A DNA stretch of 64,000 nucleotides, taken from NCBI RefSeq assembly GCF_019823065.1, contig NZ_CP081966.1:954001-1018000 (forward strand), read 5' to 3'. The notes under the pieces are model-generated. The model was not told the origin of the DNA and did not search any database. It worked only from the letters and a program-made list of their open reading frames with translations. This document shows, one piece after another, positions 1-64,000 of the stretch (positions within the stretch are counted from its first letter, which is position 1; each line of letters starts with the position of its first letter). This stretch comes from Pseudomonas mosselii. Lineage in GTDB: Bacteria > Pseudomonadota > Gammaproteobacteria > Pseudomonadales > Pseudomonadaceae. The translations under genes and the position numbers were made by a program.

Positions 1-1992
1 CGCTACAACCTGGAAGGCTCGATCATCGCCACCGCTCCAGGCTCGGCCCTGGAACTGATCAACTTCCGCCACCCGTTCTACGACCGCCTGTCGCCGATCT
101 ACCTGGCCGACTACGTCGAGCTGGGCGCCGGTACCGGCGTGGTGCACTCCTCGCCAGCCTACGGTGAAGACGACTTCGTCACCTGCAAGCGCTATGGCAT
201 GGTCAACGACGACATCCTCACCCCGGTGCAGAGCAACGGCGTGTATGTCGAGTCGCTGCCGTTCTTCGGCGGCCAGTTCATCTGGAAGGCCAACCCGGCC
301 ATCGTTGAAAAGCTCAGTGAAGTCGGTGCGCTGATGCACACCGAGACCATCAGCCACAGCTACATGCACTGCTGGCGCCACAAGACCCCGCTGATCTACC
401 GCGCCACCGCGCAGTGGTTCGTCGGCATGGACAAGCAACCGAGCACTGGCGAGCCGCTGCGTGAGCGCGCGCTCAAGGCCATCGAAGAGACCAAGTTCGT
501 TCCGGCCTGGGGCCAGGCGCGCCTGCACTCGATGATCGCCAACCGCCCGGACTGGTGCATCTCGCGTCAGCGCAACTGGGGCGTGCCGATCCCGTTCTTC
601 CTCGACAAGCAGACCGGCGAGCTGCACCCGCGCACCGTCGAGCTGATGGAAGAAGTCGCCAAGCGCGTCGAGCAGGAAGGCATCGAGGCCTGGTTCAAGC
701 TGGACGCTGCCGAGCTGCTCGGTGACGAGGCCGGCCAGTACGACAAGATCACCGACACCCTCGATGTGTGGTTCGATTCTGGCACCACCCACTGGCACGT
801 GCTGCGCGGCTCCCACGACATCGGCCACGCCACTGGCCCGCGCGCCGACCTGTACCTGGAAGGCTCCGACCAGCACCGCGGCTGGTTCCACTCCTCGTTG
901 CTGACCGGTTGCGCCATCGACGGCCACGCGCCGTACCGCGAGCTGCTGACCCACGGCTTCACCGTGGACGAGAACGGCCGCAAGATGTCCAAGTCGCTGG
1001 GCAACACCATCGAGCCGCAGAAGGTCAACGACACCCTGGGTGCCGACATCCTGCGCCTGTGGGTCTCGGCCACCGACTACTCCGGCGAGATGGCGGTTTC
1101 CGAGCTGATCCTGCAGCGCAGCGCCGATGCCTATCGCCGCATCCGCAACACCGCGCGCTTCCTGCTTTCCAACCTGTCCGGCTTCGACCCGGCCCGTGAC
1201 CTGCTGCCGGCCGAAGACATGCTGGCCCTGGACCGTTGGGCGGTCGACCGCACCCTGCTGCTGCAGCGCGAGCTGGAAGAGCACTACAGCGAGTACCGCT
1301 TCTGGAACGTCTACTCGAAGATCCACAACTTCTGCGTGCAGGAGCTGGGCGGCTTCTACCTCGACATCATCAAGGACCGCCAGTACACCACCGGCGCCAA
1401 CAGTGTTGCCCGCCGCTCGTGCCAGACCGCGCTGTACCACATCAGCGAGGCGCTGGTGCGCTGGATCGCGCCGATCCTGGCGTTCACCGCCGACGAGATC
1501 TGGCAGTACCTGCCGGGCGAGCGCAACGAGTCGGTGATGCTCAACACCTGGTACCAGGGCCTGGCCGAGCTGCCGGCCGACGCCGAGCTGGACCGTGCCT
1601 ACTGGGATCGCGTGATGGCCGTTAAAGCCGCGGTCAACAAGGAGCTGGAAAACCAGCGTACCGCCAAGGTCATCGGCGGCAACCTGCAGGCCGAAGTCAC
1701 CCTGTTCGCCGAAGAGGGCCTGACCGCCGACCTGAACAAGCTCGGCGACGAGCTGCGCTTCGTGCTGATCACCTCGGCCGCCAGCGTGGTGCCGTTCGTC
1801 CAGGCGCCGGCCGATGCCGTGACAACCGAAGTCGAAGGACTCAAGCTGAAAGTGGTCAAGTCCGGCCATGCCAAGTGCGGCCGTTGCTGGCACTTCCGCG
1901 CCGATGTGGGCAGCCACCCGGAGCATCCGGAGATCTGCGCCCGTTGCGTCGACAACCTGAGCGGTTCGGGTGAGGTGCGCCACTATGCCTAA
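1..1992 (+). CDS. ileS: Isoleucyl-tRNA synthetase, C-terminal part (5' end outside window)
   Basis: Cytoplasmic class I aminoacyl-tRNA synthetase that charges tRNA-Ile and edits mischarged valine. The reading frame is open from base 1, so the first roughly 280 of about 943 residues lie outside the window. Visible are the end of the editing (CP1) domain, the KMSKS adenylation loop (bases 982-996), the anticodon-binding helical domain and a C-terminal zinc ribbon (CGRCWHF then CARC, bases about 1876-1945), as in bacterial IleS of the E. coli type. The stop overlaps the lspA start by 8 bases, indicating translational coupling. The pairing ileS-lspA-fkpB-ispH is standard in gammaproteobacteria. 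Very secure. Confidence 0.98.
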
Positions 1993-2500
1993 TGCTCCTG
2001 CAGGGCGCTTCGGGCGCCTTGCCTGGCTCTGGCTGAGCCTGGTGGTCCTGGTCCTTGACCAGGCCACCAAGCTGTACTTCGACAACGCGCTGACCATGTA
2101 CCAGCAGATCGTGGTCATTCCCGACTACTTCAGCTGGACCCTGGCCTACAACACCGGCGCCGCGTTCAGCTTCCTGGCCGACAGCTCCGGCTGGCAGCGC
2201 TGGCTGTTCGCGCTGATTGCCGTGGTGGTCAGTGCCGTGCTGGTGGTCTGGCTCAAGCGCCTGGGGCGCAACGAGACCTGGCTGGCCGTGGCCCTGGCCC
2301 TGGTGCTGGGCGGCGCGCTGGGTAACCTGTACGACCGCGTCGTGCTGGGCCATGTGGTCGACTTCATCCTGGTGCACTGGCAGAACCGCTACTACTTCCC
2401 GGCCTTCAACCTGGCCGACAGCGCGATCACCGTGGGCGCGGTGATGCTGGCGCTGGACATGTTCAAGAGCAAGAAGTCCGAGGAAGCCGTCCATGACTGA
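1985..2500 (+). CDS. lspA: Lipoprotein signal peptidase (signal peptidase II)
   Basis: Inner-membrane aspartyl protease that removes signal peptides from diacylglyceryl-modified prolipoproteins; 171 residues, the usual length. Four hydrophobic segments are visible, with the family blocks [24 protein letters not shown] and [11 protein letters not shown], the last two carrying the catalytic aspartates. I chose ATG 1985 ([12 protein letters not shown]) over an in-frame ATG 15 bases upstream because it gives the family-typical N-terminus; it overlaps the ileS end by 8 bases. The end overlaps fkpB by 8 bases. Its substrates would include lipoproteins such as BamD, encoded nearby. Confidence 0.97.
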
Positions 2501-2930
2501 GACCCGCATTGGCCAGAACACCGAAGTCACCCTGCACTTCGCGCTGCACCTGGAAAACGGCGACACCGTCGACAGCACCTTCGACAAGGCCCCGGCCGTG
2601 TTCAAGGTCGGCGACGGCAACCTGCTGCCGGGCTTCGAGACGGCCCTGTTCGGCTTCAAGGCCGGTGACCAGCGCAAGCTGACCATCGCCCCTGAGAACG
2701 CCTTCGGCCAGCACAACCCGCAGAACGTGCAGGTGATGCCGCGCTCGCAGTTCGAAGGCATGGAGCTGTCCGAAGGGCTGCTGGTGATCTTCAACGACGC
2801 CGCCAACACCGAGCTTCCAGGCGTGGTCAAGGCGTTCGACGACAACCAGGTGACCATCGATTTCAACCATCCACTGGCTGGCAAGACCCTGAGCTTCGAG
2901 GTGCAGATCCTCGACGTGAAGGCCGTGTGA
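2493..2930 (+). CDS. fkpB: FKBP-type peptidyl-prolyl isomerase (SlpA/FkpB type)
   Basis: Cytoplasmic prolyl isomerase/chaperone of the SlyD-SlpA class, 145 residues. The sequence shows the split FKBP domain (N-terminal [19 protein letters not shown], then [17 protein letters not shown]) with the IF (insert-in-flap) region around residues 70-115, and the closing [16 protein letters not shown] strand. It lacks the His-rich metal tail of SlyD, which supports SlpA/FkpB. It overlaps lspA by 8 bases and is followed after 14 bases by the ispH start, so it is part of the same transcript. The role in the operon is not known from the sequence; the gene order itself is conserved. Confidence 0.95.
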
Positions 2931-2944
2931 GCCTGGAGCCGAGC

Positions 2945-3889
2945 ATGCAAATCAAACTCGCCAACCCGCGCGGCTTCTGCGCGGGGGTCGACCGGGCGAT
3001 CGAGATCGTCAACCGCGCCCTGGAAGTCTTCGGCCCGCCGATCTACGTGCGCCACGAAGTGGTGCACAACAAGTTCGTGGTCGAGGACCTGCGCAACCGT
3101 GGCGCGATCTTCGTCGAAGAGCTGGACCAGGTGCCGGACGACGTCATCGTCATCTTCAGTGCCCACGGCGTTTCCCAGGCCGTGCGCCAGGAAGCCGCCG
3201 GCCGTGGCCTGAAGGTGTTCGACGCCACCTGCCCGCTGGTGACCAAGGTGCATATCGAGGTTGCCAAGTACAGCCGCGATGGCCGTGAGACCATTCTCAT
3301 CGGCCACGAGGGGCACCCGGAAGTCGAAGGCACCATGGGCCAGTACGACGCTAGCAACGGCGGTGCTATCTACCTCGTCGAGGACGAGGACGATGTCGCC
3401 AGGCTGCAGGTGCGCAACCCTGACCACCTGGCCTTCGTCACCCAGACTACCCTGTCGATGGATGACACCAGCCGGGTGATCGACGCCCTGCGCGAACGCT
3501 TCCCGAACATCGGCGGCCCGCGCAAGGACGACATCTGCTACGCCACCCAGAACCGCCAGGATGCCGTCAAGCAACTGGCCGACGAGTGCGACGTGGTATT
3601 GGTGGTCGGCAGCCCCAACAGCTCCAACTCCAACCGCCTGCGCGAGCTGGCCGAGCGCATGAGCACACCGGCCTACCTGATCGACGGCGCCGAGGACCTG
3701 CAACGCAGCTGGTTCGACGGGGCCGAGCGCATCGGCATCACCGCCGGGGCCTCGGCGCCCGAGGTGCTGGTGCGTGGCGTGATCGACCAGCTCAAGGCCT
3801 GGGGCGCGACCGGCGCCGAAGAGCTCGACGGGCGCGAGGAGAACATCACCTTCTCCATGCCCAAGGAGCTGCGGGTTCGCTCGATCTGA
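2945..3889 (+). CDS. ispH: 4-hydroxy-3-methylbut-2-enyl diphosphate reductase
   Basis: Last enzyme of the MEP isoprenoid pathway, converting HMBPP to IPP and DMAPP with a [4Fe-4S] cluster; 314 residues. The three cluster cysteines are in [21 protein letters not shown] and [10 protein letters not shown], and the substrate-binding motifs [17 protein letters not shown] and [10 protein letters not shown] are intact. ATG 2945 ([11 protein letters not shown]) is the family start; an in-frame GTG at 2927 would overlap fkpB and adds six atypical residues. Last gene of the ileS operon; it converges on the fimT-like gene, whose stop begins 2 bases beyond the ispH stop. Confidence 0.97.
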
Positions 3890-3890
3890 G

Positions 3891-4370
3891 TCAGTCCGGT
3901 GCACAGCGGCGGCCCTCGTCGCTGCGCAGGCTGACCCGGCCACTGGGGCTGAGCACCACCTGATGACGGCTGTCGAGGGTGGTGCGCGGGCAGATGTCCA
4001 GCGTGGTGCCGACGAAGCCCACCCCCAGCGGCGCCCCCCGGGCGCTGAACCTCACGACCCGGTACGAGGTCGTGGCAATCTTCAGCGGCCTGTGCAGGCG
4101 ATGTTCCTGTAACCGTTCGCCATCCTGTTCCAGCACCACCCGCCAGCCTTTGCCCCAATCTTCCTCCAGTGGCCTGACCAGCACGGCCTGGTGTCTCAGC
4201 GCTGCCTGGTTGCGGGCGCCGCGCAGGGTCTGCGCCAGCTCCCTGGCCACGGCACCGACGTAAAGCTCATCGCTGAACTTGCTGTAGGCCGATATGCCCT
4301 GGTGTGTCAGAAGGCTCAGCACGCCTAGTGCGAACATCATTTGTATCAGTGTTACGCCTTGTTGCCCCAC
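3891..4370 (-). CDS. GspH/FimT-family pseudopilin with Gln at mature position 5
   Basis: Minor type IV pilin-like protein, 159 residues. A GTG start at 4370 with a GGAGG ribosome-binding site 8 bases upstream gives MGQQGVTLIQMMFALGVLSLL: a very short leader, a prepilin-peptidase Gly and one N-terminal transmembrane helix. The normally invariant glutamate at mature position 5 is glutamine here. The C-terminal half has the GspH/FimT pattern (LAQTLRGARNQAALRHQAVLV and a closing ISPSGRV-like segment, LSPSGRVSL). It lies head-to-head with the pilVWXE block, unlike P. aeruginosa, where fimT and fimU point the same way as pilV. Function in pilus initiation is inferred. Confidence 0.85.
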   Translation of the reverse strand: MGQQGVTLIQMMFALGVLSLLTHQGISAYSKFSDELYVGAVARELAQTLRGARNQAALRHQAVLVRPLEEDWGKGWRVVLEQDGERLQEHRLHRPLKIATTSYRVVRFSARGAPLGVGFVGTTLDICPRTTLDSRHQVVLSPSGRVSLRSDEGRRCAPD

Positions 4371-4476
4371 GCTGCATTCCTCCCTGGAAGTGCTTCTCTG
4401 TAGCTTCCAGGGTGCCTGGCAAGGGCGCCAGTCGGCCGGTTCGTGTTGTGGGCGAGGAAAGATCCCAGGAGGGGCA

Positions 4477-4836
4477 ATGGACGTGAGTGAAAGGGGCATG
4501 ACGCTGCTGGAGGTGCTACTGGCCGTCACGGTGCTGACACTGGGGCTGTTTGCATCGGCGGCCTTGCAGTTGCGCGGGCTGCAGGCGGTCGAGGGGGCGC
4601 GGCGGGAAGGGCAGGCGTTACAACTGGCCCAGGGCATGTTGGAGCGCGTGAGGGCAGCGGAGGCGATCGAGACGGGCGAGGAAGCGGCCTGGCAGTTGCG
4701 TCTGACCCAGGTGCTCGGTGGTGCGGCGCAGGGGCGCATGAACCTGGCCGGGGGCGTGCTGGTGCTGGACGTCGATTGGCCGGGCATGGGCGAGGGGCGG
4801 CAGTCGCTGAGCGTGCAGGGCAGGGTGCTGCCATGA
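4477..4836 (+). CDS. pilV: Minor pilin, PilV-like
   Basis: Type IV pilus minor pilin, 119 residues, first gene of a four-gene minor-pilin operon. A strong AGGAGGGG ribosome-binding site precedes ATG 4477. The N-terminus MDVSERG|MTLLEVLLAVTVLTLG is a class III signal: PilD cleavage after Gly7, Glu at mature position 5, then a hydrophobic helix. The motif TLLEVLLAV with the following LALLQLRGLQ-like stretch is characteristic of PilV. It is shorter than P. aeruginosa PilV (about 185 residues), so the C-terminal domain is reduced. Its stop overlaps the pilW start in ATGA. Confidence 0.85.
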   Translation: MDVSERGMTLLEVLLAVTVLTLGLFASAALQLRGLQAVEGARREGQALQLAQGMLERVRAAEAIETGEEAAWQLRLTQVLGGAAQGRMNLAGGVLVLDVDWPGMGEGRQSLSVQGRVLP

Positions 4837-5480
4837 GGCGTCGGCAGACGGGGCTGGGCCTGGTCGAGGCACTGCTGGCCCTGGCACTGGGCCTGATGCT
4901 GCTGGTGGCAGCTGGCCAGGTGTTCGTCTCGGCGTATCAGGCCTGGCGACTGCAGGGCGCGGCGGCGCGCCTGCAGGATGACGCGCGCCTGGCCTTGCAG
5001 CGAATGGCCGAGGATATCCGCCAGGCGGGGATGTTCGGTTGTCTGCGTCTTGAAACCGAGGACTTCGCCGATCCTGGCGCGGCCCAGGCCTTCGCGTCGC
5101 CCATAGAGGTCACCGGCGACAGCCTGACCCTGGTCGGCGCCGAGTTGCCCGGGTTGCTCGGCAGCCCGGACTGGACCGTGCTCAGCGACTGCCGCAGTTG
5201 GGCGCGCGTGCAGCCCGGGCAGCACGTCGGGGACGGCGAGTTGCTGGCGCTGCCGGTGCGTCGGGTAACCTACCGGGTGCGCAACGGCAGCCTGATGCTC
5301 ACCAGCAATGCGCAGCATGCCAGCCTCATCGACCAGGTGCGGGCGCTGGAGGTCAGCCGTGTCGAGGCGGGAGCGGGCGAGCGGCTGGATATCCGCCTGA
5401 CCTTGCATGACCGGCAGCACGGGCTTGAACAGCACCATTCACTGAGCGTGGCCTTGCGCAACCCGGGAGCCGGGTCGTGA
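4833..5480 (+). CDS. pilW: Minor pilin, PilW-like
   Basis: Minor pilin, 215 residues. The start ATG 4833 overlaps the pilV stop (ATGA), so I preferred it to an in-frame start 57 bases earlier inside pilV. The class III signal is MRRRQTG|LGLVEALLALALG, with Glu at mature position 5. The region DARLALQRMAEDIRQAGMFGCL at about residues 50-70 is the conserved PilW block (only part of it is quoted here). P. aeruginosa PilW is longer (about 275 residues). The stop overlaps the pilX start by 4 bases (GTGA). It probably acts with PilV, PilX and PilE in the pilus-initiating complex. Confidence 0.87.
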   Translation: MRRRQTGLGLVEALLALALGLMLLVAAGQVFVSAYQAWRLQGAAARLQDDARLALQRMAEDIRQAGMFGCLRLETEDFADPGAAQAFASPIEVTGDSLTLVGAELPGLLGSPDWTVLSDCRSWARVQPGQHVGDGELLALPVRRVTYRVRNGSLMLTSNAQHASLIDQVRALEVSRVEAGAGERLDIRLTLHDRQHGLEQHHSLSVALRNPGAGS

Positions 5481-5947
5481 CGGGCCAGCGCGGTATCGTC
5501 CTGATGCTGGCGTTGATCCTGAGCCTGCTGTTCGGCCTGCTGGCAACCCTGGCCCTGCGCGAGGCGCTTTTGCAGCAACGTCAGGCTGGCGATCAGTTGG
5601 CCGGCGCGCGAGCCTTCGAGCAGGCGGAGGCGGCCTTGATCGAGGGCGCAGAATTGCTTGCAGGCGGCATCCCGCCCCGATGCCAGGCCTGTCCGCCACC
5701 CAGTCCACCTGATACACAGCCTTCTCCACCCTGGCTGGCGACCCGCAGTGGCTTCGTTTACCTGCAAACCCTGGGAGACAGCCTGCGTGTCGCGGGTCAG
5801 CCCGTCGGGGGCAGGCTGACGCTGGTCCGGGTGACGGCGGTGGGCCTTCAAGCCCGCGGGCGGCAACTGCTGGAGGCGGTCTATGCCATCGACGGTGACG
5901 GCGCGGTGAAACGGATCAGCTGGCGCCAGCGCCTGGGGGAGGGCTGA
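5477..5947 (+). CDS. pilX: Minor pilin, PilX-like
   Basis: Minor pilin of the PilX class, 156 residues, GTG start overlapping the pilW stop. The N-terminus MTGQRG|IVLMLALILSLLFGLLATLAL has the prepilin Gly but no Glu at mature position 5, which is normal for PilX/GspK-type tip pilins. A proline- and cysteine-rich segment (residues about 60-80, CQACPPPSPPD) follows. In P. aeruginosa the large adhesin gene pilY1 follows pilX; here the next gene, the pilE-like one, starts 1 base later, so pilY1 is missing from this operon. Confidence 0.82.
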   Translation: MTGQRGIVLMLALILSLLFGLLATLALREALLQQRQAGDQLAGARAFEQAEAALIEGAELLAGGIPPRCQACPPPSPPDTQPSPPWLATRSGFVYLQTLGDSLRVAGQPVGGRLTLVRVTAVGLQARGRQLLEAVYAIDGDGAVKRISWRQRLGEG

Positions 5948-5948
5948 G

Positions 5949-6341
5949 ATGCAGCGCGGCCTTGGCCTGATCGAATTATTGATTGTCGTGGCGCTGATCG
6001 GCATGCTGGCAGCCATTGCCTACCCCAGCTACAGCGACCAGTTGCGCCGCGCCGCACGAAGCGAAGCGGTCGGCCTGCTGCAGGACGCGGCATTGCGCCT
6101 GGAGCAGCACCGCGCACGCGTGGGCGGTTATGCCGACAACGAGCAACTGAGCACCGTGTTGCCCGCGGGCACGCGCTACTACCGCCTGCAGGCCTGGCGC
6201 GACACTGACCGTTTCAGCTTGCGCGCCAGCCGCACACCCGAAGCCTTCATGGCGGATGACCGCTGCGGCGACTTCCTGCTCGATCAGGCGGGCGTGCGCG
6301 ATAACACGGGCGCGGGCGACCAGGCGTGCTGGGGAAGCTGA
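5949..6341 (+). CDS. pilE: Minor pilin, PilE-like
   Basis: Minor pilin, 130 residues. MQRG|LGLIELLIVVALIGMLAAIAYPSY is a textbook class III signal with Glu at mature position 5, followed by the YxxxxRxxxR.EA pattern (YSDQLRRAARSEA) of PilE/ComP-like proteins. The C-terminal CGDFLLDQAGVRDNTG...CW resembles the disulfide-bounded loop of minor pilins. The start is 1 base after the pilX stop. It is the last gene of the pilVWXE unit; thiO begins 53 bases downstream and may be co-transcribed, although its function is unrelated. Confidence 0.88.
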   Translation: MQRGLGLIELLIVVALIGMLAAIAYPSYSDQLRRAARSEAVGLLQDAALRLEQHRARVGGYADNEQLSTVLPAGTRYYRLQAWRDTDRFSLRASRTPEAFMADDRCGDFLLDQAGVRDNTGAGDQACWGS

Positions 6342-6394
6342 AGATCATGAGGTGCCCAGGCACCGTGGAATTACTTCAGGTGTTGGATCGAACC

Positions 6395-7492
6395 ATGAGC
6401 AAGCAAGTAGTGATTGTCGGCGGCGGTGTCATCGGCCTGCTGACCGCGTTCAACCTGGCGGCGGATGTCGATCAGGTGGTGGTGTGCGACCAGGGCGAGG
6501 TGGGTCGGGAGTCGTCCTGGGCCGGTGGCGGGATCGTCTCGCCGCTGTACCCGTGGCGCTACAGCCCGGCGGTGACCGCCCTGGCGCACTGGTCGCAGGA
6601 TTTTTATCCACGGCTGGGCGAGCGTCTGTTCGCCAGCACCGGGGTCGACCCCGAGGTGCACACCACCGGCCTGTACTGGCTGGATCTGGAAGACGAAGCC
6701 GAGGCCCTGGCCTGGGCCGCTCGCGAGCATCGCCCGCTCAGTGCGATGGATATCTCGGCGGCCTATGACGCCGTGCCGGTGCTTGGTCCGGGTTACCGCC
6801 ATGCCATCTACATGGCGGGCGTGGCCAACGTGCGCAACCCGCGGTTGGTGAAGTCGCTGAAGGCCGCGCTGCAGGCGCTGGCGAACGTGACCCTGCGCGA
6901 GCATTGCCAGATCAGCGGTTTCGTCCATGAAGGTGGCCGCGTTACCGGTGTGCAGACCGAGGACGGTGTGATCGCCGCCGACGATGTGGTGCTCAGCGCC
7001 GGAGCCTGGAGCGGTGACCTGCTGCAGACCCTCGGGCTGACGCTGCCGGTGGAGCCGGTGAAGGGGCAGATGATCCTGTTCAAGTGCGCCGAGGACTTCT
7101 TGCCGAGCATGGTCCTGGCCAAGGGGCGCTATGCGATCCCGCGCCGCGACGGGCATGTCCTGGTGGGCAGTACCCTGGAGCATGCCGGCTATGACAAAAC
7201 CCCGACCGGTGATGCGTTGGCGAGCCTGAAGGCCTCGGCGGTGGAGTTGCTGCCGGCGTTGGCGGATGCCGAGGTGGTGGGGCATTGGGCTGGCCTGCGC
7301 CCAGGGTCGCCGGAAGGCATCCCGTACATCGGCGCGGTGCCGGGGCATGAGGGGCTATGGCTGAACTGCGGGCATTACCGCAACGGGCTGGTGCTGGCGC
7401 CGGCGTCGTGCCAGCTGTTCGGTGATTTGCTGCTGGGGCGCGAGCCGATCATCGATCCGGCGCCGTATGCGCCTGGGGGGCGGTTGGGCTGA
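6395..7492 (+). CDS. thiO: Glycine oxidase / FAD-dependent D-amino acid oxidase family (ThiO)
   Basis: Cytoplasmic FAD flavoprotein, 365 residues. In thiamine synthesis ThiO oxidises glycine to the imine used for the thiazole ring. The Rossmann FAD motif is at the N-terminus (VVIVGGGVIGLLTAFNL), then the DAO-family blocks ESSWAGGGIVSPLYPW, VEPVKGQM and the C-terminal GLRPGSPEGIPYIG with LNCGHYRNGLVLAP. ATG 6395 was chosen because the FAD motif starts directly after it; upstream in-frame starts overlap pilE. Whether it serves thiamine synthesis cannot be decided here, since no other thi gene is in the window. Confidence 0.88.
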   Translation: MSKQVVIVGGGVIGLLTAFNLAADVDQVVVCDQGEVGRESSWAGGGIVSPLYPWRYSPAVTALAHWSQDFYPRLGERLFASTGVDPEVHTTGLYWLDLEDEAEALAWAAREHRPLSAMDISAAYDAVPVLGPGYRHAIYMAGVANVRNPRLVKSLKAALQALANVTLREHCQISGFVHEGGRVTGVQTEDGVIAADDVVLSAGAWSGDLLQTLGLTLPVEPVKGQMILFKCAEDFLPSMVLAKGRYAIPRRDGHVLVGSTLEHAGYDKTPTGDALASLKASAVELLPALADAEVVGHWAGLRPGSPEGIPYIGAVPGHEGLWLNCGHYRNGLVLAPASCQLFGDLLLGREPIIDPAPYAPGGRLG

Positions 7493-7555
7493 GCGCATAG
7501 GGCTCATGCCTATTCACGGTAGGAGATTGCACAGCCCTTCCGGGCTGCGCGTCGG

Positions 7556-7786
7556 TCAGCGTTGCTGGCCTGGCCCTTGCTCCAGATGCTGCTGGCTGCA
7601 ATACCACTCCTGGCCCCGCGATAACGCCCGGTCATTGGGCAGGTGAACGCCGCAATGGGCGCAGCGCACCATCTTCAGCGGATCCTGCAGGCGCGGCTCG
7701 GCAGGTGATTGCTGACTGGTCTTGAACTTGCGCCACAGCCAGAACGCGGCGGCGATCAGGGCGATCCAGAAGAGTAGGCGAACCAT
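7556..7786 (-). CDS. Small PP0621-family membrane-anchored zinc-ribbon-like protein
   Basis: A 76-residue protein with one N-terminal transmembrane helix (LLFWIALIAAAFWLWRKF) and a short cytoplasmic domain with MVRCAHCGVHLP and WYCSQQH, three cysteines and histidines that could bind zinc. I recognise it as the conserved pseudomonad family named after P. putida PP0621; its function is unknown. It lies downstream of bamD in the same direction, but the terminator at 7841-7863 separates them, so it probably has its own promoter or low read-through expression. Confidence 0.8.
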   Translation of the reverse strand: MVRLLFWIALIAAAFWLWRKFKTSQQSPAEPRLQDPLKMVRCAHCGVHLPNDRALSRGQEWYCSQQHLEQGPGQQR

Positions 7787-7834
7787 GGTGTCCAGCTTGT
7801 CGAGAAAAGAAGCCGACAGTCTAGGACGCAGGCA

Positions 7835-7868
7835 TGAAAAAAGGGAGGCCTCGGGCCTCCCTTTCTTT
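7835..7868. terminator. Bidirectional rho-independent terminator after bamD
   Basis: AAGGGAGGCC (7841-7850) pairs with GGCCTCCCTT (7853-7862) around a three-base loop, with an A-run before it and a T-rich tract after it, so it can act on both strands. It lies between the bamD stop and the PP0621-family gene. Confidence 0.8.
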
Positions 7869-7880
7869 GTGTGCGTGGTA

Positions 7881-8900
7881 TCAGTCGAACAGACCGAAGG
7901 TCATGTAGCTGAACCAGGAACGGTCTTTCTCGGCTTCCTTCGGACCTTCCGGCAGGATCGGGTCGCCGTTCTCGTCCTTGGGCAGCAGCTCTTCGGGCAT
8001 TTCCGAGCGAGCATCCTGGAACTGCTTGACCACGTCCTGGTTGGCGCGGGTCTCGCCCGGTGGCAGCGGCGCCTGGGTGTCGATCAGGCCCAGGGTGGCC
8101 TTGGACAGCCACGAGCGGTTGCCGTTTTCGTCCACCTTGGTGACGAACTGGCCATCGACCAGGCTCGGGTGGTCCGGGTAGTTGAGCTTGAGAGTCTCGA
8201 GGCTGGTGGCCGCCAGTTCGTCCAGGTGCATGCGCTGGTACGACTCGACCATCACTGCCAGGCCATCACCCACCGACGGGGTTTCCTGGAAGTTCTCCAC
8301 CACATAGCGGCCACGGTTGGCGGCGGCGACATAGGCCTCGCGGCTCAGGTAGTAGTTGGCCACGTGGATTTCGTAGGAGGCCAGCAGGTTGCGCAGGTAG
8401 ATCATGCGCTGCTTGGCATCCGGGGCGTAGCGGCTGTTGGGGAAGCGGCTGGTCAGCTGGGCGAACTCGTTGTACGAGTCGCGGGCGGCGCCCGGGTCAC
8501 GCTTGGTCATGTCCAGCGGCAGGAAGCGCGCCAGCAGGCCACGGTCCTGGTCGAACGAGGTCAGGCCCTTGAGGTAGTAGGCGTAGTCGACGTTCGGGTG
8601 CTGCGGGTGCAGGCGGATGAAGCGCTCGGCGGCGGATTTGGCGGCCTCGGGCTCGGAGTTCTTGTAGTTGGCGTAGATCAGCTCGAGCTGGGCCTGGTCG
8701 GCGTAGCGGCCGAACGGGTAGCGCGACTCCAGGGCCTTGAGCTTGTTCACGGCGCTGGTGTAGCTGGAGTTGTCCAGGTCGGCCTGCGCCTGCTGGTACA
8801 GCTCGGCCTCGCTGAGGTTCTCGTCAATGACTTCCTTGTTCGAGGAACAGGCAGCGGTGAGCCCGAGGATGGCGATCAGCAGCAGGTGTTTCACTTGCAT
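7881..8900 (-). CDS. bamD: Outer membrane assembly lipoprotein BamD (ComL)
   Basis: Essential lipoprotein of the BAM complex that inserts beta-barrels into the outer membrane; 339 residues. ATG 8900 gives a lipoprotein signal, [18 protein letters not shown], with the acylated Cys18. TPR-like repeats follow ([57 protein letters not shown]). The C-terminus extends about 90 residues beyond E. coli BamD with a charged, proline-rich tail, as in other pseudomonads. It is divergent from rluD across about 150 bases, the arrangement seen in many gammaproteobacteria. Confidence 0.97.
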
Positions 8901-9049
8901 GGCGGCTTGCGTCCCTTTGACGGCCGCTGTCTTGGGCGGTGCCGTCCTGTTATGATGAGCGCCCCCGGCCAAACCCCGGGGCAAAAGAAGCCGTATTTAA
9001 CCACAAGCGCGCAGCCGAAACCAAAGGCTGAACGCCCGTCGATTCGAGC

Positions 9050-10012
9050 ATGTCCGAGATCATTCAACTTAGCGCAGAGGTCCCGTCCGAACTGGGCGGC
9101 CAACGCCTCGACCAGGTCGCCGCCCAATTGTTCGCCGAGTACTCGCGTTCGCGCCTGTCCTCGTGGATCAAGGATGGCCGCCTGACCGTCGATGGCGCGG
9201 TGCTGCGACCGCGCGACACCGTCCACACCGGCTCCATCCTGGCCCTCGAAGCCGAGCAGGAGGCCCAGGGCGAATGGGTGGCTCAGGACATCGAGCTGGA
9301 CATCGTCTACGAGGACGACCAGATCCTGGTGATCAACAAGCCGGCCGGGCTGGTGGTCCACCCGGCGGCCGGTCACCCCGACGGTACCTTGCTCAACGCC
9401 CTGCTGCACCATGTCCCGGACATCGTCAACGTGCCGCGCGCCGGCATCGTGCACCGCCTGGACAAGGACACCACCGGCCTGATGGTGGTGGCCAAGACCC
9501 TGCAGGCGCAGACCAACCTCGTCGACCAGCTGCAAAAACGTTCGGTCAGCCGTATCTACGAGTGCATCGTGGTCGGCGTGGTGATCGCCGGCGGCAAGAT
9601 CGACGCGCCGATCGGCCGTCACGGCGGCGAGCGCCAGCGCATGGCGGTGACCGAGGGTGGCAAGCCGGCCGTCAGCCACTACCGCGTGCTCAAGCGCTTC
9701 CGTTCGCACACCCATGTGCGGGTCAAGCTGGAAACCGGCCGCACCCACCAGATCCGTGTGCACATGGCCCACGTCGGCTATCCGCTGGTCGGCGACCAGA
9801 CCTACGGTGCACGCTTCCGCATCCCGCCGGCCGCCAGCGTGGCCATGGTCGAGGCGGTCAAGCACTTCCCGCGTCAGGCCCTGCACGCGCGTTTCCTGGC
9901 GCTGGACCACCCGACCACGGGTGAGCGCATGGAATGGAAGTCGGAGTTGCCGGACGACTTCCAGTGGCTGCTGTCGCTGCTTGACCAGGACCGCGAGAGC
10001 TTCATCGGATGA
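9050..10012 (+). CDS. rluD: 23S rRNA pseudouridine(1911/1915/1917) synthase RluD
   Basis: Makes the three pseudouridines in helix 69 of 23S rRNA. It has 320 residues, with an N-terminal S4 RNA-binding domain (RLDQVAAQLFAEYSRSRLSSWI, about residues 19-60) and the RluA-type catalytic core containing GIVHRLDKDTTGLMV with catalytic Asp138. The ending block HQIRVHMAHVGYPLVGDQTYG is also conserved. It is divergent from bamD. A TATGAT hexamer at 8951-8956 is a possible -10 element for this gene. The stop overlaps the pgeF start by 4 bases, so the two are translationally coupled, as in other pseudomonads. Confidence 0.97.
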   Translation: MSEIIQLSAEVPSELGGQRLDQVAAQLFAEYSRSRLSSWIKDGRLTVDGAVLRPRDTVHTGSILALEAEQEAQGEWVAQDIELDIVYEDDQILVINKPAGLVVHPAAGHPDGTLLNALLHHVPDIVNVPRAGIVHRLDKDTTGLMVVAKTLQAQTNLVDQLQKRSVSRIYECIVVGVVIAGGKIDAPIGRHGGERQRMAVTEGGKPAVSHYRVLKRFRSHTHVRVKLETGRTHQIRVHMAHVGYPLVGDQTYGARFRIPPAASVAMVEAVKHFPRQALHARFLALDHPTTGERMEWKSELPDDFQWLLSLLDQDRESFIG

Positions 10013-10749
10013 GTGGCCTGGCGCAGTCGCTGATCCTTCCCGACTGGCCGGCCCCGGCCTCGGTTCGCGCCTGTGTCACCACCCGCGAGGGCGGCGTCAG
10101 CCTGCCGCCCTACGCCTCCTTCAATCTCGGTGACCACGTGGGCGATGACCCGCAGGCGGTCGCCGAGAACCGTCGTCGCCTGAGTGACGAATTCGCCATC
10201 CAGCCCGCCTGGCTCAAGCAGGTGCATGGGCTGGTGGTGGCCGACGCCAACCCCGCCGTGGTTGCCGAAGCCGATGCCAGCTGGACCGACCAGCCGGGCA
10301 TCGCTTGCACTGTGATGACTGCCGATTGCCTGCCTGCACTGTTCTGCGACCGCGCCGGTACCCGTGTCGCGGCCGCCCATGCCGGCTGGCGCGGGCTGGC
10401 CGGTGGCGTGCTGGAGGCCACCCTTGACCGCCTGGCGCTGGCGCCTGAAGAGGTATTGGTGTGGCTGGGGCCCGCCATCGGGCCGCAGGCGTTCGAGGTA
10501 GGGCTGGAAGTGCGCGATGCCTTCACTGCCGTGCATCCCGAGGCGGCTGAGGCGTTTGTCGAGGGCGAGCGTGCGGGCAAGCTGATGGCCGATATCTACC
10601 AGCTGGCGCGGATCCGCCTGGCGGCGCGTGGCGTTACCGCCGTTTATGGTGGCGGGTTCTGCACGGTCAGCGACTCGCGTTTCTTCTCTTATCGCCGCAC
10701 CCCGCAGGGTGGGCGCTTTGCTTCGTTGGTCTGGTTGCAGCCGCGCTGA
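10009..10749 (+). CDS. pgeF: Peptidoglycan editing factor PgeF (YfiH / DUF152 multicopper-type fold)
   Basis: Cytoplasmic protein of the YfiH family, 246 residues, described as a factor that prevents or removes L-Ser misincorporation in the peptidoglycan stem peptide and also annotated as polyphenol oxidase or purine nucleoside phosphorylase. The zinc/copper ligand set is visible: His in LKQVHG, Cys in CTVMTADCLPALFCD and His in AAHAGWRGLAGGVLE. The end, GGGFCTVSDSRFFSYRR, is typical. ATG 10009 overlaps the rluD stop. clpB follows after about 160 bases with its own promoter. Confidence 0.93.
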   Translation: MSGLAQSLILPDWPAPASVRACVTTREGGVSLPPYASFNLGDHVGDDPQAVAENRRRLSDEFAIQPAWLKQVHGLVVADANPAVVAEADASWTDQPGIACTVMTADCLPALFCDRAGTRVAAAHAGWRGLAGGVLEATLDRLALAPEEVLVWLGPAIGPQAFEVGLEVRDAFTAVHPEAAEAFVEGERAGKLMADIYQLARIRLAARGVTAVYGGGFCTVSDSRFFSYRRTPQGGRFASLVWLQPR

Positions 10750-10807
10750 CCTTACGCTCCCATGTTGCCTGACGTCACTGGTGCTGACCTCTGTCAACCC
10801 CGCTACG

Positions 10808-10835
10808 CTTGAATCTTCCAGAATCACCCTTATGT
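10808..10835 (+). promoter_or_regulatory. Putative heat-shock (sigma-32) promoter of clpB
   Basis: CTTGAAT (10808-10814) is followed, 12 bases later, by CCCTTATGT (10827-10835). This resembles the sigma-32 consensus CTTGAAA-N13/14-CCCCATnT. It lies about 80 bases upstream of clpB, a gene known to be sigma-32 dependent in gammaproteobacteria. Assignment by inspection only. Confidence 0.6.
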
Positions 10836-10912
10836 ATTGGTCATCTCAGGCAGGTTCTTCATTACAGGTGCTGTCCATCGCTCCGCCTGCCCTTTAAAGG
10901 AAGGTATCCCCC

Positions 10913-13477
10913 ATGCGAATAGACCGACTGACCAGCAAGCTGCAACTGGCATTATCCGACTCCCAATCCCTGGCCGTGGGCATGGACCACCCGGCCATCG
11001 AGCCCCTGCACCTGATGCAGGCGCTGATCGACCAGCAGGGCGGCTCGATCAAGCCGCTGCTGATGCAGGTCGGCTTTGACATCAACAGCCTGCGCAAGGC
11101 GTTGACCAAGGAGCTCGACCAACTGCCGAAAATCCAGAATCCCACGGGCGATGTGAACATGTCCCAGGACCTGGCACGCCTGCTCAACCAGGCCGACCGC
11201 CTGGCCCAGCAGAAGGGTGACCAGTTCATCTCCAGCGAGCTGGTGCTGCTCGCCGCCATGGACGAGAACAGCAAGGTCGGCAAGCTGCTGCTCGGCCAGG
11301 GCGTGAGCAAGAAGGCCCTGGAGAACGCCATCAACAACCTGCGCGGCGGCGCGGCGGTGAACGACGCCAATGCCGAGGAATCGCGCCAGGCCCTGGACAA
11401 GTACACCGTTGACCTCACCAAGCGCGCCGAAGAGGGCAAGCTGGACCCGGTGATCGGCCGTGACGACGAGATCCGCCGCACCATCCAGGTGCTGCAACGC
11501 CGCACCAAGAACAACCCGGTGCTGATCGGCGAACCCGGCGTGGGCAAGACCGCCATCGCCGAGGGCCTGGCCCAGCGCATCATCAACGGCGAGGTGCCCG
11601 ATGGCCTGAAAGGCAAGCGCCTGCTGGCCCTGGACATGGGCGCGCTGATTGCTGGCGCCAAGTACCGCGGCGAGTTCGAAGAGCGCCTCAAAGGCCTGCT
11701 CAACGAACTGAGCAAGCAGGAAGGCCAGATCATCCTGTTCATCGACGAACTGCACACCATGGTCGGCGCCGGTAAAGGCGAAGGCGCCATGGATGCCGGC
11801 AACATGCTCAAGCCGGCCCTGGCCCGTGGCGAGCTGCATTGCGTCGGTGCCACCACGCTCAACGAGTACCGCCAGTTCATCGAGAAGGACGCCGCCCTCG
11901 AGCGCCGTTTCCAGAAGGTGCTGGTCGAGGAGCCGAGCGAGGAAGACACCATCGCCATCCTGCGCGGCCTGAAGGAACGCTATGAAGTGCACCACAAGGT
12001 GGCCATCACCGACGGCGCGATCATCGCCGCGGCCAAGCTCAGCCACCGCTACATCACCGACCGCCAGCTGCCGGACAAGGCCATCGACCTGATCGACGAA
12101 GCGGCCAGCCGCATCCGCATGGAGATCGACTCCAAGCCGGAAGTGCTCGACCGCCTCGACCGTCGCTTGATCCAACTGAAGGTGGAGTCCCAGGCACTTA
12201 AGAAAGAAGAAGACGAAGCGGCGAAGAAACGCCTGGAGAAGCTGACCGAGGAAATCGACCGCCTGGAGCGCGAGTACGCCGACCTCGAAGAGATCTGGGC
12301 CTCGGAAAAAGCCGAGGTGCAGGGCTCGGCGCAGATCCAGCAGAAGATCGAGCAGTCGCGCCAGGAACTGGAAGCCGCGCGCCGCAAGGGCGACCTCAGC
12401 CGCATGGCCGAGCTGCAGTACGGAGTGATCCCGGACCTGGAGCGCAGCCTGCAGATGGTCGACCAGCACGGCAAGACCGACAACCAGCTGCTGCGCAACA
12501 AGGTGACCGAGGAAGAAATCGCCGAAGTGGTGTCCAAGTGGACCGGCATCCCGGTGGCCAAGATGCTCGAAGGCGAGCGCGAGAAGCTGCTGAAGATGGA
12601 AAGCCTGCTGCATGAGCGGGTGATCGGCCAGGACGAGGCGGTGACCGCCGTGGCCAACGCCGTGCGCCGTTCCCGCGCCGGGCTGTCCGATCCGAACCGC
12701 CCCAGCGGCTCGTTCCTGTTCCTCGGGCCCACCGGCGTGGGCAAGACCGAACTGTGCAAGGCGCTGGCCGAGTTCCTGTTCGACACCGAAGAGGCCATGG
12801 TGCGCATCGACATGTCCGAGTTCATGGAGAAACACTCCGTGGCTCGCCTGATCGGCGCACCGCCAGGCTACGTGGGTTATGAAGAGGGCGGCTACCTGAC
12901 CGAGGCCGTGCGTCGCAAGCCGTACTCGGTGGTGCTGCTCGACGAGGTGGAGAAGGCCCACCCGGATGTGTTCAACGTGTTGCTGCAGGTGCTGGAAGAC
13001 GGCCGCCTGACCGACAGCCATGGCCGCACCGTGGACTTCCGCAACACGGTGATCGTGATGACCTCCAACCTGGGCTCGGCGCAGATCCAGGAACTGGCCG
13101 GTGATCGCGAAGCGCAGCGCGCGGCGGTGATGGACGCGGTGGGTTCGCACTTCCGTCCGGAGTTCATCAACCGCATCGACGAAGTGGTGGTGTTCGAGCC
13201 CCTGGGCCGCGACCAGATCGCCGGTATCACCGAGATCCAGCTCGGCCGCCTGCGTGGCCGCCTGGCCGAGCGCGAGCTGTCGCTGAGCCTGAGCCCGGAG
13301 GCATTGGACAAGCTGATCGCCGTCGGTTACGACCCGGTGTATGGCGCACGGCCGCTCAAGCGTGCGATCCAGCGCTGGATCGAGAACCCGCTGGCGCAGT
13401 TGATCCTGTCTGGCGAGTTCTTGCCGGGTGCGGCGATCACCGCGAAGGTGCAGGGCGAGGAAATCGTCTTCGCCTGA
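10913..13477 (+). CDS. clpB: ATP-dependent disaggregase ClpB
   Basis: Hexameric AAA+ chaperone that extracts polypeptides from aggregates together with DnaK; 854 residues, the usual length. The N-terminal Clp repeat domain (residues 1-145), NBD1 with Walker [10 protein letters not shown] (about 205-213) and Walker [11 protein letters not shown], the middle coiled-coil (about 410-525, rich in Glu/Lys/Arg) and NBD2 with GPTGVGKTE (about 605-612) and [11 protein letters not shown] are all present, plus sensor-2 [10 protein letters not shown] near the end. A heat-shock-type promoter precedes it and a strong terminator follows. A long open frame on the opposite strand is only a codon-bias shadow. 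Confidence 0.98.
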
Positions 13478-13495
13478 TCACGGCAGTAGTTGAAG

Positions 13496-13520
13496 AGCCC
13501 CGCGAAAGCGGGGCTTTTTT
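13496..13520 (+). terminator. Rho-independent terminator of clpB
   Basis: AGCCCCGC (13496-13503), GAAA loop, GCGGGGCT (13508-13515), then a run of six T. A perfect 8-bp stem 19 bases after the clpB stop. Confidence 0.92.
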
Positions 13521-13540
13521 ATGTGGGCTTTCCCGACGCC

Positions 13541-13562
13541 ATAGCGGGCTTGCCCCGCGATA
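13541..13562. repeat. REP-like element
   Basis: Single copy of the core ATAGCGGGCTTGCCCCGCGA, the same palindromic unit found at many other intergenic sites in this window. Confidence 0.65.
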
Positions 13563-13637
13563 AGGCCAGTGCAGGCGCCGCAAACCCCTGATTTTCCGGC
13601 TTCCTACCTAACTTGCTGAAAATTTTGAAAAAAGTGC

Positions 13638-13666
13638 TTGCACAAAAATCAGAGTGCCCCTAATAT
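13638..13666 (+). promoter_or_regulatory. Sigma-70 promoter P1 of the tRNA operon
   Basis: TTGCAC (13638-13643), a 17-base spacer and TAATAT (13661-13666), preceded by an A-rich stretch (TTGAAAAAAGTG). It lies about 215 bases upstream of tRNA-Asn. Near-consensus in both hexamers and spacing. Confidence 0.7.
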
Positions 13667-13757
13667 TCGCCCCGCTGTCAGGCACTGAGCGAATCACCAG
13701 CAACATCGGAGATCGCAAAACAACTTACAAATCAGTAAGTTGAACGAAAAAAAGTGG

Positions 13758-13785
13758 TTGACAAGCAAAACGAAGAATGTAGAAT
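13758..13785 (+). promoter_or_regulatory. Sigma-70 promoter P2 of the tRNA operon
   Basis: TTGACA (13758-13763), a 16-base spacer and TAGAAT (13780-13785), followed by a GC-rich discriminator (AGCCGGCC) of the type linked to stringent control of stable RNA. Its upstream context (GAAAAAAAGTGGTTG) closely resembles that of P1 about 120 bases earlier, suggesting duplication. The rest of 13478-13880 contains the clpB terminator and one REP-like unit, with no gene seen. Confidence 0.8.
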
Positions 13786-13880
13786 AGCCGGCCTCAGCAG
13801 CGACAACGCGAAAGCGAAGCAGCTAAAGAGTTCGAAGCTAACACAGACTTCGAAGCGGTAAAGATGTACCGAAGTTCAGT

Positions 13881-13956
13881 TCCGCGATAGCTCAGTCGGT
13901 AGAGCAAATGACTGTTAATCATTGGGTCCCTGGTTCGAGTCCAGGTCGCGGAGCCA
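13881..13956 (+). tRNA. tRNA-Asn (GTT)
   Basis: Complete 76-nt cloverleaf with the acceptor stem TCCGCGA/TCGCGGA, a D arm AGCTCAGTCGGTAGAGC, anticodon GTT in CTGTTAATC, T arm GGTTCGAGTCC and an encoded GCCA end. First of three tRNAs in one transcript. Confidence 0.97.
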
Positions 13957-13960
13957 ATCT

Positions 13961-14037
13961 CGGGGTGTAGCGCAGTCCGGTAGCGCGCCTGCTTTGGGAG
14001 CAGGATGTCAGGAGTTCGAATCCCCTCACCCCGACCA
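13961..14037 (+). tRNA. tRNA-Pro (TGG)
   Basis: Complete 77-nt cloverleaf: acceptor CGGGGTG/CACCCCG, anticodon loop TTTGGGA with anticodon TGG between CTGC/GCAG stem bases, T arm GAGTTCGAATC and an encoded CCA. It starts 4 bases after tRNA-Asn. Confidence 0.97.
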
Positions 14038-14043
14038 TTTTCC

Positions 14044-14119
14044 GGGTCGTTAGCTCAGTTGGTAGAGCAGTTGGCTTTTAACCAATTGGTCGTAGGTTCG
14101 AATCCTACACGACCCACCA
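14044..14119 (+). tRNA. tRNA-Lys (TTT)
   Basis: Complete 76-nt cloverleaf: acceptor GGGTCGT/ACGACCC, anticodon loop CTTTTAA with anticodon TTT between GTTGG/CCAAT, T arm GGTTCGAATCC and an encoded CCA. Last tRNA of the operon; a terminator follows 3 bases later. Confidence 0.97.
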
Positions 14120-14122
14120 TGT

Positions 14123-14158
14123 AAAAAGGGCATCTCGACTGAGATGCCCTTTTTCTTT
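14123..14158 (+). terminator. Terminator of the tRNA Asn-Pro-Lys operon
   Basis: AAAAAGGGCATCTC (14123-14136), GACT loop, GAGATGCCCTTTTT (14141-14154): a perfect 14-bp stem ending in a T-rich tract; it could work in both directions. Confidence 0.93.
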
Positions 14159-14222
14159 TGTCCGCGATTTATCTCCCCGCCCTTTGCTACCCTGTGGCCT
14201 TTGCCCGCAGGAGCGCCCGCGC

Positions 14223-14759
14223 ATGCCACTCAAAGCCAGTGTTTTCATCGCCACCAGCCTGGACGGCTATATCGCCCGTGAAGACGGCGGCCTCGATTGG
14301 CTGATGGGCGCCACCCAATCTACTGACGACCATGGCTATGCCGGGTTCATGGCGGGCGTCGATACGCTGGTGATGGGGCGCGGCACTTTCGACAAGGTCA
14401 TGACCTTTGGCGAGTGGCCGTATCCGGATACCCGGGTGGTGGTGGTCAGCAGTACCCTCGAGGCGCTGCCCAGAGGTGTGCCAGAGCGCGTCGAGCTGCA
14501 CCCGGGGCCGATCCCGGCGTTGCTCGAGCACCTGCAGGCCACGGGCGCGAAAAGCCTGTACCTGGATGGCGGCAAGCTGATTCAGGGGTTCTTGCGCGAG
14601 GGGTTGGTGGACGAGCTGACCATCACCCGCATTCCCGTGCTGCTGGGGCAGGGGATACCGTTGTTCGGCGGGTTGGCGAAGGATGTGCTGTTGCAGCACA
14701 TGAGGACGACCAGCTACGAGAGCGGGTTTGTGCAGAGCACGTATCGCGTGGTGCGTTGA
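14223..14759 (+). CDS. Dihydrofolate reductase family protein (RibD C-terminal domain)
   Basis: NADPH-dependent reductase-like protein of the RibD_C/DHFR superfamily, 178 residues. The N-terminal strand and turn ASVFIATSLDGYIAREDGGLDWL is the family signature, followed by DTLVMGRGTFDKVMTF and the nucleotide-binding-type block SLYLDGGKLIQGFLREGLVDELTITRIPVLLGQG. ATG 14223 is chosen because the fold begins immediately after it; an in-frame ATG 39 bases upstream falls in non-conserved sequence. The substrate is unknown; stand-alone members are not essential folate enzymes. It converges on ndh. Confidence 0.87.
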   Translation: MPLKASVFIATSLDGYIAREDGGLDWLMGATQSTDDHGYAGFMAGVDTLVMGRGTFDKVMTFGEWPYPDTRVVVVSSTLEALPRGVPERVELHPGPIPALLEHLQATGAKSLYLDGGKLIQGFLREGLVDELTITRIPVLLGQGIPLFGGLAKDVLLQHMRTTSYESGFVQSTYRVVR

Positions 14760-14763
14760 ATCG

Positions 14764-14786
14764 CTGGGGCTGCACTGCAGCCCCAG
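14764..14786. terminator. Bidirectional palindrome between the DHFR-family gene and ndh
   Basis: CTGGGGCTGCA (14764-14774), one base, TGCAGCCCCAG (14776-14786). Eleven-base arms between two convergent genes; no long T-tract, so terminator function is likely but not certain. Confidence 0.6.
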
Positions 14787-14798
14787 TATCTTGAAGCC

Positions 14799-16094
14799 TC
14801 AGTGCAGCTTCAGACGCGGCTCGGTGCCCCGGCCAATCTTGCTGCCCAGCATCAGCATCAAGGTGCGGAAGGTCCCGTACAGCGCCATCTGGTGCATACG
14901 ATACAGCGACACATAGAACATCCGCGCCAGCCAGCCTTCCAGCTTCACGCTGCCCATCAGGTTGCCCATCAAGTTACCCACAGCCGAGAAGCGCGACAGT
15001 GACACCAGCGAGCCGTAGTCCTTGTACTCGTAGGTCGGCAGCGCCTTGTTCTCCAGGCGCAGCTTGAGGCTCTTGGCCAGCAGCGAGGCCTGCTGGTGCG
15101 CGGCCTGGGCCCTTGGCGGCACATTGCGGTCGCTGCCCGGTTGCGGGCAGGCGGCGCAGTCGCCGAAGGCGAAGATGTTGTCGTCCAGGGTAGTCTGCAA
15201 GGTCGGGCGCACCACCAGCTGGTTGATGCGGTTGGTCTCCAGGCCATCGATGTCCTTGAGGAAGCCCGGCGCGCGAATGCCAGCCGCCCAGACCTTCAAG
15301 CTGGCCTGGATCACTTCGCCCGAGGCGGTCTTCAGGCCATCCTCGGTCACTTCGCTGACCGCGGCATTGGTCATCACCGTCACGCCGAGTTTTTCCAGGG
15401 TCTTGTGCACCGGCACGCTGATGCGCTCCGGCAGTGCTGGCAGCACCCGCGGGCCGGCCTCGATGAGGGTGATGTGCATGTCTTTCGGCTGGATCTTGTC
15501 CAGGCCGTAGGCCGCCAGCTCGTGGGCGGCGTTGTGCAGCTCGGCCGCCAACTCCACGCCGGTGGCGCCGGCACCGACGATGGCCACGCTGATCTGCTCG
15601 CTGGCCACATCGCCCGCGTGGGCACGCAGGTAGTGGTTGAGCAGTTGCTGGTGGAAGCGCTCGGCCTGCTTGCGGCTGTCGAGGAACAGGCAGTGCTGCG
15701 CCGCGCCCAAGGTGCCGAAGTCGTTGGTGTTGCTGCCTACGGCGATCACCAGGGTGTCGTAGCCGAGGGTGCGCGCAGGCAGCAGCTCACGGCCCTCGTC
15801 GTCGAGGGTCGCGGCCAGCTGGATCAGTTTGTTCTCACGGTCCAGGCCGCTCATGCGGCCCATCTGGAAGTTGAAGTGGTTCCACTTGGCCTGGGCCACG
15901 TAGTTCAGCTCGTCTTCCGAGGAGTTCAGCGAGCCGGCCGCCACTTCGTGCAGCAGGGGCTTCCAGATGTGCGTCAGGTTGGCATCAACCAGGGTGATCT
16001 CGGCCTGTTTGCGCTTGCCCAGGCTTTTACCCAGGCGGGTCGCCAGTTCCAGGCCGCCGGCGCCGCCGCCGACAATCACGATGCGATGAGTCAT
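14799..16094 (-). CDS. ndh: Type II NADH:quinone dehydrogenase
   Basis: Single-subunit, non-proton-pumping NADH dehydrogenase of the inner membrane, 431 residues. The N-terminal FAD motif RIVIVGGGAGGLELATRLG is followed by the second dinucleotide fold VAIVGAGATGVELAAEL at about residue 170 and the FAD block NIFAFGDCAACPQPG. The C-terminal amphipathic region (residues about 385-431, ending GTEPRLKLH) is the membrane-binding part. It is the first of a run of minus-strand genes here, convergent with the DHFR-family gene. Very secure family assignment. Confidence 0.95.
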   Translation of the reverse strand: MTHRIVIVGGGAGGLELATRLGKSLGKRKQAEITLVDANLTHIWKPLLHEVAAGSLNSSEDELNYVAQAKWNHFNFQMGRMSGLDRENKLIQLAATLDDEGRELLPARTLGYDTLVIAVGSNTNDFGTLGAAQHCLFLDSRKQAERFHQQLLNHYLRAHAGDVASEQISVAIVGAGATGVELAAELHNAAHELAAYGLDKIQPKDMHITLIEAGPRVLPALPERISVPVHKTLEKLGVTVMTNAAVSEVTEDGLKTASGEVIQASLKVWAAGIRAPGFLKDIDGLETNRINQLVVRPTLQTTLDDNIFAFGDCAACPQPGSDRNVPPRAQAAHQQASLLAKSLKLRLENKALPTYEYKDYGSLVSLSRFSAVGNLMGNLMGSVKLEGWLARMFYVSLYRMHQMALYGTFRTLMLMLGSKIGRGTEPRLKLH

Positions 16095-16178
16095 GGGGAT
16101 ATCTCACAAGTTTTACGGAATTCGTGGACACAAGGTCCGGCCGCATCCGGCACGAGGGGCGGGCGAGCGCAAGGCAGC

Positions 16179-16352
16179 TCATAGCACCAGTCCACTCAGC
16201 AGGCGGCTCAACAGGCCCAGACCGATGGTCACGGCCACCACCAGCAGCAGGAGCAGCCATGGCCGGAAAGGCCGGCGCTCGACTTGATGCTGGGGGGCAC
16301 TCAGATACTCATCGACGCGACGCTGATCTTCGGGATTCAGGCGGCTGGTCAT
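16179..16352 (-). CDS. DUF3094 family small membrane protein
   Basis: A 57-residue protein, MTSRLNPEDQRRVDEYLSA... followed by one C-terminal transmembrane helix (PWLLLLLVVAVTIGLGLLSRLL). ATG 16352 gives the conserved family N-terminus; longer in-frame readings add 21 atypical residues. I recognise the pattern as DUF3094, a pseudomonad family of unknown function found near ndh. It lies about 85 bases upstream of ndh in the same direction and may share its transcript. Confidence 0.85.
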   Translation of the reverse strand: MTSRLNPEDQRRVDEYLSAPQHQVERRPFRPWLLLLLVVAVTIGLGLLSRLLSGLVL

Positions 16353-16484
16353 GGTGGGCCTCGTCAGATAGACGTTTGTGACTGCGTGTACGCCACAGCG
16401 TTCACGCAAACGCATGGATCGAATGATAATGCTTTCTATCCCTGGCGCCGAGTGTACGTGAACGCAAAGACACCCGGCACTGGA

Positions 16485-17114
16485 TCAAAGACTGATGCCT
16501 ACGTCGAACACGATGCTGCGCCCCAGGTTGCCGCGCAGGAAATCCGGCGCGTCCGGATGGGCGAACAGCACCCGGGCGAAGGTCGGCCCCACCAGCGACA
16601 GCGAGCGCCAACCCTGGCGCAGGTACTCGGTGGGCGGCGGGAAATGGCTGTTGAGGTCGAGCACTTCGCGCTTGAGGCTGGCGAAGGCGATGATGTCCAG
16701 CTCGCCCAGGTCCAGCCCGCGTTCGCGGTAGTTGTGTGATTTCTTGCGCAGCGTTGGCGCCAGGCGCGCCAGCAGTTCCTGGGCGCTGATCCTTCGGGGC
16801 CGCTGCTCGCGGCGCACCAGCTGGGCCAGGGAAAACGCGCTGCGCCGCCGTTGCAGCTCCTCGCGCCATTCATCGTTGAGCCGGCGGCCCTCGTCGAGCA
16901 CGAAGAACACTTCGAATGCCGCGTCGCGGAACAGCACATCCGGCGGCTCCTGCCCGGCCGGGGTGAAGTCCTCGCTGCGGTAGGGAATGTTCAGCCCTTG
17001 CAGCAGGCGCTGGCAGACCCAACGCTCGCGCTCCCATTTGCGGGCATTGGACAGGAACGCATTGGCTTGTTCGGCCTGGATGGTAAGCAGGCGCAGGTAG
17101 TCTGAGTCATCCAT
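16485..17114 (-). CDS. DUF1780 family protein
   Basis: A 209-residue soluble protein with no signal peptide or membrane segment. The N-terminal half is helical and charged (ANAFLSNARKWERERWVCQRLL), then PPDVLFRDAAFEVFFVLDEGRRLNDEWREE and a C-terminal block GLDLGELDIIAFASLKREVLDLNSHFP. I recognise it as the pseudomonad DUF1780 family. The DVLFRDAAFEVFFVLDE segment has an acidic pattern compatible with an endonuclease-like fold, but no catalytic residues can be assigned from sequence alone. It precedes the DUF3094 gene by about 130 bases. Confidence 0.8.
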   Translation of the reverse strand: MDDSDYLRLLTIQAEQANAFLSNARKWERERWVCQRLLQGLNIPYRSEDFTPAGQEPPDVLFRDAAFEVFFVLDEGRRLNDEWREELQRRRSAFSLAQLVRREQRPRRISAQELLARLAPTLRKKSHNYRERGLDLGELDIIAFASLKREVLDLNSHFPPPTEYLRQGWRSLSLVGPTFARVLFAHPDAPDFLRGNLGRSIVFDVGISL

Positions 17115-17169
17115 GGGGACAAGCTTAGTCGCTAATTGATGACGGTAAGACGCTGTTTGTGCGTGGGAA

Positions 17170-17601
17170 TCAGCCCAGCACCAGCCATTGTTGGAACACG
17201 CCGAGCAAATGCAGCAACCCGCCGCCCAGGCAGATCGCCGAACTGACCGCGATGAAACGCCGGCTGCGCCCGGTGCCGGCCAGCAAGAGCGGCCCCAGCA
17301 GGCCGCGCGCCAGGTACACCAGGGTAATGAGGCAGATGATCGGCATCAGCAACGGCAAGGGCGCGATCACGCCAGCTGCCGACAGCGCGTAGGCGGCCCA
17401 GATCAGCAGCACCGTCGCGATCGCCACGGTGACCAGGGCAGGGTAGGCGCGCCCTTGTTCGGCGGCCCGGGCCATGCGCTCGCCTGCGCCGAACAGGCGG
17501 TACCAGCGCGGCCCCACGGCGATGACCATCAGGTGCAGTACCCCCGCGATGGCGCTGAACAGCGCGCCCAGCAGCAAGGGCAGGTTGATGCCTTCGGTCA
17601 T
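17170..17601 (-). CDS. Conserved four-helix membrane protein of unknown function
   Basis: A 143-residue integral membrane protein with four hydrophobic segments (about residues 7-30, 55-77, 80-103 and 118-141). Short charged loops (GPRWYRLFGAGERMARAAEQGRAYP) separate helices 1 and 2. I do not recognise a characterised family. It lies 55 bases upstream of the DUF1780 gene in the same direction, and the next gene upstream is divergent, so it probably starts this minus-strand unit. The hydrophobic pattern and ordinary GC-rich codon use support it as real. Confidence 0.75.
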   Translation of the reverse strand: MTEGINLPLLLGALFSAIAGVLHLMVIAVGPRWYRLFGAGERMARAAEQGRAYPALVTVAIATVLLIWAAYALSAAGVIAPLPLLMPIICLITLVYLARGLLGPLLLAGTGRSRRFIAVSSAICLGGGLLHLLGVFQQWLVLG

Positions 17602-17711
17602 CGGGGATGCGTCCTGCAGCGAAAGAAGGTGTCAGCCTATAGCAACCGGACGAAAGGGAGAATGGGTGTAGACTCAGGCTTGTCCACATGGCCGACAGGG
17701 ATATTGTTCAG

Positions 17712-18395
17712 GTGATCAGCGCACAGGTCTTGTCCAGCACCAGCCTCACCCTTGGCTGGCTCGGTTACGTGCCCCTGCTGGTCTGGGCCGCCAGCCGCAC
17801 GCGCTGGGTGGAGCTGTTTACCGACACCCGCCGCCAGCACCTGCTGTTCGGTACGGTGTTCTGCCTGTTCGTGCTGTGGCTGGTGCGGCGTGATTTCGAT
17901 ACCGGCGTGTCGTATCACTTCATCGGCATGACCGCGGTGACCCTGCTGCTGGACTGGCCGCTGGCGGTGCTCGGTGGCTTCCTGGCTCAGCTTGGGCTGT
18001 TGCTGCTCGGCCGCCAGGACCTTGCCGCCATCGGCGTCAACGGCCTGCTGATCGTTGGCTTGCCGGTGCTGGTCACCGAGGTGTGCGCGATCCTGGTCGA
18101 GCGTGCCCAGCCGCGTAACCTGTTTGTGTATATCTTCTGTTGCGGTTTTTTCCCCGCCGCGCTGACCGTGCTGGTATGCCTGGCGGCCGGGCTGGGGGTG
18201 TTGTGGATGGACGAGCGGTTCGCCATGCCCGAGTGGCTCAGCGACTTTGTTGGTTACCTGTGGTTGATGATGTTCCCCGAGGCGTTCATCAATGGCACGG
18301 TAATCAGTGCCTTGGTGGTGTTCTGCCCCGAGTGGCTGGAGACCTTCAACCGCAGCCGTTACCTGCAGGCACCGTGGAAGGATGAGGAGAAATGA
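17712..18395 (+). CDS. CbiM-like / energy-coupling factor permease-type membrane protein
   Basis: A 227-residue protein with about six hydrophobic segments. The motif DTGVSYHFIGMTAVTLLLDWPLAVLGGFLAQ resembles the core of CbiM/ECF-type substrate permeases, but the N-terminal metal-binding MHIP-type motif of CbiM is absent. GTG 17712 has an AGGGA element 10 bases upstream and starts at ISAQVLSSTS; an ATG at 17688 in the same frame is an alternative. No ATPase or T-component gene is adjacent, so transport partners, if any, are elsewhere. Divergent from the four-helix protein gene. Confidence 0.75.
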   Translation: MISAQVLSSTSLTLGWLGYVPLLVWAASRTRWVELFTDTRRQHLLFGTVFCLFVLWLVRRDFDTGVSYHFIGMTAVTLLLDWPLAVLGGFLAQLGLLLLGRQDLAAIGVNGLLIVGLPVLVTEVCAILVERAQPRNLFVYIFCCGFFPAALTVLVCLAAGLGVLWMDERFAMPEWLSDFVGYLWLMMFPEAFINGTVISALVVFCPEWLETFNRSRYLQAPWKDEEK

Positions 18396-18422
18396 AGTGA
18401 ATGGCACCGGCTTTGCCGGTGA

Positions 18423-18550
18423 TCGCGGGGCAAGCCCGCTCCCACGTTGTTTCCTCCACGATAACCTTCACCTACAGAAAGTCGTTCGTAGCAATATCGA
18501 TGGATGACGCATGGGCGAGGGTTGGCGTGGGAGCGGGCTTGCCCCGCGAT
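18423..18550. repeat. Inverted pair of REP elements
   Basis: ATCGCGGGGCAAGCCCGCTCCCAC at 18423-18446 and its reverse complement at 18527-18550, separated by 80 bases. The arrangement is that of a BIME-like REP pair between two convergent genes. Confidence 0.85.
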
Positions 18551-18572
18551 TGAGTGACCTCGGCCTGTCGTC

Positions 18573-18821
18573 TCAATCCGAATCATCACGAAAATAGCGT
18601 GAGCGTTTGAACAGCAAGCGCTGGCCGACCAGCATGAACAACATCCCCCACAGGCCGCCATCGAGCTGCAGCACTTGTCGTTCACCCAATTGGGAGCAAG
18701 TGGTGATGCCGACCACCATGAAGATGGTGTACACAGCCCTTCGCAACACTTTAGGGCGGCACAGCCAGTCGAGCAGTACGCCTGCCGCCAATCCGTAAGC
18801 GATGAAATACAGTTCTGGCAT
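18573..18821 (-). CDS. Small membrane protein of unknown function
   Basis: An 82-residue protein with two or three hydrophobic segments (FIAYGLAAGVLLDWL, VYTIFMVVGITT, GLWGMLFMLVGQRLLF) and a charged C-terminus KRSRYFRDDSD. No family is recognised. It stands alone between REP elements, with a normal ATG start. Codon use is somewhat less GC-rich at third positions than neighbouring genes. I think it is real because of the regular transmembrane pattern, but only conservation in other strains would settle it. Confidence 0.55.
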   Translation of the reverse strand: MPELYFIAYGLAAGVLLDWLCRPKVLRRAVYTIFMVVGITTCSQLGERQVLQLDGGLWGMLFMLVGQRLLFKRSRYFRDDSD

Positions 18822-18977
18822 GTTGGCGTCCTGCTCAGATCACCAGCAGCAAGGAGAATGGCTGGTGCATCGAACGATGCCAATGGATGGAGCGAGCGCC
18901 AATTCAGCGCGGTCTGATTAACAGGTAAGAAATGTCTGAGGCTTGAACGCCGGCCTCCCAGTTAATGGACGACCGGC

Positions 18978-19001
18978 GTGGGAGCGGGCTTGCCCCGCGA
19001 T
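18978..19001. repeat. REP element
   Basis: GTGGGAGCGGGCTTGCCCCG plus CGAT: one complete unit upstream of the yacG stop region. Confidence 0.8.
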
Positions 19002-19031
19002 TGCGGTGGTGCTCACACCACCAAGCCCAGC

Positions 19032-19232
19032 TTAGTGCCGCGGCTCCAGATCCCCCGAATACAGCTCATCCTCGGACTCTTCGGCCCCCGCGATCTTATG
19101 CTCCTCGGCCGCCCAGGCCCCCAGGTCGATCAGCTTGCAGCGGTCCGAGCAGAACGGCCGGAACGGGCTCTTCTCCCCCCATTCCACAGGCGCCCCACAG
19201 GTCGGGCAATCAACGGTCATCGGCTGGCTCAT
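19032..19232 (-). CDS. yacG: DNA gyrase inhibitor YacG (zinc-binding)
   Basis: A 66-residue zinc protein that binds gyrase B and inhibits its activity. The four zinc cysteines are in [12 protein letters not shown] and [15 protein letters not shown], the exact family pattern, followed by an acidic tail ([14 protein letters not shown]). The start overlaps the coaE stop by 4 bases, so it is translationally coupled to coaE; coaE-yacG linkage next to pilD is standard in gammaproteobacteria. Confidence 0.95.
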
Positions 19233-19852
19233 GGCTGGCCTCCTCGCAAAGTCAGGTAAAAGTGGTGCAGGCGGTCGATCTCGTCGTGCAGCGATTGCAG
19301 GTCACGATCATTGACCACCACGTCATCGGCATGGCGCAGGCGCTCTTCCCGGGCCAACTGGGCCTTGAGAATCGCCTGCACCTGCTCAGGATTGGTGTTG
19401 TCCCGCTGCAAGGTGCGCTGCACCTGCAACTCGGTCGGCGCATCGATCACCAAGATGCGCTGGGTCTTGCTGAACTGCCCCGACTCGATCAACAGCGGCG
19501 ACACATACACCGCATAGGGCGTCTCGGCCTTGGCCAGGTAGCTGAAGATCTCCTGGCCGATCAGCGGGTGCAGCAGCTGCTCCAGCCATTGCCGTTGCGC
19601 AGGGTCGGCGAAGATCTGCTGGCGCAAGGCGCCACGGTCGAGCTGGCCGTCCTCGAGCAATACGCCCGGGCCGAAGCGTTCGACGATGCTGGCCAGGGCA
19701 GGGCGCCCTGGCTCGACAACCCAGCGCGCGGCCTGGTCGGCATCGACCAGGTGCACGCCCAGCTCGACGAAACGCTCGGCGGCGGCGCTCTTGCCGCTGC
19801 CGATGCCGCCGGTCAGGCCGAGAATCCAGGGGGTGAAAGGCGCTGTGCTCAT
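19229..19852 (-). CDS. coaE: Dephospho-CoA kinase
   Basis: Last step of coenzyme A synthesis: phosphorylates the ribose 3'-hydroxyl of dephospho-CoA. It has 207 residues. The P-loop [17 protein letters not shown] is at residues 12-28, followed by [13 protein letters not shown] (substrate-binding Asp), [10 protein letters not shown] and a lid with [15 protein letters not shown]. The start overlaps the pilD stop by one base and its stop overlaps yacG, making a pilC-pilD-coaE-yacG unit. Confidence 0.96.
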
Positions 19853-20718
19853 CAGGTTCCAAGCAGTTGCAGGTAAGAAGCGACTATTTCATCACCCCAG
19901 AGCACCGCGATCCACCCCGCAATGGCCAGATAAGGCCCGAAAGGCAACGCAGCGCCCATTTGCGTGCGCTTCAAACGCACCAGCGTCAGCCCGATCAGCG
20001 CCCCCACCAGCGAGGCCAGCATCAAGGTCAGCGGCAAAACCTGCCAACCGCCCCAGGCCCCGAGCATGGCCAGCAGCTTGAAGTCGCCAAAGCCCATGCC
20101 CTCCTTGCCGGTTACCAGCTTGAACACCCAGTACACCGTCCACAAACTCAGGTAGCCCGCCACCGCGCCCCACACCGCGTCGGCCAGCGGCACCAGCAGC
20201 CCGAAGGCGTTGACCACCAACCCCAGCCACAACAGCGGCAGCACCAGTACATCCGGCAGCAACTGGTGCTCGGCATCGATCAGGCTCAAGCCGATCAAGC
20301 CCCAGGTCAGCAGCATCACCGCCAGCGCCTCCACGCCCGGCCCGAAATGCCACGCCACCAGCAGCGACAGCAGGGCGGTGGCCAATTCAACCAGTGGATA
20401 GCGCACACTGATCCGCGCCTTGCACCCCGAGCAACGCCCGCGCAAGGCCAGGTAACTCAACACCGGAATGTTTTCCCACGCCCGGATCGGGCGCTGGCAG
20501 TGGGGGCAATGCGACGCCGGCAGGCACAGGTCGAAACGCTCGTGCTCGGCCTGCGGCAACCCCAGCACCTCCTGCGCCTCGCGCTGCCACTGGCGCTCGA
20601 GCATCAGCGGCAGCCGGTACGCCAGCACATTGATAAAACTGCCCACCAGCAACCCCAGCACGGCGGCCAGGATGTAGAAGAACGGCGGATGATCGACGAC
20701 GACGGCCCAGGCATTCAT
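19852..20718 (-). CDS. pilD: Prepilin peptidase / N-methyltransferase PilD
   Basis: Inner-membrane bifunctional aspartyl protease that cleaves class III signals and methylates the new N-terminus of pilins and type II pseudopilins; 288 residues. The cytoplasmic N-terminal domain has two CxxC pairs ([21 protein letters not shown]). The catalytic aspartates are in [11 protein letters not shown] and [19 protein letters not shown]. About seven transmembrane helices. It would process the minor pilins encoded at 3891-6341, PilA at 22157-22567 and any type II secretion pseudopilins. It lies 2 bases downstream of pilC. Confidence 0.96.
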
Positions 20719-20720
20719 GT

Positions 20721-21929
20721 TCAGATCAGGCTACCCAACTGGAAGATCGGCAAGTACATCGCCACGACAAGGCCCCCCACCAGCAGCCCGAGGATCAGCA
20801 CGATGGCCGGCTCCAGCAGCGTGGTCAACTGCTCCAGCGCCTGGCTCACCTGCTCTTCGTAATGTAGCGCGGCCTTGTCCAGCATGGTGTCGAGGGTGCC
20901 GCTGGCCTCGCCGACCGCCACCAGCTGGCGCAGCAGCGGCGGGAACAGCCCGTCCGCCTCCATTGCCTGTTGCAGGCTCGCCCCATTGGCCACGCCCTGG
21001 CGCAACGCCAGGATCGCCCGTTCATGCAGGCAGTTGCCACTGACCGGCGCCACCGTTGCCAGCGCATCCAGCAATGCAACGCCCGCTGTATAAGAAGTCG
21101 CCAGGCTGCGCGCAAACCGCGCCAACGCCGCCTGCCCGAGCAAGGTGCCAACCACCGGCACCCGCAGCCCCCAGCGCACCATCCACAGGCGCGCCGGCAA
21201 GTGCCGCCGATAAACCTCCCGCCCGCCAACCCCCAACACAGTTATCAACAGCACCAGCCACCCCACGTGATTGCCCAGCCCTGTGGATAAATCGATCACC
21301 CATTGCGTGAACGCCGGCAGCGCCTTGTCGAAACTGGCGAACAGCCCCTGAAAGCGCGGCACCACCTCCAACAGCAACAACGCCGCCACCCCGAGCCCGG
21401 TCAGCAGCAACAGCGCCGGATACAGCATCGCCTTGCGCACCTTCTGCCGCAGCGCCTGGCGCTTCTCCAGCATCCCCGCCATCTGCTCCAGCTGCCGGTC
21501 CAGCGTGCCCGACTGCTCGCCCACCCGCACCAGGTTGCAGTACAGCGCATCGAACCACGCCGGATGCCGCTGCAACGCCTCCGCCAGCCCAAGCCCCGCC
21601 GCCACATCCTGTTTCAGCCGCGCCAGCAACGCCGCCATGCCGCTGTCCACCGTGCTGCGCGCCATCACCTCGAACGCCTGCAACAACGGCACCCCTGCCG
21701 TCAGCAAGGTCGCCAGCTGCCGGCTGAACCCCGCTGCATCCGCCTTGCCCGCCCGCTGCGGCCAGCGCCACTGCAACCCGCCCGCCAACCTCACCCGCGT
21801 GGCCCGGATGCCCTGGCGTTGCAGCCAGGCTTGCACGAACGCCGGGCTGCGCCCCGGTTGCTGGCCGTGTTGACGAGCGCCGGAGGCATCGATGCCCTCC
21901 CAGGCGTAGAGGCGGGTAGACGGTGGCAT
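20721..21929 (-). CDS. pilC: Type IV pilus inner-membrane platform protein PilC
   Basis: Polytopic inner-membrane scaffold of the pilus machine, 402 residues, with two tandem GspF/PilC domains: FSRQLATLLTAGVPLLQAFEVMA (N-terminal repeat) and RFARSLATSYTAGVALLDALATVAP (C-terminal repeat), three membrane segments and the ending LLEPAIVLILGLLVGGLVVAMYLPIFQLGSLI. ATG 21929 (MPPSTRLYAWEG) has AGGAC about 9 bases upstream and fits the family N-terminus better than an in-frame ATG 81 bases earlier. The ATPase gene pilB, normally between pilA and pilC, is not present here. Confidence 0.93.
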   Translation of the reverse strand: MPPSTRLYAWEGIDASGARQHGQQPGRSPAFVQAWLQRQGIRATRVRLAGGLQWRWPQRAGKADAAGFSRQLATLLTAGVPLLQAFEVMARSTVDSGMAALLARLKQDVAAGLGLAEALQRHPAWFDALYCNLVRVGEQSGTLDRQLEQMAGMLEKRQALRQKVRKAMLYPALLLLTGLGVAALLLLEVVPRFQGLFASFDKALPAFTQWVIDLSTGLGNHVGWLVLLITVLGVGGREVYRRHLPARLWMVRWGLRVPVVGTLLGQAALARFARSLATSYTAGVALLDALATVAPVSGNCLHERAILALRQGVANGASLQQAMEADGLFPPLLRQLVAVGEASGTLDTMLDKAALHYEEQVSQALEQLTTLLEPAIVLILGLLVGGLVVAMYLPIFQLGSLI

Positions 21930-22156
21930 GCGGAGGTCCTTTGCAGTGCGGCGACAAGCCCCGTAACAGCTTGCCGTGCCCGAGGCCGGGCGCGTTTCCA
22001 TGACGCTCACTAGAGTAGTTCAGCGAAGATGACGCCCTGCCGTGCAGGGGTGACAAAAGGTGTCGGTTCAGGCCTACTGCGCGCCTGCCGGCCGGGGCGC
22101 AACCCAAGATGCAATGCGCCGACCGCGCCTCCATGTATTACGAAGGAAGACCGTTC

Positions 22157-22567
22157 ATGAAAGGGCAACGAGGTATTACCCTGATCGAACTGATGATCGT
22201 CGTCGCGATCATCGGCATCCTGGCGACCATCGCCATCCCCATGTACACCAACCACCAGGCCCGCGCCAAAGCCGCCGCGGCGCTGCTGGAAATCTCCGCG
22301 CTGAAAACGCCGATGGACATCCGCCTGAACGAAGGCAAGGACGTGCCCGACGTCGCCAGCCTCGGCGGCCAGCCCGCCACCGCCCATTGCGCGATCACCG
22401 CCAGCGGCACGGCGGCCGACGGCACCGCCAGCATTGCGTGCACCCTGGCCGACGCACCGGCCAATGTCCTGGGCAAGACCGTGACCCTGGCCCGCACCCA
22501 GGCGGGGTGGAGCTGCGTGACCACGGTGGAGGAAGACCTCGCGCCGAATGGCTGCAAGGGGCAGTGA
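22157..22567 (+). CDS. pilA: Type IV pilin, PilA-like major pilin
   Basis: Structural pilin, 136 residues. [30 protein letters not shown] is a canonical class III signal with Glu at mature position 5 and the long N-terminal helix; cysteines near the C-terminus ([15 protein letters not shown]) form the usual D-loop disulfide. ATG 22157 follows an AAGGAAGA ribosome-binding site. It is divergent from pilC. No sigma-54 (-24/-12) site could be recognised upstream, unlike P. aeruginosa pilA. tRNA-Thr follows 58 bases after the stop. Confidence 0.92.
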
Positions 22568-22625
22568 AAATGAGGTGAAACAGAGGTTTGCGTAACGGAC
22601 ACGGCAATGGTACGTTGCGCAACAC

Positions 22626-22701
22626 GCCGGTGTAGCTCAGTCGGTAGAGCAGCGCACTCGTAACGCGAAGGTCGCAGGTTCGATTCCTGTCTCCGGCACC
22701 A
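22626..22701 (+). tRNA. tRNA-Thr (CGT), probable island attachment site
   Basis: Complete 76-nt tRNA: acceptor GCCGGTG paired imperfectly with TCTCCGGC, D arm AGCTCAGTCGGTAGAGC, anticodon loop CTCGTAA with anticodon CGT, T arm GGTTCGATTCC and an encoded CCA. Its 3' segment TTCCTGTCTCCG (22684-22695) recurs at 29012-29023, which is the pattern left by integration at a tRNA 3' end. Confidence 0.95.
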
Positions 22702-22710
22702 GAAATCAAG

Positions 22711-22738
22711 AAGGCTTGCAGCGATGCAGGCCTTTTTT
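22711..22738 (+). terminator. Terminator after tRNA-Thr
   Basis: AAGGCTTGCA (22711-22720), GCGA loop, TGCAGGCCTT (22725-22734), then T-run. A 10-bp stem with one G-U pair. Confidence 0.9.
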
Positions 22739-23194
22739 GTGTCTTGGAAAAGGCGATAGGCCCAGGGCAAGGCGAGTCGCCCGCTGAAACAAATTACCGA
22801 GTACTGGTGGTTTGACCTATCCAGGCAAATCTTCGAGAATGAGCACCGAGGACTGCAACCGCGCATGTTTGGGCATGGCTTGCCAGTAATTGGCCCCCCG
22901 AATCCGGCAGCAGTGAAGCTGGCACTCACTGACGTAGGGACAGTCGATAGGCCCCCCCATATGGCCGTTGATTTGACTGGGTTCTGACCTTAAGGATCGT
23001 AGATCCGGAAACTAAAGAATCGCTGCGACTACAGCCTCATTCAAATCCGAAGGCGACCTCAGAAGGGTCGCCTTTTCGTTTGCCCAAATCCATGTTTGGC
23101 GACGGCGACTCATTGTCCTGCCTTTGTCCTGTGAGAAAAATGAATCTGTCCCCATTTTTCCTCAAACGATATGCCCTTCAACCGTCAAACCTCA
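22739..23194. other. Gene-poor left flank of the tRNA-Thr island
   Basis: No convincing gene. Open frames here are antisense readings of the tRNA (a known artefact) or short. A second hairpin with terminator shape lies at 23050-23077 (AAGGCGACC / GGTCGCCTT, then TTTTCG). Its source transcript is unknown. No integrase gene is visible, so if this is an integrated element its integrase has been lost or was supplied in trans. Confidence 0.6.
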
Positions 23195-26100
23195 TTATTC
23201 GAAGCGCTCATCCCTTACTCGGTCGACCCTAGTCTCTCTCTGGCGCTCGCGCGCGACGTCCTGAGCAAGTTCCATCTGGGCCTCGGTTACGAATGGCATA
23301 AGATCAGGAGCAACGTATGGCTCCACCTTGTTCAGCAACTGAGCGTTAGCGTCTATAATCGATGCACGAGAGCCGATCCAACTCATTGGCCGGAATCGAT
23401 TGATGAATACCTCCAGCACGCTTCTTGGATTGGGCGCCCTGGTCAGAATCGACTGCGCTTGCTCAGACCACTCCAAGGTATCACCTGCTTCCGAGCAGCG
23501 CGCAAATGTGACAATCGAAGCCATAAGCGGGTAGCGGCGACCTGGATCTTGTTCACACCAAGCCACCATCTCATCGCAAGGGATCCTATCGGCTGGGCTT
23601 TTTCGGTGGCGTCCTAGGCGGTAAAACACACTTGTGGTCACTACTTTTTCTAGTGATTCATCCGAGAATAATGAATCTAAAACTGCTGCCGGCTGGCACT
23701 CGAGCAGCGCCGCGAGTAAGTCGTCGTGATCAAATACAGAAATCTCGTGGTTAGTTATGGCCTGTAGGATTCGAGTTGAGACTTCGGCAGCGGTTGAATA
23801 ATCCTCTGAAGTTACGAGGCTAACCTTCACAATATCGGAAAGTTGGCGATCTCTTCGATGATTGATGTTTTTCCGGAATTTTATACGCTGGAGCAGCTCT
23901 TTACCGGTCTCGATGAGTTCCGGTTCATGTTTCCGCTTAGCAGATCGGTCCGAGTATAGACGCATTGAAAGCACTTCCAGCGCTACATCGAACCCTTCAG
24001 GTTGATCGGCAATTCGGACGAGTAAGCCATTGAGCACCCGACCTTCCAAATGGTCAGTGATCCGTCCGTACGCAAAGTGCTGGAACATCTGAACGGGCAC
24101 TTTCCCAGCGGTCAATGCGCGATTCAACTGATCAATACTATGCTCATCAAGTCCCACGGACGAATGCAATAACGGGAGGTACGCTTGCAACGGAGGTTGG
24201 TTGGGCACCGAGTTAAGAATGTGTTGTGCGATTTTCTTGTTGTTTTCCCCGAGCTCGGCTAGGAAGCCACGTAGCACCTGGACGTCTTGCTGCTCGGAAG
24301 AAACCTGCTCCAAACCTTGGATGAGCCTTATCCATGTGCTTTGTGGGTCGGAGGACGCTGCGGCAAGCCCGCGACCGAACGACCAGGTTCTACTTCCACC
24401 ACGGAGGACGTCAGGTAGGATCTCTGCAAATACTGATTCATCACCGGCCACTGCTGTACCAAGCTGGCGCGCGGCTGCCTCCATGCACGCATGGGCCTTT
24501 ACCGGGTCATAATCATCGTCCAGCTCCTGGAAGTCGAGGCCACCAGACTTACCACCCAAAACGACTGCTTTCACTTGCGCCGAAAGGCCAGTAGGTTTTA
24601 GGTCCGCCTCGAGGATAGATAGCTGAGAGAAAGCCTCAGGTGTCATGTGCTCCCTGTCGAAATACATTGTCTCACGGCAGGCCGTCCAACCCTCAAGCCA
24701 AAATCCGTCAATGGCAAACCAACGAAATAGCTTTCCAAGCTCTTCTTCGATATTGGTTGAAGTCCACAGTCCGCGAAAGCTTCTCGCCAATAGGTCACGC
24801 AAGTGGAGTTCAATCCCGGCTTCAGACATTGCCAAGCGCTCAACAACCGCGAGGCAACCCTTGTACCATCGAACTGCGTCCTCTTCGCTTCGAGGCTCGT
24901 AGCCGTAGTTCCGTGAGCGAGCTCCAAACTCAAATTTATAGTGGGAACCGAATTCTGTTGACTCAAGCATCCTCTCCAGAGCAGCCAAGCCCAGAGCACG
25001 CACCTTTTCATCACTGGCGATGAGCAATGGCTCAATCACGCCGAGGCGTTGTTCGAGGGTTGCGTGCGTTCCCGAAAGATAGATTGTAAACAGAGACGTG
25101 AAAGTGTCCGATGTTTCCTTCGCCTCCTGCTCATTTGCGTTTCGCGTCGCGGCCAATATCAGTAATTGGGTGCTTCGCTCAAACAGCGGTGAGTCATAAG
25201 CGAAAGAGCGCAGCAAGGATTGATGCCGTCGCCACGCTTTAGTTGCCTCATCAGCGCCGCAGCTACCAGCACGTTCTAATGCCGCAAGCGCCGCCTCCGG
25301 CTGCACTGAGGCAACGTTCTCAAACATCGTTCGCCCGAGATCATTGAGCGCTATCACGTTCCCTAATAGCCCATCAGGCACGAGCCATCTTTCAACAATG
25401 GCGACTGCTTTGGGATGGTCGTGCAGGAATGACAGTCTGCGCGAAAAGGATCGGGCTAAACGTCCATTCCCACCCTCTATTAGTTGCTGGTTAATGAGAT
25501 CGAAGGGTGTGTCCTCGAGCGCGCGGGCTGCGAGCCGGTTCGCGATAGCATGTGGTAAAACTGCTCGCCAGACCCCACGCTGCTGCACGAGATCACGCCG
25601 GGTCAGCTCGCCAATGTGGCGGTAGGTCTCTGATGCAAGTTGACCGGCAAGCGAGGCCAGTCGAGGCAGCTCAGCCTCCTCACCCTCCAGCGCCTCGCCT
25701 TGGAAGGAGTACACGAGCGAGCATGCTTGGGCCGCGAGGAGCAAGGCGTCGTTTGGGTCTTGCCGCTGCCGGAATAGCCGCTGGAAGAGTTGCTCATTCG
25801 ACAGTCCCGAGATCGTGTCCGAGCGTTCAACCGTTTCTGCGAGGGCGATTGCAATGCGGGCATTACCGCCGGATGTTTCGGCGATGGTGCGCGCGTCTAT
25901 CTGAGACAGGTACAGATAACGGCGCCGAAGCAACTGCTCAATTAGCTCGTGCGAAGACGTGTCGAGGGTAACGACCTGGGTTCCCTCGGGCTGGTCATCG
26001 CGAATGTCGTACTCGACTGTGAGGACACTGATTGTGCTGGCCTGGTTATTACACAGATCCGAGAGTCTGTGGTGCAGATCCGATGGGCAATTGTCGACAA

Positions 26101-26992
26101 TTAGGATAGCGCGCATTCGGTTCGCTATCAGGTCCGAGGCCAGGCCAGTCGGTTGCGGGTCAGGGTTGTCCGATAAGTTAGTGTAAACGGCCAGAGACGG
26201 CAGTAAGGCACGTGCGCCGAGCCGTGAGTCGAACAAAGCTTGGACTAGTCGGGTCTTCCCAACACCCGATAAGCCAACCAATCGCACTATCTTGCCAGGT
26301 TGTGCCAGTTCGTCGCGTAGTTCGTCTATGACGTGGGCGACTGACTGCGCTGGTGTATCACGGTGCCGGCCAAGGTGAAGCCGCAGTTTGTCATCAAGCA
26401 GATATTCGGCATCGACGCCTTCAGCCGCACCGCTCCAAGGACCATAAGGGCGCCATCCTGATAGAGCCCTACCTACCCTTTCCTTGACCCAGGTGATGAG
26501 GCCAGGGTAACACCTTACCCATGTGGCTAAGCGCGTACGATCATAGAAGTCGGTGTGGAGCTGATCGGCGTTGGCTGTATCGTCAAGTGCTGCGCGCATT
26601 GCACTCCGACGATTGCGAAGGGCGCTGTCGGCCGTTGACCCAGTCGAACTGACAATGACGTAAGCCCCAGCTTCATCCGCAAGCTCTTGTATAACGGGGC
26701 GGAGCACCCCCTTCGGTCGCATTTCGGCAATGATCTCGGCCCTCGGCATATCCGGCTTTTTGACCTGAAATCCCGTTGAACCATGCGGTATGAAGCCTTG
26801 GAGGAGCACTCCTGCCGGCAGCTCTACGCGCACGTCTAGACCGCCGTCCGCTGCCGTCTGATTGCCTCCCCATGTTACCGCCGCAGGGGACAACCCCTGA
26901 CTTATCAACTCGGCCTCGCAGAGACGCCCCACCAGCTCTCGCAGATCGATGTCATTCAACTTATTAATTTCATCAGGGGTGATGTCGAACAT
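23195..26992 (-). CDS. Mrr-like nuclease / STAND ATPase protein (Avs-like anti-phage candidate)
   Basis: A 1265-residue cytoplasmic protein. Residues about 25-115 carry an Mrr-type PD-(D/E)XK pattern: E27, the block ADGGLDVRV (D49, D53) and GFQVKK (Q76, K78), matching the DGG-x-D...QxK core of Mrr endonucleases. Residues 237-250 hold a Walker A loop (VRLVGLSGVGKTRL, G240-T247) and ILIVDN (D300) a Walker B, as in STAND ATPases. From about residue 420 to the end there is only long helical, repeat-like sequence, the usual sensor region of STAND proteins. This order matches Avs systems, in which recognition of a phage protein triggers oligomerisation and DNA cutting. It is somewhat shorter than typical Avs4. 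Codon use is less GC-rich than in the backbone. Family placement is by motif; target and activity are inference. Confidence 0.8.
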   Translation of the reverse strand: MFDITPDEINKLNDIDLRELVGRLCEAELISQGLSPAAVTWGGNQTAADGGLDVRVELPAGVLLQGFIPHGSTGFQVKKPDMPRAEIIAEMRPKGVLRPVIQELADEAGAYVIVSSTGSTADSALRNRRSAMRAALDDTANADQLHTDFYDRTRLATWVRCYPGLITWVKERVGRALSGWRPYGPWSGAAEGVDAEYLLDDKLRLHLGRHRDTPAQSVAHVIDELRDELAQPGKIVRLVGLSGVGKTRLVQALFDSRLGARALLPSLAVYTNLSDNPDPQPTGLASDLIANRMRAILIVDNCPSDLHHRLSDLCNNQASTISVLTVEYDIRDDQPEGTQVVTLDTSSHELIEQLLRRRYLYLSQIDARTIAETSGGNARIAIALAETVERSDTISGLSNEQLFQRLFRQRQDPNDALLLAAQACSLVYSFQGEALEGEEAELPRLASLAGQLASETYRHIGELTRRDLVQQRGVWRAVLPHAIANRLAARALEDTPFDLINQQLIEGGNGRLARSFSRRLSFLHDHPKAVAIVERWLVPDGLLGNVIALNDLGRTMFENVASVQPEAALAALERAGSCGADEATKAWRRHQSLLRSFAYDSPLFERSTQLLILAATRNANEQEAKETSDTFTSLFTIYLSGTHATLEQRLGVIEPLLIASDEKVRALGLAALERMLESTEFGSHYKFEFGARSRNYGYEPRSEEDAVRWYKGCLAVVERLAMSEAGIELHLRDLLARSFRGLWTSTNIEEELGKLFRWFAIDGFWLEGWTACRETMYFDREHMTPEAFSQLSILEADLKPTGLSAQVKAVVLGGKSGGLDFQELDDDYDPVKAHACMEAAARQLGTAVAGDESVFAEILPDVLRGGSRTWSFGRGLAAASSDPQSTWIRLIQGLEQVSSEQQDVQVLRGFLAELGENNKKIAQHILNSVPNQPPLQAYLPLLHSSVGLDEHSIDQLNRALTAGKVPVQMFQHFAYGRITDHLEGRVLNGLLVRIADQPEGFDVALEVLSMRLYSDRSAKRKHEPELIETGKELLQRIKFRKNINHRRDRQLSDIVKVSLVTSEDYSTAAEVSTRILQAITNHEISVFDHDDLLAALLECQPAAVLDSLFSDESLEKVVTTSVFYRLGRHRKSPADRIPCDEMVAWCEQDPGRRYPLMASIVTFARCSEAGDTLEWSEQAQSILTRAPNPRSVLEVFINRFRPMSWIGSRASIIDANAQLLNKVEPYVAPDLMPFVTEAQMELAQDVARERQRETRVDRVRDERFE

Positions 26993-27607
26993 TGTTCTCT
27001 TCTATTTAGCCTAGGGAACGTTCCGCAATTTGCGACACGGTACTGGCTTACGAGCGCAAAGGCCAACACAGTCAAGGAAGAAATCTATCATTAGCCTACG
27101 GAGAGTAAAAAAGGGGTATGGGAATGTTCAATGCTCTCGGGAATGCGTAACACCGATACACTCTATGTTTGCTCGTTACACCCTCGATACTGCAAACAGT
27201 CGCTGCAGTTAAGTGCAGTAAAATCAAAGAGATAGAGTGGCGTGACACCTGAAGCACTTGAAACCCTTACCCGGGCTCACCTCAGGATCTGCCCCCGCCC
27301 AACCATTGGGAAACCTCCAGAGAGAACCGCCTTTGTAAGCAGAGGTGGTGGGTGATGCGTAAGTGGTGCTGGGGACCCTGGGTAAAACTCTGGGGTACGG
27401 TGCAGGAAACCCGCGAAGCTTTGTTAGCGGCTGGTCTGCCAGCTTAGTGAACAGGTGAACCATGGTGAACTGTTCAGGTTCTTGAACACCTCTTAGGTGT
27501 GCGGTTCTTAGGGTTGAAGGTTCCGCTGCGCAGGGGCCTGGCTTCAGATATGCTCGACCTCCAACGGCACGGCAAGGGGCTTGTGCCCAAAACTTGAAGG
27601 TTCATGT
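26993..27607. other. Structured intergenic region between the divergent STAND and HEPN genes
   Basis: No gene is seen. The left third (26993-27235) is AT-rich, with a TGCAG/CTGCA-type hairpin around 27204-27219. The right part (27240-27600) is GC-rich and packed with hairpins: CACCTC 27278-27283 with GAGGTG 27342-27347 enclosing CCCAA/TTGGG (27298-27310); GCTGG/CCAGC (27430-27443); GAACAG/CTGTTC (27449-27475); ACACCT/AGGTGT (27486-27500); GGCAC/GTGCC (about 27566-27587). It may be a long structured leader of the HEPN gene or a separate RNA. Promoters could not be assigned with confidence. Confidence 0.5.
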
Positions 27608-28933
27608 ATGAACGACTCTTTAGCTGACCTGGACACTCTGGTTCTCAGGTGCCGAGCAGAACGTTCAAGAGACTATGTTTCTGAGTCAATTCAGTGTTAC
27701 AAGGCTGGCGCCTATAGGTCGGCTATTGTGAACGTATGGATCGCAGTTGTATTCGATCTTGTGGATAAAATCCGAGATCTTGCGCTTGCGGGCGACGCGA
27801 ACGCTCAGCGTATCAACAATAAATATGAGACCTACATCAACCAGATCAATGCCGGTAATGACCAAGGTGTGAAGAACGCATTGGAGTTTGAGCGGACGAT
27901 TATTCATACATGTGGCATGGAGCTTGGTTTTTTTGATCATCAGCAAGTTCGGGACCTTCAGCGGTTGCGTGAGGATCGGCATCAGTGTGCGCATCCGTCA
28001 TTTCAGTCTGCTGGAATTCCACACCGGCCAAACGCCGAACTTGCTCGGCTGCACCTTCGCAATGCGGTAGAGCACGTCTTGTCTCAGCCTCCAATTCAGG
28101 GGCGTGCTGCGATTGCCGAGTTACTTACCACTATCGCTTCTGATTATTTTCCGAAGGATCACCAACAAGCGACCATCGCTTTACGTCAAACCCCATTAGC
28201 GAATCCTTCCGAGGCTCTCGTTCGTGGCTTGGTCGATTCGCTTATCTTCGGATTTTCTCAGCCTGATAGCCCTGTATTTGGAAAAATCCAGGTCGGTGCT
28301 GTGCTGTCCATTCTTCTTGACTCCCATAGAGCAACCGCTGAGCCCCGAATCTGCCTGCAGTTGAGCACAGTGATTCGACAAATTGGCGACCAGGGTTTGC
28401 CAACCGTTGCCAGATTAGTAGCGACCACTCCCGGCATGGCTGGATTAATTGACGAGGCTGCAACTGTGCGGCTGAATGAATTCCTTCTAGGCGGACCCGA
28501 AGCTGAAGTAATACCCGCCTTGGCAGTGGGGAGGCATCCCAATATGGAAGTGGCAGCAAACCGGCGAATTCAGTCGTTGAGTGTCGACCGACTCTCTAGC
28601 GCAATACGGGACCATGGGTTAGGGGATTTGGTTAAAGCCCAGGCGCTCCAGCTCCTGTCGGAATCACGCAGCTGGCACACGTCAAACGAGGTCATTGAGA
28701 AATTAGTCATTCCGCTGTTTGAGACTCTCACTCGTGCTGATGTAGAGCGGATTATCAGAATGCCTCGTGATACCCGTGCAGACCTGCCAGGCTCTACGAT
28801 GTATGGTCATTTCCTGAGCCAGGTTGATAGCTTGGGCATCCTGCCGGCAGCTGAACTTGATGAGTTAGTGCTCGAGCACAATGGAAGGTATGTGGCGGAC
28901 GACCTTCGACGAGCTCGTGAGCGCGCTGCATAG
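27608..28933 (+). CDS. HEPN-domain protein with RX4H ribonuclease motif and helical C-terminus
   Basis: A 441-residue cytoplasmic protein. The N-terminal about 160 residues look like a HEPN domain: an all-helical stretch with YKAGAYRSAIVNVWIAV (residues 31-47) and the conserved motif R124-HQCA-H129 in LREDRHQCAHPSF. In HEPN toxins and abortive-infection RNases the RX4-6H motif forms the catalytic site. Residues 165-441 are helical repeat-like, with no known signature. ATG 27608 has GAAGG 7 bases upstream; an in-frame start 27 bases earlier lacks one. The base composition is clearly less GC-rich than the backbone. Divergent from the STAND gene. A defence role is inferred from motif and location. 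Confidence 0.75.
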   Translation: MNDSLADLDTLVLRCRAERSRDYVSESIQCYKAGAYRSAIVNVWIAVVFDLVDKIRDLALAGDANAQRINNKYETYINQINAGNDQGVKNALEFERTIIHTCGMELGFFDHQQVRDLQRLREDRHQCAHPSFQSAGIPHRPNAELARLHLRNAVEHVLSQPPIQGRAAIAELLTTIASDYFPKDHQQATIALRQTPLANPSEALVRGLVDSLIFGFSQPDSPVFGKIQVGAVLSILLDSHRATAEPRICLQLSTVIRQIGDQGLPTVARLVATTPGMAGLIDEAATVRLNEFLLGGPEAEVIPALAVGRHPNMEVAANRRIQSLSVDRLSSAIRDHGLGDLVKAQALQLLSESRSWHTSNEVIEKLVIPLFETLTRADVERIIRMPRDTRADLPGSTMYGHFLSQVDSLGILPAAELDELVLEHNGRYVADDLRRARERAA

Positions 28934-29011
28934 CTGAGGGGGGTAGGGATACGCTCTCTGGTTGGCTTGGGGATTTTTCTGAATTTGCTGGCTATATCAG
29001 GTGCAATTTGG

Positions 29012-29023
29012 TTCCTGTCTCCG
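29012..29023. repeat. Possible attachment-site copy of the tRNA-Thr 3' end
   Basis: TTCCTGTCTCCG is identical to 22684-22695 in tRNA-Thr. Flanking bases are also similar (GGTTCCTGTCTCCG-CAC against GATTCCTGTCTCCGGCAC), with one base missing. It lies 78 bases after the HEPN stop and would mark the right end of a 6.3-kb island. Confidence 0.5.
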
Positions 29024-29184
29024 CACTATTCTTCGTATACCTCGATCAAGCCTCGTTCAGCTCCGCCGAACCGGCCTGCTGAGGGGGCTATCTAAGTGCC
29101 CTTGTGTTGTAGGCAGTTTCCCGCAGCATCCATCGCCTTTTCCTAACCATCCTAAGCTTGCATAAGCAGGCCCCAAGGAATAAA

Positions 29185-29280
29185 TTCCCTCCGTCGCCGA
29201 AGCATCGGCGACGCGACCTTGGCCGGTCGGAATCGAAAGGCGCAGCAGCGCCCAGTCTTCATCGCAGGCGCTTTTTTTTG
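29185..29280 (+). ncRNA. Candidate small RNA or leader with terminator
   Basis: A perfect hairpin GTCGCCGA-AGCA-TCGGCGAC (29193-29212) is followed by AGCGCC (29247-29252) pairing with GGCGCT (29267-29272) and a run of eight T (29272-29279), a good intrinsic terminator. Upstream is the palindrome GGAATAAATTCC (29178-29189). No ORF fits, so a short structured transcript ending here is likely; its 5' end is unknown. Confidence 0.5.
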
Positions 29281-29303
29281 TGCCCGCGATGTCGCGTCAT
29301 GGC

Positions 29304-29378
29304 GGTGGTGCGCGGGACACCTTCGGGTGTGCCGGGCCCCTTTCGTCCCGGTCGGCCAACCCGCGTACTGCTGCCACC
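29304..29378 (+). ncRNA. Three-way-junction RNA-like element upstream of a small ORF pair
   Basis: GGTGGTGCGCGGG (29304-29316) can pair with CCCGCG and CTGCCACC (29360-29378), enclosing two hairpins: ACACC-TTCG-GGTGT (29317-29330) and CCGGG...CCCGG (29332-29351). It ends about 55 bases before the first small ORF. I have a memory of similar conserved leaders in pseudomonads (possibly the Rfam C4 antisense RNA class), but this is unverified. Confidence 0.45.
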
Positions 29379-29431
29379 TAAACTTGCTTGGCCGCGAGCG
29401 GTGGCAGTTCCACAACGAAAGGAACTCATGC

Positions 29432-29569
29432 ATGACCACCAAGATACTGAGGATCCTCGCATCCGCTCTCCGCCGCCCAACCCCCGCGGCCACCCCATCC
29501 CCAACCTTCTACCCAATCGACAGCCACTCCCTCGCCACCCGCGCCAACCGGAAGGTGCCCCATGCCTGA
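29432..29569 (+). CDS. Small 45-residue protein upstream of a coupled ORF
   Basis: MTTKILRILASALRRPTPAA... is a short basic, proline-rich peptide with an AAAGGA ribosome-binding site just upstream of ATG 29432. Its stop overlaps the start of the next small ORF by 8 bases, which suggests it serves as a leader or a translationally coupled partner. No family is recognised; the amphipathic N-terminus (KILRILASALRR) could touch membranes. Confidence rests on the ribosome-binding site, the overlap and the structured RNA upstream. Confidence 0.5.
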   Translation: MTTKILRILASALRRPTPAATPSPTFYPIDSHSLATRANRKVPHA

Positions 29570-29792
29570 CCATGAACGCCTGTCTACCCTCCAGAGCTAC
29601 GTCTGGACCCTCGAACTGCTCGGCGAGGCGCTGGTGCAGCATGACGAGGTGCTGGAGTGCGAGCACAACCCGCAACTGAGCTTCCGCAACACAGCGGGTA
29701 TTCACCAAGCGATCCGAATCATCAGCCGGTTGGCCAGCGAGCAGTTCGGCAAGCTGGAGGCGATGAAAGACGAGAGTGTTTCCGAAGACTGA
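29562..29792 (+). CDS. Conserved small helical protein of unknown function
   Basis: A 76-residue protein, acidic and helical throughout (RLSTLQSYVWTLELLGEALVQHDEVLECEHN, then AGIHQAIRIISRLASEQFGKLEAMKDE), with no membrane segment or signal. It starts inside the end of the preceding 45-codon ORF, so translation is probably coupled. I have seen similar small-protein pairs in pseudomonads but cannot name the family. The upstream element at 29304-29378 may control this pair. Confidence 0.65.
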   Translation: MPDHERLSTLQSYVWTLELLGEALVQHDEVLECEHNPQLSFRNTAGIHQAIRIISRLASEQFGKLEAMKDESVSED

Positions 29793-29955
29793 TGCCGCGC
29801 ATCATCGGGGCCCGCTTTTGCGGCCCCATTGCGTGGCGTGCCCTGATCGGGCGCCACTTGCAACGTCCGGCTTTCAACCACTAGCCAGAACAATATGGCT
29901 GCTTCACCCACCCCCTTCTCGTATCATCAGCGCCTTCGCATCCGGAACGAACTGT

Positions 29956-30924
29956 GTGAAATCGCCAACTGGAAAAGCGCCAACTGCCGCTGATGGGCCG
30001 AAGTGGGACGTCGCCGAGGCTGTCAATCAGCTCTCGTGGGACGACTTGCGCATCATCAAGACGCTCAGTGATTGCGGCAATCGTGCGGCGACGGCCAAGA
30101 AGCTTGGCATCAATGTCTCCACCGTTTCGCGCCGGGTTGCCCAGGTCGAGCGTACGCTCGGCATCGCGCTGTTCGACCACCGCAAATCAGGCTATCTGCT
30201 CACCGCCGAGGGCGCCGAATTGCGAGCACTCGCCGAGCGCGTGGAGCTGGACATCGTCAGCGTCATGCGGCGTGTTTCACGTTCAGGCCAAGGCCCCCTG
30301 GGGAAGCTTCGCATTACCACCAGCGACTCGCTGCTGCTGTACTTCTTCACCCCGATCATCGCGGACTTCAAGGCTCTTAACGAGGGCATCAGCCTCGAGG
30401 TGCTGGTGGGCAATGAAACCCTCAGCCTCGCCCGGGATGAATCGGATATCGCAATTCGCGCGACGAGAAAACCTGCAGAAAGCCTGGTGGGCCGTAAACT
30501 GGCGAACATTGCCTGGGCACCTTACTGCAGCGCCAAGCAGGCGAATGCCGAGCCCCTGTTCGCAGAGGGGCAGGCATGGGTGTCCTACTCGGCAGCGCTC
30601 TGCGGTTTGAGGGCCACAAGCTATGTCGAAAGCAGGGTCGCCGCTGAGCGCATTGCCTACCGCACCGACTCTGTTGCAGCCGCAAGCGTCGCCATCGCGG
30701 CGGGCCTGGGGTATGGATTCCTGCCCTGCATGCTGGGCGACATCACCCCGGGGTTGGTACGCGCAGGCCCAGTGGTGCCAGAGCTTCAGGACGAGTTGTG
30801 GCTGCTGACGCACCAGGACATTCGCAAGTCGTGGCGCGTCAAGGCATTTATGACCTTCTGCGCCGCTGCCGTTGCCAGTCAAAAGCCCTTGGTCGAGGGG
30901 CAGTCGGTACTCCCGGTCAGCTGA
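29956..30924 (+). CDS. LysR-family transcriptional regulator
   Basis: A 322-residue DNA-binding regulator. The N-terminal winged HTH is clear: DDLRIIKTLSDCGNRAATAKKLGINVSTVSRRVAQVERTLG (partly quoted), followed by a LysR-type effector-binding domain with LRITTSDSLLLYFFTPIIADFKALNEGISLEVLVGN. GTG 29956 has a GGAACG element about 10 bases upstream; the frame is open further upstream but without conserved sequence. It converges with the RidA-family gene; the operator-like repeats at 31483-31520 are in the nearby divergent promoter region and could be its target, which is inference. Confidence 0.85.
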   Translation: MKSPTGKAPTAADGPKWDVAEAVNQLSWDDLRIIKTLSDCGNRAATAKKLGINVSTVSRRVAQVERTLGIALFDHRKSGYLLTAEGAELRALAERVELDIVSVMRRVSRSGQGPLGKLRITTSDSLLLYFFTPIIADFKALNEGISLEVLVGNETLSLARDESDIAIRATRKPAESLVGRKLANIAWAPYCSAKQANAEPLFAEGQAWVSYSAALCGLRATSYVESRVAAERIAYRTDSVAAASVAIAAGLGYGFLPCMLGDITPGLVRAGPVVPELQDELWLLTHQDIRKSWRVKAFMTFCAAAVASQKPLVEGQSVLPVS

Positions 30925-30943
30925 TCGCAACCGGGAGCGCAGC

Positions 30944-31405
30944 TTAGATTTCCCGGGCGCCAATCACGGCCTTGCAGGCGATCTCGATCAACTGCGGGCG
31001 CTGGGCAAGCCTCGACACCCCAATGATATTGCTCGCGCACTGAGGCCGCTCAGTGCCATAGGCCGCCTTGCGCACTTTGCCGACCACGGCGAAGGCGGCG
31101 TCCATGTCCAGCACATAAAGCGTTTCCTCGACAACGTCTTGCAGCGTCGCGCCATACAAGGCGAGCAGCTTTGAGATGTTGTCGTAGGCGACCTGCATCT
31201 GCTCGCCCATCGACGAGAAATCACTGGGCTTGCCGTCGGCGTTCAGCGGCGCCGGGGCCAGCAGATTACCGGCCTCGTCATGGTTGAACTGGCCTGAGAC
31301 GTAGATCTCGTTGCCTACCCGCCGTGCCTGCGGATAGCCATACGCCTCCTCCCAGGCAACGCCCCAGTAGGCGGTCTGCTTGTTGAACGGTTGTGAAGCT
31401 GCCAT
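30944..31405 (-). CDS. RidA-family (YjgF/YER057c/UK114) protein
   Basis: A 153-residue member of the Rid family, which hydrolyse reactive imine/enamine intermediates or act in degradation pathways. The fold-typical blocks are ARRVGNEIYVSGQFNHDEAGNL, MGEQMQVAYDNISKLLALYGATLQDVVEETLYV and CASNIIGVSRLAQRPQLIEIACKAVIG. The canonical RidA catalytic Arg (in RxxC-type ends) is not evident, so it belongs to an Rid subfamily other than RidA itself. ATG 31405 has AGGAG 6 bases upstream. Divergent from the isochorismatase-family gene; the two probably share the operator region between them. Confidence 0.85.
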   Translation of the reverse strand: MAASQPFNKQTAYWGVAWEEAYGYPQARRVGNEIYVSGQFNHDEAGNLLAPAPLNADGKPSDFSSMGEQMQVAYDNISKLLALYGATLQDVVEETLYVLDMDAAFAVVGKVRKAAYGTERPQCASNIIGVSRLAQRPQLIEIACKAVIGAREI

Positions 31406-31482
31406 TGCATTCTCCTGCACATGACGGACCGGCTTGATCCGAATGGAACGGCGAATGCTAGCAGCGCAACCGCGTATTCAAT

Positions 31483-31520
31483 GGCGCAAAAATGAGCCGG
31501 TAGAGGCGCAAAAGTGCGCC
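31483..31520. promoter_or_regulatory. Duplicated 16-bp operator-like palindrome
   Basis: GGCGCAAAAATGAGCC (31483-31498) and GGCGCAAAAGTGCGCC (31505-31520), each an inverted repeat of GGCGCA-N4-TGCGCC (the first imperfect), with centres 22 bp apart, or two helical turns. A third half-site GGCGC follows at 31528. It lies between the divergent RidA-family and isochorismatase-family genes, near a LysR and an AraC regulator. Confidence 0.6.
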
Positions 31521-31667
31521 ACCGAGAGGCGCTTTGTTTCGTTATCTTTTGCTCGTCCTCAAGCAACGACGCTGAGGAGCGTACTCGTGGCTACTACGGC
31601 AATGCCCGCAATGTGCGGGCCCCGAAACGGGTGCGATCGAACTTCATCAAATTGAAAGGAAACAACA

Positions 31668-32351
31668 ATGAGCAATCCTAAGACTGAAGTCCTGACCCCG
31701 TTCAACAGCCAACTGATCTTCATCGACCAGCAGCCGCAGATGGCCTTCGGCGTTCAGAGCATCGACCGGCAAACGCTGAAGAACAACACCGTTGGCCTAG
31801 CCAAGGCCGCGAAGATTTTCAATATCCCCACCACCTTCACCACGGTCGAGACGCAAAGCTTCTCAGGCCACACCTACCCCGAGCTGCTCGCGGTGTTCCC
31901 GGACGCCCCGCTGCTGGAGCGCACCTCGATGAACTCCTGGGATGACCAGAAGGTGCGCGACGCCCTCAAGCGCAATGGCCGCAACAAGATCATCGTCTCT
32001 GGCTTGTGGACCGAGGTCTGCAACGCCACCTTCGCCCTGTCGGCCATGAACGATGCCGGCTATGAAATCTACATGGTCGCCGACGCCTCCGGCGGCACCA
32101 CCAAGGAAGCCCACGATTACGCCATGCAGCGCATGATCCAGGCCGGCGTGGTGCCGGTGACCTGGCAGCAGGTACTGCTGGAATGGCAGCGGGACTGGAA
32201 GAACCGCGACACCTATGACGCCGTGATGGAGCTGGTGAAGGAGCATTCCGGTGCCTATGGCATGGGCGTCGACTACGCCTACACCATGGTGCACAAGGCG
32301 CCTGAGCGCGTTCAGCATGGCCCCACCCTGGCGCCTGTCGCCGCTGTCTGA
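31668..32351 (+). CDS. Isochorismatase-family (YcaC-like) cysteine hydrolase
   Basis: A 227-residue hydrolase of the isochorismatase superfamily, closest in pattern to YcaC. The N-terminal catalytic Asp is in LIFIDQQPQMAFGV, and the nucleophile region is NKIIVSGLWTEVCNATFALSAMNDAGYEIYMVAD, with the Cys in TEVCNA; SGGTTKEAHDYAMQRMIQAGVVPVTW completes the YcaC-like block. The natural substrate of YcaC proteins is unknown. A ribosome-binding site (AAAGGAAA) precedes ATG 31668. Downstream are an AraC regulator and an esterase gene. Confidence 0.87.
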   Translation: MSNPKTEVLTPFNSQLIFIDQQPQMAFGVQSIDRQTLKNNTVGLAKAAKIFNIPTTFTTVETQSFSGHTYPELLAVFPDAPLLERTSMNSWDDQKVRDALKRNGRNKIIVSGLWTEVCNATFALSAMNDAGYEIYMVADASGGTTKEAHDYAMQRMIQAGVVPVTWQQVLLEWQRDWKNRDTYDAVMELVKEHSGAYGMGVDYAYTMVHKAPERVQHGPTLAPVAAV

Positions 32352-32359
32352 GCCTTTGC

Positions 32360-32383
32360 CAGCCCCTGCCTTGGGGGCTGTTC
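32360..32383 (+). terminator. Probable terminator after the YcaC-like gene
   Basis: CAGCCCC (32360-32366), seven-base loop, GGGGCTG (32374-32380), then TTC. Located 8 bases after the stop; the T-tract is weak. Confidence 0.55.
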
Positions 32384-32514
32384 ACTGACGTGCGAAGGGT
32401 GCGCAGTGGGCTGATCCGAATCAACGAGCCTGGCCTGGACCCTCTGGGGTTTCCAGCGCCCAGTGCTGTTCGCGTCAGGCGCTCGCATCCTGCTACTTGG
32501 ATTGATGGGTGTGT

Positions 32515-32901
32515 ATGAACAAGGACAACTCTACCGTGCTGGCGAGGCTGACACTGGCTTCGACAGGGCAGCTCAAATCCTGGCAGTTGAGAACGGCCAA
32601 ACAGCTGATGCTGGACAGGCTGGATACCTGCCTATCGGTGACTGAAATCGCCCAAGCGTGCGCTTTGTCGCGCAGTCACTTCTCTCGCATGTTCAAGGAA
32701 AGTACCCGGATGTCCCCGCAACAATGGCTGCGCGAACAGCGGGTGATGAAGAGCAGGGAGCTATTGAAGACTTCCACGATGTTGCTCGCAGAGATCGCAC
32801 TGGAATGCGGCTTCTGCGATCAATCTCACTTCTGCCGCACCTTCGTGAAGGCTGAAGGCATGACACCGAAGGCTTGGCAGCAACAAGCCGTCTGCACGTG
32901 A
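32515..32901 (+). CDS. Short AraC-family HTH protein
   Basis: A 128-residue protein that is essentially just the double helix-turn-helix domain of AraC regulators: LSVTEIAQACALSRSHFSRMFKE (HTH 1) and LLAEIALECGFCDQSHFCRTFVKAEGMTP (HTH 2). There is no effector-binding domain, unlike the usual about 300 residues. ATG 32515 was preferred to an in-frame GTG 6 bases upstream; neither has a strong ribosome-binding site. It may regulate the adjacent YcaC-like or esterase genes. It could be a real stand-alone regulator (like SoxS/MarA) or the remainder of a longer gene. Confidence 0.75.
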   Translation: MNKDNSTVLARLTLASTGQLKSWQLRTAKQLMLDRLDTCLSVTEIAQACALSRSHFSRMFKESTRMSPQQWLREQRVMKSRELLKTSTMLLAEIALECGFCDQSHFCRTFVKAEGMTPKAWQQQAVCT

Positions 32902-32940
32902 CCATCTGACTACCGTCTCAACAGAAACAGGGGAAATGAA

Positions 32941-33954
32941 TTGAACGTTTTGACCAGAACACTCGCGGGCTCGCTGCTTGCCTTGTCGATCGGTAACGCA
33001 TTCGCCGACGCTGGCGTCGAGCACAACACCCAGGCATTCCTCGATGCCTTGAACGCGGGCGGTGGCACACCCATCGAGCAGCTTTCGCCGAAGGATGCCC
33101 GCGCGGTGCTGAGCGGCGCCCAGGCCGGGGTGAAACTGACGCTGCCCAAGGCGGATGTCAGCGAGAAGACCATCACCGTCGATGGCCAGGCCATCCGCTT
33201 GAACATCGTGCGCCCGGCGGGTGTGAAGGGGACCTTGCCGGTGTTCATGTACTTCCACGGCGGCGGCTGGGTGCTCGGCGACTTCCCGACCCATGAGCGC
33301 CTGGTGCGCGACCTGGTCGTCGGGTCCGGGGCGGTGGCGGTGTTCGTCAACTACACCCCGTCCCCAGAGGCGCACTACCCGACGGCGATCAACCAGGCCT
33401 ACGCGGCAACCCGATGGGTGGCCGAGCACGGCAAGGACATCAATGTCGACGGCAAGCGCCTGGCGGTCGCGGGCAACAGTGTCGGCGGCAACATGGCGGC
33501 GGTGGTCAGCCTGATGGCCAAGGACAAAGGCACCCCGGCCATCAAGTACCAGGTGCTGCTGTGGCCGGTGACCGACGCCAACTTCGAGACCGCGTCGTAC
33601 AACCAGTACGCCGAGGGGCACTTCCTCACCCGGAACATGATGAAGTGGTTCTGGGACAACTACACCACCGACCCCGAGCAACGTGCCGAGATCTACGCCT
33701 CGCCGCTGCGCGCGACCACCGAGCAGTTGAAAGGCCTGCCGCCAGCGCTGGTGCAGACCGCGAGTGCCGATGTGCTGCGTGATGAAGGGGAAGCCTATGC
33801 GCGCAAGCTGGACCAAGCCGGCGTGCCGGTCACGGCGGTGCGCTACAACGGCATGATCCATGACTACGGCTTGCTGAACGTGGTCAGCCAGGTGCCGGCG
33901 GTACGCGCTGCAATGCTGCAGGCTGGCGAGGCGTTGAAAGTGCATTTGAAGTGA
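32941..33954 (+). CDS. Exported alpha/beta hydrolase, HSL-type esterase
   Basis: A 337-residue serine hydrolase of the hormone-sensitive lipase family. A signal peptide (MNVLTRTLAGSLLALSIGNAFA) predicts export to the periplasm. The oxyanion motif is FMYFHGGGWVLGD, the nucleophile elbow GNSVGGNMA, and the Asp and His are in TASADVLRDEGEAYA and NGMIHDYGLLN. The start is TTG 32941, since an ATG 5 bases earlier is out of frame and runs into a stop; GGGGAA lies 8 bases upstream. The substrate is unknown. Confidence 0.88.
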   Translation: MNVLTRTLAGSLLALSIGNAFADAGVEHNTQAFLDALNAGGGTPIEQLSPKDARAVLSGAQAGVKLTLPKADVSEKTITVDGQAIRLNIVRPAGVKGTLPVFMYFHGGGWVLGDFPTHERLVRDLVVGSGAVAVFVNYTPSPEAHYPTAINQAYAATRWVAEHGKDINVDGKRLAVAGNSVGGNMAAVVSLMAKDKGTPAIKYQVLLWPVTDANFETASYNQYAEGHFLTRNMMKWFWDNYTTDPEQRAEIYASPLRATTEQLKGLPPALVQTASADVLRDEGEAYARKLDQAGVPVTAVRYNGMIHDYGLLNVVSQVPAVRAAMLQAGEALKVHLK

Positions 33955-34045
33955 TCCCACCCAAGCCCGCAGGTGGATGCCATGAACGGGCGATCAATGC
34001 GGGAAACGAAAAGCTGCCAGTCAGTTAGCGCTTCATCGCACTTAT

Positions 34046-34323
34046 TGGGGCTGCTTTGCAGCCCTTCGCGGGTAAACCCGCTTCCACAAGTACAGTGCTC
34101 GATTCAGGGGCTGCGCGATCCTGTGGGAGCGGCCTTGCGTCGCTAAAGGGGCGCGCAGCGGCCCCAGGTTTTGAGCCACCATCAACATTGCCGGGGCTGC
34201 TGTGCAGCCCTTTCGCGACGCAAGGCCGCTCCCACAGGGACGGCGCTGGTTTGAGATTCTGCGTAGTCCTGTGGGGCGGTGCGCCGATGCTATTTGCCCG
34301 CGAAGGGCTGCAAAGCAGCCTCG
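34046..34323. repeat. Nested inverted REP-type array
   Basis: The stretch GGGCTGCTTTGCAGCCCTTC...GGGTAAA near 34046-34076 is repeated in inverse orientation at about 34297-34323. Inside it lie two more inverted units, CTGTGGGAGCGGCCTTGCGT (from 34121) and the complement ACGCAAGGCCGCTCCCACAG (to about 34238). This fills most of the gap between the esterase and the transglycosylase; no gene is seen at 33955-34385. Confidence 0.8.
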
Positions 34324-34385
34324 TTATTGGCGATGAAGCGCTAACTGAGCAGGCCAATATTTTCAAAGCACACCTGCGTCAGGCC

Positions 34386-34982
34386 CTACCAGAACCACCC
34401 ACCCCGCGCGAGCTCCTGCTCGCAACTCCGGTACTGCGCCCCGAACACCGAAGCCCGGGCCTGAACCTTCTGCGAGACGTTCTTCAGCCACGGCTTGGCG
34501 TCGTAGCTGCGGTTGCGGTAGCCGCCCCAGCCTTCGTGGTAGTTCAGGTACTGGCCATAGGCGTCCCACTTGGACACGCCGTTGACCTGCTGGCTCTTCT
34601 GCATGTACCAGCCCATGAAGTCGATCGCGTCGGCGAAGTCGTCGCGGGCGGCGCCCCAGCCGCCGGCATCGCGCTTGTAGTCGGCCCAGGTCTCGTCCTT
34701 GGCCTGGGCGTACCCGTAGGCAGTGCTGACCCGGCCCCAAGGGATGAAACCCAGGAAGTAGTAGCGCGGCGGCAGGGCGTCGTGCTTGAACGAGGACTCC
34801 TGGTACATCATCGCCATCGGCACCTGCACCGGCGCACCCCAGCGCGCCTGCATCTTCAGCGCCGCCTCGTGCCATTTCGGCTTCTCGCGGAAGATCTCGC
34901 AGAGGTTGTCGGGGTTGGCGGGCGGCTTGGTGGCGCAGCCGGCAAGCAGCAGGAGCAGGGCTGGCATCAAGAGCCGAAGCAT
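34386..34982 (-). CDS. Lipoprotein with lytic transglycosylase-like (SLT) domain
   Basis: A 198-residue lipoprotein: MLRLLMPALLLLLAGCATK has a clear lipobox with Cys16. The mature part has an SLT-type pattern with the likely catalytic Glu in VPMAMMYQESSFKHDA, then WGRVSTAYGYAQAKDETWADY and YLNYHEGWGGYRNRSYDAKPWL. It would cut peptidoglycan glycan strands from the outer membrane side. ATG 34982 was chosen because the signal peptide begins there; longer in-frame readings add 43 residues without a signal. Stands alone, divergent from the Xre-ImmA gene. Confidence 0.85.
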   Translation of the reverse strand: MLRLLMPALLLLLAGCATKPPANPDNLCEIFREKPKWHEAALKMQARWGAPVQVPMAMMYQESSFKHDALPPRYYFLGFIPWGRVSTAYGYAQAKDETWADYKRDAGGWGAARDDFADAIDFMGWYMQKSQQVNGVSKWDAYGQYLNYHEGWGGYRNRSYDAKPWLKNVSQKVQARASVFGAQYRSCEQELARGGWFW

Positions 34983-35185
34983 GGCGGGTTTCCTTTGGCA
35001 GACGTCGGGGGCGCAGTTGGTTGGCGCTTTATACAGGCTTTGGGGAGGCATATGAATCAGGGGGCTGTTGCGCGATGTTGAGCTGGACACGGTGGGACGG
35101 TCGTCGCCCATGCCTCGACGGGTAAGCGTATCGGGTTTATATTTATTTGAAATTTTACAGAATCGTAAACCGAGGGAGACAGCCG

Positions 35186-36253
35186 ATGATCGGCGAGCGG
35201 CTCAAACGTGCCCGCGCTGCTGCTGGCCTGTCGATGCAGGCGCTAGGTGATCAGGTGGGCGTGAGCGCCAACATGATCAAGAAGTATGAACATGACCAGA
35301 GCATGCCCAGTTCTGGCGTGCTCGTGCGTTTGTGCAAGGCGCTGTCGGTGCGCGCCGAGTACTTTTTCCGCCCTGCCACGGTCGAGCTGGCGGGTGTCGA
35401 GTATCGCAAGCGTTGCAGCACGCCCAAGGCGATCCTCAAGCGCATTGAGGCCGATGTGCTGGATCAGGCGGAGCGTTGGCAGGAACTGATCAATCTATGG
35501 CCGGATTATCCCGTGCAGGCGTTCAGCGCGCCGGCAGGGCTGCCCGCGCAGTTGGATTCGCTGCAGGCGGTCGACAACCTGGCGGACCAGGTGCGGCAGC
35601 TGTGGGGCCTGGGGGCGAGCCCGATTCCCGATTTGATCGACGTGCTGGAGACGCATGGGATTCTGGTGATCATCACCCAGGTCGATGCGCAGGCGAAGTT
35701 CGATGGCTTGCAGGCCAGCGTGGCGGGGCAGCCGGTCATCGTGGTATCGGCCGACTGGCCGGGTGACCGGCAGCGGTTCACCTTGGCCCACGAACTTGGT
35801 CACTTGCTGATGCATGGTCGGTTGGCCGAAGGGCTGGACGAGGAAAAGGCCTGTAACCGTTTTGCCTCGGCATTGCTGGTGCCGGCCAGCGCAATGCGGC
35901 AGCATCTGGGCCACAAACGCCACATGCTGGAGGTGCGCGAGTTGTATCTGCTCAAGGCGGAATTTGGCCTCAGCATGCAGGGTTGCCTGTACCGCGCCGG
36001 GGACCTGGAGATTATCCCGCACGCTGTGCGCGAGCGGCTGTTCATGGTGTTCGTCAAACAGGGCTGGCGCAAACAGGAGCCAGGGGCTGCGTACCGGCAG
36101 GAAACCACACGGCTGTTCCAGCAACTGGTCTACCGCGCGCTGGGGGAGGGGATTATCGGTGAGTCCAAGGCGGCGGAGCTGCTGGGCATGACGGTCTATC
36201 AGTTCCACCAGGCGCGCAAACTGGAGTTACTGGATGCAGCTGCTCATCAGTGA
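35186..36253 (+). CDS. Xre-family regulator fused to ImmA/IrrE metallopeptidase
   Basis: A 355-residue two-domain protein. Residues 1-60 are a Cro/CI-type HTH (MIGERLKRARAAAGLSMQAL, then VSANMIKKYEHDQSMPSS). Residues about 130-290 carry an ImmA/IrrE zinc peptidase with HELGH at 202-206 in FTLAHELGHLLMH and a downstream EEKACNRFASALLVP that supplies the third zinc-ligand Glu. ImmA-type proteins cleave repressors or antitoxins. ATG 35186 follows GAGGGAG. The end overlaps the PIN-domain gene by 20 bases, so the pair is co-translated, which supports a toxin-antitoxin or stress-response module. Confidence 0.9.
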   Translation: MIGERLKRARAAAGLSMQALGDQVGVSANMIKKYEHDQSMPSSGVLVRLCKALSVRAEYFFRPATVELAGVEYRKRCSTPKAILKRIEADVLDQAERWQELINLWPDYPVQAFSAPAGLPAQLDSLQAVDNLADQVRQLWGLGASPIPDLIDVLETHGILVIITQVDAQAKFDGLQASVAGQPVIVVSADWPGDRQRFTLAHELGHLLMHGRLAEGLDEEKACNRFASALLVPASAMRQHLGHKRHMLEVRELYLLKAEFGLSMQGCLYRAGDLEIIPHAVRERLFMVFVKQGWRKQEPGAAYRQETTRLFQQLVYRALGEGIIGESKAAELLGMTVYQFHQARKLELLDAAAHQ

Positions 36254-36719
36254 TGCCAACATCCTGATCGACCTTGAAGAGGGAGAGCTGCTGGGTCAAC
36301 TCTTCACGCTGCCTTACCAGTTCACTGTGCCGGATATCCTCTATTTCGATGAGCTTGAAGCCCAGCATGCGCATCTGCTGGGCCTGGGGCTCGAGGTGGC
36401 TGAGCTCAACCCTGCCACCATGCTCTATGCCGTGGAGTTGGTTGGCCGGGTCAGGGGGCCTAGCCGTAACGATTGCTTCGCGTTGGCGCTGGCCAGGCAG
36501 GAAAAATGTCCGTTGCTATCCGGGGACGAGGCGTTGCGCAAAGCGGCTTTGCTGGAAGAGGTTGAGGTGAAGGGCACGCTCTGGGTGGTCGAGGAGCTTG
36601 TGCGAAGCGAGGTGATCACGGTCGAGCAGGCCCATGAGGCCTACCTCAGGATGCGGGCGAATGCACGGCGGCTGCCCTGGGCGGTCGCCCATCAGCGGCT
36701 GGATGAGTTCTATCGATAG
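36234..36719 (+). CDS. PIN-domain protein, probable partner of the Xre-ImmA protein
   Basis: A 161-residue protein with the PIN-nuclease acidic set: D7 in LLISDANILIDL, E40 in YFDELEAQ, D80 in SRNDCFALALA and D98 in LLSGDEALRKAA. In VapC-like toxins these bind Mg2+ for RNA cleavage. It overlaps the 3' end of the Xre-ImmA gene by 20 bases. The order antitoxin-like regulator then PIN nuclease fits a toxin-antitoxin cassette, although Xre-ImmA is not a typical VapB. Toxicity and the cleavage target are inferred. Confidence 0.82.
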   Translation: MQLLISDANILIDLEEGELLGQLFTLPYQFTVPDILYFDELEAQHAHLLGLGLEVAELNPATMLYAVELVGRVRGPSRNDCFALALARQEKCPLLSGDEALRKAALLEEVEVKGTLWVVEELVRSEVITVEQAHEAYLRMRANARRLPWAVAHQRLDEFYR

Positions 36720-36777
36720 CGGGCTGTTCAACCTGGAGCTACTTCATATAGTGGCTGTTGGCTTGTCGCTGGATCGC

Positions 36778-36823
36778 CGGGGCCGCTTTGCGGCCCTTTC
36801 GCGACACAAGGCCGCTCCTACAG
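36778..36823. repeat. REP-type element
   Basis: CGGGGCCGCTTTGCGGCCCT followed by TTCGCGACACAAGGCCGCTCCTACAG: one long-form unit between convergent genes. Confidence 0.75.
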
Positions 36824-36841
36824 GTGGGCGATGCAAGGCCG

Positions 36842-37624
36842 TTAGCGGGCGGTTGCCTGCTCGATCAGCAATTGCCAGTTGCGGGCTTCCTGCCAGTCAT
36901 CGGCGAAGGGCAGTTGAATCCAGTAGGGATGCTGGCCGGCGCTCTGCAATTGCACGTGCAGGGTGAAGGTGCGCACGGTGTCGTGGGTGGTGGTCGAGGT
37001 GGAGCGGGACTTGCCGCCGCCGATCATGCCGAACTGATTGTTGAACGCGTAGACGTTGCGCCAGCCGTGCTTGGTGGTGGTCTGGGTGGTGCTGCGGGTG
37101 ACGGCCTGTTCGTCCACGCGCACTTGCTTGACCACCTGTGGTGCGTCCATCAGCGCGTGGCGCTCGCCAACCTCTGGGGCCAGCACATACAGCATGTGGC
37201 TGTCGGGGAACACCGCCAGCATGCGCCCGCCACGGTAGACCCAGCGATACGCGCCCAAGGCCTTGCTGGCCAGGAACGCCTTGCCTTCTTCCATCCGCGC
37301 CGCATCGAGCGCGCGATAGGCCTTGTCCAGTGCGCGCTGGCGCGGGTACCACAGCACCGACACCGGGTAGTACAGCAGCCACAACAGGCACCAGAGCAAC
37401 ACGGCATAGATCGGCCCGCCGATGTAATGGCCCTGCCAGATCCACTTGAGCATCAGGTAGCCGCAGTAGGCGGCCTGGACGCACATGAATGCCAGGGTGA
37501 CCTGGCGTCTGCGCTGCAGCAGCCGGATTTCGGCCTGCCGTACCTGCTCAAGGGCATGGTTGAGCGGCTCGAGCGCGGCAGTGAAGGTGGTATCGGCGGC
37601 GGCAACGTGTTGCTGAACTGACAT
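36842..37624 (-). CDS. Membrane protein of unknown function
   Basis: A 260-residue protein with a helical, charged N-terminus (residues 1-42), two hydrophobic segments (VTLAFMCVQAAYCGYLMLKWIW and IYAVLLWCLLWLLYYPVSVLW, about 42-93) and a soluble C-terminal domain of about 160 residues. That domain has KAYRALDAARMEEGKAFL, a Thr/Ser-rich stretch (TRSTTQTTTKHG) and a closing beta-like segment. No family is recognised. Regular codon use and a normal ATG support it as a gene; it stands alone between the PIN gene and the EamA exporter. Confidence 0.7.
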   Translation of the reverse strand: MSVQQHVAAADTTFTAALEPLNHALEQVRQAEIRLLQRRRQVTLAFMCVQAAYCGYLMLKWIWQGHYIGGPIYAVLLWCLLWLLYYPVSVLWYPRQRALDKAYRALDAARMEEGKAFLASKALGAYRWVYRGGRMLAVFPDSHMLYVLAPEVGERHALMDAPQVVKQVRVDEQAVTRSTTQTTTKHGWRNVYAFNNQFGMIGGGKSRSTSTTTHDTVRTFTLHVQLQSAGQHPYWIQLPFADDWQEARNWQLLIEQATAR

Positions 37625-37749
37625 AGGGCATCCTGCACATGAAGGCTACGCGCCACTCTGGGCGCGACGGGGCGGGAGTATACCTTGGGTGAAACGCAGG
37701 GTTCGAGCCGGGGCGGGTGAGCAATGCCAGTCCTGTATTTTCTGCCCGG

Positions 37750-38790
37750 TCAGTGCCTATGCCGATGATGAACATCCGGAAAATGCGCATGGCTATGTCG
37801 AAGCGGCACATGCACATGGGGGTGGCTGTGCGGCTCGGTGCCATCCCACTCAAAGTCATGCTCATGTTGATGGTGCTCATCGTGCGTATGCCGGTGGCTA
37901 TGATCGAGGGCCTCATGCTGGTGTTCGTGAACATGGTTCTCCATCAAGTGAATCCACACACCCAAGGCCATCAACGTCGCAGCGAGCAGGAACGTCATGG
38001 ACACCGACTCACCCAGCATCAGGATCGCGACCGCCGCACCCAGGAACGGCGCTGTGGAAAAGTACGCCCCGGTACGCGCGCTCCCCAACCCGCGAAGGGC
38101 CAGGACGAACAGCACCAGGCTGACGCCATACCCAAGAAACCCAACCAGCAGGATCGACCCCAGCGTGCCCAGGGCCGGCAGTTGCGAGCCGATGGCCAAG
38201 GCCAGGCCGCCATTGACCACGCCCGCCGCCAGGCCTTTGCTGCCAGCGATGAACAGCGCGTCGGAGGCGGAGACCTTGCGGGTCAGGTTGTTGTCGATCG
38301 CCCAGCAAAGGCAGGCGAATGCCACCGCCAGCGGCCCGGTCCAGTCATGGTCCACCGCGGTCTCTTGCGGCCATGACAGCACGATACCGCCCAGGACGAT
38401 GGCGATCATACCGATCACGATCCGGCGGTCGGCGTTTTCCTTGAACACCACCCATGCCAGCACTGCCGTGAGGACCGACTCGAGATTGAGCATCAACGAT
38501 GCAGTGGCCCCCGCTGTGCGAGTGAGCCCGAACATCAGCGCCACAGGCGCAAGCACGCCGCCAAAGAAGATCGCACCTAGCAACCAGGGCCATTCTCCGG
38601 CAGGCAGCCCGGGCCGCTGCCAACCGCGATCGCGCACCAGACGGACGAGGGTCAGGCCGACGCCGCTGCCCAGGTAGAGCAGCCCGGCCAGCAGGATGGG
38701 CGGGGTATTGACACCCAACAGTTTGGCGAGCGGTGTGCTTGCGCCAAACAGTGCGGCTGCAACCAACGCGTAGAGAACACTCAGATTCAT
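37750..38790 (-). CDS. EamA/DMT-family transporter with His-rich C-terminal tail
   Basis: A 346-residue inner-membrane exporter of the drug/metabolite superfamily: ten hydrophobic segments in two EamA repeats (LYALVAAALFGASTPLAKLL at the start; GAYFSTAPFLGAAVAILMLGE near the end). The unusual part is the last 63 residues, which contain 23 histidines plus several Asp/Glu (for example HVHEHQHEALDHSHRHTHDE), a metal-binding type of tail as in cation transporters. Substrate unknown; zinc, nickel or cobalt handling is a guess based on the tail. Confidence 0.9.
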   Translation of the reverse strand: MNLSVLYALVAAALFGASTPLAKLLGVNTPPILLAGLLYLGSGVGLTLVRLVRDRGWQRPGLPAGEWPWLLGAIFFGGVLAPVALMFGLTRTAGATASLMLNLESVLTAVLAWVVFKENADRRIVIGMIAIVLGGIVLSWPQETAVDHDWTGPLAVAFACLCWAIDNNLTRKVSASDALFIAGSKGLAAGVVNGGLALAIGSQLPALGTLGSILLVGFLGYGVSLVLFVLALRGLGSARTGAYFSTAPFLGAAVAILMLGESVSMTFLLAATLMALGVWIHLMENHVHEHQHEALDHSHRHTHDEHHQHEHDFEWDGTEPHSHPHVHVPLRHSHAHFPDVHHRHRH

Positions 38791-38886
38791 GATGGGGCCG
38801 CCCTGTCAGGCTGATTGCGTGCAGGAGAGCATCATAGCCTTTCTGCACAAGGGCTGGCGCCACGCTGTGGGGGCAGTGGGAGAGCC

Positions 38887-38910
38887 ATCGCGGGGCAAGC
38901 CCGCTCCCAC
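38887..38910. repeat. REP element
   Basis: ATCGCGGGGCAAGCCCGCTC plus CCAC: one unit between divergently transcribed genes. Confidence 0.8.
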
Positions 38911-38989
38911 GTTGATCCTATCGTCGATGTAACAGTTGTCTTCTGGGTGGTAGCCGAGCAGAGTCCACTTACCTTGTCAGGAGACGCCC

Positions 38990-39754
38990 ATGCCACCAGC
39001 CGTTTTTGCCGCCGCCCAATGCGCCATTGGTGATGGCGACCTCCCCGCCAACCTGGCCTTGCACCTGGCGTTCATGCGCCAGGCCCATGAGCATGGCGTG
39101 GACCTGTTGCTCTTCCCCGAACTGTCGCTCACGGGCTATGCCCCCGCGTTGGCCAGTGGCCTGGCGCAGGATCTGGACACGCCGCTGCTGGCGCCACTGC
39201 GCCAGCTTGCCCAGGAAGCGGGCATGACCACGGTGGTCGGGATGCCGCTCACGGTACCGGGCCAGGACAAGCCGCGAATTGCGGCCTGCATCCTCCACCC
39301 GGATGGCTCTATTGCGGCCTATACCAAGCAGCACCTGCATACCGGCGAGGACGCGTTCTTCAGTGCGGGGAGCGGCGGTGAGTTGTTGTCCGTTTCCGGG
39401 CTGTCCGTGGCCTTGTCGGTGTGCGCCGATTTCAGCCATCCGCAGCATGCCGCCCAGGCGGCGCAGCGCGGCGCGCAGGTGTATGCGACAGGTGTGCTGA
39501 TCGGGGAGGGTGGGTATCCGGCGGATAGCGCATTGCTGCAGGGTTATGCGCAGCGGCATGCCATGGCGGTGCTCATGGCCAATCATGGCGGCACCACGGG
39601 TGGCTGGGCGGCGGCTGGGCGCAGCGCGTTCTGGGACGAGCAGGGGCGGTGTGTCGTGGCTGCTTCAGCTGCCGGGAATCGGCTGTTGATTGTTTCCGGT
39701 CAGGCTGGGGAGTGGCAGGGAGTGGAGGTTTCACTAGCTCAGCACGCAGGCTGA
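38990..39754 (+). CDS. Carbon-nitrogen hydrolase (nitrilase superfamily)
   Basis: A 254-residue amidase-type hydrolase of the nitrilase superfamily. The Glu-Lys-Cys triad is visible: Glu in DLLLFPELSLTGYA, Lys in IAAYTKQHLHTGED and Cys in VALSVCADFSHPQHAAQAA. There is no signal peptide. The substrate cannot be inferred: the sequence lacks the features that mark aguB (compare 52829-53725) or omega-amidase. It stands between the EamA exporter and the MTHFR-like gene, with no evident operon partner. Confidence 0.85.
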   Translation: MPPAVFAAAQCAIGDGDLPANLALHLAFMRQAHEHGVDLLLFPELSLTGYAPALASGLAQDLDTPLLAPLRQLAQEAGMTTVVGMPLTVPGQDKPRIAACILHPDGSIAAYTKQHLHTGEDAFFSAGSGGELLSVSGLSVALSVCADFSHPQHAAQAAQRGAQVYATGVLIGEGGYPADSALLQGYAQRHAMAVLMANHGGTTGGWAAAGRSAFWDEQGRCVVAASAAGNRLLIVSGQAGEWQGVEVSLAQHAG

Positions 39755-39769
39755 TCCGCTCGTGCCTGG

Positions 39770-41314
39770 CTACAGGTCGTCCAGTGAGACCTTCACTCGT
39801 TGTGGCGCAGCCAGGCGCTCCCGTGTTTTGGCAAGCAGGTCGTCGTCGCTCATCGGTGTGGGCTCGGCAATGTTAAGTGGTGCAGGCTCGAACCATACCG
39901 GCCACGAACTGCGATGCCGGCTCTCCACCTGCACGCAAGGAATCAACCGCTCGCGCAACACCTCGGTCCGGCCCACACTCACCGCCAGCCGATACTTGGC
40001 ACTGTGCACGCACTCCCGGTCGCCAAACTCGCAACGGTCCAGGCTCGTGCCGCCGCATGGCCCGTTCGCCAGGCCTTTGGGACAGGTCTCGGGGCAGATG
40101 TAGAGGGTGTCCTCCAGCCGGCAACTGCCGCAGGTATCGCACCCCACCAGCGGGCGTTTGATGCGTCGCTCCAGCCGATGCAGCCACTGCGCCGCCGTGG
40201 GGTTGGCCCACAGCGACCGGGTCACGGCCCAGCCGAAGCCCTTGCTCAAGGCCGTGGTGCGGCTGAACAACTGATGGTGCATCGCCGAGAGCAGGTGATA
40301 GCGGGCCTTTTCCTTGTTGGACGCGGTGATCTGCCGTTGCCCGAGGCGCCAGGCGTGCCCCGGTGGATGGAAGGTGACCGGCGCTAGGTTTGCTTCCTGC
40401 CAGGCCGCTTCCCAGGCCGGGGTCCAGTCCTGCAGTGAAGTGAACTGCGGTTGCAGCGCGCCGATGGCCTGCTCAAGTGCCTCGAACTGCGCCACTTCGT
40501 GGATACCGGACAGGTGCACGCCGGCATAGCCCATCAACTTCAGGCCGATCACCTGCAAGGCCAGGCGATGGTTGGCGCGTTCCCTGGCGTAGGCCTTGGA
40601 CACCGCCGTTTCGGCGGCCAGCAGCGCGCGCATCGACGGCGTGACAGTCACACCGGCAACGTGATCGAGCATCCCCGCGCGGCCTTCGGTCAGCGCCATG
40701 ATGCAGGCCATCAGCGGCTTGGGCCGGGGCTGGCGTTGCATCCAGTCGAAGGCTTCCTGGTGTTTGTCGATGTCGAAACCGAGTTGCAGGATGAACAGGT
40801 CGGCGCCGGCGGCGAGTTTCTTTTCGGCCTTGCAGTACTGCGCGCCGCCTTCTGCTTCCTGGTACTTGAACGGGTTGAGCGCGGCGGCCAGCAGCCAGTG
40901 GGGGCGGGCTTGGCGGACGATCTGCAGGGCGGCGACGGATTCCAGATAGCGTACCGGGCGTTCGCCGGGGGTGTGGCCGGGCAGGCGGTCGCCGGTCAGC
41001 AGCAGAAGCTGGTCGAGGCCGGCGGCGTCCATGCGTTGCAACTGGGCCAGCAGGTCGCGGCGTTCGCGGTCCTTGCCGGAGAAGTGCAGCAGGGCGGGAA
41101 CGGGGTTCGCGAGCCTGCTGAAGGCCTCCAGCGGCGACATGTCCAGGGCGCTGCTGACGCGGTCGCCGATGGCTACGGTCATCGGCCAACCACACAGCCG
41201 GGTGCGGGCCATGAGGGTTTCGAGGGTGGCGAAACGCTCGGCGCCGGGCTTGGGGACGAATTCCAGGATGCAGGCGAAGGCGTTGGCGTCCAGGGTCGTT
41301 TTCAGCAGGCTCAT
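39770..41314 (-). CDS. Methylenetetrahydrofolate reductase-like protein with MTHFR C-terminal cysteine domain
   Basis: A 514-residue protein. The N-terminal about 300 residues follow the MetF TIM-barrel pattern (ILEFVPKPGAERFATLETLMAR, LLLLTGDRLPGHTPGERPVRYLES, AGADLFILQLGFDIDKHQEAFDWM). The C-terminal part has many cysteines: VGCDTCGSCRLEDTLYICPETC followed by GPCGGTSLDRCEFGDRECVHSAKY, the MTHFR_C-type metal or iron-sulfur motif. ATG 41314 begins the barrel. It is divergent from metE, suggesting a link to methyl supply for methionine synthesis. It is probably not the main MetF. Confidence 0.87.
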   Translation of the reverse strand: MSLLKTTLDANAFACILEFVPKPGAERFATLETLMARTRLCGWPMTVAIGDRVSSALDMSPLEAFSRLANPVPALLHFSGKDRERRDLLAQLQRMDAAGLDQLLLLTGDRLPGHTPGERPVRYLESVAALQIVRQARPHWLLAAALNPFKYQEAEGGAQYCKAEKKLAAGADLFILQLGFDIDKHQEAFDWMQRQPRPKPLMACIMALTEGRAGMLDHVAGVTVTPSMRALLAAETAVSKAYARERANHRLALQVIGLKLMGYAGVHLSGIHEVAQFEALEQAIGALQPQFTSLQDWTPAWEAAWQEANLAPVTFHPPGHAWRLGQRQITASNKEKARYHLLSAMHHQLFSRTTALSKGFGWAVTRSLWANPTAAQWLHRLERRIKRPLVGCDTCGSCRLEDTLYICPETCPKGLANGPCGGTSLDRCEFGDRECVHSAKYRLAVSVGRTEVLRERLIPCVQVESRHRSSWPVWFEPAPLNIAEPTPMSDDDLLAKTRERLAAPQRVKVSLDDL

Positions 41315-41440
41315 TGGGTACGGGCTACCGGGTTGGGGCAGGGTGGCAGTGTGCGGCAGATTGGCGGGTGGGGCATGTCTGATTGCGCGGGGTACTGTGC
41401 TGGTTGAGACATTCACAACGCTCTGTCAGGTGGCCTAGAT

Positions 41441-41578
41441 CCCTGTGGGAACGGCCTTGCCGAGGCGTCGGACCGGTCGGAAAGGGCTGCGCAGCGGCCC
41501 CAGGATTTCAGCATTCATGCACAGATCGCCGTGGCCGCTTTGCGGCCATTTCGCGACACAAGGCCGCTCCCACAGGGA
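41441..41578. repeat. Inverted pair of long-form REP elements
   Basis: CCTGTGGGAACGGCCTTGCC (from 41441) and the complementary form ending GGCCGCTCCCACAGG (to 41578), each with a GCGGCC core, in opposite orientation upstream of metE. Confidence 0.8.
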
Positions 41579-41610
41579 TCATCATTTCTGTAAGGCATCA
41601 TGAACAATTC

Positions 41611-41644
41611 TTGAGTTCATCTCAAATTTAATGAGTTTGTCTCA
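41611..41644. promoter_or_regulatory. Tandem TGAG-N5-CTCA boxes upstream of metE (MetR-type candidate)
   Basis: TTGAGTTCATCTCAA (41611-41625) and TGAGTTTGTCTCA (41632-41644): two inverted repeats with the same 5-base spacer, centres about 20 bp apart. This arrangement of paired half-sites is typical of LysR-type activators; MetR is the known activator of metE. It lies 57-90 bases upstream of the metE start. Confidence 0.6.
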
Positions 41645-41700
41645 CCTTAGCCCCGCGCCCAAAATGCCCTCATTCATTTTAAGGTTCGAGGGACGACAAC

Positions 41701-44004
41701 ATGGCACTGGCACACAACCTGGGGTTCCCGCGCATCGGCCGCGACCGCGAGCTGAAGAAAGCCCAGGAAGCCTTCTGGAAGGGCGAGCTGGACGAAGCCG
41801 GCCTGCGTGCCGTGGGCCGTGGCCTGCGCGCCGCGCACTGGCAGGTGCAGAAGGCTGCCGGCATCGAGCTGCTGCCGGTGGGCGACTTCGCCTGGTACGA
41901 CCAGGTGCTCACCCACTCGCTGACCTTCGGCGTGATCCCTGAGCGTTTCCGTGCCAAGGACGGTGCCAAGCCGACCCTGCAGACCCTGTTCGCCATGGCT
42001 CGTGGTGCCGTAGGAACAAAGGGCAGCGATAGCTGCTGCGGCGGCGCCCACGCCCAGGAAATGACCAAGTGGTTCGACACCAACTACCACTACCTGGTCC
42101 CCGAATTCACCGCCGACCAACAGTTCACCCTGAGCTGGGAGCAACTGTTCGAAGAGGTCGAGGAGGCCAAGGCCCTGGGCCATGCGGTCAAGCCGGTGCT
42201 GATCGGCCCGCTGACCTATCTGTGGCTGGGCAAGACCAAGGGCGCCGATTTCGACAAGCTGGAGCTGCTCGATCGCCTGTTGCCGCTGTACGACCATATC
42301 CTCAACCGCCTGGCCGTGCAGGGCGTGGAGTGGGTGCAGATCGACGAGCCGATCCTCGCCCTCGACCTGCCGCAGGATTGGAAGAACGCCTACGAGCGCG
42401 TCTACAACATCCTCCAGCGCGCCCCTTTGAAAAAGCTGATCGCCACCTACTTCGGCGGCCTGGAAGACAACCTGGGCCTGGCCGCCAACCTGCCGGTCGA
42501 TGGCCTGCACATCGACCTGGTGCGTGCCCCGGACCAGTATCCGACCATCCTCGACCGCCTGCCGGCTTACAAGGTGCTGTCGCTGGGCGTGGTCAACGGC
42601 CGCAACGTCTGGCGCTGCGACCTGGAAAAGGCACTGGACGTGCTGCGCCATGCCCATGAACGCCTGGGCGATCGCCTGTGGGTGGCGCCGTCGTGCTCGC
42701 TGCTGCACAGCCCGGTGGACCTGGAGCGTGAAGACCAGCTCGATGACGAACTGAAGAGCTGGCTGGCCTTCGCCGTGCAGAAGTGCCAGGAAGTGGCGCT
42801 GCTGGCCAAGGCGCTCAACCAGCCCGAGGCTGCGGAGGTTGTCGAGGCGCTGGCGCAGAGCCGCGCCGTGCAACACCGCCGCGCCACCTCGCCACGGATT
42901 CACAAGCCAGCGGTGCAGGCCCGTGTCGCCGCGATCAAGCCAGCCGACAGCCAGCGAGCCTCGGCTTTCGAGCAGCGGATCGCCAAGCAGCGTGCCGGGC
43001 TGGACCTGCCGGCGTTTCCGACCACCACCATTGGTTCGTTCCCGCAAACCTCGGCGATCCGTCTGGCGCGTCAGTCGTTCAAGCAGGGCAAGCTGAGCGA
43101 GGCCGATTACGTCGAGGCCATGCACAGCGAAATCCGCCACGCGGTGCAGATCCAGGAAAACCTGGGGCTGGATGTGTTGGTGCACGGCGAGGCCGAGCGC
43201 AACGACATGGTCGAGTACTTCGCCGAGCAACTGGACGGTTATGTGTTCACCCGCTTCGGCTGGGTGCAGAGCTACGGTTCGCGCTGCGTGAAGCCGGCGG
43301 TGATCTTCGGTGACCTGAGCCGCCCAAAGGCCATGACCGTGGACTGGATCAAGTACGCCCAATGCCTGACCCGCAAGGTGATGAAGGGCATGCTGACGGG
43401 CCCGGTGACCATGCTGACGTGGTCATTCCCGCGCGAGGACGTGAGCCGTGAGGTCCAGGCGCGCCAGCTGGCGCTGGCGATCCGCGACGAGGTGGTGGAT
43501 CTGGAGGCGGCGGGCATCAAGATCGTGCAGATCGACGAGGCCGCCTTCCGCGAAGGCCTGCCGCTGCGTCGCAGTGCCTGGCCGCGTTACCTGGAGTGGG
43601 CCACCGAGGCGTTCCGCCTGTGCGCCTCGGGCGTGCGTGACGAAACACAGATCCACACCCACATGTGCTACAGCGAGTTCAACGACGTGATCGAGTCGAT
43701 CGCGGCGATGGATGCCGATGTGATCACCATCGAGACCTCGCGTTCGGACATGGAATTGCTGGAGGCGTTCGAGCGCTTCGACTACCCGAACGAGATCGGC
43801 CCTGGTGTGTACGACATCCACTCGCCACGGGTGCCGTCCAAGGAGGAAATGGTCAAGCTGCTGCGCAAGGCCGCCCAGCGGATTCCGGCCAAGCGGTTGT
43901 GGGTCAATCCGGATTGCGGGTTGAAGACGCGCGGTTGGCCGGAGACCGAGGCGGCGTTGGTGAACATGGTGGCGGCAGCCCGGGAGCTGCGTGCCTCAGC
44001 TTGA
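41701..44004 (+). CDS. metE: Cobalamin-independent methionine synthase
   Basis: Transfers the methyl group of 5-methyltetrahydrofolate (triglutamate) to homocysteine; 767 residues, the usual length. Two barrels are visible: the N-terminal one begins [21 protein letters not shown], and the C-terminal catalytic one, from about residue 440 ([17 protein letters not shown]), contains the zinc ligands in [11 protein letters not shown] and [11 protein letters not shown]. Start ATG 41701 follows AGGGACGACAAC. Paired operator-like boxes upstream suggest LysR-type control, and a divergent MTHFR-like gene may be co-regulated. A long antisense open frame is a shadow. Confidence 0.97.
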
Positions 44005-44097
44005 TGACGCGTTGGCAGTACCGGCCCTATCGCGGGGCTGGTACAGGTTTTCCATATTTCGGCTAGAGTGCCCGGACATTCCTGTCAAAGCCCCGCC

Positions 44098-44622
44098 ATG
44101 AAGCCTACCCACCTCACCCTGATCTGCCACGCCCGCACCGAGGCGCAACGGGTGGGGCGTTTCGCCATGGACGACGAGGCGCTGCGCGATCCACCGTCGC
44201 TTTTGACAGACCTGCCTGCAACCGCCCGCTATCTCATGGCACCTGAACTACGTAGCCGCCAGACTGCCGAGGGCCTGAACGCGACTGTCGACGAAGGCCT
44301 GCGCGACTGCGACCTCGGCAGCTGGAAAGGCATCCCGCTCAAGCAACTGGACGAAAACACCCTGCGGGTCTGGCTTTGCGATCCCCAGGCTAGCCCTCAC
44401 GGCGGTGAATCCATCGCCATGCTGTGCGAGCGTGTCGCGACCTGGATGGATACAGCGCTGACGCCGGGCGAGTGGGTCGCGATCACCCATCCCTTTGTTA
44501 TTCGCGCCGCGATGCTGCATGCGTTGGGCGCGCCTTTCGAGTCGTTTCATCGCATTGATATGCCGCCCTTGGCCCGTGTGTGCTTGAGCTATTACGGGCA
44601 ATGGAGGCTGCAGTTGGGCTGA
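44098..44622 (+). CDS. Histidine phosphatase family protein with altered RHG motif
   Basis: A 174-residue protein of the phosphoglycerate-mutase/histidine phosphatase superfamily. The N-terminal motif, normally LxRHGxT, reads LICHARTEA: the nucleophilic His is kept but the preceding Arg is Cys and the Gly is Ala. Later blocks are typical: MAPELRSRQTAEGL, DCDLGSWKGIPL, PHGGESIAML and VAITHPFVIRAAMLHAL with the second His. Loss of the Arg could reduce phosphate binding. It may be a sugar-phosphate or alpha-ribazole phosphatase-like enzyme, but no cob genes are nearby. Confidence 0.82.
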   Translation: MKPTHLTLICHARTEAQRVGRFAMDDEALRDPPSLLTDLPATARYLMAPELRSRQTAEGLNATVDEGLRDCDLGSWKGIPLKQLDENTLRVWLCDPQASPHGGESIAMLCERVATWMDTALTPGEWVAITHPFVIRAAMLHALGAPFESFHRIDMPPLARVCLSYYGQWRLQLG

Positions 44623-44640
44623 TGCCTGTGCATGGCTGCT

Positions 44641-44692
44641 ATCGCCGGGGCCGCTTCGCAGCCCTTTCGCGACACAAGGCCGCTCCCACAGG
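44641..44692. repeat. REP-type element
   Basis: CGCCGGGGCCGCTTCGCAGC then CCTTTCGCGACACAAGGCCGCTCCCACAGG: one long-form unit between convergent genes. Confidence 0.8.
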
Positions 44693-44733
44693 TACGACGT
44701 TGACCTTGAGGCTAGCGCAGTCCCGTGTCATGC

Positions 44734-45690
44734 CTAACGCCGAACCAACGCCGGCACGGCCCGCACATAGACCAGCTCGCTCACCAGCTCCACCAACGTC
44801 TGGGTAATCACCGCCGCCGCCGCCAATGCCCGGATCGACTCCGGCAGCGCCAACGCCAACGGCAGCACCACCAGCGAATTACGCGTGGCGGCGCTGAAGG
44901 TCACGGCCCGTGCTTCCCCTGTGGACAACGTGAACAGCCGCGCCGCGAACCAGCCAAGCAGCGGCGCCAGCAGGGCAAAACCGAGATACACCGGCACAAC
45001 CGGCAGCAGGTTGTCCAGCTGGCTGGCCACCACGCCGATCTGCGAGCCGATCACTGTAATCAGCACCAGCGCCATGGCCGGCACCGGCAGCCAGGCCCAG
45101 GTGTCGTTCCATTTGGCGACCAGCGCCGAGCGCCGCGCGCCGGCACTGGTGACGACCGCCAGCAACAGCGGCAGCACGATCAGCAGCACGAAGGCTTCGA
45201 TGAACGGCGCCACGGAAATCTCGACATCAGCCGCGCCACCGAGCATCAGCGCCAGGTACAGCGGCAGCAACGCCAGCTGCACCAGCAGCAGCACCGGCGT
45301 GGCGGCGAGGGTCAGGCGCGAGTCGCCCTTGCCGATATGGGTGAACACCACCACGTAGTCGATGCAGGGCGTCAGCAGCACCAGCAGGGCGCCGACCAGC
45401 ACGCCGGGGTGCTCGACCAGGCCGCGCGTCCCGGCCCACACCAGCAGCGGCACCAGCACGAAATTGGCCAGCAGCAGCGCGCCCATGAAACGCCGGTTGC
45501 CCAGGCCCGCGCGCAGGTCGAGGAAGGGGATCTGCAGGAACATCGCGTACATCAGCACGGCGATGGCCGGTGTCACCAGCATCTCCAGTGCCTGGGCAAC
45601 GCCGGGTGCAAGCAGGCCGACGGCGCAGGCAAGCACCACGGCGATGAAGTACAGGGGGATCTGGTTGCGTTCGAGTTGATCTCTGTCCAC
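44734..45690 (-). CDS. ACR3-like / bile acid:sodium symporter family transporter
   Basis: A 318-residue polytopic membrane protein with ten hydrophobic segments. The motif VLLTPCIDYVVVFTHIGKGD matches the cysteine-containing helix of the arsenite transporter ACR3 group (COG0798), and the ending RNSLVVLPLALALPE supports the BASS superfamily. No ars regulator or reductase gene is adjacent, so arsenic export is only a family-level prediction. It is divergent from the short-chain dehydrogenase gene. Confidence 0.85.
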   Translation of the reverse strand: MDRDQLERNQIPLYFIAVVLACAVGLLAPGVAQALEMLVTPAIAVLMYAMFLQIPFLDLRAGLGNRRFMGALLLANFVLVPLLVWAGTRGLVEHPGVLVGALLVLLTPCIDYVVVFTHIGKGDSRLTLAATPVLLLVQLALLPLYLALMLGGAADVEISVAPFIEAFVLLIVLPLLLAVVTSAGARRSALVAKWNDTWAWLPVPAMALVLITVIGSQIGVVASQLDNLLPVVPVYLGFALLAPLLGWFAARLFTLSTGEARAVTFSAATRNSLVVLPLALALPESIRALAAAAVITQTLVELVSELVYVRAVPALVRR

Positions 45691-45766
45691 GGATGGCCTG
45701 GCTTTTCCGACTGAATTACTAGGTGGGGCAGGGTACTATCTGGCGCAATCCATAGGGAGTGATGCG

Positions 45767-46474
45767 ATGCGAATTCTAGTGGTGGGTGCGAGCAAGGGAT
45801 TGGGTAAGGCACTGGTCGAGGGCCTGGGTAACGCGGGTGATACGTTGATCGGCGTGTCGCGCACCCGGCCGGCGTCGTTGCCGAGCGCGGTGCGCTGGAT
45901 CGAGGCCGACCTCGGCCAGCCTCGCCAGGCCGCGGCGGTCATCCATGATGCGGTGGCCGAGGGCGGGCTGGATGTGCTGGTGTACAACGTCGGGATCTGG
46001 GAACAGCGGGCCTTCGAGGAGGACTACAGCTTCCTCGACGATGACGAGGGGCAGATCGAGCGCATGGTTGCCACCAACCTCACCGCGCCGCTGTTGTTGA
46101 TCAAGCGCTTGCTGCCGGTGCTGCTCAAGAGCGCACGGCCACGAATCATCCTCACCGGCTCCACATCGGGCCTGCCAGGTAGCGGTCGGCCAGAAGTCAC
46201 CTTCGGCGCCAGCAAGTTCGGCCTGCGCGGCATTGCCGAAACCTTGCGTGAAGGCTTCCGCGAGCAGGGGCTTGGCGTGAGCTGCCTGAACCTCGGCTAC
46301 CTGAATACCGAGGATGGACTGGAGGTGCCGCTGGCCGAAGCCGAACAGCGCGGCGAGGGGACGCTGATCCCGCTGCACGACGTGGTCCAGGTGTGCCGGA
46401 TGCTGCTGAGCCTGTCGGCGGCCAGCTACGTGCGCGACATCACCTTGCCCGCGCTGCGTGACGAGCGTTTTTAA
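45767..46474 (+). CDS. Short-chain dehydrogenase/reductase with Phe in place of the catalytic Tyr
   Basis: A 235-residue SDR-superfamily protein. The NAD(P)-binding motif VVGASKGLGKALVEGL is at residues 4-19 and NVGIW stands for the NAG motif at about residue 71. The Ser in LTGSTSGLPG is present, but the catalytic YxxxK is FGASK (bases about 46202-46216), with Phe instead of Tyr, so normal oxidoreductase chemistry is doubtful. ATG 45767 follows AGGGAGTGATGCG. It overlaps the downstream nucleotidyltransferase-like gene by 17 bases. Confidence 0.85.
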   Translation: MRILVVGASKGLGKALVEGLGNAGDTLIGVSRTRPASLPSAVRWIEADLGQPRQAAAVIHDAVAEGGLDVLVYNVGIWEQRAFEEDYSFLDDDEGQIERMVATNLTAPLLLIKRLLPVLLKSARPRIILTGSTSGLPGSGRPEVTFGASKFGLRGIAETLREGFREQGLGVSCLNLGYLNTEDGLEVPLAEAEQRGEGTLIPLHDVVQVCRMLLSLSAASYVRDITLPALRDERF

Positions 46475-47018
46475 GGTGAGTTTCGAACGGCAGGTCCAGA
46501 CCCTGATCTGCAATGACCCTGTGCGCTGGCCCCTGCTGGCGCTGGTGCGCGATCTTGGCGTGCCGGATGCCTGGATCGGTGCGGGTTTCGTGCGCAATGC
46601 CGTGTGGGACCATCTGCATGGACGGGCCATGACCGCGCTGCAAGGGGATGTGGATGTGCTGTGGTTCGATCCGGCGCGCAGCGATCCGGCCGAGGACCTG
46701 CGGCTGGAGGCGCGGTTGCAGGCCCAGGCGCCGGAGGTGTTGTGGTCGGTGAAGAACCAGGCGCGCATGCACCTGCGTCATGGCCAGGCGCCTTATGCCT
46801 CGACCGGCGATGCCATGTGCTACTGGGCGGAGGTCGCCACGGCAGTGGCGGTGCGGCGCACGGCCGATGACCAGTGCGAGGTGCTGGCGCCGCTGGGACT
46901 GGACGATCTGTTCGGCCTGCGGCTGCGGTCCACGCCGGGCAAGGCCGAGGCGATGGCCGCTCGGGCGCGGGAGAAGGGCTGGTTGCAGCGCTGGCCGAAG
47001 TTGCGCTCGCTTGGTTGA
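46458..47018 (+). CDS. Nucleotidyltransferase family protein (DUF925 type)
   Basis: A 186-residue protein with a nucleotidyltransferase-like fold: WIGAGFVRNAVWDHLHG, then the acidic motif GDVDVLWFDPAR, then VKNQARMHLRHGQAPYAST. This pattern fits the DUF925/COG3575 family, whose substrate is unknown. I give GTG 46458, which overlaps the SDR gene by 17 bases; a GTG at 46476 is an alternative and the ribosome-binding site does not decide. A perfect terminator follows. Confidence 0.8.
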   Translation: MTSVFKVSFERQVQTLICNDPVRWPLLALVRDLGVPDAWIGAGFVRNAVWDHLHGRAMTALQGDVDVLWFDPARSDPAEDLRLEARLQAQAPEVLWSVKNQARMHLRHGQAPYASTGDAMCYWAEVATAVAVRRTADDQCEVLAPLGLDDLFGLRLRSTPGKAEAMAARAREKGWLQRWPKLRSLG

Positions 47019-47019
47019 A

Positions 47020-47046
47020 AAGCCCGGCAGGGAAACTGCCGGGCTT
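47020..47046. terminator. Bidirectional terminator between convergent genes
   Basis: AAGCCCGGCAG (47020-47030), GGAAA, CTGCCGGGCTT (47036-47046): perfect 11-bp stem just after the nucleotidyltransferase-like gene. Confidence 0.85.
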
Positions 47047-47057
47047 GGCGCGCGGCC

Positions 47058-47945
47058 TCAACTGACCAGGCAGATTGCCCGCAGTGACGAGCCTGGTTTC
47101 ACTGGCGTGGTGGTGTCACCGAGCCATTGCTGGGTATCGGTTTTCTGCTGTTTGGCGAACACATCCCTGACGTTTTCCCAGCTTTCCACCGACAGCTGGT
47201 AAACCGCCTGGGACAGGGTATAGGACGACTGGAAGGTGATGGTGCCTTTCTTGCTGGTGGCCTTGATGGTGAATTCGCTGGCATACAGCATGAAGTTCAC
47301 CGAGCCGGCGATCCCCGTCTGCAGGATATTCTGGTTGAAGTTGGACTGGCGCTCGGTCTGCTCGGAATAGGACAGCGCCGCATTCACCAGGCTGCTCAGG
47401 GATTTCTTGATTTGCTCGACATCTTTGGCCGCCAGGCCGATGAAGCCTTTGACGAACGAATCGATCAGCGCATTGGCGTCATGGCTTTTCTGCTGGATCT
47501 GCGTCACCTGGGCGGCGAGCAGCGACAGGAAGGGAATCTCGGCGATCTGCTGGGTGAAGGCGATGAAGTGTTCGCGGTCGCCCTTGGCCTTGGGCCTCTG
47601 ATCGGTAGGCTGGTCAAGTGGGTTGTATTCCGAGCGCCGGCGGGCGATGTCGATGGCGGTCTGCAGGCCTTCGTAGATGCTGACCGGCGCTTTGCCCGGG
47701 CTGACGTTCTTGTTGGCGTCGTTGGCGTAGCTGTCGGTCGCCGCGCCGGCTGCCGGGCTGAAGAACGGGTTGATGGCATCAGCGCCGGTGCGCATGGCGC
47801 GGCCTGTCGAGGTGAGCTGGTGAGGGTGGTTGTAGTCGTGGGCGAAGATATTGCCGTGTGCCGTGGTCGACTTCACCCGGGCCTTTCCTTCCAGCCAGGC
47901 ATGTGCAACTTCTTTCTCGGATGGGGCGGCTCCTGGAGCGTTCAT
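47058..47945 (-). CDS. Protein of unknown function, possibly acquired
   Basis: A 295-residue soluble protein with no recognised domain. The N-terminal about 110 residues are low in hydrophobicity and disordered-looking (KSTTAHGNIFAHDYNHPHQL); the middle is helical and amphipathic (EHFIAFTQQIAEIPFLSLLAAQVTQIQQ; SFVKGFIGLAAKDVEQIKKSLSSLV), and a Thr/Ser-rich beta-like part follows (FTIKATSKKGTITFQSSYTL). There is no signal peptide. Third-position GC is somewhat lower than in neighbours and the upstream region is AT-rich, suggesting transfer. A secreted or toxin-like role is possible but unsupported. Confidence 0.7.
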   Translation of the reverse strand: MNAPGAAPSEKEVAHAWLEGKARVKSTTAHGNIFAHDYNHPHQLTSTGRAMRTGADAINPFFSPAAGAATDSYANDANKNVSPGKAPVSIYEGLQTAIDIARRRSEYNPLDQPTDQRPKAKGDREHFIAFTQQIAEIPFLSLLAAQVTQIQQKSHDANALIDSFVKGFIGLAAKDVEQIKKSLSSLVNAALSYSEQTERQSNFNQNILQTGIAGSVNFMLYASEFTIKATSKKGTITFQSSYTLSQAVYQLSVESWENVRDVFAKQQKTDTQQWLGDTTTPVKPGSSLRAICLVS

Positions 47946-48315
47946 GTCAAATCCCTTTAGCAGATTTATTAATAGGGTCGAGTGCGCTGGAACCTAAGCA
48001 GTTCATAGGGCGCCTGACTCAGGCTAGAGGGGAGTTTTAAGGTGTCAAAGTGTCTTTTTTTACGCAGTAGGAAAGTGGTGGAGGATATGGAGCCAATCGA
48101 ATTAAGTAGTGGCTGGCTTATCGTGAAGTTATTGTTTTTTTCGTTTTAATGTATGTAATTGAGTGTGTTTCTGTTTGAAGCGTATTCGGATGTGTTTTCA
48201 AGTCAATTGCAACTAATGCTTCGGCGAGTTGGTGTGATCCGCGTCGAACGCTTCGCGGATAACCCGCTCCCACAGGTTTGAATATCGCCGTGTGGGAGCG
48301 GGCTGCTGGGTGTGA
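47946..48315. other. AT-rich intergenic region with a REP pair
   Basis: Bases about 48040-48200 are strongly AT-rich (T-runs, TTTTAATGTATGTAATTGAG), unlike the rest of the window, and probably hold the promoter of the minus-strand gene at 47945. An inverted REP-like pair lies at about 48242-48303 (GATAACCCGCTCCCACAG and GTGGGAGCGGGC). No gene is seen. Confidence 0.65.
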
Positions 48316-49494
48316 TCAGCGCTCGATGGCCAGTGCCACGCCTTGGCCGCCACCGATGCACAGGGTTGCCAGGCCTTTGTTGGCATCGCGCTTGATCATC
48401 TCGTGCAGCAAGGTCACCAGCACCCGGCAGCCGGACGCACCGATCGGGTGACCCAGGGCGATCGCGCCGCCATTGACGTTGACCTTGGAGGCATCCCACT
48501 CCAGCTGCTTGCCCACGGCCAGTGCCTGGGCGGCGAAGGCTTCGTTGGCTTCGATCAGGTCCAGGTCGGCCAACTGCCAGCCGGCCTTGTCCAGGCAGCG
48601 TTGGGTCGCCGATACCGGGCCGATGCCCATGATCGCAGGGTCTACGCCGGCGCTGGCGTAGGCGGCGATCTTCGCCAGTACCGGCAGGCCCAGGGCCTTG
48701 GCCTTGCTGGCGCTCATCAACAGCACGGCGGCGGCACCGTCGTTGAGGCTGGAGGCATTGCCGGCAGTGACGCTGCCATCTTTCTTGAACGCGGCGCGCA
48801 GCTTGCCCAGGGACTCTGCAGTGGTGCCGGGGCGTGGCTGTTCGTCGGTGTCGAACACCAGCGGCTCGCCTTTCTTCTGCGGGATGTGGATGGGGGTGAT
48901 TTCGTCCTTGAAGCGCCCGGCCTCGATGGCGGCCACGGCCTTGCGCTGCGACTCGGCGGCGAAGGCGTCCTGTTGTTCACGGGTGAGGGCGTACTTGTCC
49001 ACCAGGTTCTCGGCGGTGATGCCCATGTGGTAGTCGTTGAAGGCGTCCCACAGGCCGTCGGTGATCATGCTGTCGACCAGTTGGCCGTGGCCCATTCGTT
49101 GGCCGGTGCGCGCCGAGGGCATCACGTAGGGCGCCAGGCTCATGCTCTCCTGGCCACCGGCGATCACCACCTCGGCGTCGCCGCAGCGGATGGCCTGGGC
49201 GGCCAGGTGCAGGGCTTTCAGGCCCGAGCCGCAGACCTTGTTCAGGGTCAGGGCCGGCACTTCGTAGGGCAGGCCGGCCTTGACGGCGGCCTGGCGGGCG
49301 GGGTTCTGGCCGGCGCCGGCGGTGAGCACCTGGCCGAGGATCACTTCGTCGACCTGGGCCGGGTCGAGCTGGGTCTGGGCCAGCAGCTGGCGGATCACGG
49401 CGGCGCCCAGCTCCACGGCGGACACATTGGCCAGGGCCCCCTGGAAACTGCCGATGGCAGTGCGGGTGGCGGCGACGATGACGACTTCGTTCAT
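48316..49494 (-). CDS. Acetyl-CoA C-acetyltransferase (thiolase)
   Basis: A 392-residue biosynthetic/degradative thiolase that condenses or cleaves acetoacetyl-CoA. The nucleophile Cys is in [18 protein letters not shown] (about residue 88); [12 protein letters not shown] and [17 protein letters not shown] (His) are present, and the C-terminal Cys is in [19 protein letters not shown]. It is typical of the AtoB/PhaA group. No adjacent CoA-transferase or PHB genes are seen, so the pathway (acetoacetate, PHB or amino-acid breakdown) is not fixed. Divergent from the PepSY gene. Confidence 0.93.
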
Positions 49495-49694
49495 TGTTGT
49501 TCTCCGGGATGCGGGCGTGATCCTGACAGCATCCCCGCCCGAGGCTTATTTGAGAAGTTTGTTTTTCTTTGCCATTGATCTGAAATTCAAATGAATGGCG
49601 CATGCAATTCTGTACCGCCGTTCGGATGAAACTAAGCTTGGCTTCAGCTTCGCTGGGCAGAATGAGGCTTCCATCAACAAGCAGGAGTTTCCCA

Positions 49695-49967
49695 ATGCGC
49701 CGTTCACTTATCGCGATCACCCTGTTGCTGGGTAGCGCCGCCGCTTTCGCCGCCGAGCCCAAATGCACCACGGCTGACAAGGGTACCTGGCAGGACGCCG
49801 AGCAGTTCCAAGCCAAGCTCAAGGACGAGGGCTACAAGATCAACAAGTTCAAGGTGACCAAGGGCAACTGCTACGAGATCTACGGCTTCGACAAGGATGG
49901 CCGCAAGGTCGAGATCTATCACGATCCGGTCAGCGGCAACGCGGTCAAGACCGAGATCCATAAATGA
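49695..49967 (+). CDS. Exported PepSY-domain small protein
   Basis: A 90-residue periplasmic protein. The signal peptide MRRSLIAITLLLGSAAAFAAE precedes a single PepSY-type domain: DAEQFQAKLKDEGYKINKFKV, NCYEIYGFDKDGRKVEIYHDPVSG. PepSY domains are linked to redox and metal proteins; here the downstream gene is a membrane cytochrome b, overlapping by 4 bases (ATGA), so the two are co-translated. ATG 49695 follows AGGAG; upstream in-frame starts lack a signal peptide. Confidence 0.9.
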   Translation: MRRSLIAITLLLGSAAAFAAEPKCTTADKGTWQDAEQFQAKLKDEGYKINKFKVTKGNCYEIYGFDKDGRKVEIYHDPVSGNAVKTEIHK

Positions 49968-50494
49968 CCGCCGGCGTGCGGCTGTGGGACCCGCTGCTGC
50001 GGGTGTGCCACTGGTCGTTCGCCGCGGTGTTCCTCGCCAACTACGTCTTCAACGAGGCCGGTGACGACTGGCACCAATGGCTGGGTTACTACGCGTGCGG
50101 CTGCCTGGCCGTGCGCTGCGCATGGGGTTTCGTCGGGCCCCGCAGTGCACGTTGGGCGGATTTCTGGCCGACCCTGGAAAGGTTACGAACCCATGGACGC
50201 GCGTTGTGGCGTGGCGAGCCTTACCACCGCATGGGTCACACGCCGATCGGCGCGCTGGTGATGGTGCTGATGATGACGGGCATCGCCAGCCTGGGCCTGA
50301 CCGGCTGGATGATGCTGGAGGTGGATGCGTTGTGGGGCGCCGAGTGGCTGGAAACGCTGCACAGCTGGTTGGCCGATGGCCTGCTGGCGCTGGTTTGCGT
50401 GCACCTGCTGGCGGCGCTGGTGGAGAGTGTGCGGCTGCGTGAGAACCTGCCCTGGTCGATGGTGACGGGGCGGCGCAGGTCCGAGGATCCGTGA
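49964..50494 (+). CDS. Cytochrome b561-type membrane protein
   Basis: A 176-residue integral membrane protein of the cytochrome b561/hydrogenase-type b group with four hydrophobic segments. Candidate haem ligands are His in LLRVCHWSFAAVF, in DDWHQWLGYYACGC and in LHSWLADGLLALVCVHLLAAL. It overlaps the PepSY gene stop by 4 bases. Together they form a small electron-transfer unit: periplasmic PepSY protein plus membrane di-haem b. The donor or acceptor is unknown. Confidence 0.88.
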   Translation: MTAGVRLWDPLLRVCHWSFAAVFLANYVFNEAGDDWHQWLGYYACGCLAVRCAWGFVGPRSARWADFWPTLERLRTHGRALWRGEPYHRMGHTPIGALVMVLMMTGIASLGLTGWMMLEVDALWGAEWLETLHSWLADGLLALVCVHLLAALVESVRLRENLPWSMVTGRRRSEDP

Positions 50495-50499
50495 AGTGT

Positions 50500-50596
50500 A
50501 GCCCATCGCGGGGCAAGCCCGCTCCCACGCCAGACCTGCATGTTCAAAACTGGCGTGGGAGCGGCGGTTCGGCGTCCCGACTTGCCCCGCGATGAT
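50500..50596. repeat. Inverted pair of REP elements
   Basis: ATCGCGGGGCAAGCCCGCTCCCAC near 50504-50527 and an inverse unit, GTGGGAGCGGC...CTTGCCCCGCGAT, ending near 50596, between convergent genes. Confidence 0.8.
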
Positions 50597-50601
50597 CGTC
50601 T

Positions 50602-51726
50602 CTACACCGCCGGGCACTGGTTGGTCACGCAGTGAATCCCGCCGCCACCCGCCGCGATCGCATCGATATCCAGTTGCACCACCTTGCGCCCCGGATACAG
50701 CTTCACCAGCAACGCCCGCGCCTTCTCGTCGGCACTGCGATCACCAAACTGCGGCGCGATCACCGCGCCATTGATGACGAAGTAGTTGATGTACCCCGCC
50801 GCGAAGTCCGGATTGTCCTCGCTGAACTTGCTGCGCCGTGGCTTCAGTGCCGGTGACATCGTGTGGATCTCCAGCTTGCGGCCATCGGCATCGGTGGCAT
50901 TGCGCAGGATTTCCAGGTGCTCGAGGGTCACTTTGTGATCGTACGAGTCTGGATCGTTGTCCAGGTTCGCCACTACCACGCCGGGCGCCGCGAAGCGCGC
51001 GTAGAAGTCCACATGGGCATCGGTGATGTCCTTGCCCTTGATGCCCGGCAGCCAGATGATCTTGCGCAGTCCCAGCCGCTCCTTCAGTTCGGCCTCGACC
51101 TGGGCCTTGCTCCAGCCGGGGTTGCGGTTGCTGTTGATCCAGCTGCTCTCGGTCATGATCCCGGTGCCATGGCCGTCCACCTCGATACCGCCGCCTTCGC
51201 CCACCAGTTCGCTCTGCTGGTACTGGGCGCCAGCCAGCCTGGCGACGCGGGCCGCCAGCTTGGCGTCGTAGCGGTGCTGCTGCTTGCCGCCCCAGCCGTT
51301 GAAGTTGAAGTCCACCGCGCCCAGCACGCCGTCGTCGTCAACCACGAAGTTGGCGCCGATGTCGCGCATCCAGATGTCGTCCAGCTCAGTCTCGACATAG
51401 GTGATGTTGTGGCTGCCGCATTCCTCCTCGGCGATGTCGCGCTCGCTGGCGCGGCAGAACACCGTCACCGGCTGGAACGCGGCGATGGCCCGGGCGATGC
51501 GCCCTAGCGCGGCCTGGACGTCTTCGGTGAAATCTTCCCAGATGGCGTCCTGGGCGCCGAAGGCGATGTAGGCGCGCTGGTGCTTTTCACCCTCGTCGGG
51601 CATGAACCAGCGGCCCGACTCGGCGGCGCGGGCGCGGGTGCCGCCGAAGGGCAGGCCGAAACTGGCGGCGGCGCCGAGGCCGGCGACGACGCTCATCTGT
51701 TGGAGGAAGGTGCGGCGAGTTGGCAT
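50602..51726 (-). CDS. Tat-exported agmatine deiminase-family protein
   Basis: A 374-residue member of the agmatine deiminase/peptidyl-arginine deiminase (GME) superfamily. It differs from the adjacent aguA by a twin-arginine signal, MPTRRTFLQQMSVVAGLGAAA, with the processed part from about residue 38, which predicts folding in the cytoplasm and export to the periplasm. Conserved catalytic blocks are ELDDIWMRDIGANFVV, EGGGIEVDGHGTGIMTESSWIN and GGGGIHCVTNQCPAV with the nucleophilic Cys. It lies 4 bases after the polyamine-binding protein gene and ends the operon. It could hydrolyse agmatine (or peptidyl-type arginine) outside the cytoplasm. Confidence 0.88.
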   Translation of the reverse strand: MPTRRTFLQQMSVVAGLGAAASFGLPFGGTRARAAESGRWFMPDEGEKHQRAYIAFGAQDAIWEDFTEDVQAALGRIARAIAAFQPVTVFCRASERDIAEEECGSHNITYVETELDDIWMRDIGANFVVDDDGVLGAVDFNFNGWGGKQQHRYDAKLAARVARLAGAQYQQSELVGEGGGIEVDGHGTGIMTESSWINSNRNPGWSKAQVEAELKERLGLRKIIWLPGIKGKDITDAHVDFYARFAAPGVVVANLDNDPDSYDHKVTLEHLEILRNATDADGRKLEIHTMSPALKPRRSKFSEDNPDFAAGYINYFVINGAVIAPQFGDRSADEKARALLVKLYPGRKVVQLDIDAIAAGGGGIHCVTNQCPAV

Positions 51727-51730
51727 GGGG

Positions 51731-52825
51731 TCAGTCCTGTGCAGTCTTGAAGCGGGTCCAGACGCGCATGCGCGCACGCATGTCGGCCTGGGGGATGTCC
51801 TTGCCCGGAATCAGCCGGGTGTAGGTGGCATCGCTGAGGTAGATGTCCGGGTTGTCACGCAGGCGCGCATCCACCAGGGGGCGGGCCTTGGCGCTGGCGG
51901 TGGGGTAGCCGGTGAAGTTGCTGATCGCGGCCATGTTCTCCGGGCGCATGACGAAGTTGATGAAACGATAGGCGTATTCCGGGTGCTTGGCGTCGGCAGG
52001 GATGGCCATGGTGTCCATCCACACCGTGGTGCCTTCGCGGGGCACGCGGTACTGGAAGTCGATGGTCTTGCCCGCGGCCTCGGCGGTGCGCTGGGCCTGG
52101 ATCACGTCGCCGCTGTAGCCCAGCGACAGGCAGGTGTTGCCGTTGACCAGCTCGGTGACCGGCTGCGACTGCAGCTTGCGCACATAGGGGCGAATGCCCT
52201 TGAGCAGTTCGCTGGCGGCGGCCAGGTCTTCGCGCTTGGCGCTGCGCGGTTCGCGACCGAGGTAGTGGAGGACCACGGCCAGCACTTCGTCGGGCGAGTC
52301 GATCATCGAGATGCCGCAGTCGGCGAACTTGGCCGCCAGCTCCGGCTTGAACAGCAGGTCGAGGCTGTCCAGCGGGGCGTCGGGCATGCGCTCGCGGATC
52401 TTCGCCGCATCCATGGTCAGGCCGATGGTGCCCCAGGTGTAGGGCACGGTGGCCTGGCTGGCCTTGGGGTAGCGGTCGTGCAGCTGGCGCAGGCCGGGCT
52501 CGATATCGTCGAGCGCGGTCAGTTGCTTGCGATCAAGCGCCTGCAGGCTGCCGGCGCGCATCAGCCGCTCGGCCACGGTGTCGCCGGGGAACACCAGGTC
52601 GTACCCGCTGCGACCGGACATCAGCTTGGCCTCGAGCACTTCGCTGCCGTCCATGACGTCGTAGATCACCGGGATGCCGGTGTCGGCGGTGAAGCGCTTG
52701 AGGGTGTCCTCGGCAAAATAATCGGCCCAGTTGTACAGGCGCAGGGCATCCTGCTCGGCCTGGGCGACGCCGGCGCAGGCCACCAGGGCGGCGATGGCGA
52801 GCAGTTTCGATGGACGGCTTGGCAT
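51731..52825 (-). CDS. Polyamine ABC transporter periplasmic binding protein (PotF/SpuD-like)
   Basis: A 364-residue periplasmic solute-binding protein. Signal peptide MPSRPSKLLAIAALVACAGVAQA, then the PotD/PotF pattern: LRLYNWADYFAEDTLKRFTADTGIPVIYDVMDGSE, YDLVFPGD, PYTWGTIGLTMD and EGTTVWMDTMAIPADAKHPEYAYRFINF. The permease and ATPase genes are not adjacent, so it must use a transporter encoded elsewhere. It lies 3 bases downstream of aguB, in an operon dedicated to agmatine/putrescine. Confidence 0.93.
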   Translation of the reverse strand: MPSRPSKLLAIAALVACAGVAQAEQDALRLYNWADYFAEDTLKRFTADTGIPVIYDVMDGSEVLEAKLMSGRSGYDLVFPGDTVAERLMRAGSLQALDRKQLTALDDIEPGLRQLHDRYPKASQATVPYTWGTIGLTMDAAKIRERMPDAPLDSLDLLFKPELAAKFADCGISMIDSPDEVLAVVLHYLGREPRSAKREDLAAASELLKGIRPYVRKLQSQPVTELVNGNTCLSLGYSGDVIQAQRTAEAAGKTIDFQYRVPREGTTVWMDTMAIPADAKHPEYAYRFINFVMRPENMAAISNFTGYPTASAKARPLVDARLRDNPDIYLSDATYTRLIPGKDIPQADMRARMRVWTRFKTAQD

Positions 52826-52828
52826 GGT

Positions 52829-53725
52829 TCAGGCCCTCGCGGTCTGTGGGGTGCGGCCGTCCAGGCTGAGCAACGGCGCGTACATGCTGGGGCGGCGGTC
52901 GCGGTAGATGCCCCAGCTCAGGCGGTCCTCGCGCATGCGTTCCAGGTCCAGGTCGTGCAGCCAGACGCCGCTGCTGTCGCGGTCGGCCTCTTGCAGCATC
53001 GCGCCCTTGTGGTCGCAGATGAACGAGGAGCCGTAGAAGCGCATCGACAGGTTGTCGTCGCTGCGCGCCACCTCGTGACCGACACGGTTGGCGGCCACCA
53101 CCGGCAGCAGGTTGGCGGCGGCGTGGCCGCGCATGGCCATCTGCCAATGGTCACGCGAGTCCAGCTCGGCGGCGCCCGGCTCCGAGCCGATGGCGGTGGG
53201 GAACAGCAGCACCTCGGCGCCCATCAGCGCCAGGCAGCGCGCGGTCTCGGGGAACCACTGGTCCCAGCAGATACCGATGCCCAGGCGGCCGAAGGCGGTG
53301 TCCCAGACCTTGAAACCGGTGTCGCCGGGGCTGAAGTATTCCTTTTCCTGGTAGCCGATGGCGTTGGGGATGTGGGTCTTGCGGTACACCCCCAGCAGGC
53401 GGCCGTCGGCGTCGGCCACGGTCAGCGAGTTGAAGAAGGCGTTGCCGGCGCGCTCGTACCAGCTCAGCGGCAGCACCACGCCCAGCTCCTTGGCCAGGGC
53501 GGCGAAGCGCTTGAGCAGCGGGCTGTCGTGGTAGTCCTGGGCCAGGGCCTGGTGGCTGTGGCACTGCTCGATGCAGAAATACGGGGTGGCGAACAGCTCC
53601 TGCAGCAGGATCACTTGGGCACCCTGGGCGGCGGCCTGGCGCACCAGCTGCTCGGCGCGCTCGAGGTTGGCGGCCAGGTCCCAGCTGCAGGCCATCTGCG
53701 TGGTGGCGATGCGCAAGGTGCTCAT
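52829..53725 (-). CDS. aguB: N-carbamoylputrescine amidohydrolase
   Basis: A 298-residue nitrilase-superfamily enzyme that converts N-carbamoylputrescine to putrescine, CO2 and ammonia. The triad is Glu in VILLQELFATPYF, Lys in GVYRKTHIPNAIGYQEK and Cys in LGIGICWDQWFPETAR. ATG 53725 (MSTLRIATTQMACS) overlaps the aguA stop by 4 bases, and the gene ends 3 bases before the binding-protein gene. It is the second step of the arginine decarboxylase route of polyamine catabolism, fed by aguA. Very secure by sequence and context. Confidence 0.96.
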   Translation of the reverse strand: MSTLRIATTQMACSWDLAANLERAEQLVRQAAAQGAQVILLQELFATPYFCIEQCHSHQALAQDYHDSPLLKRFAALAKELGVVLPLSWYERAGNAFFNSLTVADADGRLLGVYRKTHIPNAIGYQEKEYFSPGDTGFKVWDTAFGRLGIGICWDQWFPETARCLALMGAEVLLFPTAIGSEPGAAELDSRDHWQMAMRGHAAANLLPVVAANRVGHEVARSDDNLSMRFYGSSFICDHKGAMLQEADRDSSGVWLHDLDLERMREDRLSWGIYRDRRPSMYAPLLSLDGRTPQTARA

Positions 53726-54771
53726 GGGCGCGCTCCCTGCCAGGCCGGCTGCTGCTGGGTGATGCAGTGGATGCCGCCGCCGCCGTGGGCGATATGGTCG
53801 ATGCGCACCGGCACGACCTCGCGGCCGGGGAAGGCCAGGGCCAGCTGCCGGGCGGCGGCCTGGTCGGCGTCGATGCCGTAGGCCGGCATGATCACCGCGC
53901 CGTTGGCCAGGTAGAAGTTGGTGTACGAAGCGCAGAACACCTCGGCCTCGGTATCCACGGCCGCCGTGGCCTCGTACAGGTCGAGCAGCTCGAACGAGCG
54001 GCCTTGGGCATCGGTGGCCAACTCCAGGGCGCGGCGGTTCTCGCGGGCCACCTCGGCGTACACCGAGCCCTGGTCGTGGGTGGCGTCCACCAGCAGCACG
54101 CCGGGGCGGGCGAAGGCGCACACGCCATCGACATGGCCGTCGGTCATGTCGCCGGTGACGTACTGCGGGTCACCCGGCAGCCAGATGGTCTTGCGGATGC
54201 CCAGCAGGCGGGCGAAGCAGTCCTCGAAGTCAGCCTTGCTCAGGCCCGGGTTGCGGTTGGGGTTGAGCAGCACCGACTCGGTGGTGATCAGCGTGCCTTC
54301 GCCGTCGACATGGATGGCGCCGCCTTCGTTGCACAGCGGGGTGCTCAGGCCTTCGAGGCCGAGATGATCGAGGATGCGCCGGGCCAGGCTGCGGTCCTTG
54401 CCGTGCTCGGACTTGTCGCCCCAGGCGTTGAAGCGCCAGCTCAGGCCGGCCACGCCCTGCTGCGGGTGGATGAGGAAGGTCGGGCCGCTGTCGCGGCACC
54501 AGCTGTCGTCCACGGCCAGTTCGACCAGCTCGATGCCGGGGCCGCACAGTTCGCGGGCAATGGCCATGGCCGAGGGATCGACCACCATCTTCACCGGCTC
54601 GAAGCGCGCGATGGCGGCGGCCACGCGGGCATAGTCGCGCTGCACGTCGGCCAGGGTCACGCCCCAGCCCGCCTCCCACAGTGGCTTGTTGTGTGGCCAG
54701 ATCATCCAGGTGGCGGCGTGGCGGGCCCATTCGGCAGGCATGCGCCAGCCGCTGTCGCGGGACAGGGTCAT
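53722..54771 (-). CDS. aguA: Agmatine deiminase
   Basis: A 349-residue cytoplasmic agmatine deiminase (agmatine to N-carbamoylputrescine). Key blocks are WPHNKPLWEAGWG, ELAVDDSWCRDSGPTFL, LCNEGGAIHVDGEGTLITTESV, DMTDGHVDGVCAFA and GGGGIHCITQQQPAW, the last with the catalytic Cys. ATG 54771 with GGAG upstream gives MTLSRDSGWRMPAEWARH, the family start. First gene of the four-gene polyamine operon and divergent from a LysR regulator that probably controls it. Confidence 0.96.
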   Translation of the reverse strand: MTLSRDSGWRMPAEWARHAATWMIWPHNKPLWEAGWGVTLADVQRDYARVAAAIARFEPVKMVVDPSAMAIARELCGPGIELVELAVDDSWCRDSGPTFLIHPQQGVAGLSWRFNAWGDKSEHGKDRSLARRILDHLGLEGLSTPLCNEGGAIHVDGEGTLITTESVLLNPNRNPGLSKADFEDCFARLLGIRKTIWLPGDPQYVTGDMTDGHVDGVCAFARPGVLLVDATHDQGSVYAEVARENRRALELATDAQGRSFELLDLYEATAAVDTEAEVFCASYTNFYLANGAVIMPAYGIDADQAAARQLALAFPGREVVPVRIDHIAHGGGGIHCITQQQPAWQGARP

Positions 54772-54905
54772 AGTGAACTCCGATCTATTAGGGATTTTTA
54801 TCAACGAAGCCCGCCGTCGCGGGTGTTGCTGCCCATGTTATGGCTGGGAAACCGGAGCGACAAACGATAGATTTAGCGTATTTCTGATCAGTCAGGCTTA
54901 TCAGC

Positions 54906-55763
54906 ATGCTCAAGCATTGGCCCCCGCTCAACGCCCTGCGTGGCTTCGAAGCCGCCGCCCGTCTGGGCAGCTTCCACAAGGCCGCCGAGGCCCTGAACCT
55001 TACCCAGTCGGCGATCAGCCAGCAGATCCGCAGCCTGGAAAGCTATCTGGAGCAACCGTTGTTCCACCGCAGCGGGCGGAGCGTCAGCCTGACCGACGCC
55101 GGGCATGACCTGCTCAGCACCACCCAAGCCCTGTTGCAGCAACTGGCGGTGGGCATCCGTCGCCTCGACCAATACCGCAAGCCCAACCAGTTGGTGGTCA
55201 ACACCACCCCGGCCTTCGCCCGGCATTGGCTGTTGCCGCGCCTGGCGGATTTCCACCAGCGTCACCCGGATGTCGACCTGTGGCTGTTTACCAGCTTCGA
55301 GGTCCCGGACATGGCCAACGAGACCATCGACCTGGCGATTCGCGACGATATCGGGCCGCAGGCTGAATGCAGCTTCACCGTGCTGCACCAGGACAGGTTG
55401 TATCCGGCTTGTCACCCGACGTTGCCCGAGACCGGGCGCACGACCTTGCACGGCGAGCGCGAGATGGACTGGAGTCACTGGCAGCTGGAAGGCGGCGAGG
55501 AGGTGGGGCAGCAGGGCAAGGGGCTGAACTTCTCAGACCCGGGGTTGCTGCTGGAGGCGGCGGGCGAGGGGCTGGGGATTGCCCTGGTCAGTCAACTGCT
55601 GGCGCAGCGGATGGTCGATGAGGGACGTTTGCGACCCTTGTCGGCACAGCGCGTGCGCGGGCCGGTGTGGAGCTGCCTGGTGCATTGGGAGAGCCAGGAG
55701 GATCCGCTGGCGCGGCAGTTCCTGGCGTGGTTGCGAGAGGCCCTGTCGCCTGTGTTGTCCTGA
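54906..55763 (+). CDS. LysR-family regulator divergent from the agmatine operon
   Basis: A 285-residue LysR regulator of the GcvA/AmpR subgroup: PPLNALRGFEAAARLGSFHKAAEALNLTQSAISQQIRSLE (partly quoted) is the typical HTH region, then LVVNTTPAFARHWLLPRLADFHQRHPDVDLWLF. It lies 134 bases from the divergent aguA start, the normal layout of a LysR regulator with its target. It probably senses agmatine or N-carbamoylputrescine; no operator was assigned with certainty. Confidence 0.92.
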   Translation: MLKHWPPLNALRGFEAAARLGSFHKAAEALNLTQSAISQQIRSLESYLEQPLFHRSGRSVSLTDAGHDLLSTTQALLQQLAVGIRRLDQYRKPNQLVVNTTPAFARHWLLPRLADFHQRHPDVDLWLFTSFEVPDMANETIDLAIRDDIGPQAECSFTVLHQDRLYPACHPTLPETGRTTLHGEREMDWSHWQLEGGEEVGQQGKGLNFSDPGLLLEAAGEGLGIALVSQLLAQRMVDEGRLRPLSAQRVRGPVWSCLVHWESQEDPLARQFLAWLREALSPVLS

Positions 55764-55768
55764 TGGAA

Positions 55769-55894
55769 CGGAACCTGTGGGAGCGGCCTTGTGTCGCGAA
55801 AGGGCCGCGCAGCGGCCCCGGCGATCTTCGCGTCAACACTGGAACCCTGGGGCTGCTGCGCAGCCCTTTCGCGACACAAGGCCGCTCCCACAGG
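55769..55894. repeat. Inverted pair of long-form REP elements
   Basis: CCTGTGGGAGCGGCCTTGTG (from 55771) and its complement ending GGCCGCTCCCACAGG (to 55894), with GCGCAGCGGCCC cores, between the LysR gene and fabV. The remaining part of 55764-56094 holds only the fabV upstream region. Confidence 0.85.
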
Positions 55895-56094
55895 ACCGCG
55901 CCAGCCTCAAGATCAATGCCGTACCTGTAGGCGCTGGCTTTGCCGGCAAATGGGAGCGTGCGGACAATGCAGCAATGCGAATCACCCCGTAATATGTGTC
56001 GGATATCCCGCGAGGGTAGTCTCACCCTCTAGATCAAACGGCAGCGCCCCGAATCCGGGCGCTGCCCCAGCCTAAACCTGACGAGGTACAGACA

Positions 56095-57294
56095 TTGGCC
56101 ATCATTCATCCCAAGGTTCGCGGTTTCATCTGCACCACGACTCACCCCAAGGGCTGCGAGCTCAACGTCCGTGACCAGATCGAAGCCACCCGCAAGCTGG
56201 GCGTGCGCGAGGATGGTCCGAAGAAAGTCCTGGTGATCGGCGCCTCCAGCGGCTACGGCCTGGCCGCGCGCATCACCGCGGCGTTCGGCTTCAAGGCCGA
56301 CACCCTGGGCGTGTTCTTCGAAAAGCCGGGCACCGAGACCAAGGCCGGTACCGCCGGCTGGTACAACGCCGCCGCCTTCGACAAGTTCGCCAAGGCCGAA
56401 GGCCTGTACAGCAAGTCGATCAACGGTGACGCTTTCTCCGACGAAGCCCGCGCCAAGGTCATCGAGCTGATCAAGAACGAAATGGGCGGCCAGGTCGACC
56501 TGGTGATCTACTCGCTGGCCTCGCCAGTGCGCAAGCTGCCGCAGACCGGTGAAGTGGTCCGCTCGGCGCTCAAGCCGATCGGCCAGCCGTACAAGTCGAC
56601 CGCCATCGACACCAACAAGGACACCATCATCGAGGCCAGCATCGAGCCGGCCACCGAGCAGGAAATCGCTGACACCGTCACCGTCATGGGCGGCCAGGAC
56701 TGGGAGCTGTGGATCGACGCCCTGAACGCTGCAGGCGTGCTGGCGCCACAGGCCCGCACCGTGGCCTTCAGCTACATCGGCTCCGACATCACCTGGCCGA
56801 TCTACTGGGACGGCGCCCTGGGCAAGGCCAAGCAGGACCTGGACGAAACCGCCCAGCGCCTGGGCAAGAAAGTCGGTGGCAGTGCCAACGTTGCGGTGCT
56901 CAAGTCGGTCGTTACCCAGGCCAGCTCGGCGATCCCGGTGATGCCGTTGTACCTGTCGATGGTCTTCAAGATCATGCAGGAGAAGGGTATCCACGAAGGT
57001 ACCCAAAACCAGCTGGACCGCATGTTCCGTGACCGCATGTACCGTGCGGACGGTGCGCCGGCTGCACTGGACGACGAAGGCCGCCTGCGTCTGGACGACT
57101 GGGAACTGCGTGATGACGTGCAGGACGCCTGCCGTGCCATGTGGCCGAAGGTAACCACCGAGAACCTGTTCGAACTGACCGACTACGCCGGCTACAAGAA
57201 GCAGTTCCTCAACCTGTTCGGCTTCGAGCGCGCTGACGTCAACTACGACGAAGACGTGGCCACCGACGTACGGTTCGACTGCATCGAGCTGTAA
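56095..57294 (+). CDS. fabV: Enoyl-[acyl-carrier-protein] reductase FabV
   Basis: Triclosan-tolerant enoyl-ACP reductase of the fatty-acid elongation cycle, 399 residues. The start is TTG 56095 with GAGG 8 bases upstream; it yields the family N-terminus [20 protein letters not shown]. The cofactor motif [22 protein letters not shown] and the FabV-specific Y-x8-K catalytic motif ([10 protein letters not shown]) are present. Pseudomonads carry FabV as well as or instead of FabI; it is a typical P. putida-group gene. A terminator follows. Confidence 0.96.
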
Positions 57295-57305
57295 GCAAGT
57301 CCTTG

Positions 57306-57337
57306 ACCGCGCAGCCCTTGATGACGGCTGCGCGGTT
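57306..57337 (+). terminator. Terminator after fabV
   Basis: ACCGCGCAGCC (57306-57316), nine-base loop, GGCTGCGCGGT (57326-57336) and TT. An 11-bp stem 11 bases after the fabV stop. Confidence 0.8.
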
Positions 57338-57460
57338 CCCGCCGACGACTTGTTAATATTCTGAAACAAATCCTCCAGTGGCCCTTTGCCATGGGCACCT
57401 CCGCCTGATCTATACCCCAGCTATTGGCCTGGCAATTCCGCCGGGGCCGAGGAGGGAGCA

Positions 57461-58147
57461 ATGGGCGCACTGCAAAAACTACAAGAACGCATTCGCCAGA
57501 AGGGCCTCAAGCGCACCTTCAAGACCTTGTTCGAACGTTACGTGTTCTTCCACTGGGAATTGCTGTGGATGGAGCGCGACCTGATCAGTCCGGTGCCTCC
57601 CTACAACCTCAAGGCCCACACACCGGTCACCCTGGTGCAGATCACCACCGCCAATGCCGACGCCTTCGCCGCGAACTTCGGCGACCGCGTCGAGACCATG
57701 CGTGAACTGGCCGCCGAAGGGCACACCGGGCACATGTACCTGGACGAGCAGGGCGATGCCGTGGCCTTCATCTGGGCCAGCGTGGTCGACTATCACGACA
57801 AGCACTACTACGGTTGCACCTTCCCGGTGAAACCGGGCGAGTTCTTCGAGTTCGGCGGCGAGATGACCCGGCCCTACTTTGGCAGCGAGCTGTCGGTGAC
57901 GGCCCAGGTCGAGCTGTGGAACACCATGCGTGAAAAGGGCTGCCACAAGGTGGTGGACGTGGTGGAGACCCACAACGTGCCGGCCATGAAGCTGCACCTG
58001 CGCATGGGCTACCACGAGCAGGGACGGGTGATGCACGTGTACGGGCTGTTCGGGCGCTGGAAGCTGTTCCGCGAGACCCGCTACGACGGCTCGCGCCTGG
58101 CGGTACTGCGCAAACCGGGCGTGGCCGGCGCGCTGCCCACCACCTAG
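57461..58147 (+). CDS. GNAT-family N-acetyltransferase
   Basis: A 228-residue acetyltransferase. The N-terminal 50 residues are basic and helical (LQERIRQKGLKRTFKTLFERY); the GNAT core shows MYLDEQGDAVAFIWASVVD and the acetyl-CoA region ETHNVPAMKLHLRMGYHEQG. ATG 57461 follows GGAGGGAG; an in-frame start 75 bases upstream adds no conserved sequence. The substrate is unknown. The alpha/beta hydrolase gene starts 52 bases downstream in the same direction. Confidence 0.87.
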   Translation: MGALQKLQERIRQKGLKRTFKTLFERYVFFHWELLWMERDLISPVPPYNLKAHTPVTLVQITTANADAFAANFGDRVETMRELAAEGHTGHMYLDEQGDAVAFIWASVVDYHDKHYYGCTFPVKPGEFFEFGGEMTRPYFGSELSVTAQVELWNTMREKGCHKVVDVVETHNVPAMKLHLRMGYHEQGRVMHVYGLFGRWKLFRETRYDGSRLAVLRKPGVAGALPTT

Positions 58148-58199
58148 CTATAACGGGGGTATGTTTGCTAGCGTTGGCGGACAACGCAGGGAGCGCGCC

Positions 58200-59108
58200 A
58201 TGAGCAGCCTCACCCAACCCGCCAGTGCATTTCGCCAGCTCGCCGCCGACGGCTACAGCCTCGGCGGTTTTCGTTGGCGTCACGCCCAGACCGACGCCCA
58301 GCGCCCGCTGGTGATCATCAATGCCGCCACCTCGGTGCGCTGCCGTTATTACTCGCGATTCGCCGATTACCTGTTCGCCCAGGGCTTCGATGTGCTCACC
58401 TATGACTACCGAGGTATCGGCGAATCACGCCCGGCTTCGTTGCGCGGTTTCAAGGCGTCGTGGAGCGACTGGGGGCGCCTGGATTTCGAGGCAATGTTGC
58501 AACTGGCCGCAGCCGAACAGCCCGGGCAACCGGTGCATGTGGTCGGCCACAGCTTCGGCGGCTGGGCGCTGGGGCTGGCACCTTCGGCCGCGCAGGTGCG
58601 CCGAGCGGTGCTGGTGGGCGCGCAGTTCGCCTATTGGCGCGACTATGCGGCGGACCAGCGCTGGCAACTGTTCGGCAAGTGGCATGTGGTCATGCCTTTG
58701 CTGACCCGGGTATTCGGCTATTTCCCCGGCAAGCGCCTGGGCTGGCTGGAGGACACCCCGGCCGGGGTGGTGCGTGACTGGAGTACCCGCACGCCGCGCT
58801 ACGAGCACCGGCCCAGTGGGCGCCTGCTCGAGGCGCTGCCGTTCGAACAGGTGCGGGCGGCGACCCTGGCCATCAGCCTGACCGACGATCCGTTCGGCAC
58901 GGTGGCGGCCACCGAACGGTTGTTGGGGTACCTGCGCCAGGCCGAGCGTCGGCACCTGCGGGTGGCGCCTGTGGATATCTCGGTGGAGGAGATCGGGCAT
59001 TTCGCGTTCTTTCACGATCGGTTTCGTGAAAGTTTGTGGCCGATTGCGCTGGGGTGGCTGCGAGAAGGGCAGTTAGAGGGCCAGGTGCCGGGTAGCGTTA
59101 TCAGTTGA
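58200..59108 (+). CDS. Alpha/beta fold hydrolase
   Basis: A 302-residue serine hydrolase. Nucleophile elbow VHVVGHSFGGWALG, N-terminal AATSVRCRYYSRFADYLFAQGFDVLTYDYRGIGES, a likely Asp in LTDDPFGTV and His in VEEIGHFAFFHDRF near the end: the pattern of a serine aminopeptidase/YpfH-like hydrolase. ATG 58200 has CAGGGAG upstream. The substrate is unknown. It may be co-transcribed with the GNAT gene. Confidence 0.88.
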   Translation: MSSLTQPASAFRQLAADGYSLGGFRWRHAQTDAQRPLVIINAATSVRCRYYSRFADYLFAQGFDVLTYDYRGIGESRPASLRGFKASWSDWGRLDFEAMLQLAAAEQPGQPVHVVGHSFGGWALGLAPSAAQVRRAVLVGAQFAYWRDYAADQRWQLFGKWHVVMPLLTRVFGYFPGKRLGWLEDTPAGVVRDWSTRTPRYEHRPSGRLLEALPFEQVRAATLAISLTDDPFGTVAATERLLGYLRQAERRHLRVAPVDISVEEIGHFAFFHDRFRESLWPIALGWLREGQLEGQVPGSVIS

Positions 59109-59109
59109 G

Positions 59110-59165
59110 GGCCTCGTCGCGGGGCACGTCGCATCGGCGCACCGCCGCGACTTGCCCCGCGATGG
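59110..59165. repeat. Degenerate REP-like element
   Basis: CGTCGCGGGGCACGTCG with the complementary CGCCGCGACTTGCCCCGCGATG, an imperfect pair between convergent genes. Confidence 0.65.
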
Positions 59166-59178
59166 GCGAGAGGCGAAG

Positions 59179-59520
59179 TCAGGCCAGGCGCGCCAGCGGC
59201 TGGGCGGTGAACTTCACGCCGGCCAAACCATGCTTGATCAGCGCACGGATGTTGCCATGGTCGCTGCCCTCGGGGGTGGCCACCACGCTGCGGTAGTGCT
59301 CGCCGAAGGCCAGCAGCGCTTCCTGGTCGCTCAGCCCTTCCAGCAGCGCCAGGCCCAGGGTCTTGCACGAACCTTCGTTCTGCCCGGCGGCGTTGTGCAC
59401 GTCGCCGTTGTCGAAGGCCTGAGGCTGGTAGCTGTAGTTCGCGGCGATGAACGCCAGGGTATCGGCGAAAACGTGCTCGCCGCTGGCGAGGCTGCTGCGC
59501 AGGGTGTTCAGGTCAGTCAC
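59179..59520 (-). CDS. HopJ-family protein
   Basis: A 113-residue soluble protein of the HopJ family: TLAFIAANYSYQPQAFDNGDVHNAAGQNEGSCKTLGLALLEGLS (partly quoted) then ALLAFGEHYRSVVATPEGSDHGNIRALIKHGL. The name comes from a P. syringae effector, but homologues are chromosomal housekeeping genes in non-pathogens such as this; a secretion role is doubtful. GTG 59520 overlaps the DUF1244 stop by 8 bases. Last gene of the folM-DUF1244-HopJ unit. Confidence 0.9.
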   Translation of the reverse strand: MTDLNTLRSSLASGEHVFADTLAFIAANYSYQPQAFDNGDVHNAAGQNEGSCKTLGLALLEGLSDQEALLAFGEHYRSVVATPEGSDHGNIRALIKHGLAGVKFTAQPLARLA

Positions 59521-59809
59521 GGGGTTTTCCTTGTTCGAACGCCGCCTGTTGCTCGGCGCTGGCTTCTTTCTGGTATTGGGCTTTCCACTCGGCGTAGGGC
59601 ATGCCGTACACCTGCTCGCGGGCATCGTCCAGGCTCAGCTCGATCTGGCGATCGTCGGCGGCGGCCTTGAGCCATTTCGACAGGCAGTTGCGGCAGAAGC
59701 CGGAGAGGTTCATCAGGTCGATGTTCTGCACGTCGGTGCGTTTCTGCAGATGGTCGACCAGGCGCCGGAACGCGGCGGCTTCGAGTTCGAGCTGTTGTTG
59801 CGGGGTCAT
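59513..59809 (-). CDS. DUF1244 family protein
   Basis: A 98-residue protein with the family signature: RLVDHLQKRTDVQNIDLMNLSGFCRNCLSKWLKAAADD (partly quoted), then DAREQVYGMPYAEWKAQYQ. The two cysteines in CRNC may bind a metal. Function unknown. It lies 13 bases downstream of folM and overlaps the HopJ gene, so all three are one operon. Confidence 0.93.
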   Translation of the reverse strand: MTPQQQLELEAAAFRRLVDHLQKRTDVQNIDLMNLSGFCRNCLSKWLKAAADDRQIELSLDDAREQVYGMPYAEWKAQYQKEASAEQQAAFEQGKPRD

Positions 59810-59822
59810 GGGCGGTGTCTCT

Positions 59823-60515
59823 TCAGGTCATGCGGTTCTTCAGATGGCGGCCACCGTTGATGACCACCTGGCTGCCGGTGCTGTACTGGCTTTCGAGCAG
59901 GAACAGCACGGCGTCGATCAGCGGGCGGGCGCCGGGTTCGAATTCGAGCAGGGCCTTTTTCAGGGTCTGCTGGCGGTACTGCTCGTCGCCGCCTTCCTTG
60001 AGGATCAACAGGCCCGGCAGGATACCGTTGACGCGCACCTTGGGCGCGTACTTTTCGGCAAACGACAACACCATGTTCTGCAGCGCGGCCTTGGTCGCGG
60101 CGTAGCCGATATGGCTCTTGCTGCCGCGCGAGGAGGTCTCGTCGCAGATATGGATGATGTCGGCCTTGTCCACCTTGTTCAGCCACTCGCCGAGGGCCAG
60201 GTTGAGGTGGTAGGGCGCCTCGACGTGCAGGCGGAACATGGTGTCGAGGTTGTCCAGGCCATCGTCGAGCCACAGCGAGGCGTTGTGGATGATCCCGCGC
60301 AGGCCATCGTAGTGGCCGTGCAGGTGGTCGATCAGGGCCTGGCGGTCTTCGCTGCGGGTCAGGTCGGCCTGGAACTGCCGGATGTTCGGGTGGGCTGCCT
60401 GGGGATGCAGGCTGCGGCTGGCGCTGACCACCGTATGGCCGGCCTGGGCCAGCTCCAGGGCCAGGGCCAGCCCGACGCGCTGGCTGGCGCCGGTGATGAG
60501 GATTGGGCTGTTCAT
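59823..60515 (-). CDS. folM: Dihydromonapterin/dihydrofolate reductase FolM
   Basis: A 230-residue SDR enzyme of pterin metabolism (dihydromonapterin to tetrahydromonapterin). The N-terminal cofactor motif is ITGASQRVGLALALELAQ; the catalytic SDR residues are in DIIHICDETSSRGSKSHIGYAATKAAL (YAATK), and the ending YSTGSQVVINGGRHLKNRMT is FolM-like. In pseudomonads tetrahydromonapterin is the cofactor for phenylalanine hydroxylase. It lies 76 bases after the monooxygenase-family gene in the same direction. Confidence 0.92.
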   Translation of the reverse strand: MNSPILITGASQRVGLALALELAQAGHTVVSASRSLHPQAAHPNIRQFQADLTRSEDRQALIDHLHGHYDGLRGIIHNASLWLDDGLDNLDTMFRLHVEAPYHLNLALGEWLNKVDKADIIHICDETSSRGSKSHIGYAATKAALQNMVLSFAEKYAPKVRVNGILPGLLILKEGGDEQYRQQTLKKALLEFEPGARPLIDAVLFLLESQYSTGSQVVINGGRHLKNRMT

Positions 60516-60591
60516 GTGCGGGCGGTCTGTTCGTCTGTCCGTGCGTGATGCCCCAGCATACCCGAACTGCGCGGCCTTGCGAGCCCGTGCC

Positions 60592-61164
60592 TCAGCGGCT
60601 GCGCAGCCCCTGGGCCCGGCCGCTCGGGGCAGGCGGCGCGGCGTTCAGCCAGCCGGCCAGCAGGCGGGTGGACAGCGGGATGAACAGGTACACCATCAAG
60701 GGGGTCAGGGCCAGGGTGCTGAGCAGTACGCGGGGCAGCAGTTCCAGCGCTGCCAGCCAGTGGCCGAACAGCAGGTTGAACAGCAGCGAGACCGGGAAGA
60801 ACGCCAGCCAGATGGCCGTGGCCTGCTTCCAGCGCGGCGGTTTCTGCACTGTATTGGTGCCGAACCAGTCGTCGATGCCGCTTACGCGCCTCTCTTTGGG
60901 GCGTTCGAACAGACCGTCGCCGCGCTCAAGCCAGGTCCGGCGCGAGGCGGAATGCTCCCAGGCGTGCAGGGTCTGCTCGTCGGTGAAGCGGAAGATGATC
61001 TGGAATTCATCGCCCTCGGCCGGCGGCGCGAGGATGCCCGAGCCCAGGTAACCGGGGAAGTCGGTGGCCAATTGCTCGCCTTCGTGCAGCCAGGCCAGCA
61101 GGTCCTGGTAGCGGCCACAGGCGGCGCGGCGCGACACCATCAGGGTGACGGGTGGGGTAGACAT
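60592..61164 (-). CDS. Antibiotic biosynthesis monooxygenase-domain membrane protein
   Basis: A 190-residue protein. An N-terminal ABM-type ferredoxin-like domain (residues 1-95: VTLMVSRRAACGRYQDLLAWLHEGEQLATDFPGYLGSGIL... HAWEHSASRRTWL) is followed by two C-terminal transmembrane helices (AIWLAFFPVSLLFNLLFGHWLAALELL; LLSTLALTPLMVYLFIPLSTRLLAG). This domain-plus-helices form is a known subfamily without assigned substrate. ATG 61164 begins the domain. Upstream of folM but probably independent. Confidence 0.87.
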   Translation of the reverse strand: MSTPPVTLMVSRRAACGRYQDLLAWLHEGEQLATDFPGYLGSGILAPPAEGDEFQIIFRFTDEQTLHAWEHSASRRTWLERGDGLFERPKERRVSGIDDWFGTNTVQKPPRWKQATAIWLAFFPVSLLFNLLFGHWLAALELLPRVLLSTLALTPLMVYLFIPLSTRLLAGWLNAAPPAPSGRAQGLRSR

Positions 61165-61312
61165 CGTGTATCTCCTGGCGACGGGGCTGGCGGGTAGCCG
61201 GCCCCTTGGCATGCGGCCCGGGGTGGTGGGCGGCGCAGGCGTGCTTGCAAGAATCGGGCGCAGATTATGCGCAATCCGTCATGACCGGTCAGTTTCAGCG
61301 GCTGGACGGTCG

Positions 61313-61936
61313 TCAGCAGGCGGCGGGGGCCTGGGCGTGCAGCTCGGGGTGGGCCTGGCGGTGGGCCTGCAGGATGTACTCGCGCAGACGTTCGATTTCT
61401 TCGGCCGGGCTGTGCGACAGGTCATAGGCGGCCAGGCGCGGGCCGATGCGCCGACGCAGCACGCCGTGCAGGCCGATCGGCGGTATATCCGCGGCGGCGA
61501 AGCGCAGCTTGAAGTGGGACGGCGCCTCGCGCCGGCCACGGACCTCCAGCAGCACGCCCTTGAACGAGATATCCCGCACCCACAGGTCGCTGGCCTGGCC
61601 GCGGTCGTCGAGCAGGGCGCTCGGCCGCTCCAGCGACAGGCGCCAGGGCCGCAGCATCGGGCCGTCCTCGTAGATGTCCGGCGAGCCCAGTTGCAGGTGC
61701 AGGGCGTGGAATTCGTCCTCGACCAGTTGCAGGGGGAAGCTCAGCTGCTGGTTGTTGAAGCTGGCCTGCAGGGTGACCTGCTCGTTGGCCACCAGGCGGG
61801 TGAGCAGGTCCTTCAGACGACGGTCGCCATTGACCAGCAGGCTCGACATGGGGTCGGCCAGGTTCAGCTGGGGCGAATGCTGCATGTCCTGGATGAAATC
61901 CAGTTCGTCCTGGGAGAGTAGGGCGTCTGCTTGCAT
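61313..61936 (-). CDS. PilZ-domain protein, YcgR-like
   Basis: A 207-residue cytoplasmic protein with a YcgR-type N-terminal domain (about 1-110) and a C-terminal PilZ domain. The c-di-GMP motif region reads RPSALLD...WVRDISFKGVLLEV: the D/NxSxxG part is DISFKG, while the upstream RxxxR part is degenerate (RPWRLSLERPS), so binding may be weak. ATG 61936 (MQADALLSQDEL) avoids 14 atypical residues upstream. Likely a flagellar brake or related c-di-GMP effector. Confidence 0.8.
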   Translation of the reverse strand: MQADALLSQDELDFIQDMQHSPQLNLADPMSSLLVNGDRRLKDLLTRLVANEQVTLQASFNNQQLSFPLQLVEDEFHALHLQLGSPDIYEDGPMLRPWRLSLERPSALLDDRGQASDLWVRDISFKGVLLEVRGRREAPSHFKLRFAAADIPPIGLHGVLRRRIGPRLAAYDLSHSPAEEIERLREYILQAHRQAHPELHAQAPAAC

Positions 61937-62120
61937 GGTCGAACTCGAAGGGGCGATCGGTAAGGGCAATTTCTTCACGGCTGTCGACAGTAGCCAATAC
62001 GCTTCGTTCCGGTCATTCGTCGGATAATCCTGAAGTGTGTGACTTTAGGCATAGGCGGCCTTTTGCCACTGTCGAGTGCTAGTATCCTACGTTTTCACTC
62101 AGTTTCGGAATCCTCACCCG

Positions 62121-62576
62121 ATGAAAGTCGCCATTATTTCCGGTTCGGTATACGGCACCGCCGAAGAAGTCGCCCGTCACGCCGAGTCGCTGCTCAAGGC
62201 CGCCGGCCTTGAAGCCTGGCATGCCGCCCGCGCCACCCTGCAGGACATCGAGGGCTTTGCCCCGGACGCGTTGTTGGCAGTGACCTCGACCACGGGCATG
62301 GGCGAACTGCCCGACAGCCTGATGCCGCTGTACAGCACCATGCGTGACGTACTGCCGGCGGCCTGGCGCGGGTTGCCCGGGGCGGTGATCGGCCTGGGCG
62401 ACTCCAGCTATGGCGACACCTACTGCGGCGGCGGCGAGCAGATGCGCGAGCTGTTCGCCGAACTGGGGGTGAACGAGGTGCTGCCGATGTTGCGGCTCGA
62501 TGCCAGCGAGACGGTGACACCGGAGACCGATGCCGAGCCGTGGCTGGCGGAGTTTGTGGCAGCACTCAAAGGTTAA
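62121..62576 (+). CDS. mioC: Flavodoxin-like protein MioC
   Basis: A 151-residue FMN protein. The flavodoxin phosphate-binding loop is SGSVYGTAEEVARHA and the isoalloxazine loops are TSTTGMGELPDSLMPLY and GLGDSSYGDTYCGGGEQM. Related proteins take part in biotin synthase electron supply in E. coli. ATG 62121 is the family start. Divergent from the PilZ gene, convergent with the LysR gene. Confidence 0.9.
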   Translation: MKVAIISGSVYGTAEEVARHAESLLKAAGLEAWHAARATLQDIEGFAPDALLAVTSTTGMGELPDSLMPLYSTMRDVLPAAWRGLPGAVIGLGDSSYGDTYCGGGEQMRELFAELGVNEVLPMLRLDASETVTPETDAEPWLAEFVAALKG

Positions 62577-62584
62577 ATCGCCCG

Positions 62585-62611
62585 TGTAGGAGCGGTCTTG
62601 CCGCTCCTACA
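62585..62611. terminator. Bidirectional hairpin between mioC and the LysR gene
   Basis: TGTAGGAGCGG (62585-62595), TCTTG, CCGCTCCTACA (62601-62611): perfect 11-bp stem, also a short REP-type unit, lying between two convergent genes. Confidence 0.75.
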
Positions 62612-62619
62612 GGTTCGCG

Positions 62620-63504
62620 TCATGCTTCGTCGCGTTCACGCAACAACGCCAGCCACGCCTGCGCCGCCCGCGACAGATAAGCCCCGCGCCGCCAGATGAA
62701 GGCGATGTCCCAGCGCAGATGTTCCGGCGCCCGTAACGGCAAACGCACCACCCCGGGCCGCTCCAGCGCCCGCGCGACGATCGCCGGCAGCAGCACCACG
62801 CCTTGGCCGGCCGCCACCAGCGCGGCGAGAAAGTCCGCCTGGCCGCTGCGTCCGCCTTCCCTGGGCGTGAATCCCTCCTGCTGGCAGGCACTGAGCAACC
62901 GATCGTTCAACACGAAGCTGCGCTGGTACAGCAGGAACGGCGTGTCGGCCAGTTGCGCCAGGGCGACGTCGGCTTGCCCGGCCAGTGGGTGGCTCGCGGG
63001 CAGCAGGGCCTCCAGCGGCTCGTTGCAAAAGGGTTGGTAGTCGAACGCCGGATCGCTCGGCGTCAGGCTGCCGCCCAGTTCCAGCTCGCCACTTCTCACC
63101 GCCTGCTCGACCATGCGGCTGCCGCCTTCGAGCAGTTGGATCGAGATGTTCGGATGCCGCCGCCGGTACTCGGCGAACAACCCGGCGAACAGCGCGTCGC
63201 TGCCCAGCAGCGGCAGGCCCAGGCGCAGCTCGCCGCGGGCCATCTGGCTGAGGTCGTCCAGTTCGCTCTGCAGTTCCTGGCGCTGGCGCAACAGCGCCTC
63301 GCCCCGCTCGAGGACAATGCGCCCGGCGGCGGTCAGCAGTAACTGCGAACCCTGGCGCTCCAGCAGCGGCTGGCCGATATCCTGTTCCAGCTGGGCGACC
63401 TGCTTGCTCACCGCCGACTGGCTGATGTGCAGGGTGATCGCCGCTTGGGTGAAACCGCCCCTGTGGACGACCTCGATGAAACTGCGCAGTTGTTTGAATT
63501 CCAT
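62620..63504 (-). CDS. LysR-family regulator divergent from lrgAB
   Basis: A 294-residue LysR regulator: MEFKQLRSFIEVVHRGGFTQAAITLHISQSAVSKQVAQLEQDIG (partly quoted) is the HTH region, and the effector domain has GELRLGLPLLGSDALFAGLFAEYRRRHP. ATG 63504 is chosen from the canonical start. It is divergent from lrgA/lrgB across 102 bases, which suggests it is the CidR-like regulator of that membrane pair. Confidence 0.92.
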   Translation of the reverse strand: MEFKQLRSFIEVVHRGGFTQAAITLHISQSAVSKQVAQLEQDIGQPLLERQGSQLLLTAAGRIVLERGEALLRQRQELQSELDDLSQMARGELRLGLPLLGSDALFAGLFAEYRRRHPNISIQLLEGGSRMVEQAVRSGELELGGSLTPSDPAFDYQPFCNEPLEALLPASHPLAGQADVALAQLADTPFLLYQRSFVLNDRLLSACQQEGFTPREGGRSGQADFLAALVAAGQGVVLLPAIVARALERPGVVRLPLRAPEHLRWDIAFIWRRGAYLSRAAQAWLALLRERDEA

Positions 63505-63606
63505 GATCACTCGATTCCATTCTGGAATGGCTGTCAGTCTAACAATTCGCTTCTGGCCTGGGGGCGCGACTTTTACAATGGGCACGTTGTCGAGGAACCC
63601 CCGCCC

Positions 63607-63993
63607 ATGAATCCTGCATTGCTGAAGAAAACCCTGCGCCTCTTCGCCGAGCTGGCGGTGCTGCTGGCCCTGTTCCTGATCGGTGGCCAGCTGGCCGCCT
63701 GGCTGGCCTGGCCGATCCCCGCCGGGGTGATGGGCCTGGCGCTGCTGCTGGTGCTGTTCGCCTGCGGCGTGCTCAAGCCGGCCACCCTGCAACTGGGCGC
63801 CGGCTGGCTGATGGCCGAGATGCTGCTGTTCTTCATTCCGGCGTTGATGAGCCTGCTGGACTACGGCAGTCTGCTGCGCAGCGAAGGCTGGCGCATCCTG
63901 CTGGTGATCGCGCTGAGCACGCTGCTGGTGATGGTGGTCACCGCGCTGACCGTGGAACTGGTGTGCCGCTGGAGGCTGCGCCATGAGCCTTGA
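63607..63993 (+). CDS. lrgA: CidA/LrgA family holin-like protein
   Basis: A 128-residue membrane protein with four hydrophobic segments: LRLFAELAVLLALFLIGGQLAAWL, IPAGVMGLALLLVLFACGVLKP, GAGWLMAEMLLFFIPALMSLLD and LLVIALSTLLVMVVTALTVELV. The IPAGVMG and FFIPALM blocks are family signatures. Proposed to act with LrgB as a holin-like pair in autolysis control or metabolite (pyruvate) transport. It overlaps the start of the next gene. Confidence 0.9.
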   Translation: MNPALLKKTLRLFAELAVLLALFLIGGQLAAWLAWPIPAGVMGLALLLVLFACGVLKPATLQLGAGWLMAEMLLFFIPALMSLLDYGSLLRSEGWRILLVIALSTLLVMVVTALTVELVCRWRLRHEP

Positions 63994-64000
63994 ACCCATG
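63983..64000 (+). CDS. lrgB: LrgB family protein (first six codons; continues outside window)
   Basis: ATG 63983 overlaps the end of lrgA and the visible codons are MSLEPM. Only the position and start point to LrgB (antiholin-like partner); the body lies outside the window. Confidence 0.6.

Follow-up and report, generated by a model that had tools for sequence, protein, structure and literature searches.

Beside a tRNA-Thr gene of Pseudomonas mosselii lies a single long gene for a protein of 1265 residues, and the question raised by this locus is to which family of defence proteins it belongs and how such a protein would act. The window examined here is the whole stretch of 64,000 nucleotides (contig NZ_CP081966.1, positions 954,001 to 1,018,000), and all coordinates below refer to it. 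In Avs4 proteins, one polypeptide joins a nuclease of Mrr type to a STAND ATPase and C-terminal repeats, and a preliminary description of the locus had proposed an Avs-like antiphage candidate, possibly a distinct subfamily, being shorter than Avs4-type proteins.

Assignment to the PD-λ-4 gene A family

23195..26992, minus strand: gene of the PD-Lambda-4_A family (gene A), encoding a single-gene Mrr-STAND-solenoid protein of 1265 aa (open reading frame; PADLOC PDLC03991)

The open reading frame is intact, starts with ATG, and lies far beyond what chance would give, since homologues are abundant: of 7997 candidates scored, 4596 fall at E ≤ 0.001, with lengths of 1228-1308 aa in the 120 homologues listed. 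By sequence, the protein is a member of an already catalogued defence family, PD-λ-4 gene A. The PADLOC model PDLC03991 (PD-Lambda-4_A) matches it over its whole length (1067 bits, E 0, residues 1-1265 on profile positions 3-1283), and only PD-Lambda-4_A models matched it at E ≤ 10, in a scan run without a known Avs protein as positive control. Four weak, distant relatives were likewise matched in PADLOC by PD-Lambda-4_A alone. The E. coli locus (L132/L146), in which both A and B are present, scores 2525 bits on the same model; its protein shares the Mrr, Walker and C-terminal residues of the 1265-aa protein, and falls in a different clade of the tree.

Sequence searches of the PDB returned nothing below E 0.01, and no Pfam family matched the protein at its curated cut-off. 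Gene A found no match in 50,697 phage records, nor did its DNA in E. coli genomes. For the comparisons below, 97 loci were fetched and 76 chosen for alignment, partial or redundant loci being omitted; the stop check removed one of them, L133, leaving 75. Two alignments have 81 rows each (A2 and A3) and a third has 49 (A4).

A putative nuclease domain at the N-terminus

26453..26992, minus strand: Mrr-type PD-(D/E)XK effector domain, residues about 1-180, with D49-G-G-x-D53 and Q76-x-K78 (conservation, profile-profile comparison, model topology)

The motifs DGG-x-D at 49-53, QxK at 76-78, Walker A at 240-247 and Walker B at about 296-300 had been read at these positions in the preliminary description, and the positions hold: all of them vary little or not at all across 26 aligned homologues, and likewise across 81 N-terminal halves. 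In the model, the N-terminal domain follows the order alpha-beta-beta-beta-alpha-beta, placing the catalytic D...D...QxK on the core topology of Mrr-type enzymes. Of 22 places at which Mrr_cat was found, 17 were taken, two of which gave no usable piece, and the remaining 15 were used in a profile-profile comparison. The N-terminal domain matched these Mrr_cat proteins with P 3.2e-4 and the catalytic residues in register, although the match probability is only 38.5%; the score of 29.4 compares with at most 18.1 in 59 column shuffles, and also exceeded that of the reversed alignment.

Mrr_cat does not appear among the Pfam matches of the protein at E ≤ 10, nor among the 15 Pfam families matched by 49 family members at E ≤ 0.01. 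Taken by itself, Pfam would thus come close to contradicting the Mrr-STAND reading of the preliminary description; the modelled structure and the comparison of profiles point the opposite way.

A predicted STAND switch and helical sensor

25793..26434, minus strand: STAND NTPase, residues about 187-400 (Walker A 240-247, Walker B to D300)
25493..25792, minus strand: winged-helix-like linker, residues about 401-500, with the family motif LPHAIANRLA (conserved block, model)
23198..25492, minus strand: HEAT/ARM-like alpha-solenoid, residues about 501-1265, predicted sensor
23198..23203, minus strand: conserved C-terminal Phe-Glu, residues 1264-1265 (aligned rows and fetched proteins)

The N-terminal half, predicted with a pLDDT of 88, is modelled as a STAND/NLR protein. 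Its Walker A loop is G240-x4-GKT247, its Walker B strand ends at D300, and these are followed in a STAND-type fold by a helical part with a beta hairpin (residues about 401-500), which we read from the model as a winged helix. The six best Foldseek matches are all STAND proteins (6mfv, two Avs4 chains and three NOD2 chains), with low TM-scores of 0.23-0.31 by query; by Z-score, clamp loaders come near a tie with 6mfv (13.1 against 13.7).

Residues 491-1265 are nearly all helical in the model (mean pLDDT 93), in agreement with the more than 800 residues of helical C-terminal sequence noted previously, and fold searches relate this half to HEAT/ARM solenoids. The protein closes with Phe-Glu, a pair found within four residues of the C-terminus in 71 of the 73 aligned rows, whichever of the two effector types described below they carry, and in 236 of 240 proteins fetched.

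The modelled fold corresponds to an Avs-type layout, in which a single protein carries the effector, the STAND ATPase and a sensor made of C-terminal repeats. The structural comparison with Avs4 suggested beforehand gave PDB 8dgf as second best match of the N half (E 1.4e-7). However, identity to Avs4 in the fold alignment is 10%, Avs4 chains have 1534-1541 residues, and Avs4 is absent from the 50 best rows for the C half in either fold search, the solenoid here matching HEAT/ARM folds. Avs4 proper was rejected on the 10% identity and the other matches of the C half. Two points of the preliminary description stand: that one gene joins a nuclease of Mrr type to a STAND ATPase and a large helical C-terminus, which model, conservation and profile-profile comparison support, and the idea of a distinct subfamily, now better described as a family of its own than as a short Avs4.

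One core, two effector types

The same ATPase-solenoid core is also found behind an α/β-hydrolase instead of a nuclease, and the effector is therefore exchangeable. Among the 120 homologues listed, 59 are hydrolase forms as judged by a catalytic-serine motif, 45 carry DGGxD and 16 neither. The hydrolase part of two identified forms (L144 and L145) is matched by the PADLOC defence model DUF626_VIII, and LmuA matches one of them. In a tree of 73 rows picked for spread (58 Mrr-type and 15 hydrolase-type), D49, D53, Q76 and K78 are kept in 58/58 Mrr-type rows; D53, Q76 and K78 occur in none of the 15 hydrolase-type rows, two of which retain D49. K246, N301 and C302 are present in all 73. Mrr residues confined to Mrr-type rows, with core residues and the Phe-Glu end common to both, form the pattern that would be expected of a replaceable N-terminal effector.

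FastTree requires two effector changes on the 73 rows. In a maximum-likelihood tree of 40 chosen rows, a single branch (with support 77 but not starred) sets the hydrolase forms apart, so that one swap suffices; this tree weakens the case for at least two.

A genomic island at tRNA-Thr

22626..22701, plus strand: tRNA-Thr(CGT), likely attachment site and left island border (ARAGORN; end of homology to relatives)
27369..27472, plus strand: conserved non-coding element, likely a cos-like phage packaging site (same-genus matches, downstream terminases)
27608..28933, plus strand: HEPN-like protein, 441 aa, second candidate defence gene (PADLOC PDLC04108)
28999..29026, no strand assigned: likely attR, the right attachment site, a degenerate repeat of the tRNA 3' end (local alignment; copy in relative G024)

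Gene A lies within an island of about 6.3 kb at the 3' end of tRNA-Thr, 493 bases from the tRNA. In the four regions under comparison, homology to relatives ends at 22701, 22702, 22706 and 22738, and the relative G025 has about 0.4 kb in place of 22702-29153, that is, a nearly empty site, so that the region is not part of the backbone. With a G+C content of 52-57% against about 65% over most of the window, and with the tRNA called by ARAGORN, this bears out the earlier placement of the gene in a non-backbone region beside tRNA-Thr. The local alignment score of the attR copy, 26, was reached in 12 of 400 random sequences and is weak alone; the island of the relative G024 holds a tRNA-end copy with the identical one-base deletion.

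Between gene A and the HEPN gene lies the non-coding element. Of 149 same-genus genomes, 46 have a match to it at E ≤ 0.001, some of the matches being short. It resembles a stretch upstream of phrog_15 terminases in same-genus genomes, and 8 of the 30 loci fetched have an open reading frame of one cluster downstream of it; two of these eight frames were scanned, and both encode terminase large subunits. From these matches the element is likely a cos-like packaging site. It was unmatched in Rfam at E ≤ 5 and found no match in plasmids.

The HEPN-like protein matches PDLC04108 (PD-T7-3) with E 7.7e-30 over residues 17-187 of a 450-aa reading, its N-terminus being the part related to PD-T7-3; an Rx4H motif, RHQCAH, was read by eye. 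A fixed partnership of this gene with gene A was considered and rejected: the 97 gene A loci contain no HEPN homologue at E ≤ 1e-3, the 4.3 kb of a related HEPN locus (L007) contain nothing that matches gene A, and the genome carrying that locus (G108) is outside the 16 with a gene A match.

Distribution of genes A and B

Of 398 same-genus genomes, 16 contain a match to gene A at E ≤ 0.001, and 11 of these 16 hold 12 full-length loci between them. In the E. coli system A has an adjacent B (PDLC03992), whereas B was not found in the genome studied here, and a BLASTP search of the 97 loci with a single B query placed it next to A in one. B is next to none of the 12 full-length loci among the 398 genomes. 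It occurs in 15 of these genomes, two of which carry A elsewhere. No neighbour is common to more than 9 of the 97 gene A loci.

Discussion

PD-λ-4 is credited to Vassallo 2022 in a review table (PMC10952713), which places it under P-loop NTPase and not under PD-(D/E)XK nuclease; the accounts consulted assign it one P-loop domain and no mechanism. In the source paper (PMC9519451) each system lowered plating of the phage that selected it, and the name "PD-λ-4" is absent from the main text. The present analysis describes the Mrr domain and the solenoid of gene A.

We consider it probable that the protein acts as a stand-alone, NLR-like PD-λ-4 gene A product which senses a phage protein, switches and cuts DNA, likely stopping infection at the cell's cost. 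The C-terminal solenoid would sense the phage protein, the ATPase would then switch and oligomerise, the N-terminal Mrr-type domain would likely cut DNA, and infection would likely be halted at the cost of the cell. Phage protection by the 1265-aa protein is presumed by analogy with the published E. coli system, where protection might need the neighbouring B or come from B alone.

A nuclease need not be turned on the host. Mrr-type enzymes act on modified DNA, and an activated domain that cut phage DNA only, for instance modified or replicating DNA, would give direct immunity which the host survives. Such immunity was given by 7 of 11 systems with a DNA-binding or cleavage component (PMC9519451). 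The STAND switch and Avs4-like layout nevertheless fit a host-directed effector better, as does the finding that an α/β-hydrolase, an enzyme without an obvious DNA target, can take the nuclease's place, and we hold direct immunity to be rather unlikely. We give still less credence to the idea that gene A needs gene B or another partner, the solitary copy being an incomplete, inactive PD-λ-4. The catalogued system does consist of A and B models, adjacent in E. coli, and B was not found in this genome, but the pairing is seen in just one of 97 loci and in none of the 12 full-length same-genus loci, B occurs in 15 same-genus genomes of which two have A at another place, and the solitary A retains its catalytic residues. 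The STAND class also includes transcription regulators such as MalT, and a regulator or housekeeping ATPase unconnected with defence might be imagined; the patchy distribution (16 of 398 same-genus genomes), the nuclease or hydrolase N-terminus, the island setting and the E. coli family member within a phage-selected system make this highly improbable.

If the reading as a stand-alone sensor-nuclease is right, gene A would represent an NLR-like sensor-nuclease across many phyla, and a tool demanding gene B as well would miss nearly all of its carriers. A more far-reaching reading, which we put forward tentatively as a possibility, is that the family constitutes separate, widespread single-gene bacterial NLRs in which the Phe-Glu tail of the HEAT-type sensor is an OFF-state latch or a trigger read by the switch, whichever the effector, gene B being independent cargo of phage cos-flanking hotspots.

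Avs5 (PMC12931631), a Pseudomonas defence, is also built as a STAND protein of three parts and recognises a phage protein; unlike the gene A protein, it has a SIR2 NADase effector and TPR, Sel1 or PPR repeats. Rousset et al. 2022 (PMC9122126) report STAND proteins from cos-adjacent hotspots of P4 and P2 whose N-termini are of TIR, SIR2 or nuclease (Mrr_cat, BpuSI_N) type; there too the effector of a STAND-repeat protein can be exchanged, and the hotspot adjoins cos. Those systems belong to E. coli P2/P4 elements, whereas here the putative cos element resembles the sequence preceding phrog_15 terminases in same-genus genomes and an α/β-hydrolase is added to the effectors. Within the genus, this cos-like element may anchor searches for more defence genes.

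Results and discussion

An intact member of a known defence family

Gene A (23195..26992, minus strand) is an intact open reading frame of 1265 residues with an ATG start. Its product carries the Mrr-type motifs DGGxD (49-53) and QxK (76-78), a GxxGxGKT loop (240-247) and a Walker B motif ending at D300. Across an alignment of 26 homologues and one of 81 N-terminal halves, these motifs hardly vary, if at all. The preliminary description had these coordinates and motif positions right, and the Mrr-STAND-helical architecture that it proposed holds as well. Its guess of a distinct subfamily is also right. In a PADLOC scan the PD-Lambda-4_A model spans the entire product with 1067 bits. Gene A is a real, intact and well-supported member of a known defence family. 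In a review table (PMC10952713), PD-λ-4 is attributed to Vassallo et al. 2022 and placed under P-loop NTPase, not PD-(D/E)XK.

The protein database holds 4596 relatives of gene A at E ≤ 0.001 (7997 candidates scored). Among the matches listed, the best 120 of these 4596 are 61-92% identical to it, and the closest named homologue, at 92%, comes from P. putida, on which ground we take the host to be a Pseudomonas. Named genomes yielded 440 confirmed relatives, of which the best 80 were fetched; phylum labels of fetched relatives in the tree are Pseudomonadota, Acidobacteriota, Planctomycetota, Chloroflexota, Bacillota, Bacteroidota, Nitrospirota, Thermodesulfobacteriota, Myxococcota and Cloacimonadota. 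The plasmid search with gene A counted two Haloarcula records.

The Mrr_cat check suggested in the preliminary description gave a divided answer. A Pfam search with 49 members matched 15 families (E ≤ 0.01), and Mrr_cat is not one of them. When the profile of residues 1-180 is compared with that of Mrr_cat proteins from relatives, DGGLD falls on DGGID and QVK on QAK (P 3.2e-4, probability 38.5%). The score of 29.4 exceeds those of 59/59 column shuffles (maximum 18.1) and of the reversed alignment (10.7).

Gene A has no fixed partner

The highest PD-Lambda-4_A score among the proteins scanned (2525 bits) belongs to E. coli locus L132, where partner gene B follows 45 bases downstream of A on the same strand. 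Of 5426 E. coli genomes, 158 contain a match to this A+B stretch, and in 131 it covers at least 80% of the query. The source paper of the system (PMC9519451) reports that each of its systems lowered plating of the selecting phage, and we infer that the locus examined there was L132 itself.

Gene A itself is without a fixed partner. Among 97 gene A loci (80 genomic, 17 on viral contigs, several truncated by the end of their contig), the most frequent neighbour cluster is present at nine, and a relative of B at one, adjoining A and of the E. coli type; a distant B may have been overlooked in this count, since a single B query was used. Of 398 same-genus genomes, as grouped by the search tool, 16 gave a gene A match at E ≤ 0.001, with 12 full-length loci spread over 11 of them; gene B was matched in 15, and two genomes carry both at separate places. 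Searching the host genome returned no gene B.

The effector is exchangeable

When plasmids were searched with gene A by TBLASTN, at least two of the records listed matched solely from residue 168 onward. The proteins of these two records, 1375 and 1376 residues long, place a DUF676/Abhydrolase_6-type α/β-hydrolase ahead of the same core; on the hydrolase part PADLOC finds DUF626_VIII in both and LmuA in one. A search with this core gave 1231 proteins, and the best 120 of them carry a catalytic-serine motif near the N-terminus (59), DGGxD (45) or neither (16, several of them short proteins). In 73 rows of our choosing, D53, Q76 and K78 are present in all 58 Mrr-type and none of 15 hydrolase-type rows, and D49 in 58/58 and 2/15; K246, N301, C302, Y328 and G376 are kept in 73/73. 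FastTree, which nests the hydrolase forms within an Mrr clade, requires two effector changes, against one in a maximum-likelihood tree built from 40 rows. The effector of this family is thus exchangeable. The principle is not new, since the account of P2/P4 hotspots in PMC9122126 includes STAND proteins whose N-terminus may be TIR, SIR2 or Mrr_cat interchangeably.

A Phe-Glu pair lies within four residues of the C-terminus in 71/73 rows and 236/240 fetched proteins, the C-terminal half containing it having a mean column identity of 40%; the divergent L028 protein lacks it. Its presence in 15/15 hydrolase rows makes a role in the core more likely than one in the effector, and at a guess this tail could be a latch on the switch.

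Judging from the anatomy of the protein, binding of a phage protein by the solenoid would make the STAND domain switch and form oligomers; DNA would then be cut by the Mrr-type domain, bringing the infected cell to a halt. According to the introduction of the Avs5 paper (PMC12931631), Avs1-4 cleave phage and host genomes upon recognising terminase, portal or another phage protein. Gene A may act by DNA-degrading abortive infection, as the preliminary description proposed.

An island at tRNA-Thr with a cos-like element

Features of the island downstream of tRNA-Thr(CGT):
27369..27472, plus strand: conserved element between gene A and the HEPN gene
28999..29026: degenerate copy of the tRNA end, likely island border; weak by itself, with equally high scores in 12 of 400 random sequences

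In three relatives homology breaks off where tRNA-Thr(CGT) ends (22701-22706) and restarts at 29154-29180; in a fourth the match reaches 22738 and no further. The inserts between these end points measure about 0.4 kb (G025), 1.9 kb (G045) and 9 kb (G024). The island of G024 holds a better copy of the tRNA end with the same one-base deletion as this one; none occurs in G025. Given the copy at 28999-29026, the island likely spans 22702..29026. No integrase ORF was seen within it by eye. In G024 (locus L188, 1162..7054) the site is occupied by an ORF that looks by eye like a tyrosine integrase, together with a protein matching the PADLOC PDC-S35 and TIR models, so the tRNA-Thr site accepts varied cargo.

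The conserved element occurs once in the host genome and has no Rfam match. Among 149 same-genus genomes, 46 gave matches to it (E ≤ 0.001), some of them short. Eight of 30 fetched element loci share a downstream ORF cluster, and both of its scanned ORFs (2/2) match terminase large subunit phrog_15; the sole scanned upstream neighbour matches terminase small subunit phrog_57. PADLOC, run on ten proteins found downstream of the element in other loci or scanned alongside those, matched PD-Lambda-4_B, AbiV (two, weak), PDC-S60 and PDC-S31, with no match for five, one being terminase. The element is most simply read as a cos or packaging site of a phage, beside which defence genes accumulate; PMC9122126 describes the same for P2 and P4. 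The element, which precedes terminase genes in some loci and candidate defence genes in others, could serve as an anchor for finding cos-flanking defence genes. Near it, L224 (genome G036) and L038 (G168) carry PD-Lambda-4_B family genes with no adjoining gene A.

Within the island, 27608..28933 (plus strand) codes for a 441-residue HEPN-like protein in which an Rx4H motif was read by eye and whose N-terminal part is related to PD-T7-3; it is matched in 12 of 398 same-genus genomes including its own, one other copy being 79% identical. This gene is a second likely defence gene of the island.

Beside the island, 20721..22567 holds two divergent genes 98 bases apart, a pilin gene (Pfam) and an ORF judged PilC-like by eye; the gap leaves no pilB between them. 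Just outside the other end lie a C4 antisense RNA (29180..29233, plus strand; 77 bits, above its cut-off) and, at 29295..29381 (plus strand), a sub-threshold match to the a1/b1 target of C4 antisense RNA. The stretch 28940..29790, in which both lie, was matched in 42 of 76 genomes searched, chiefly over the C4 part.
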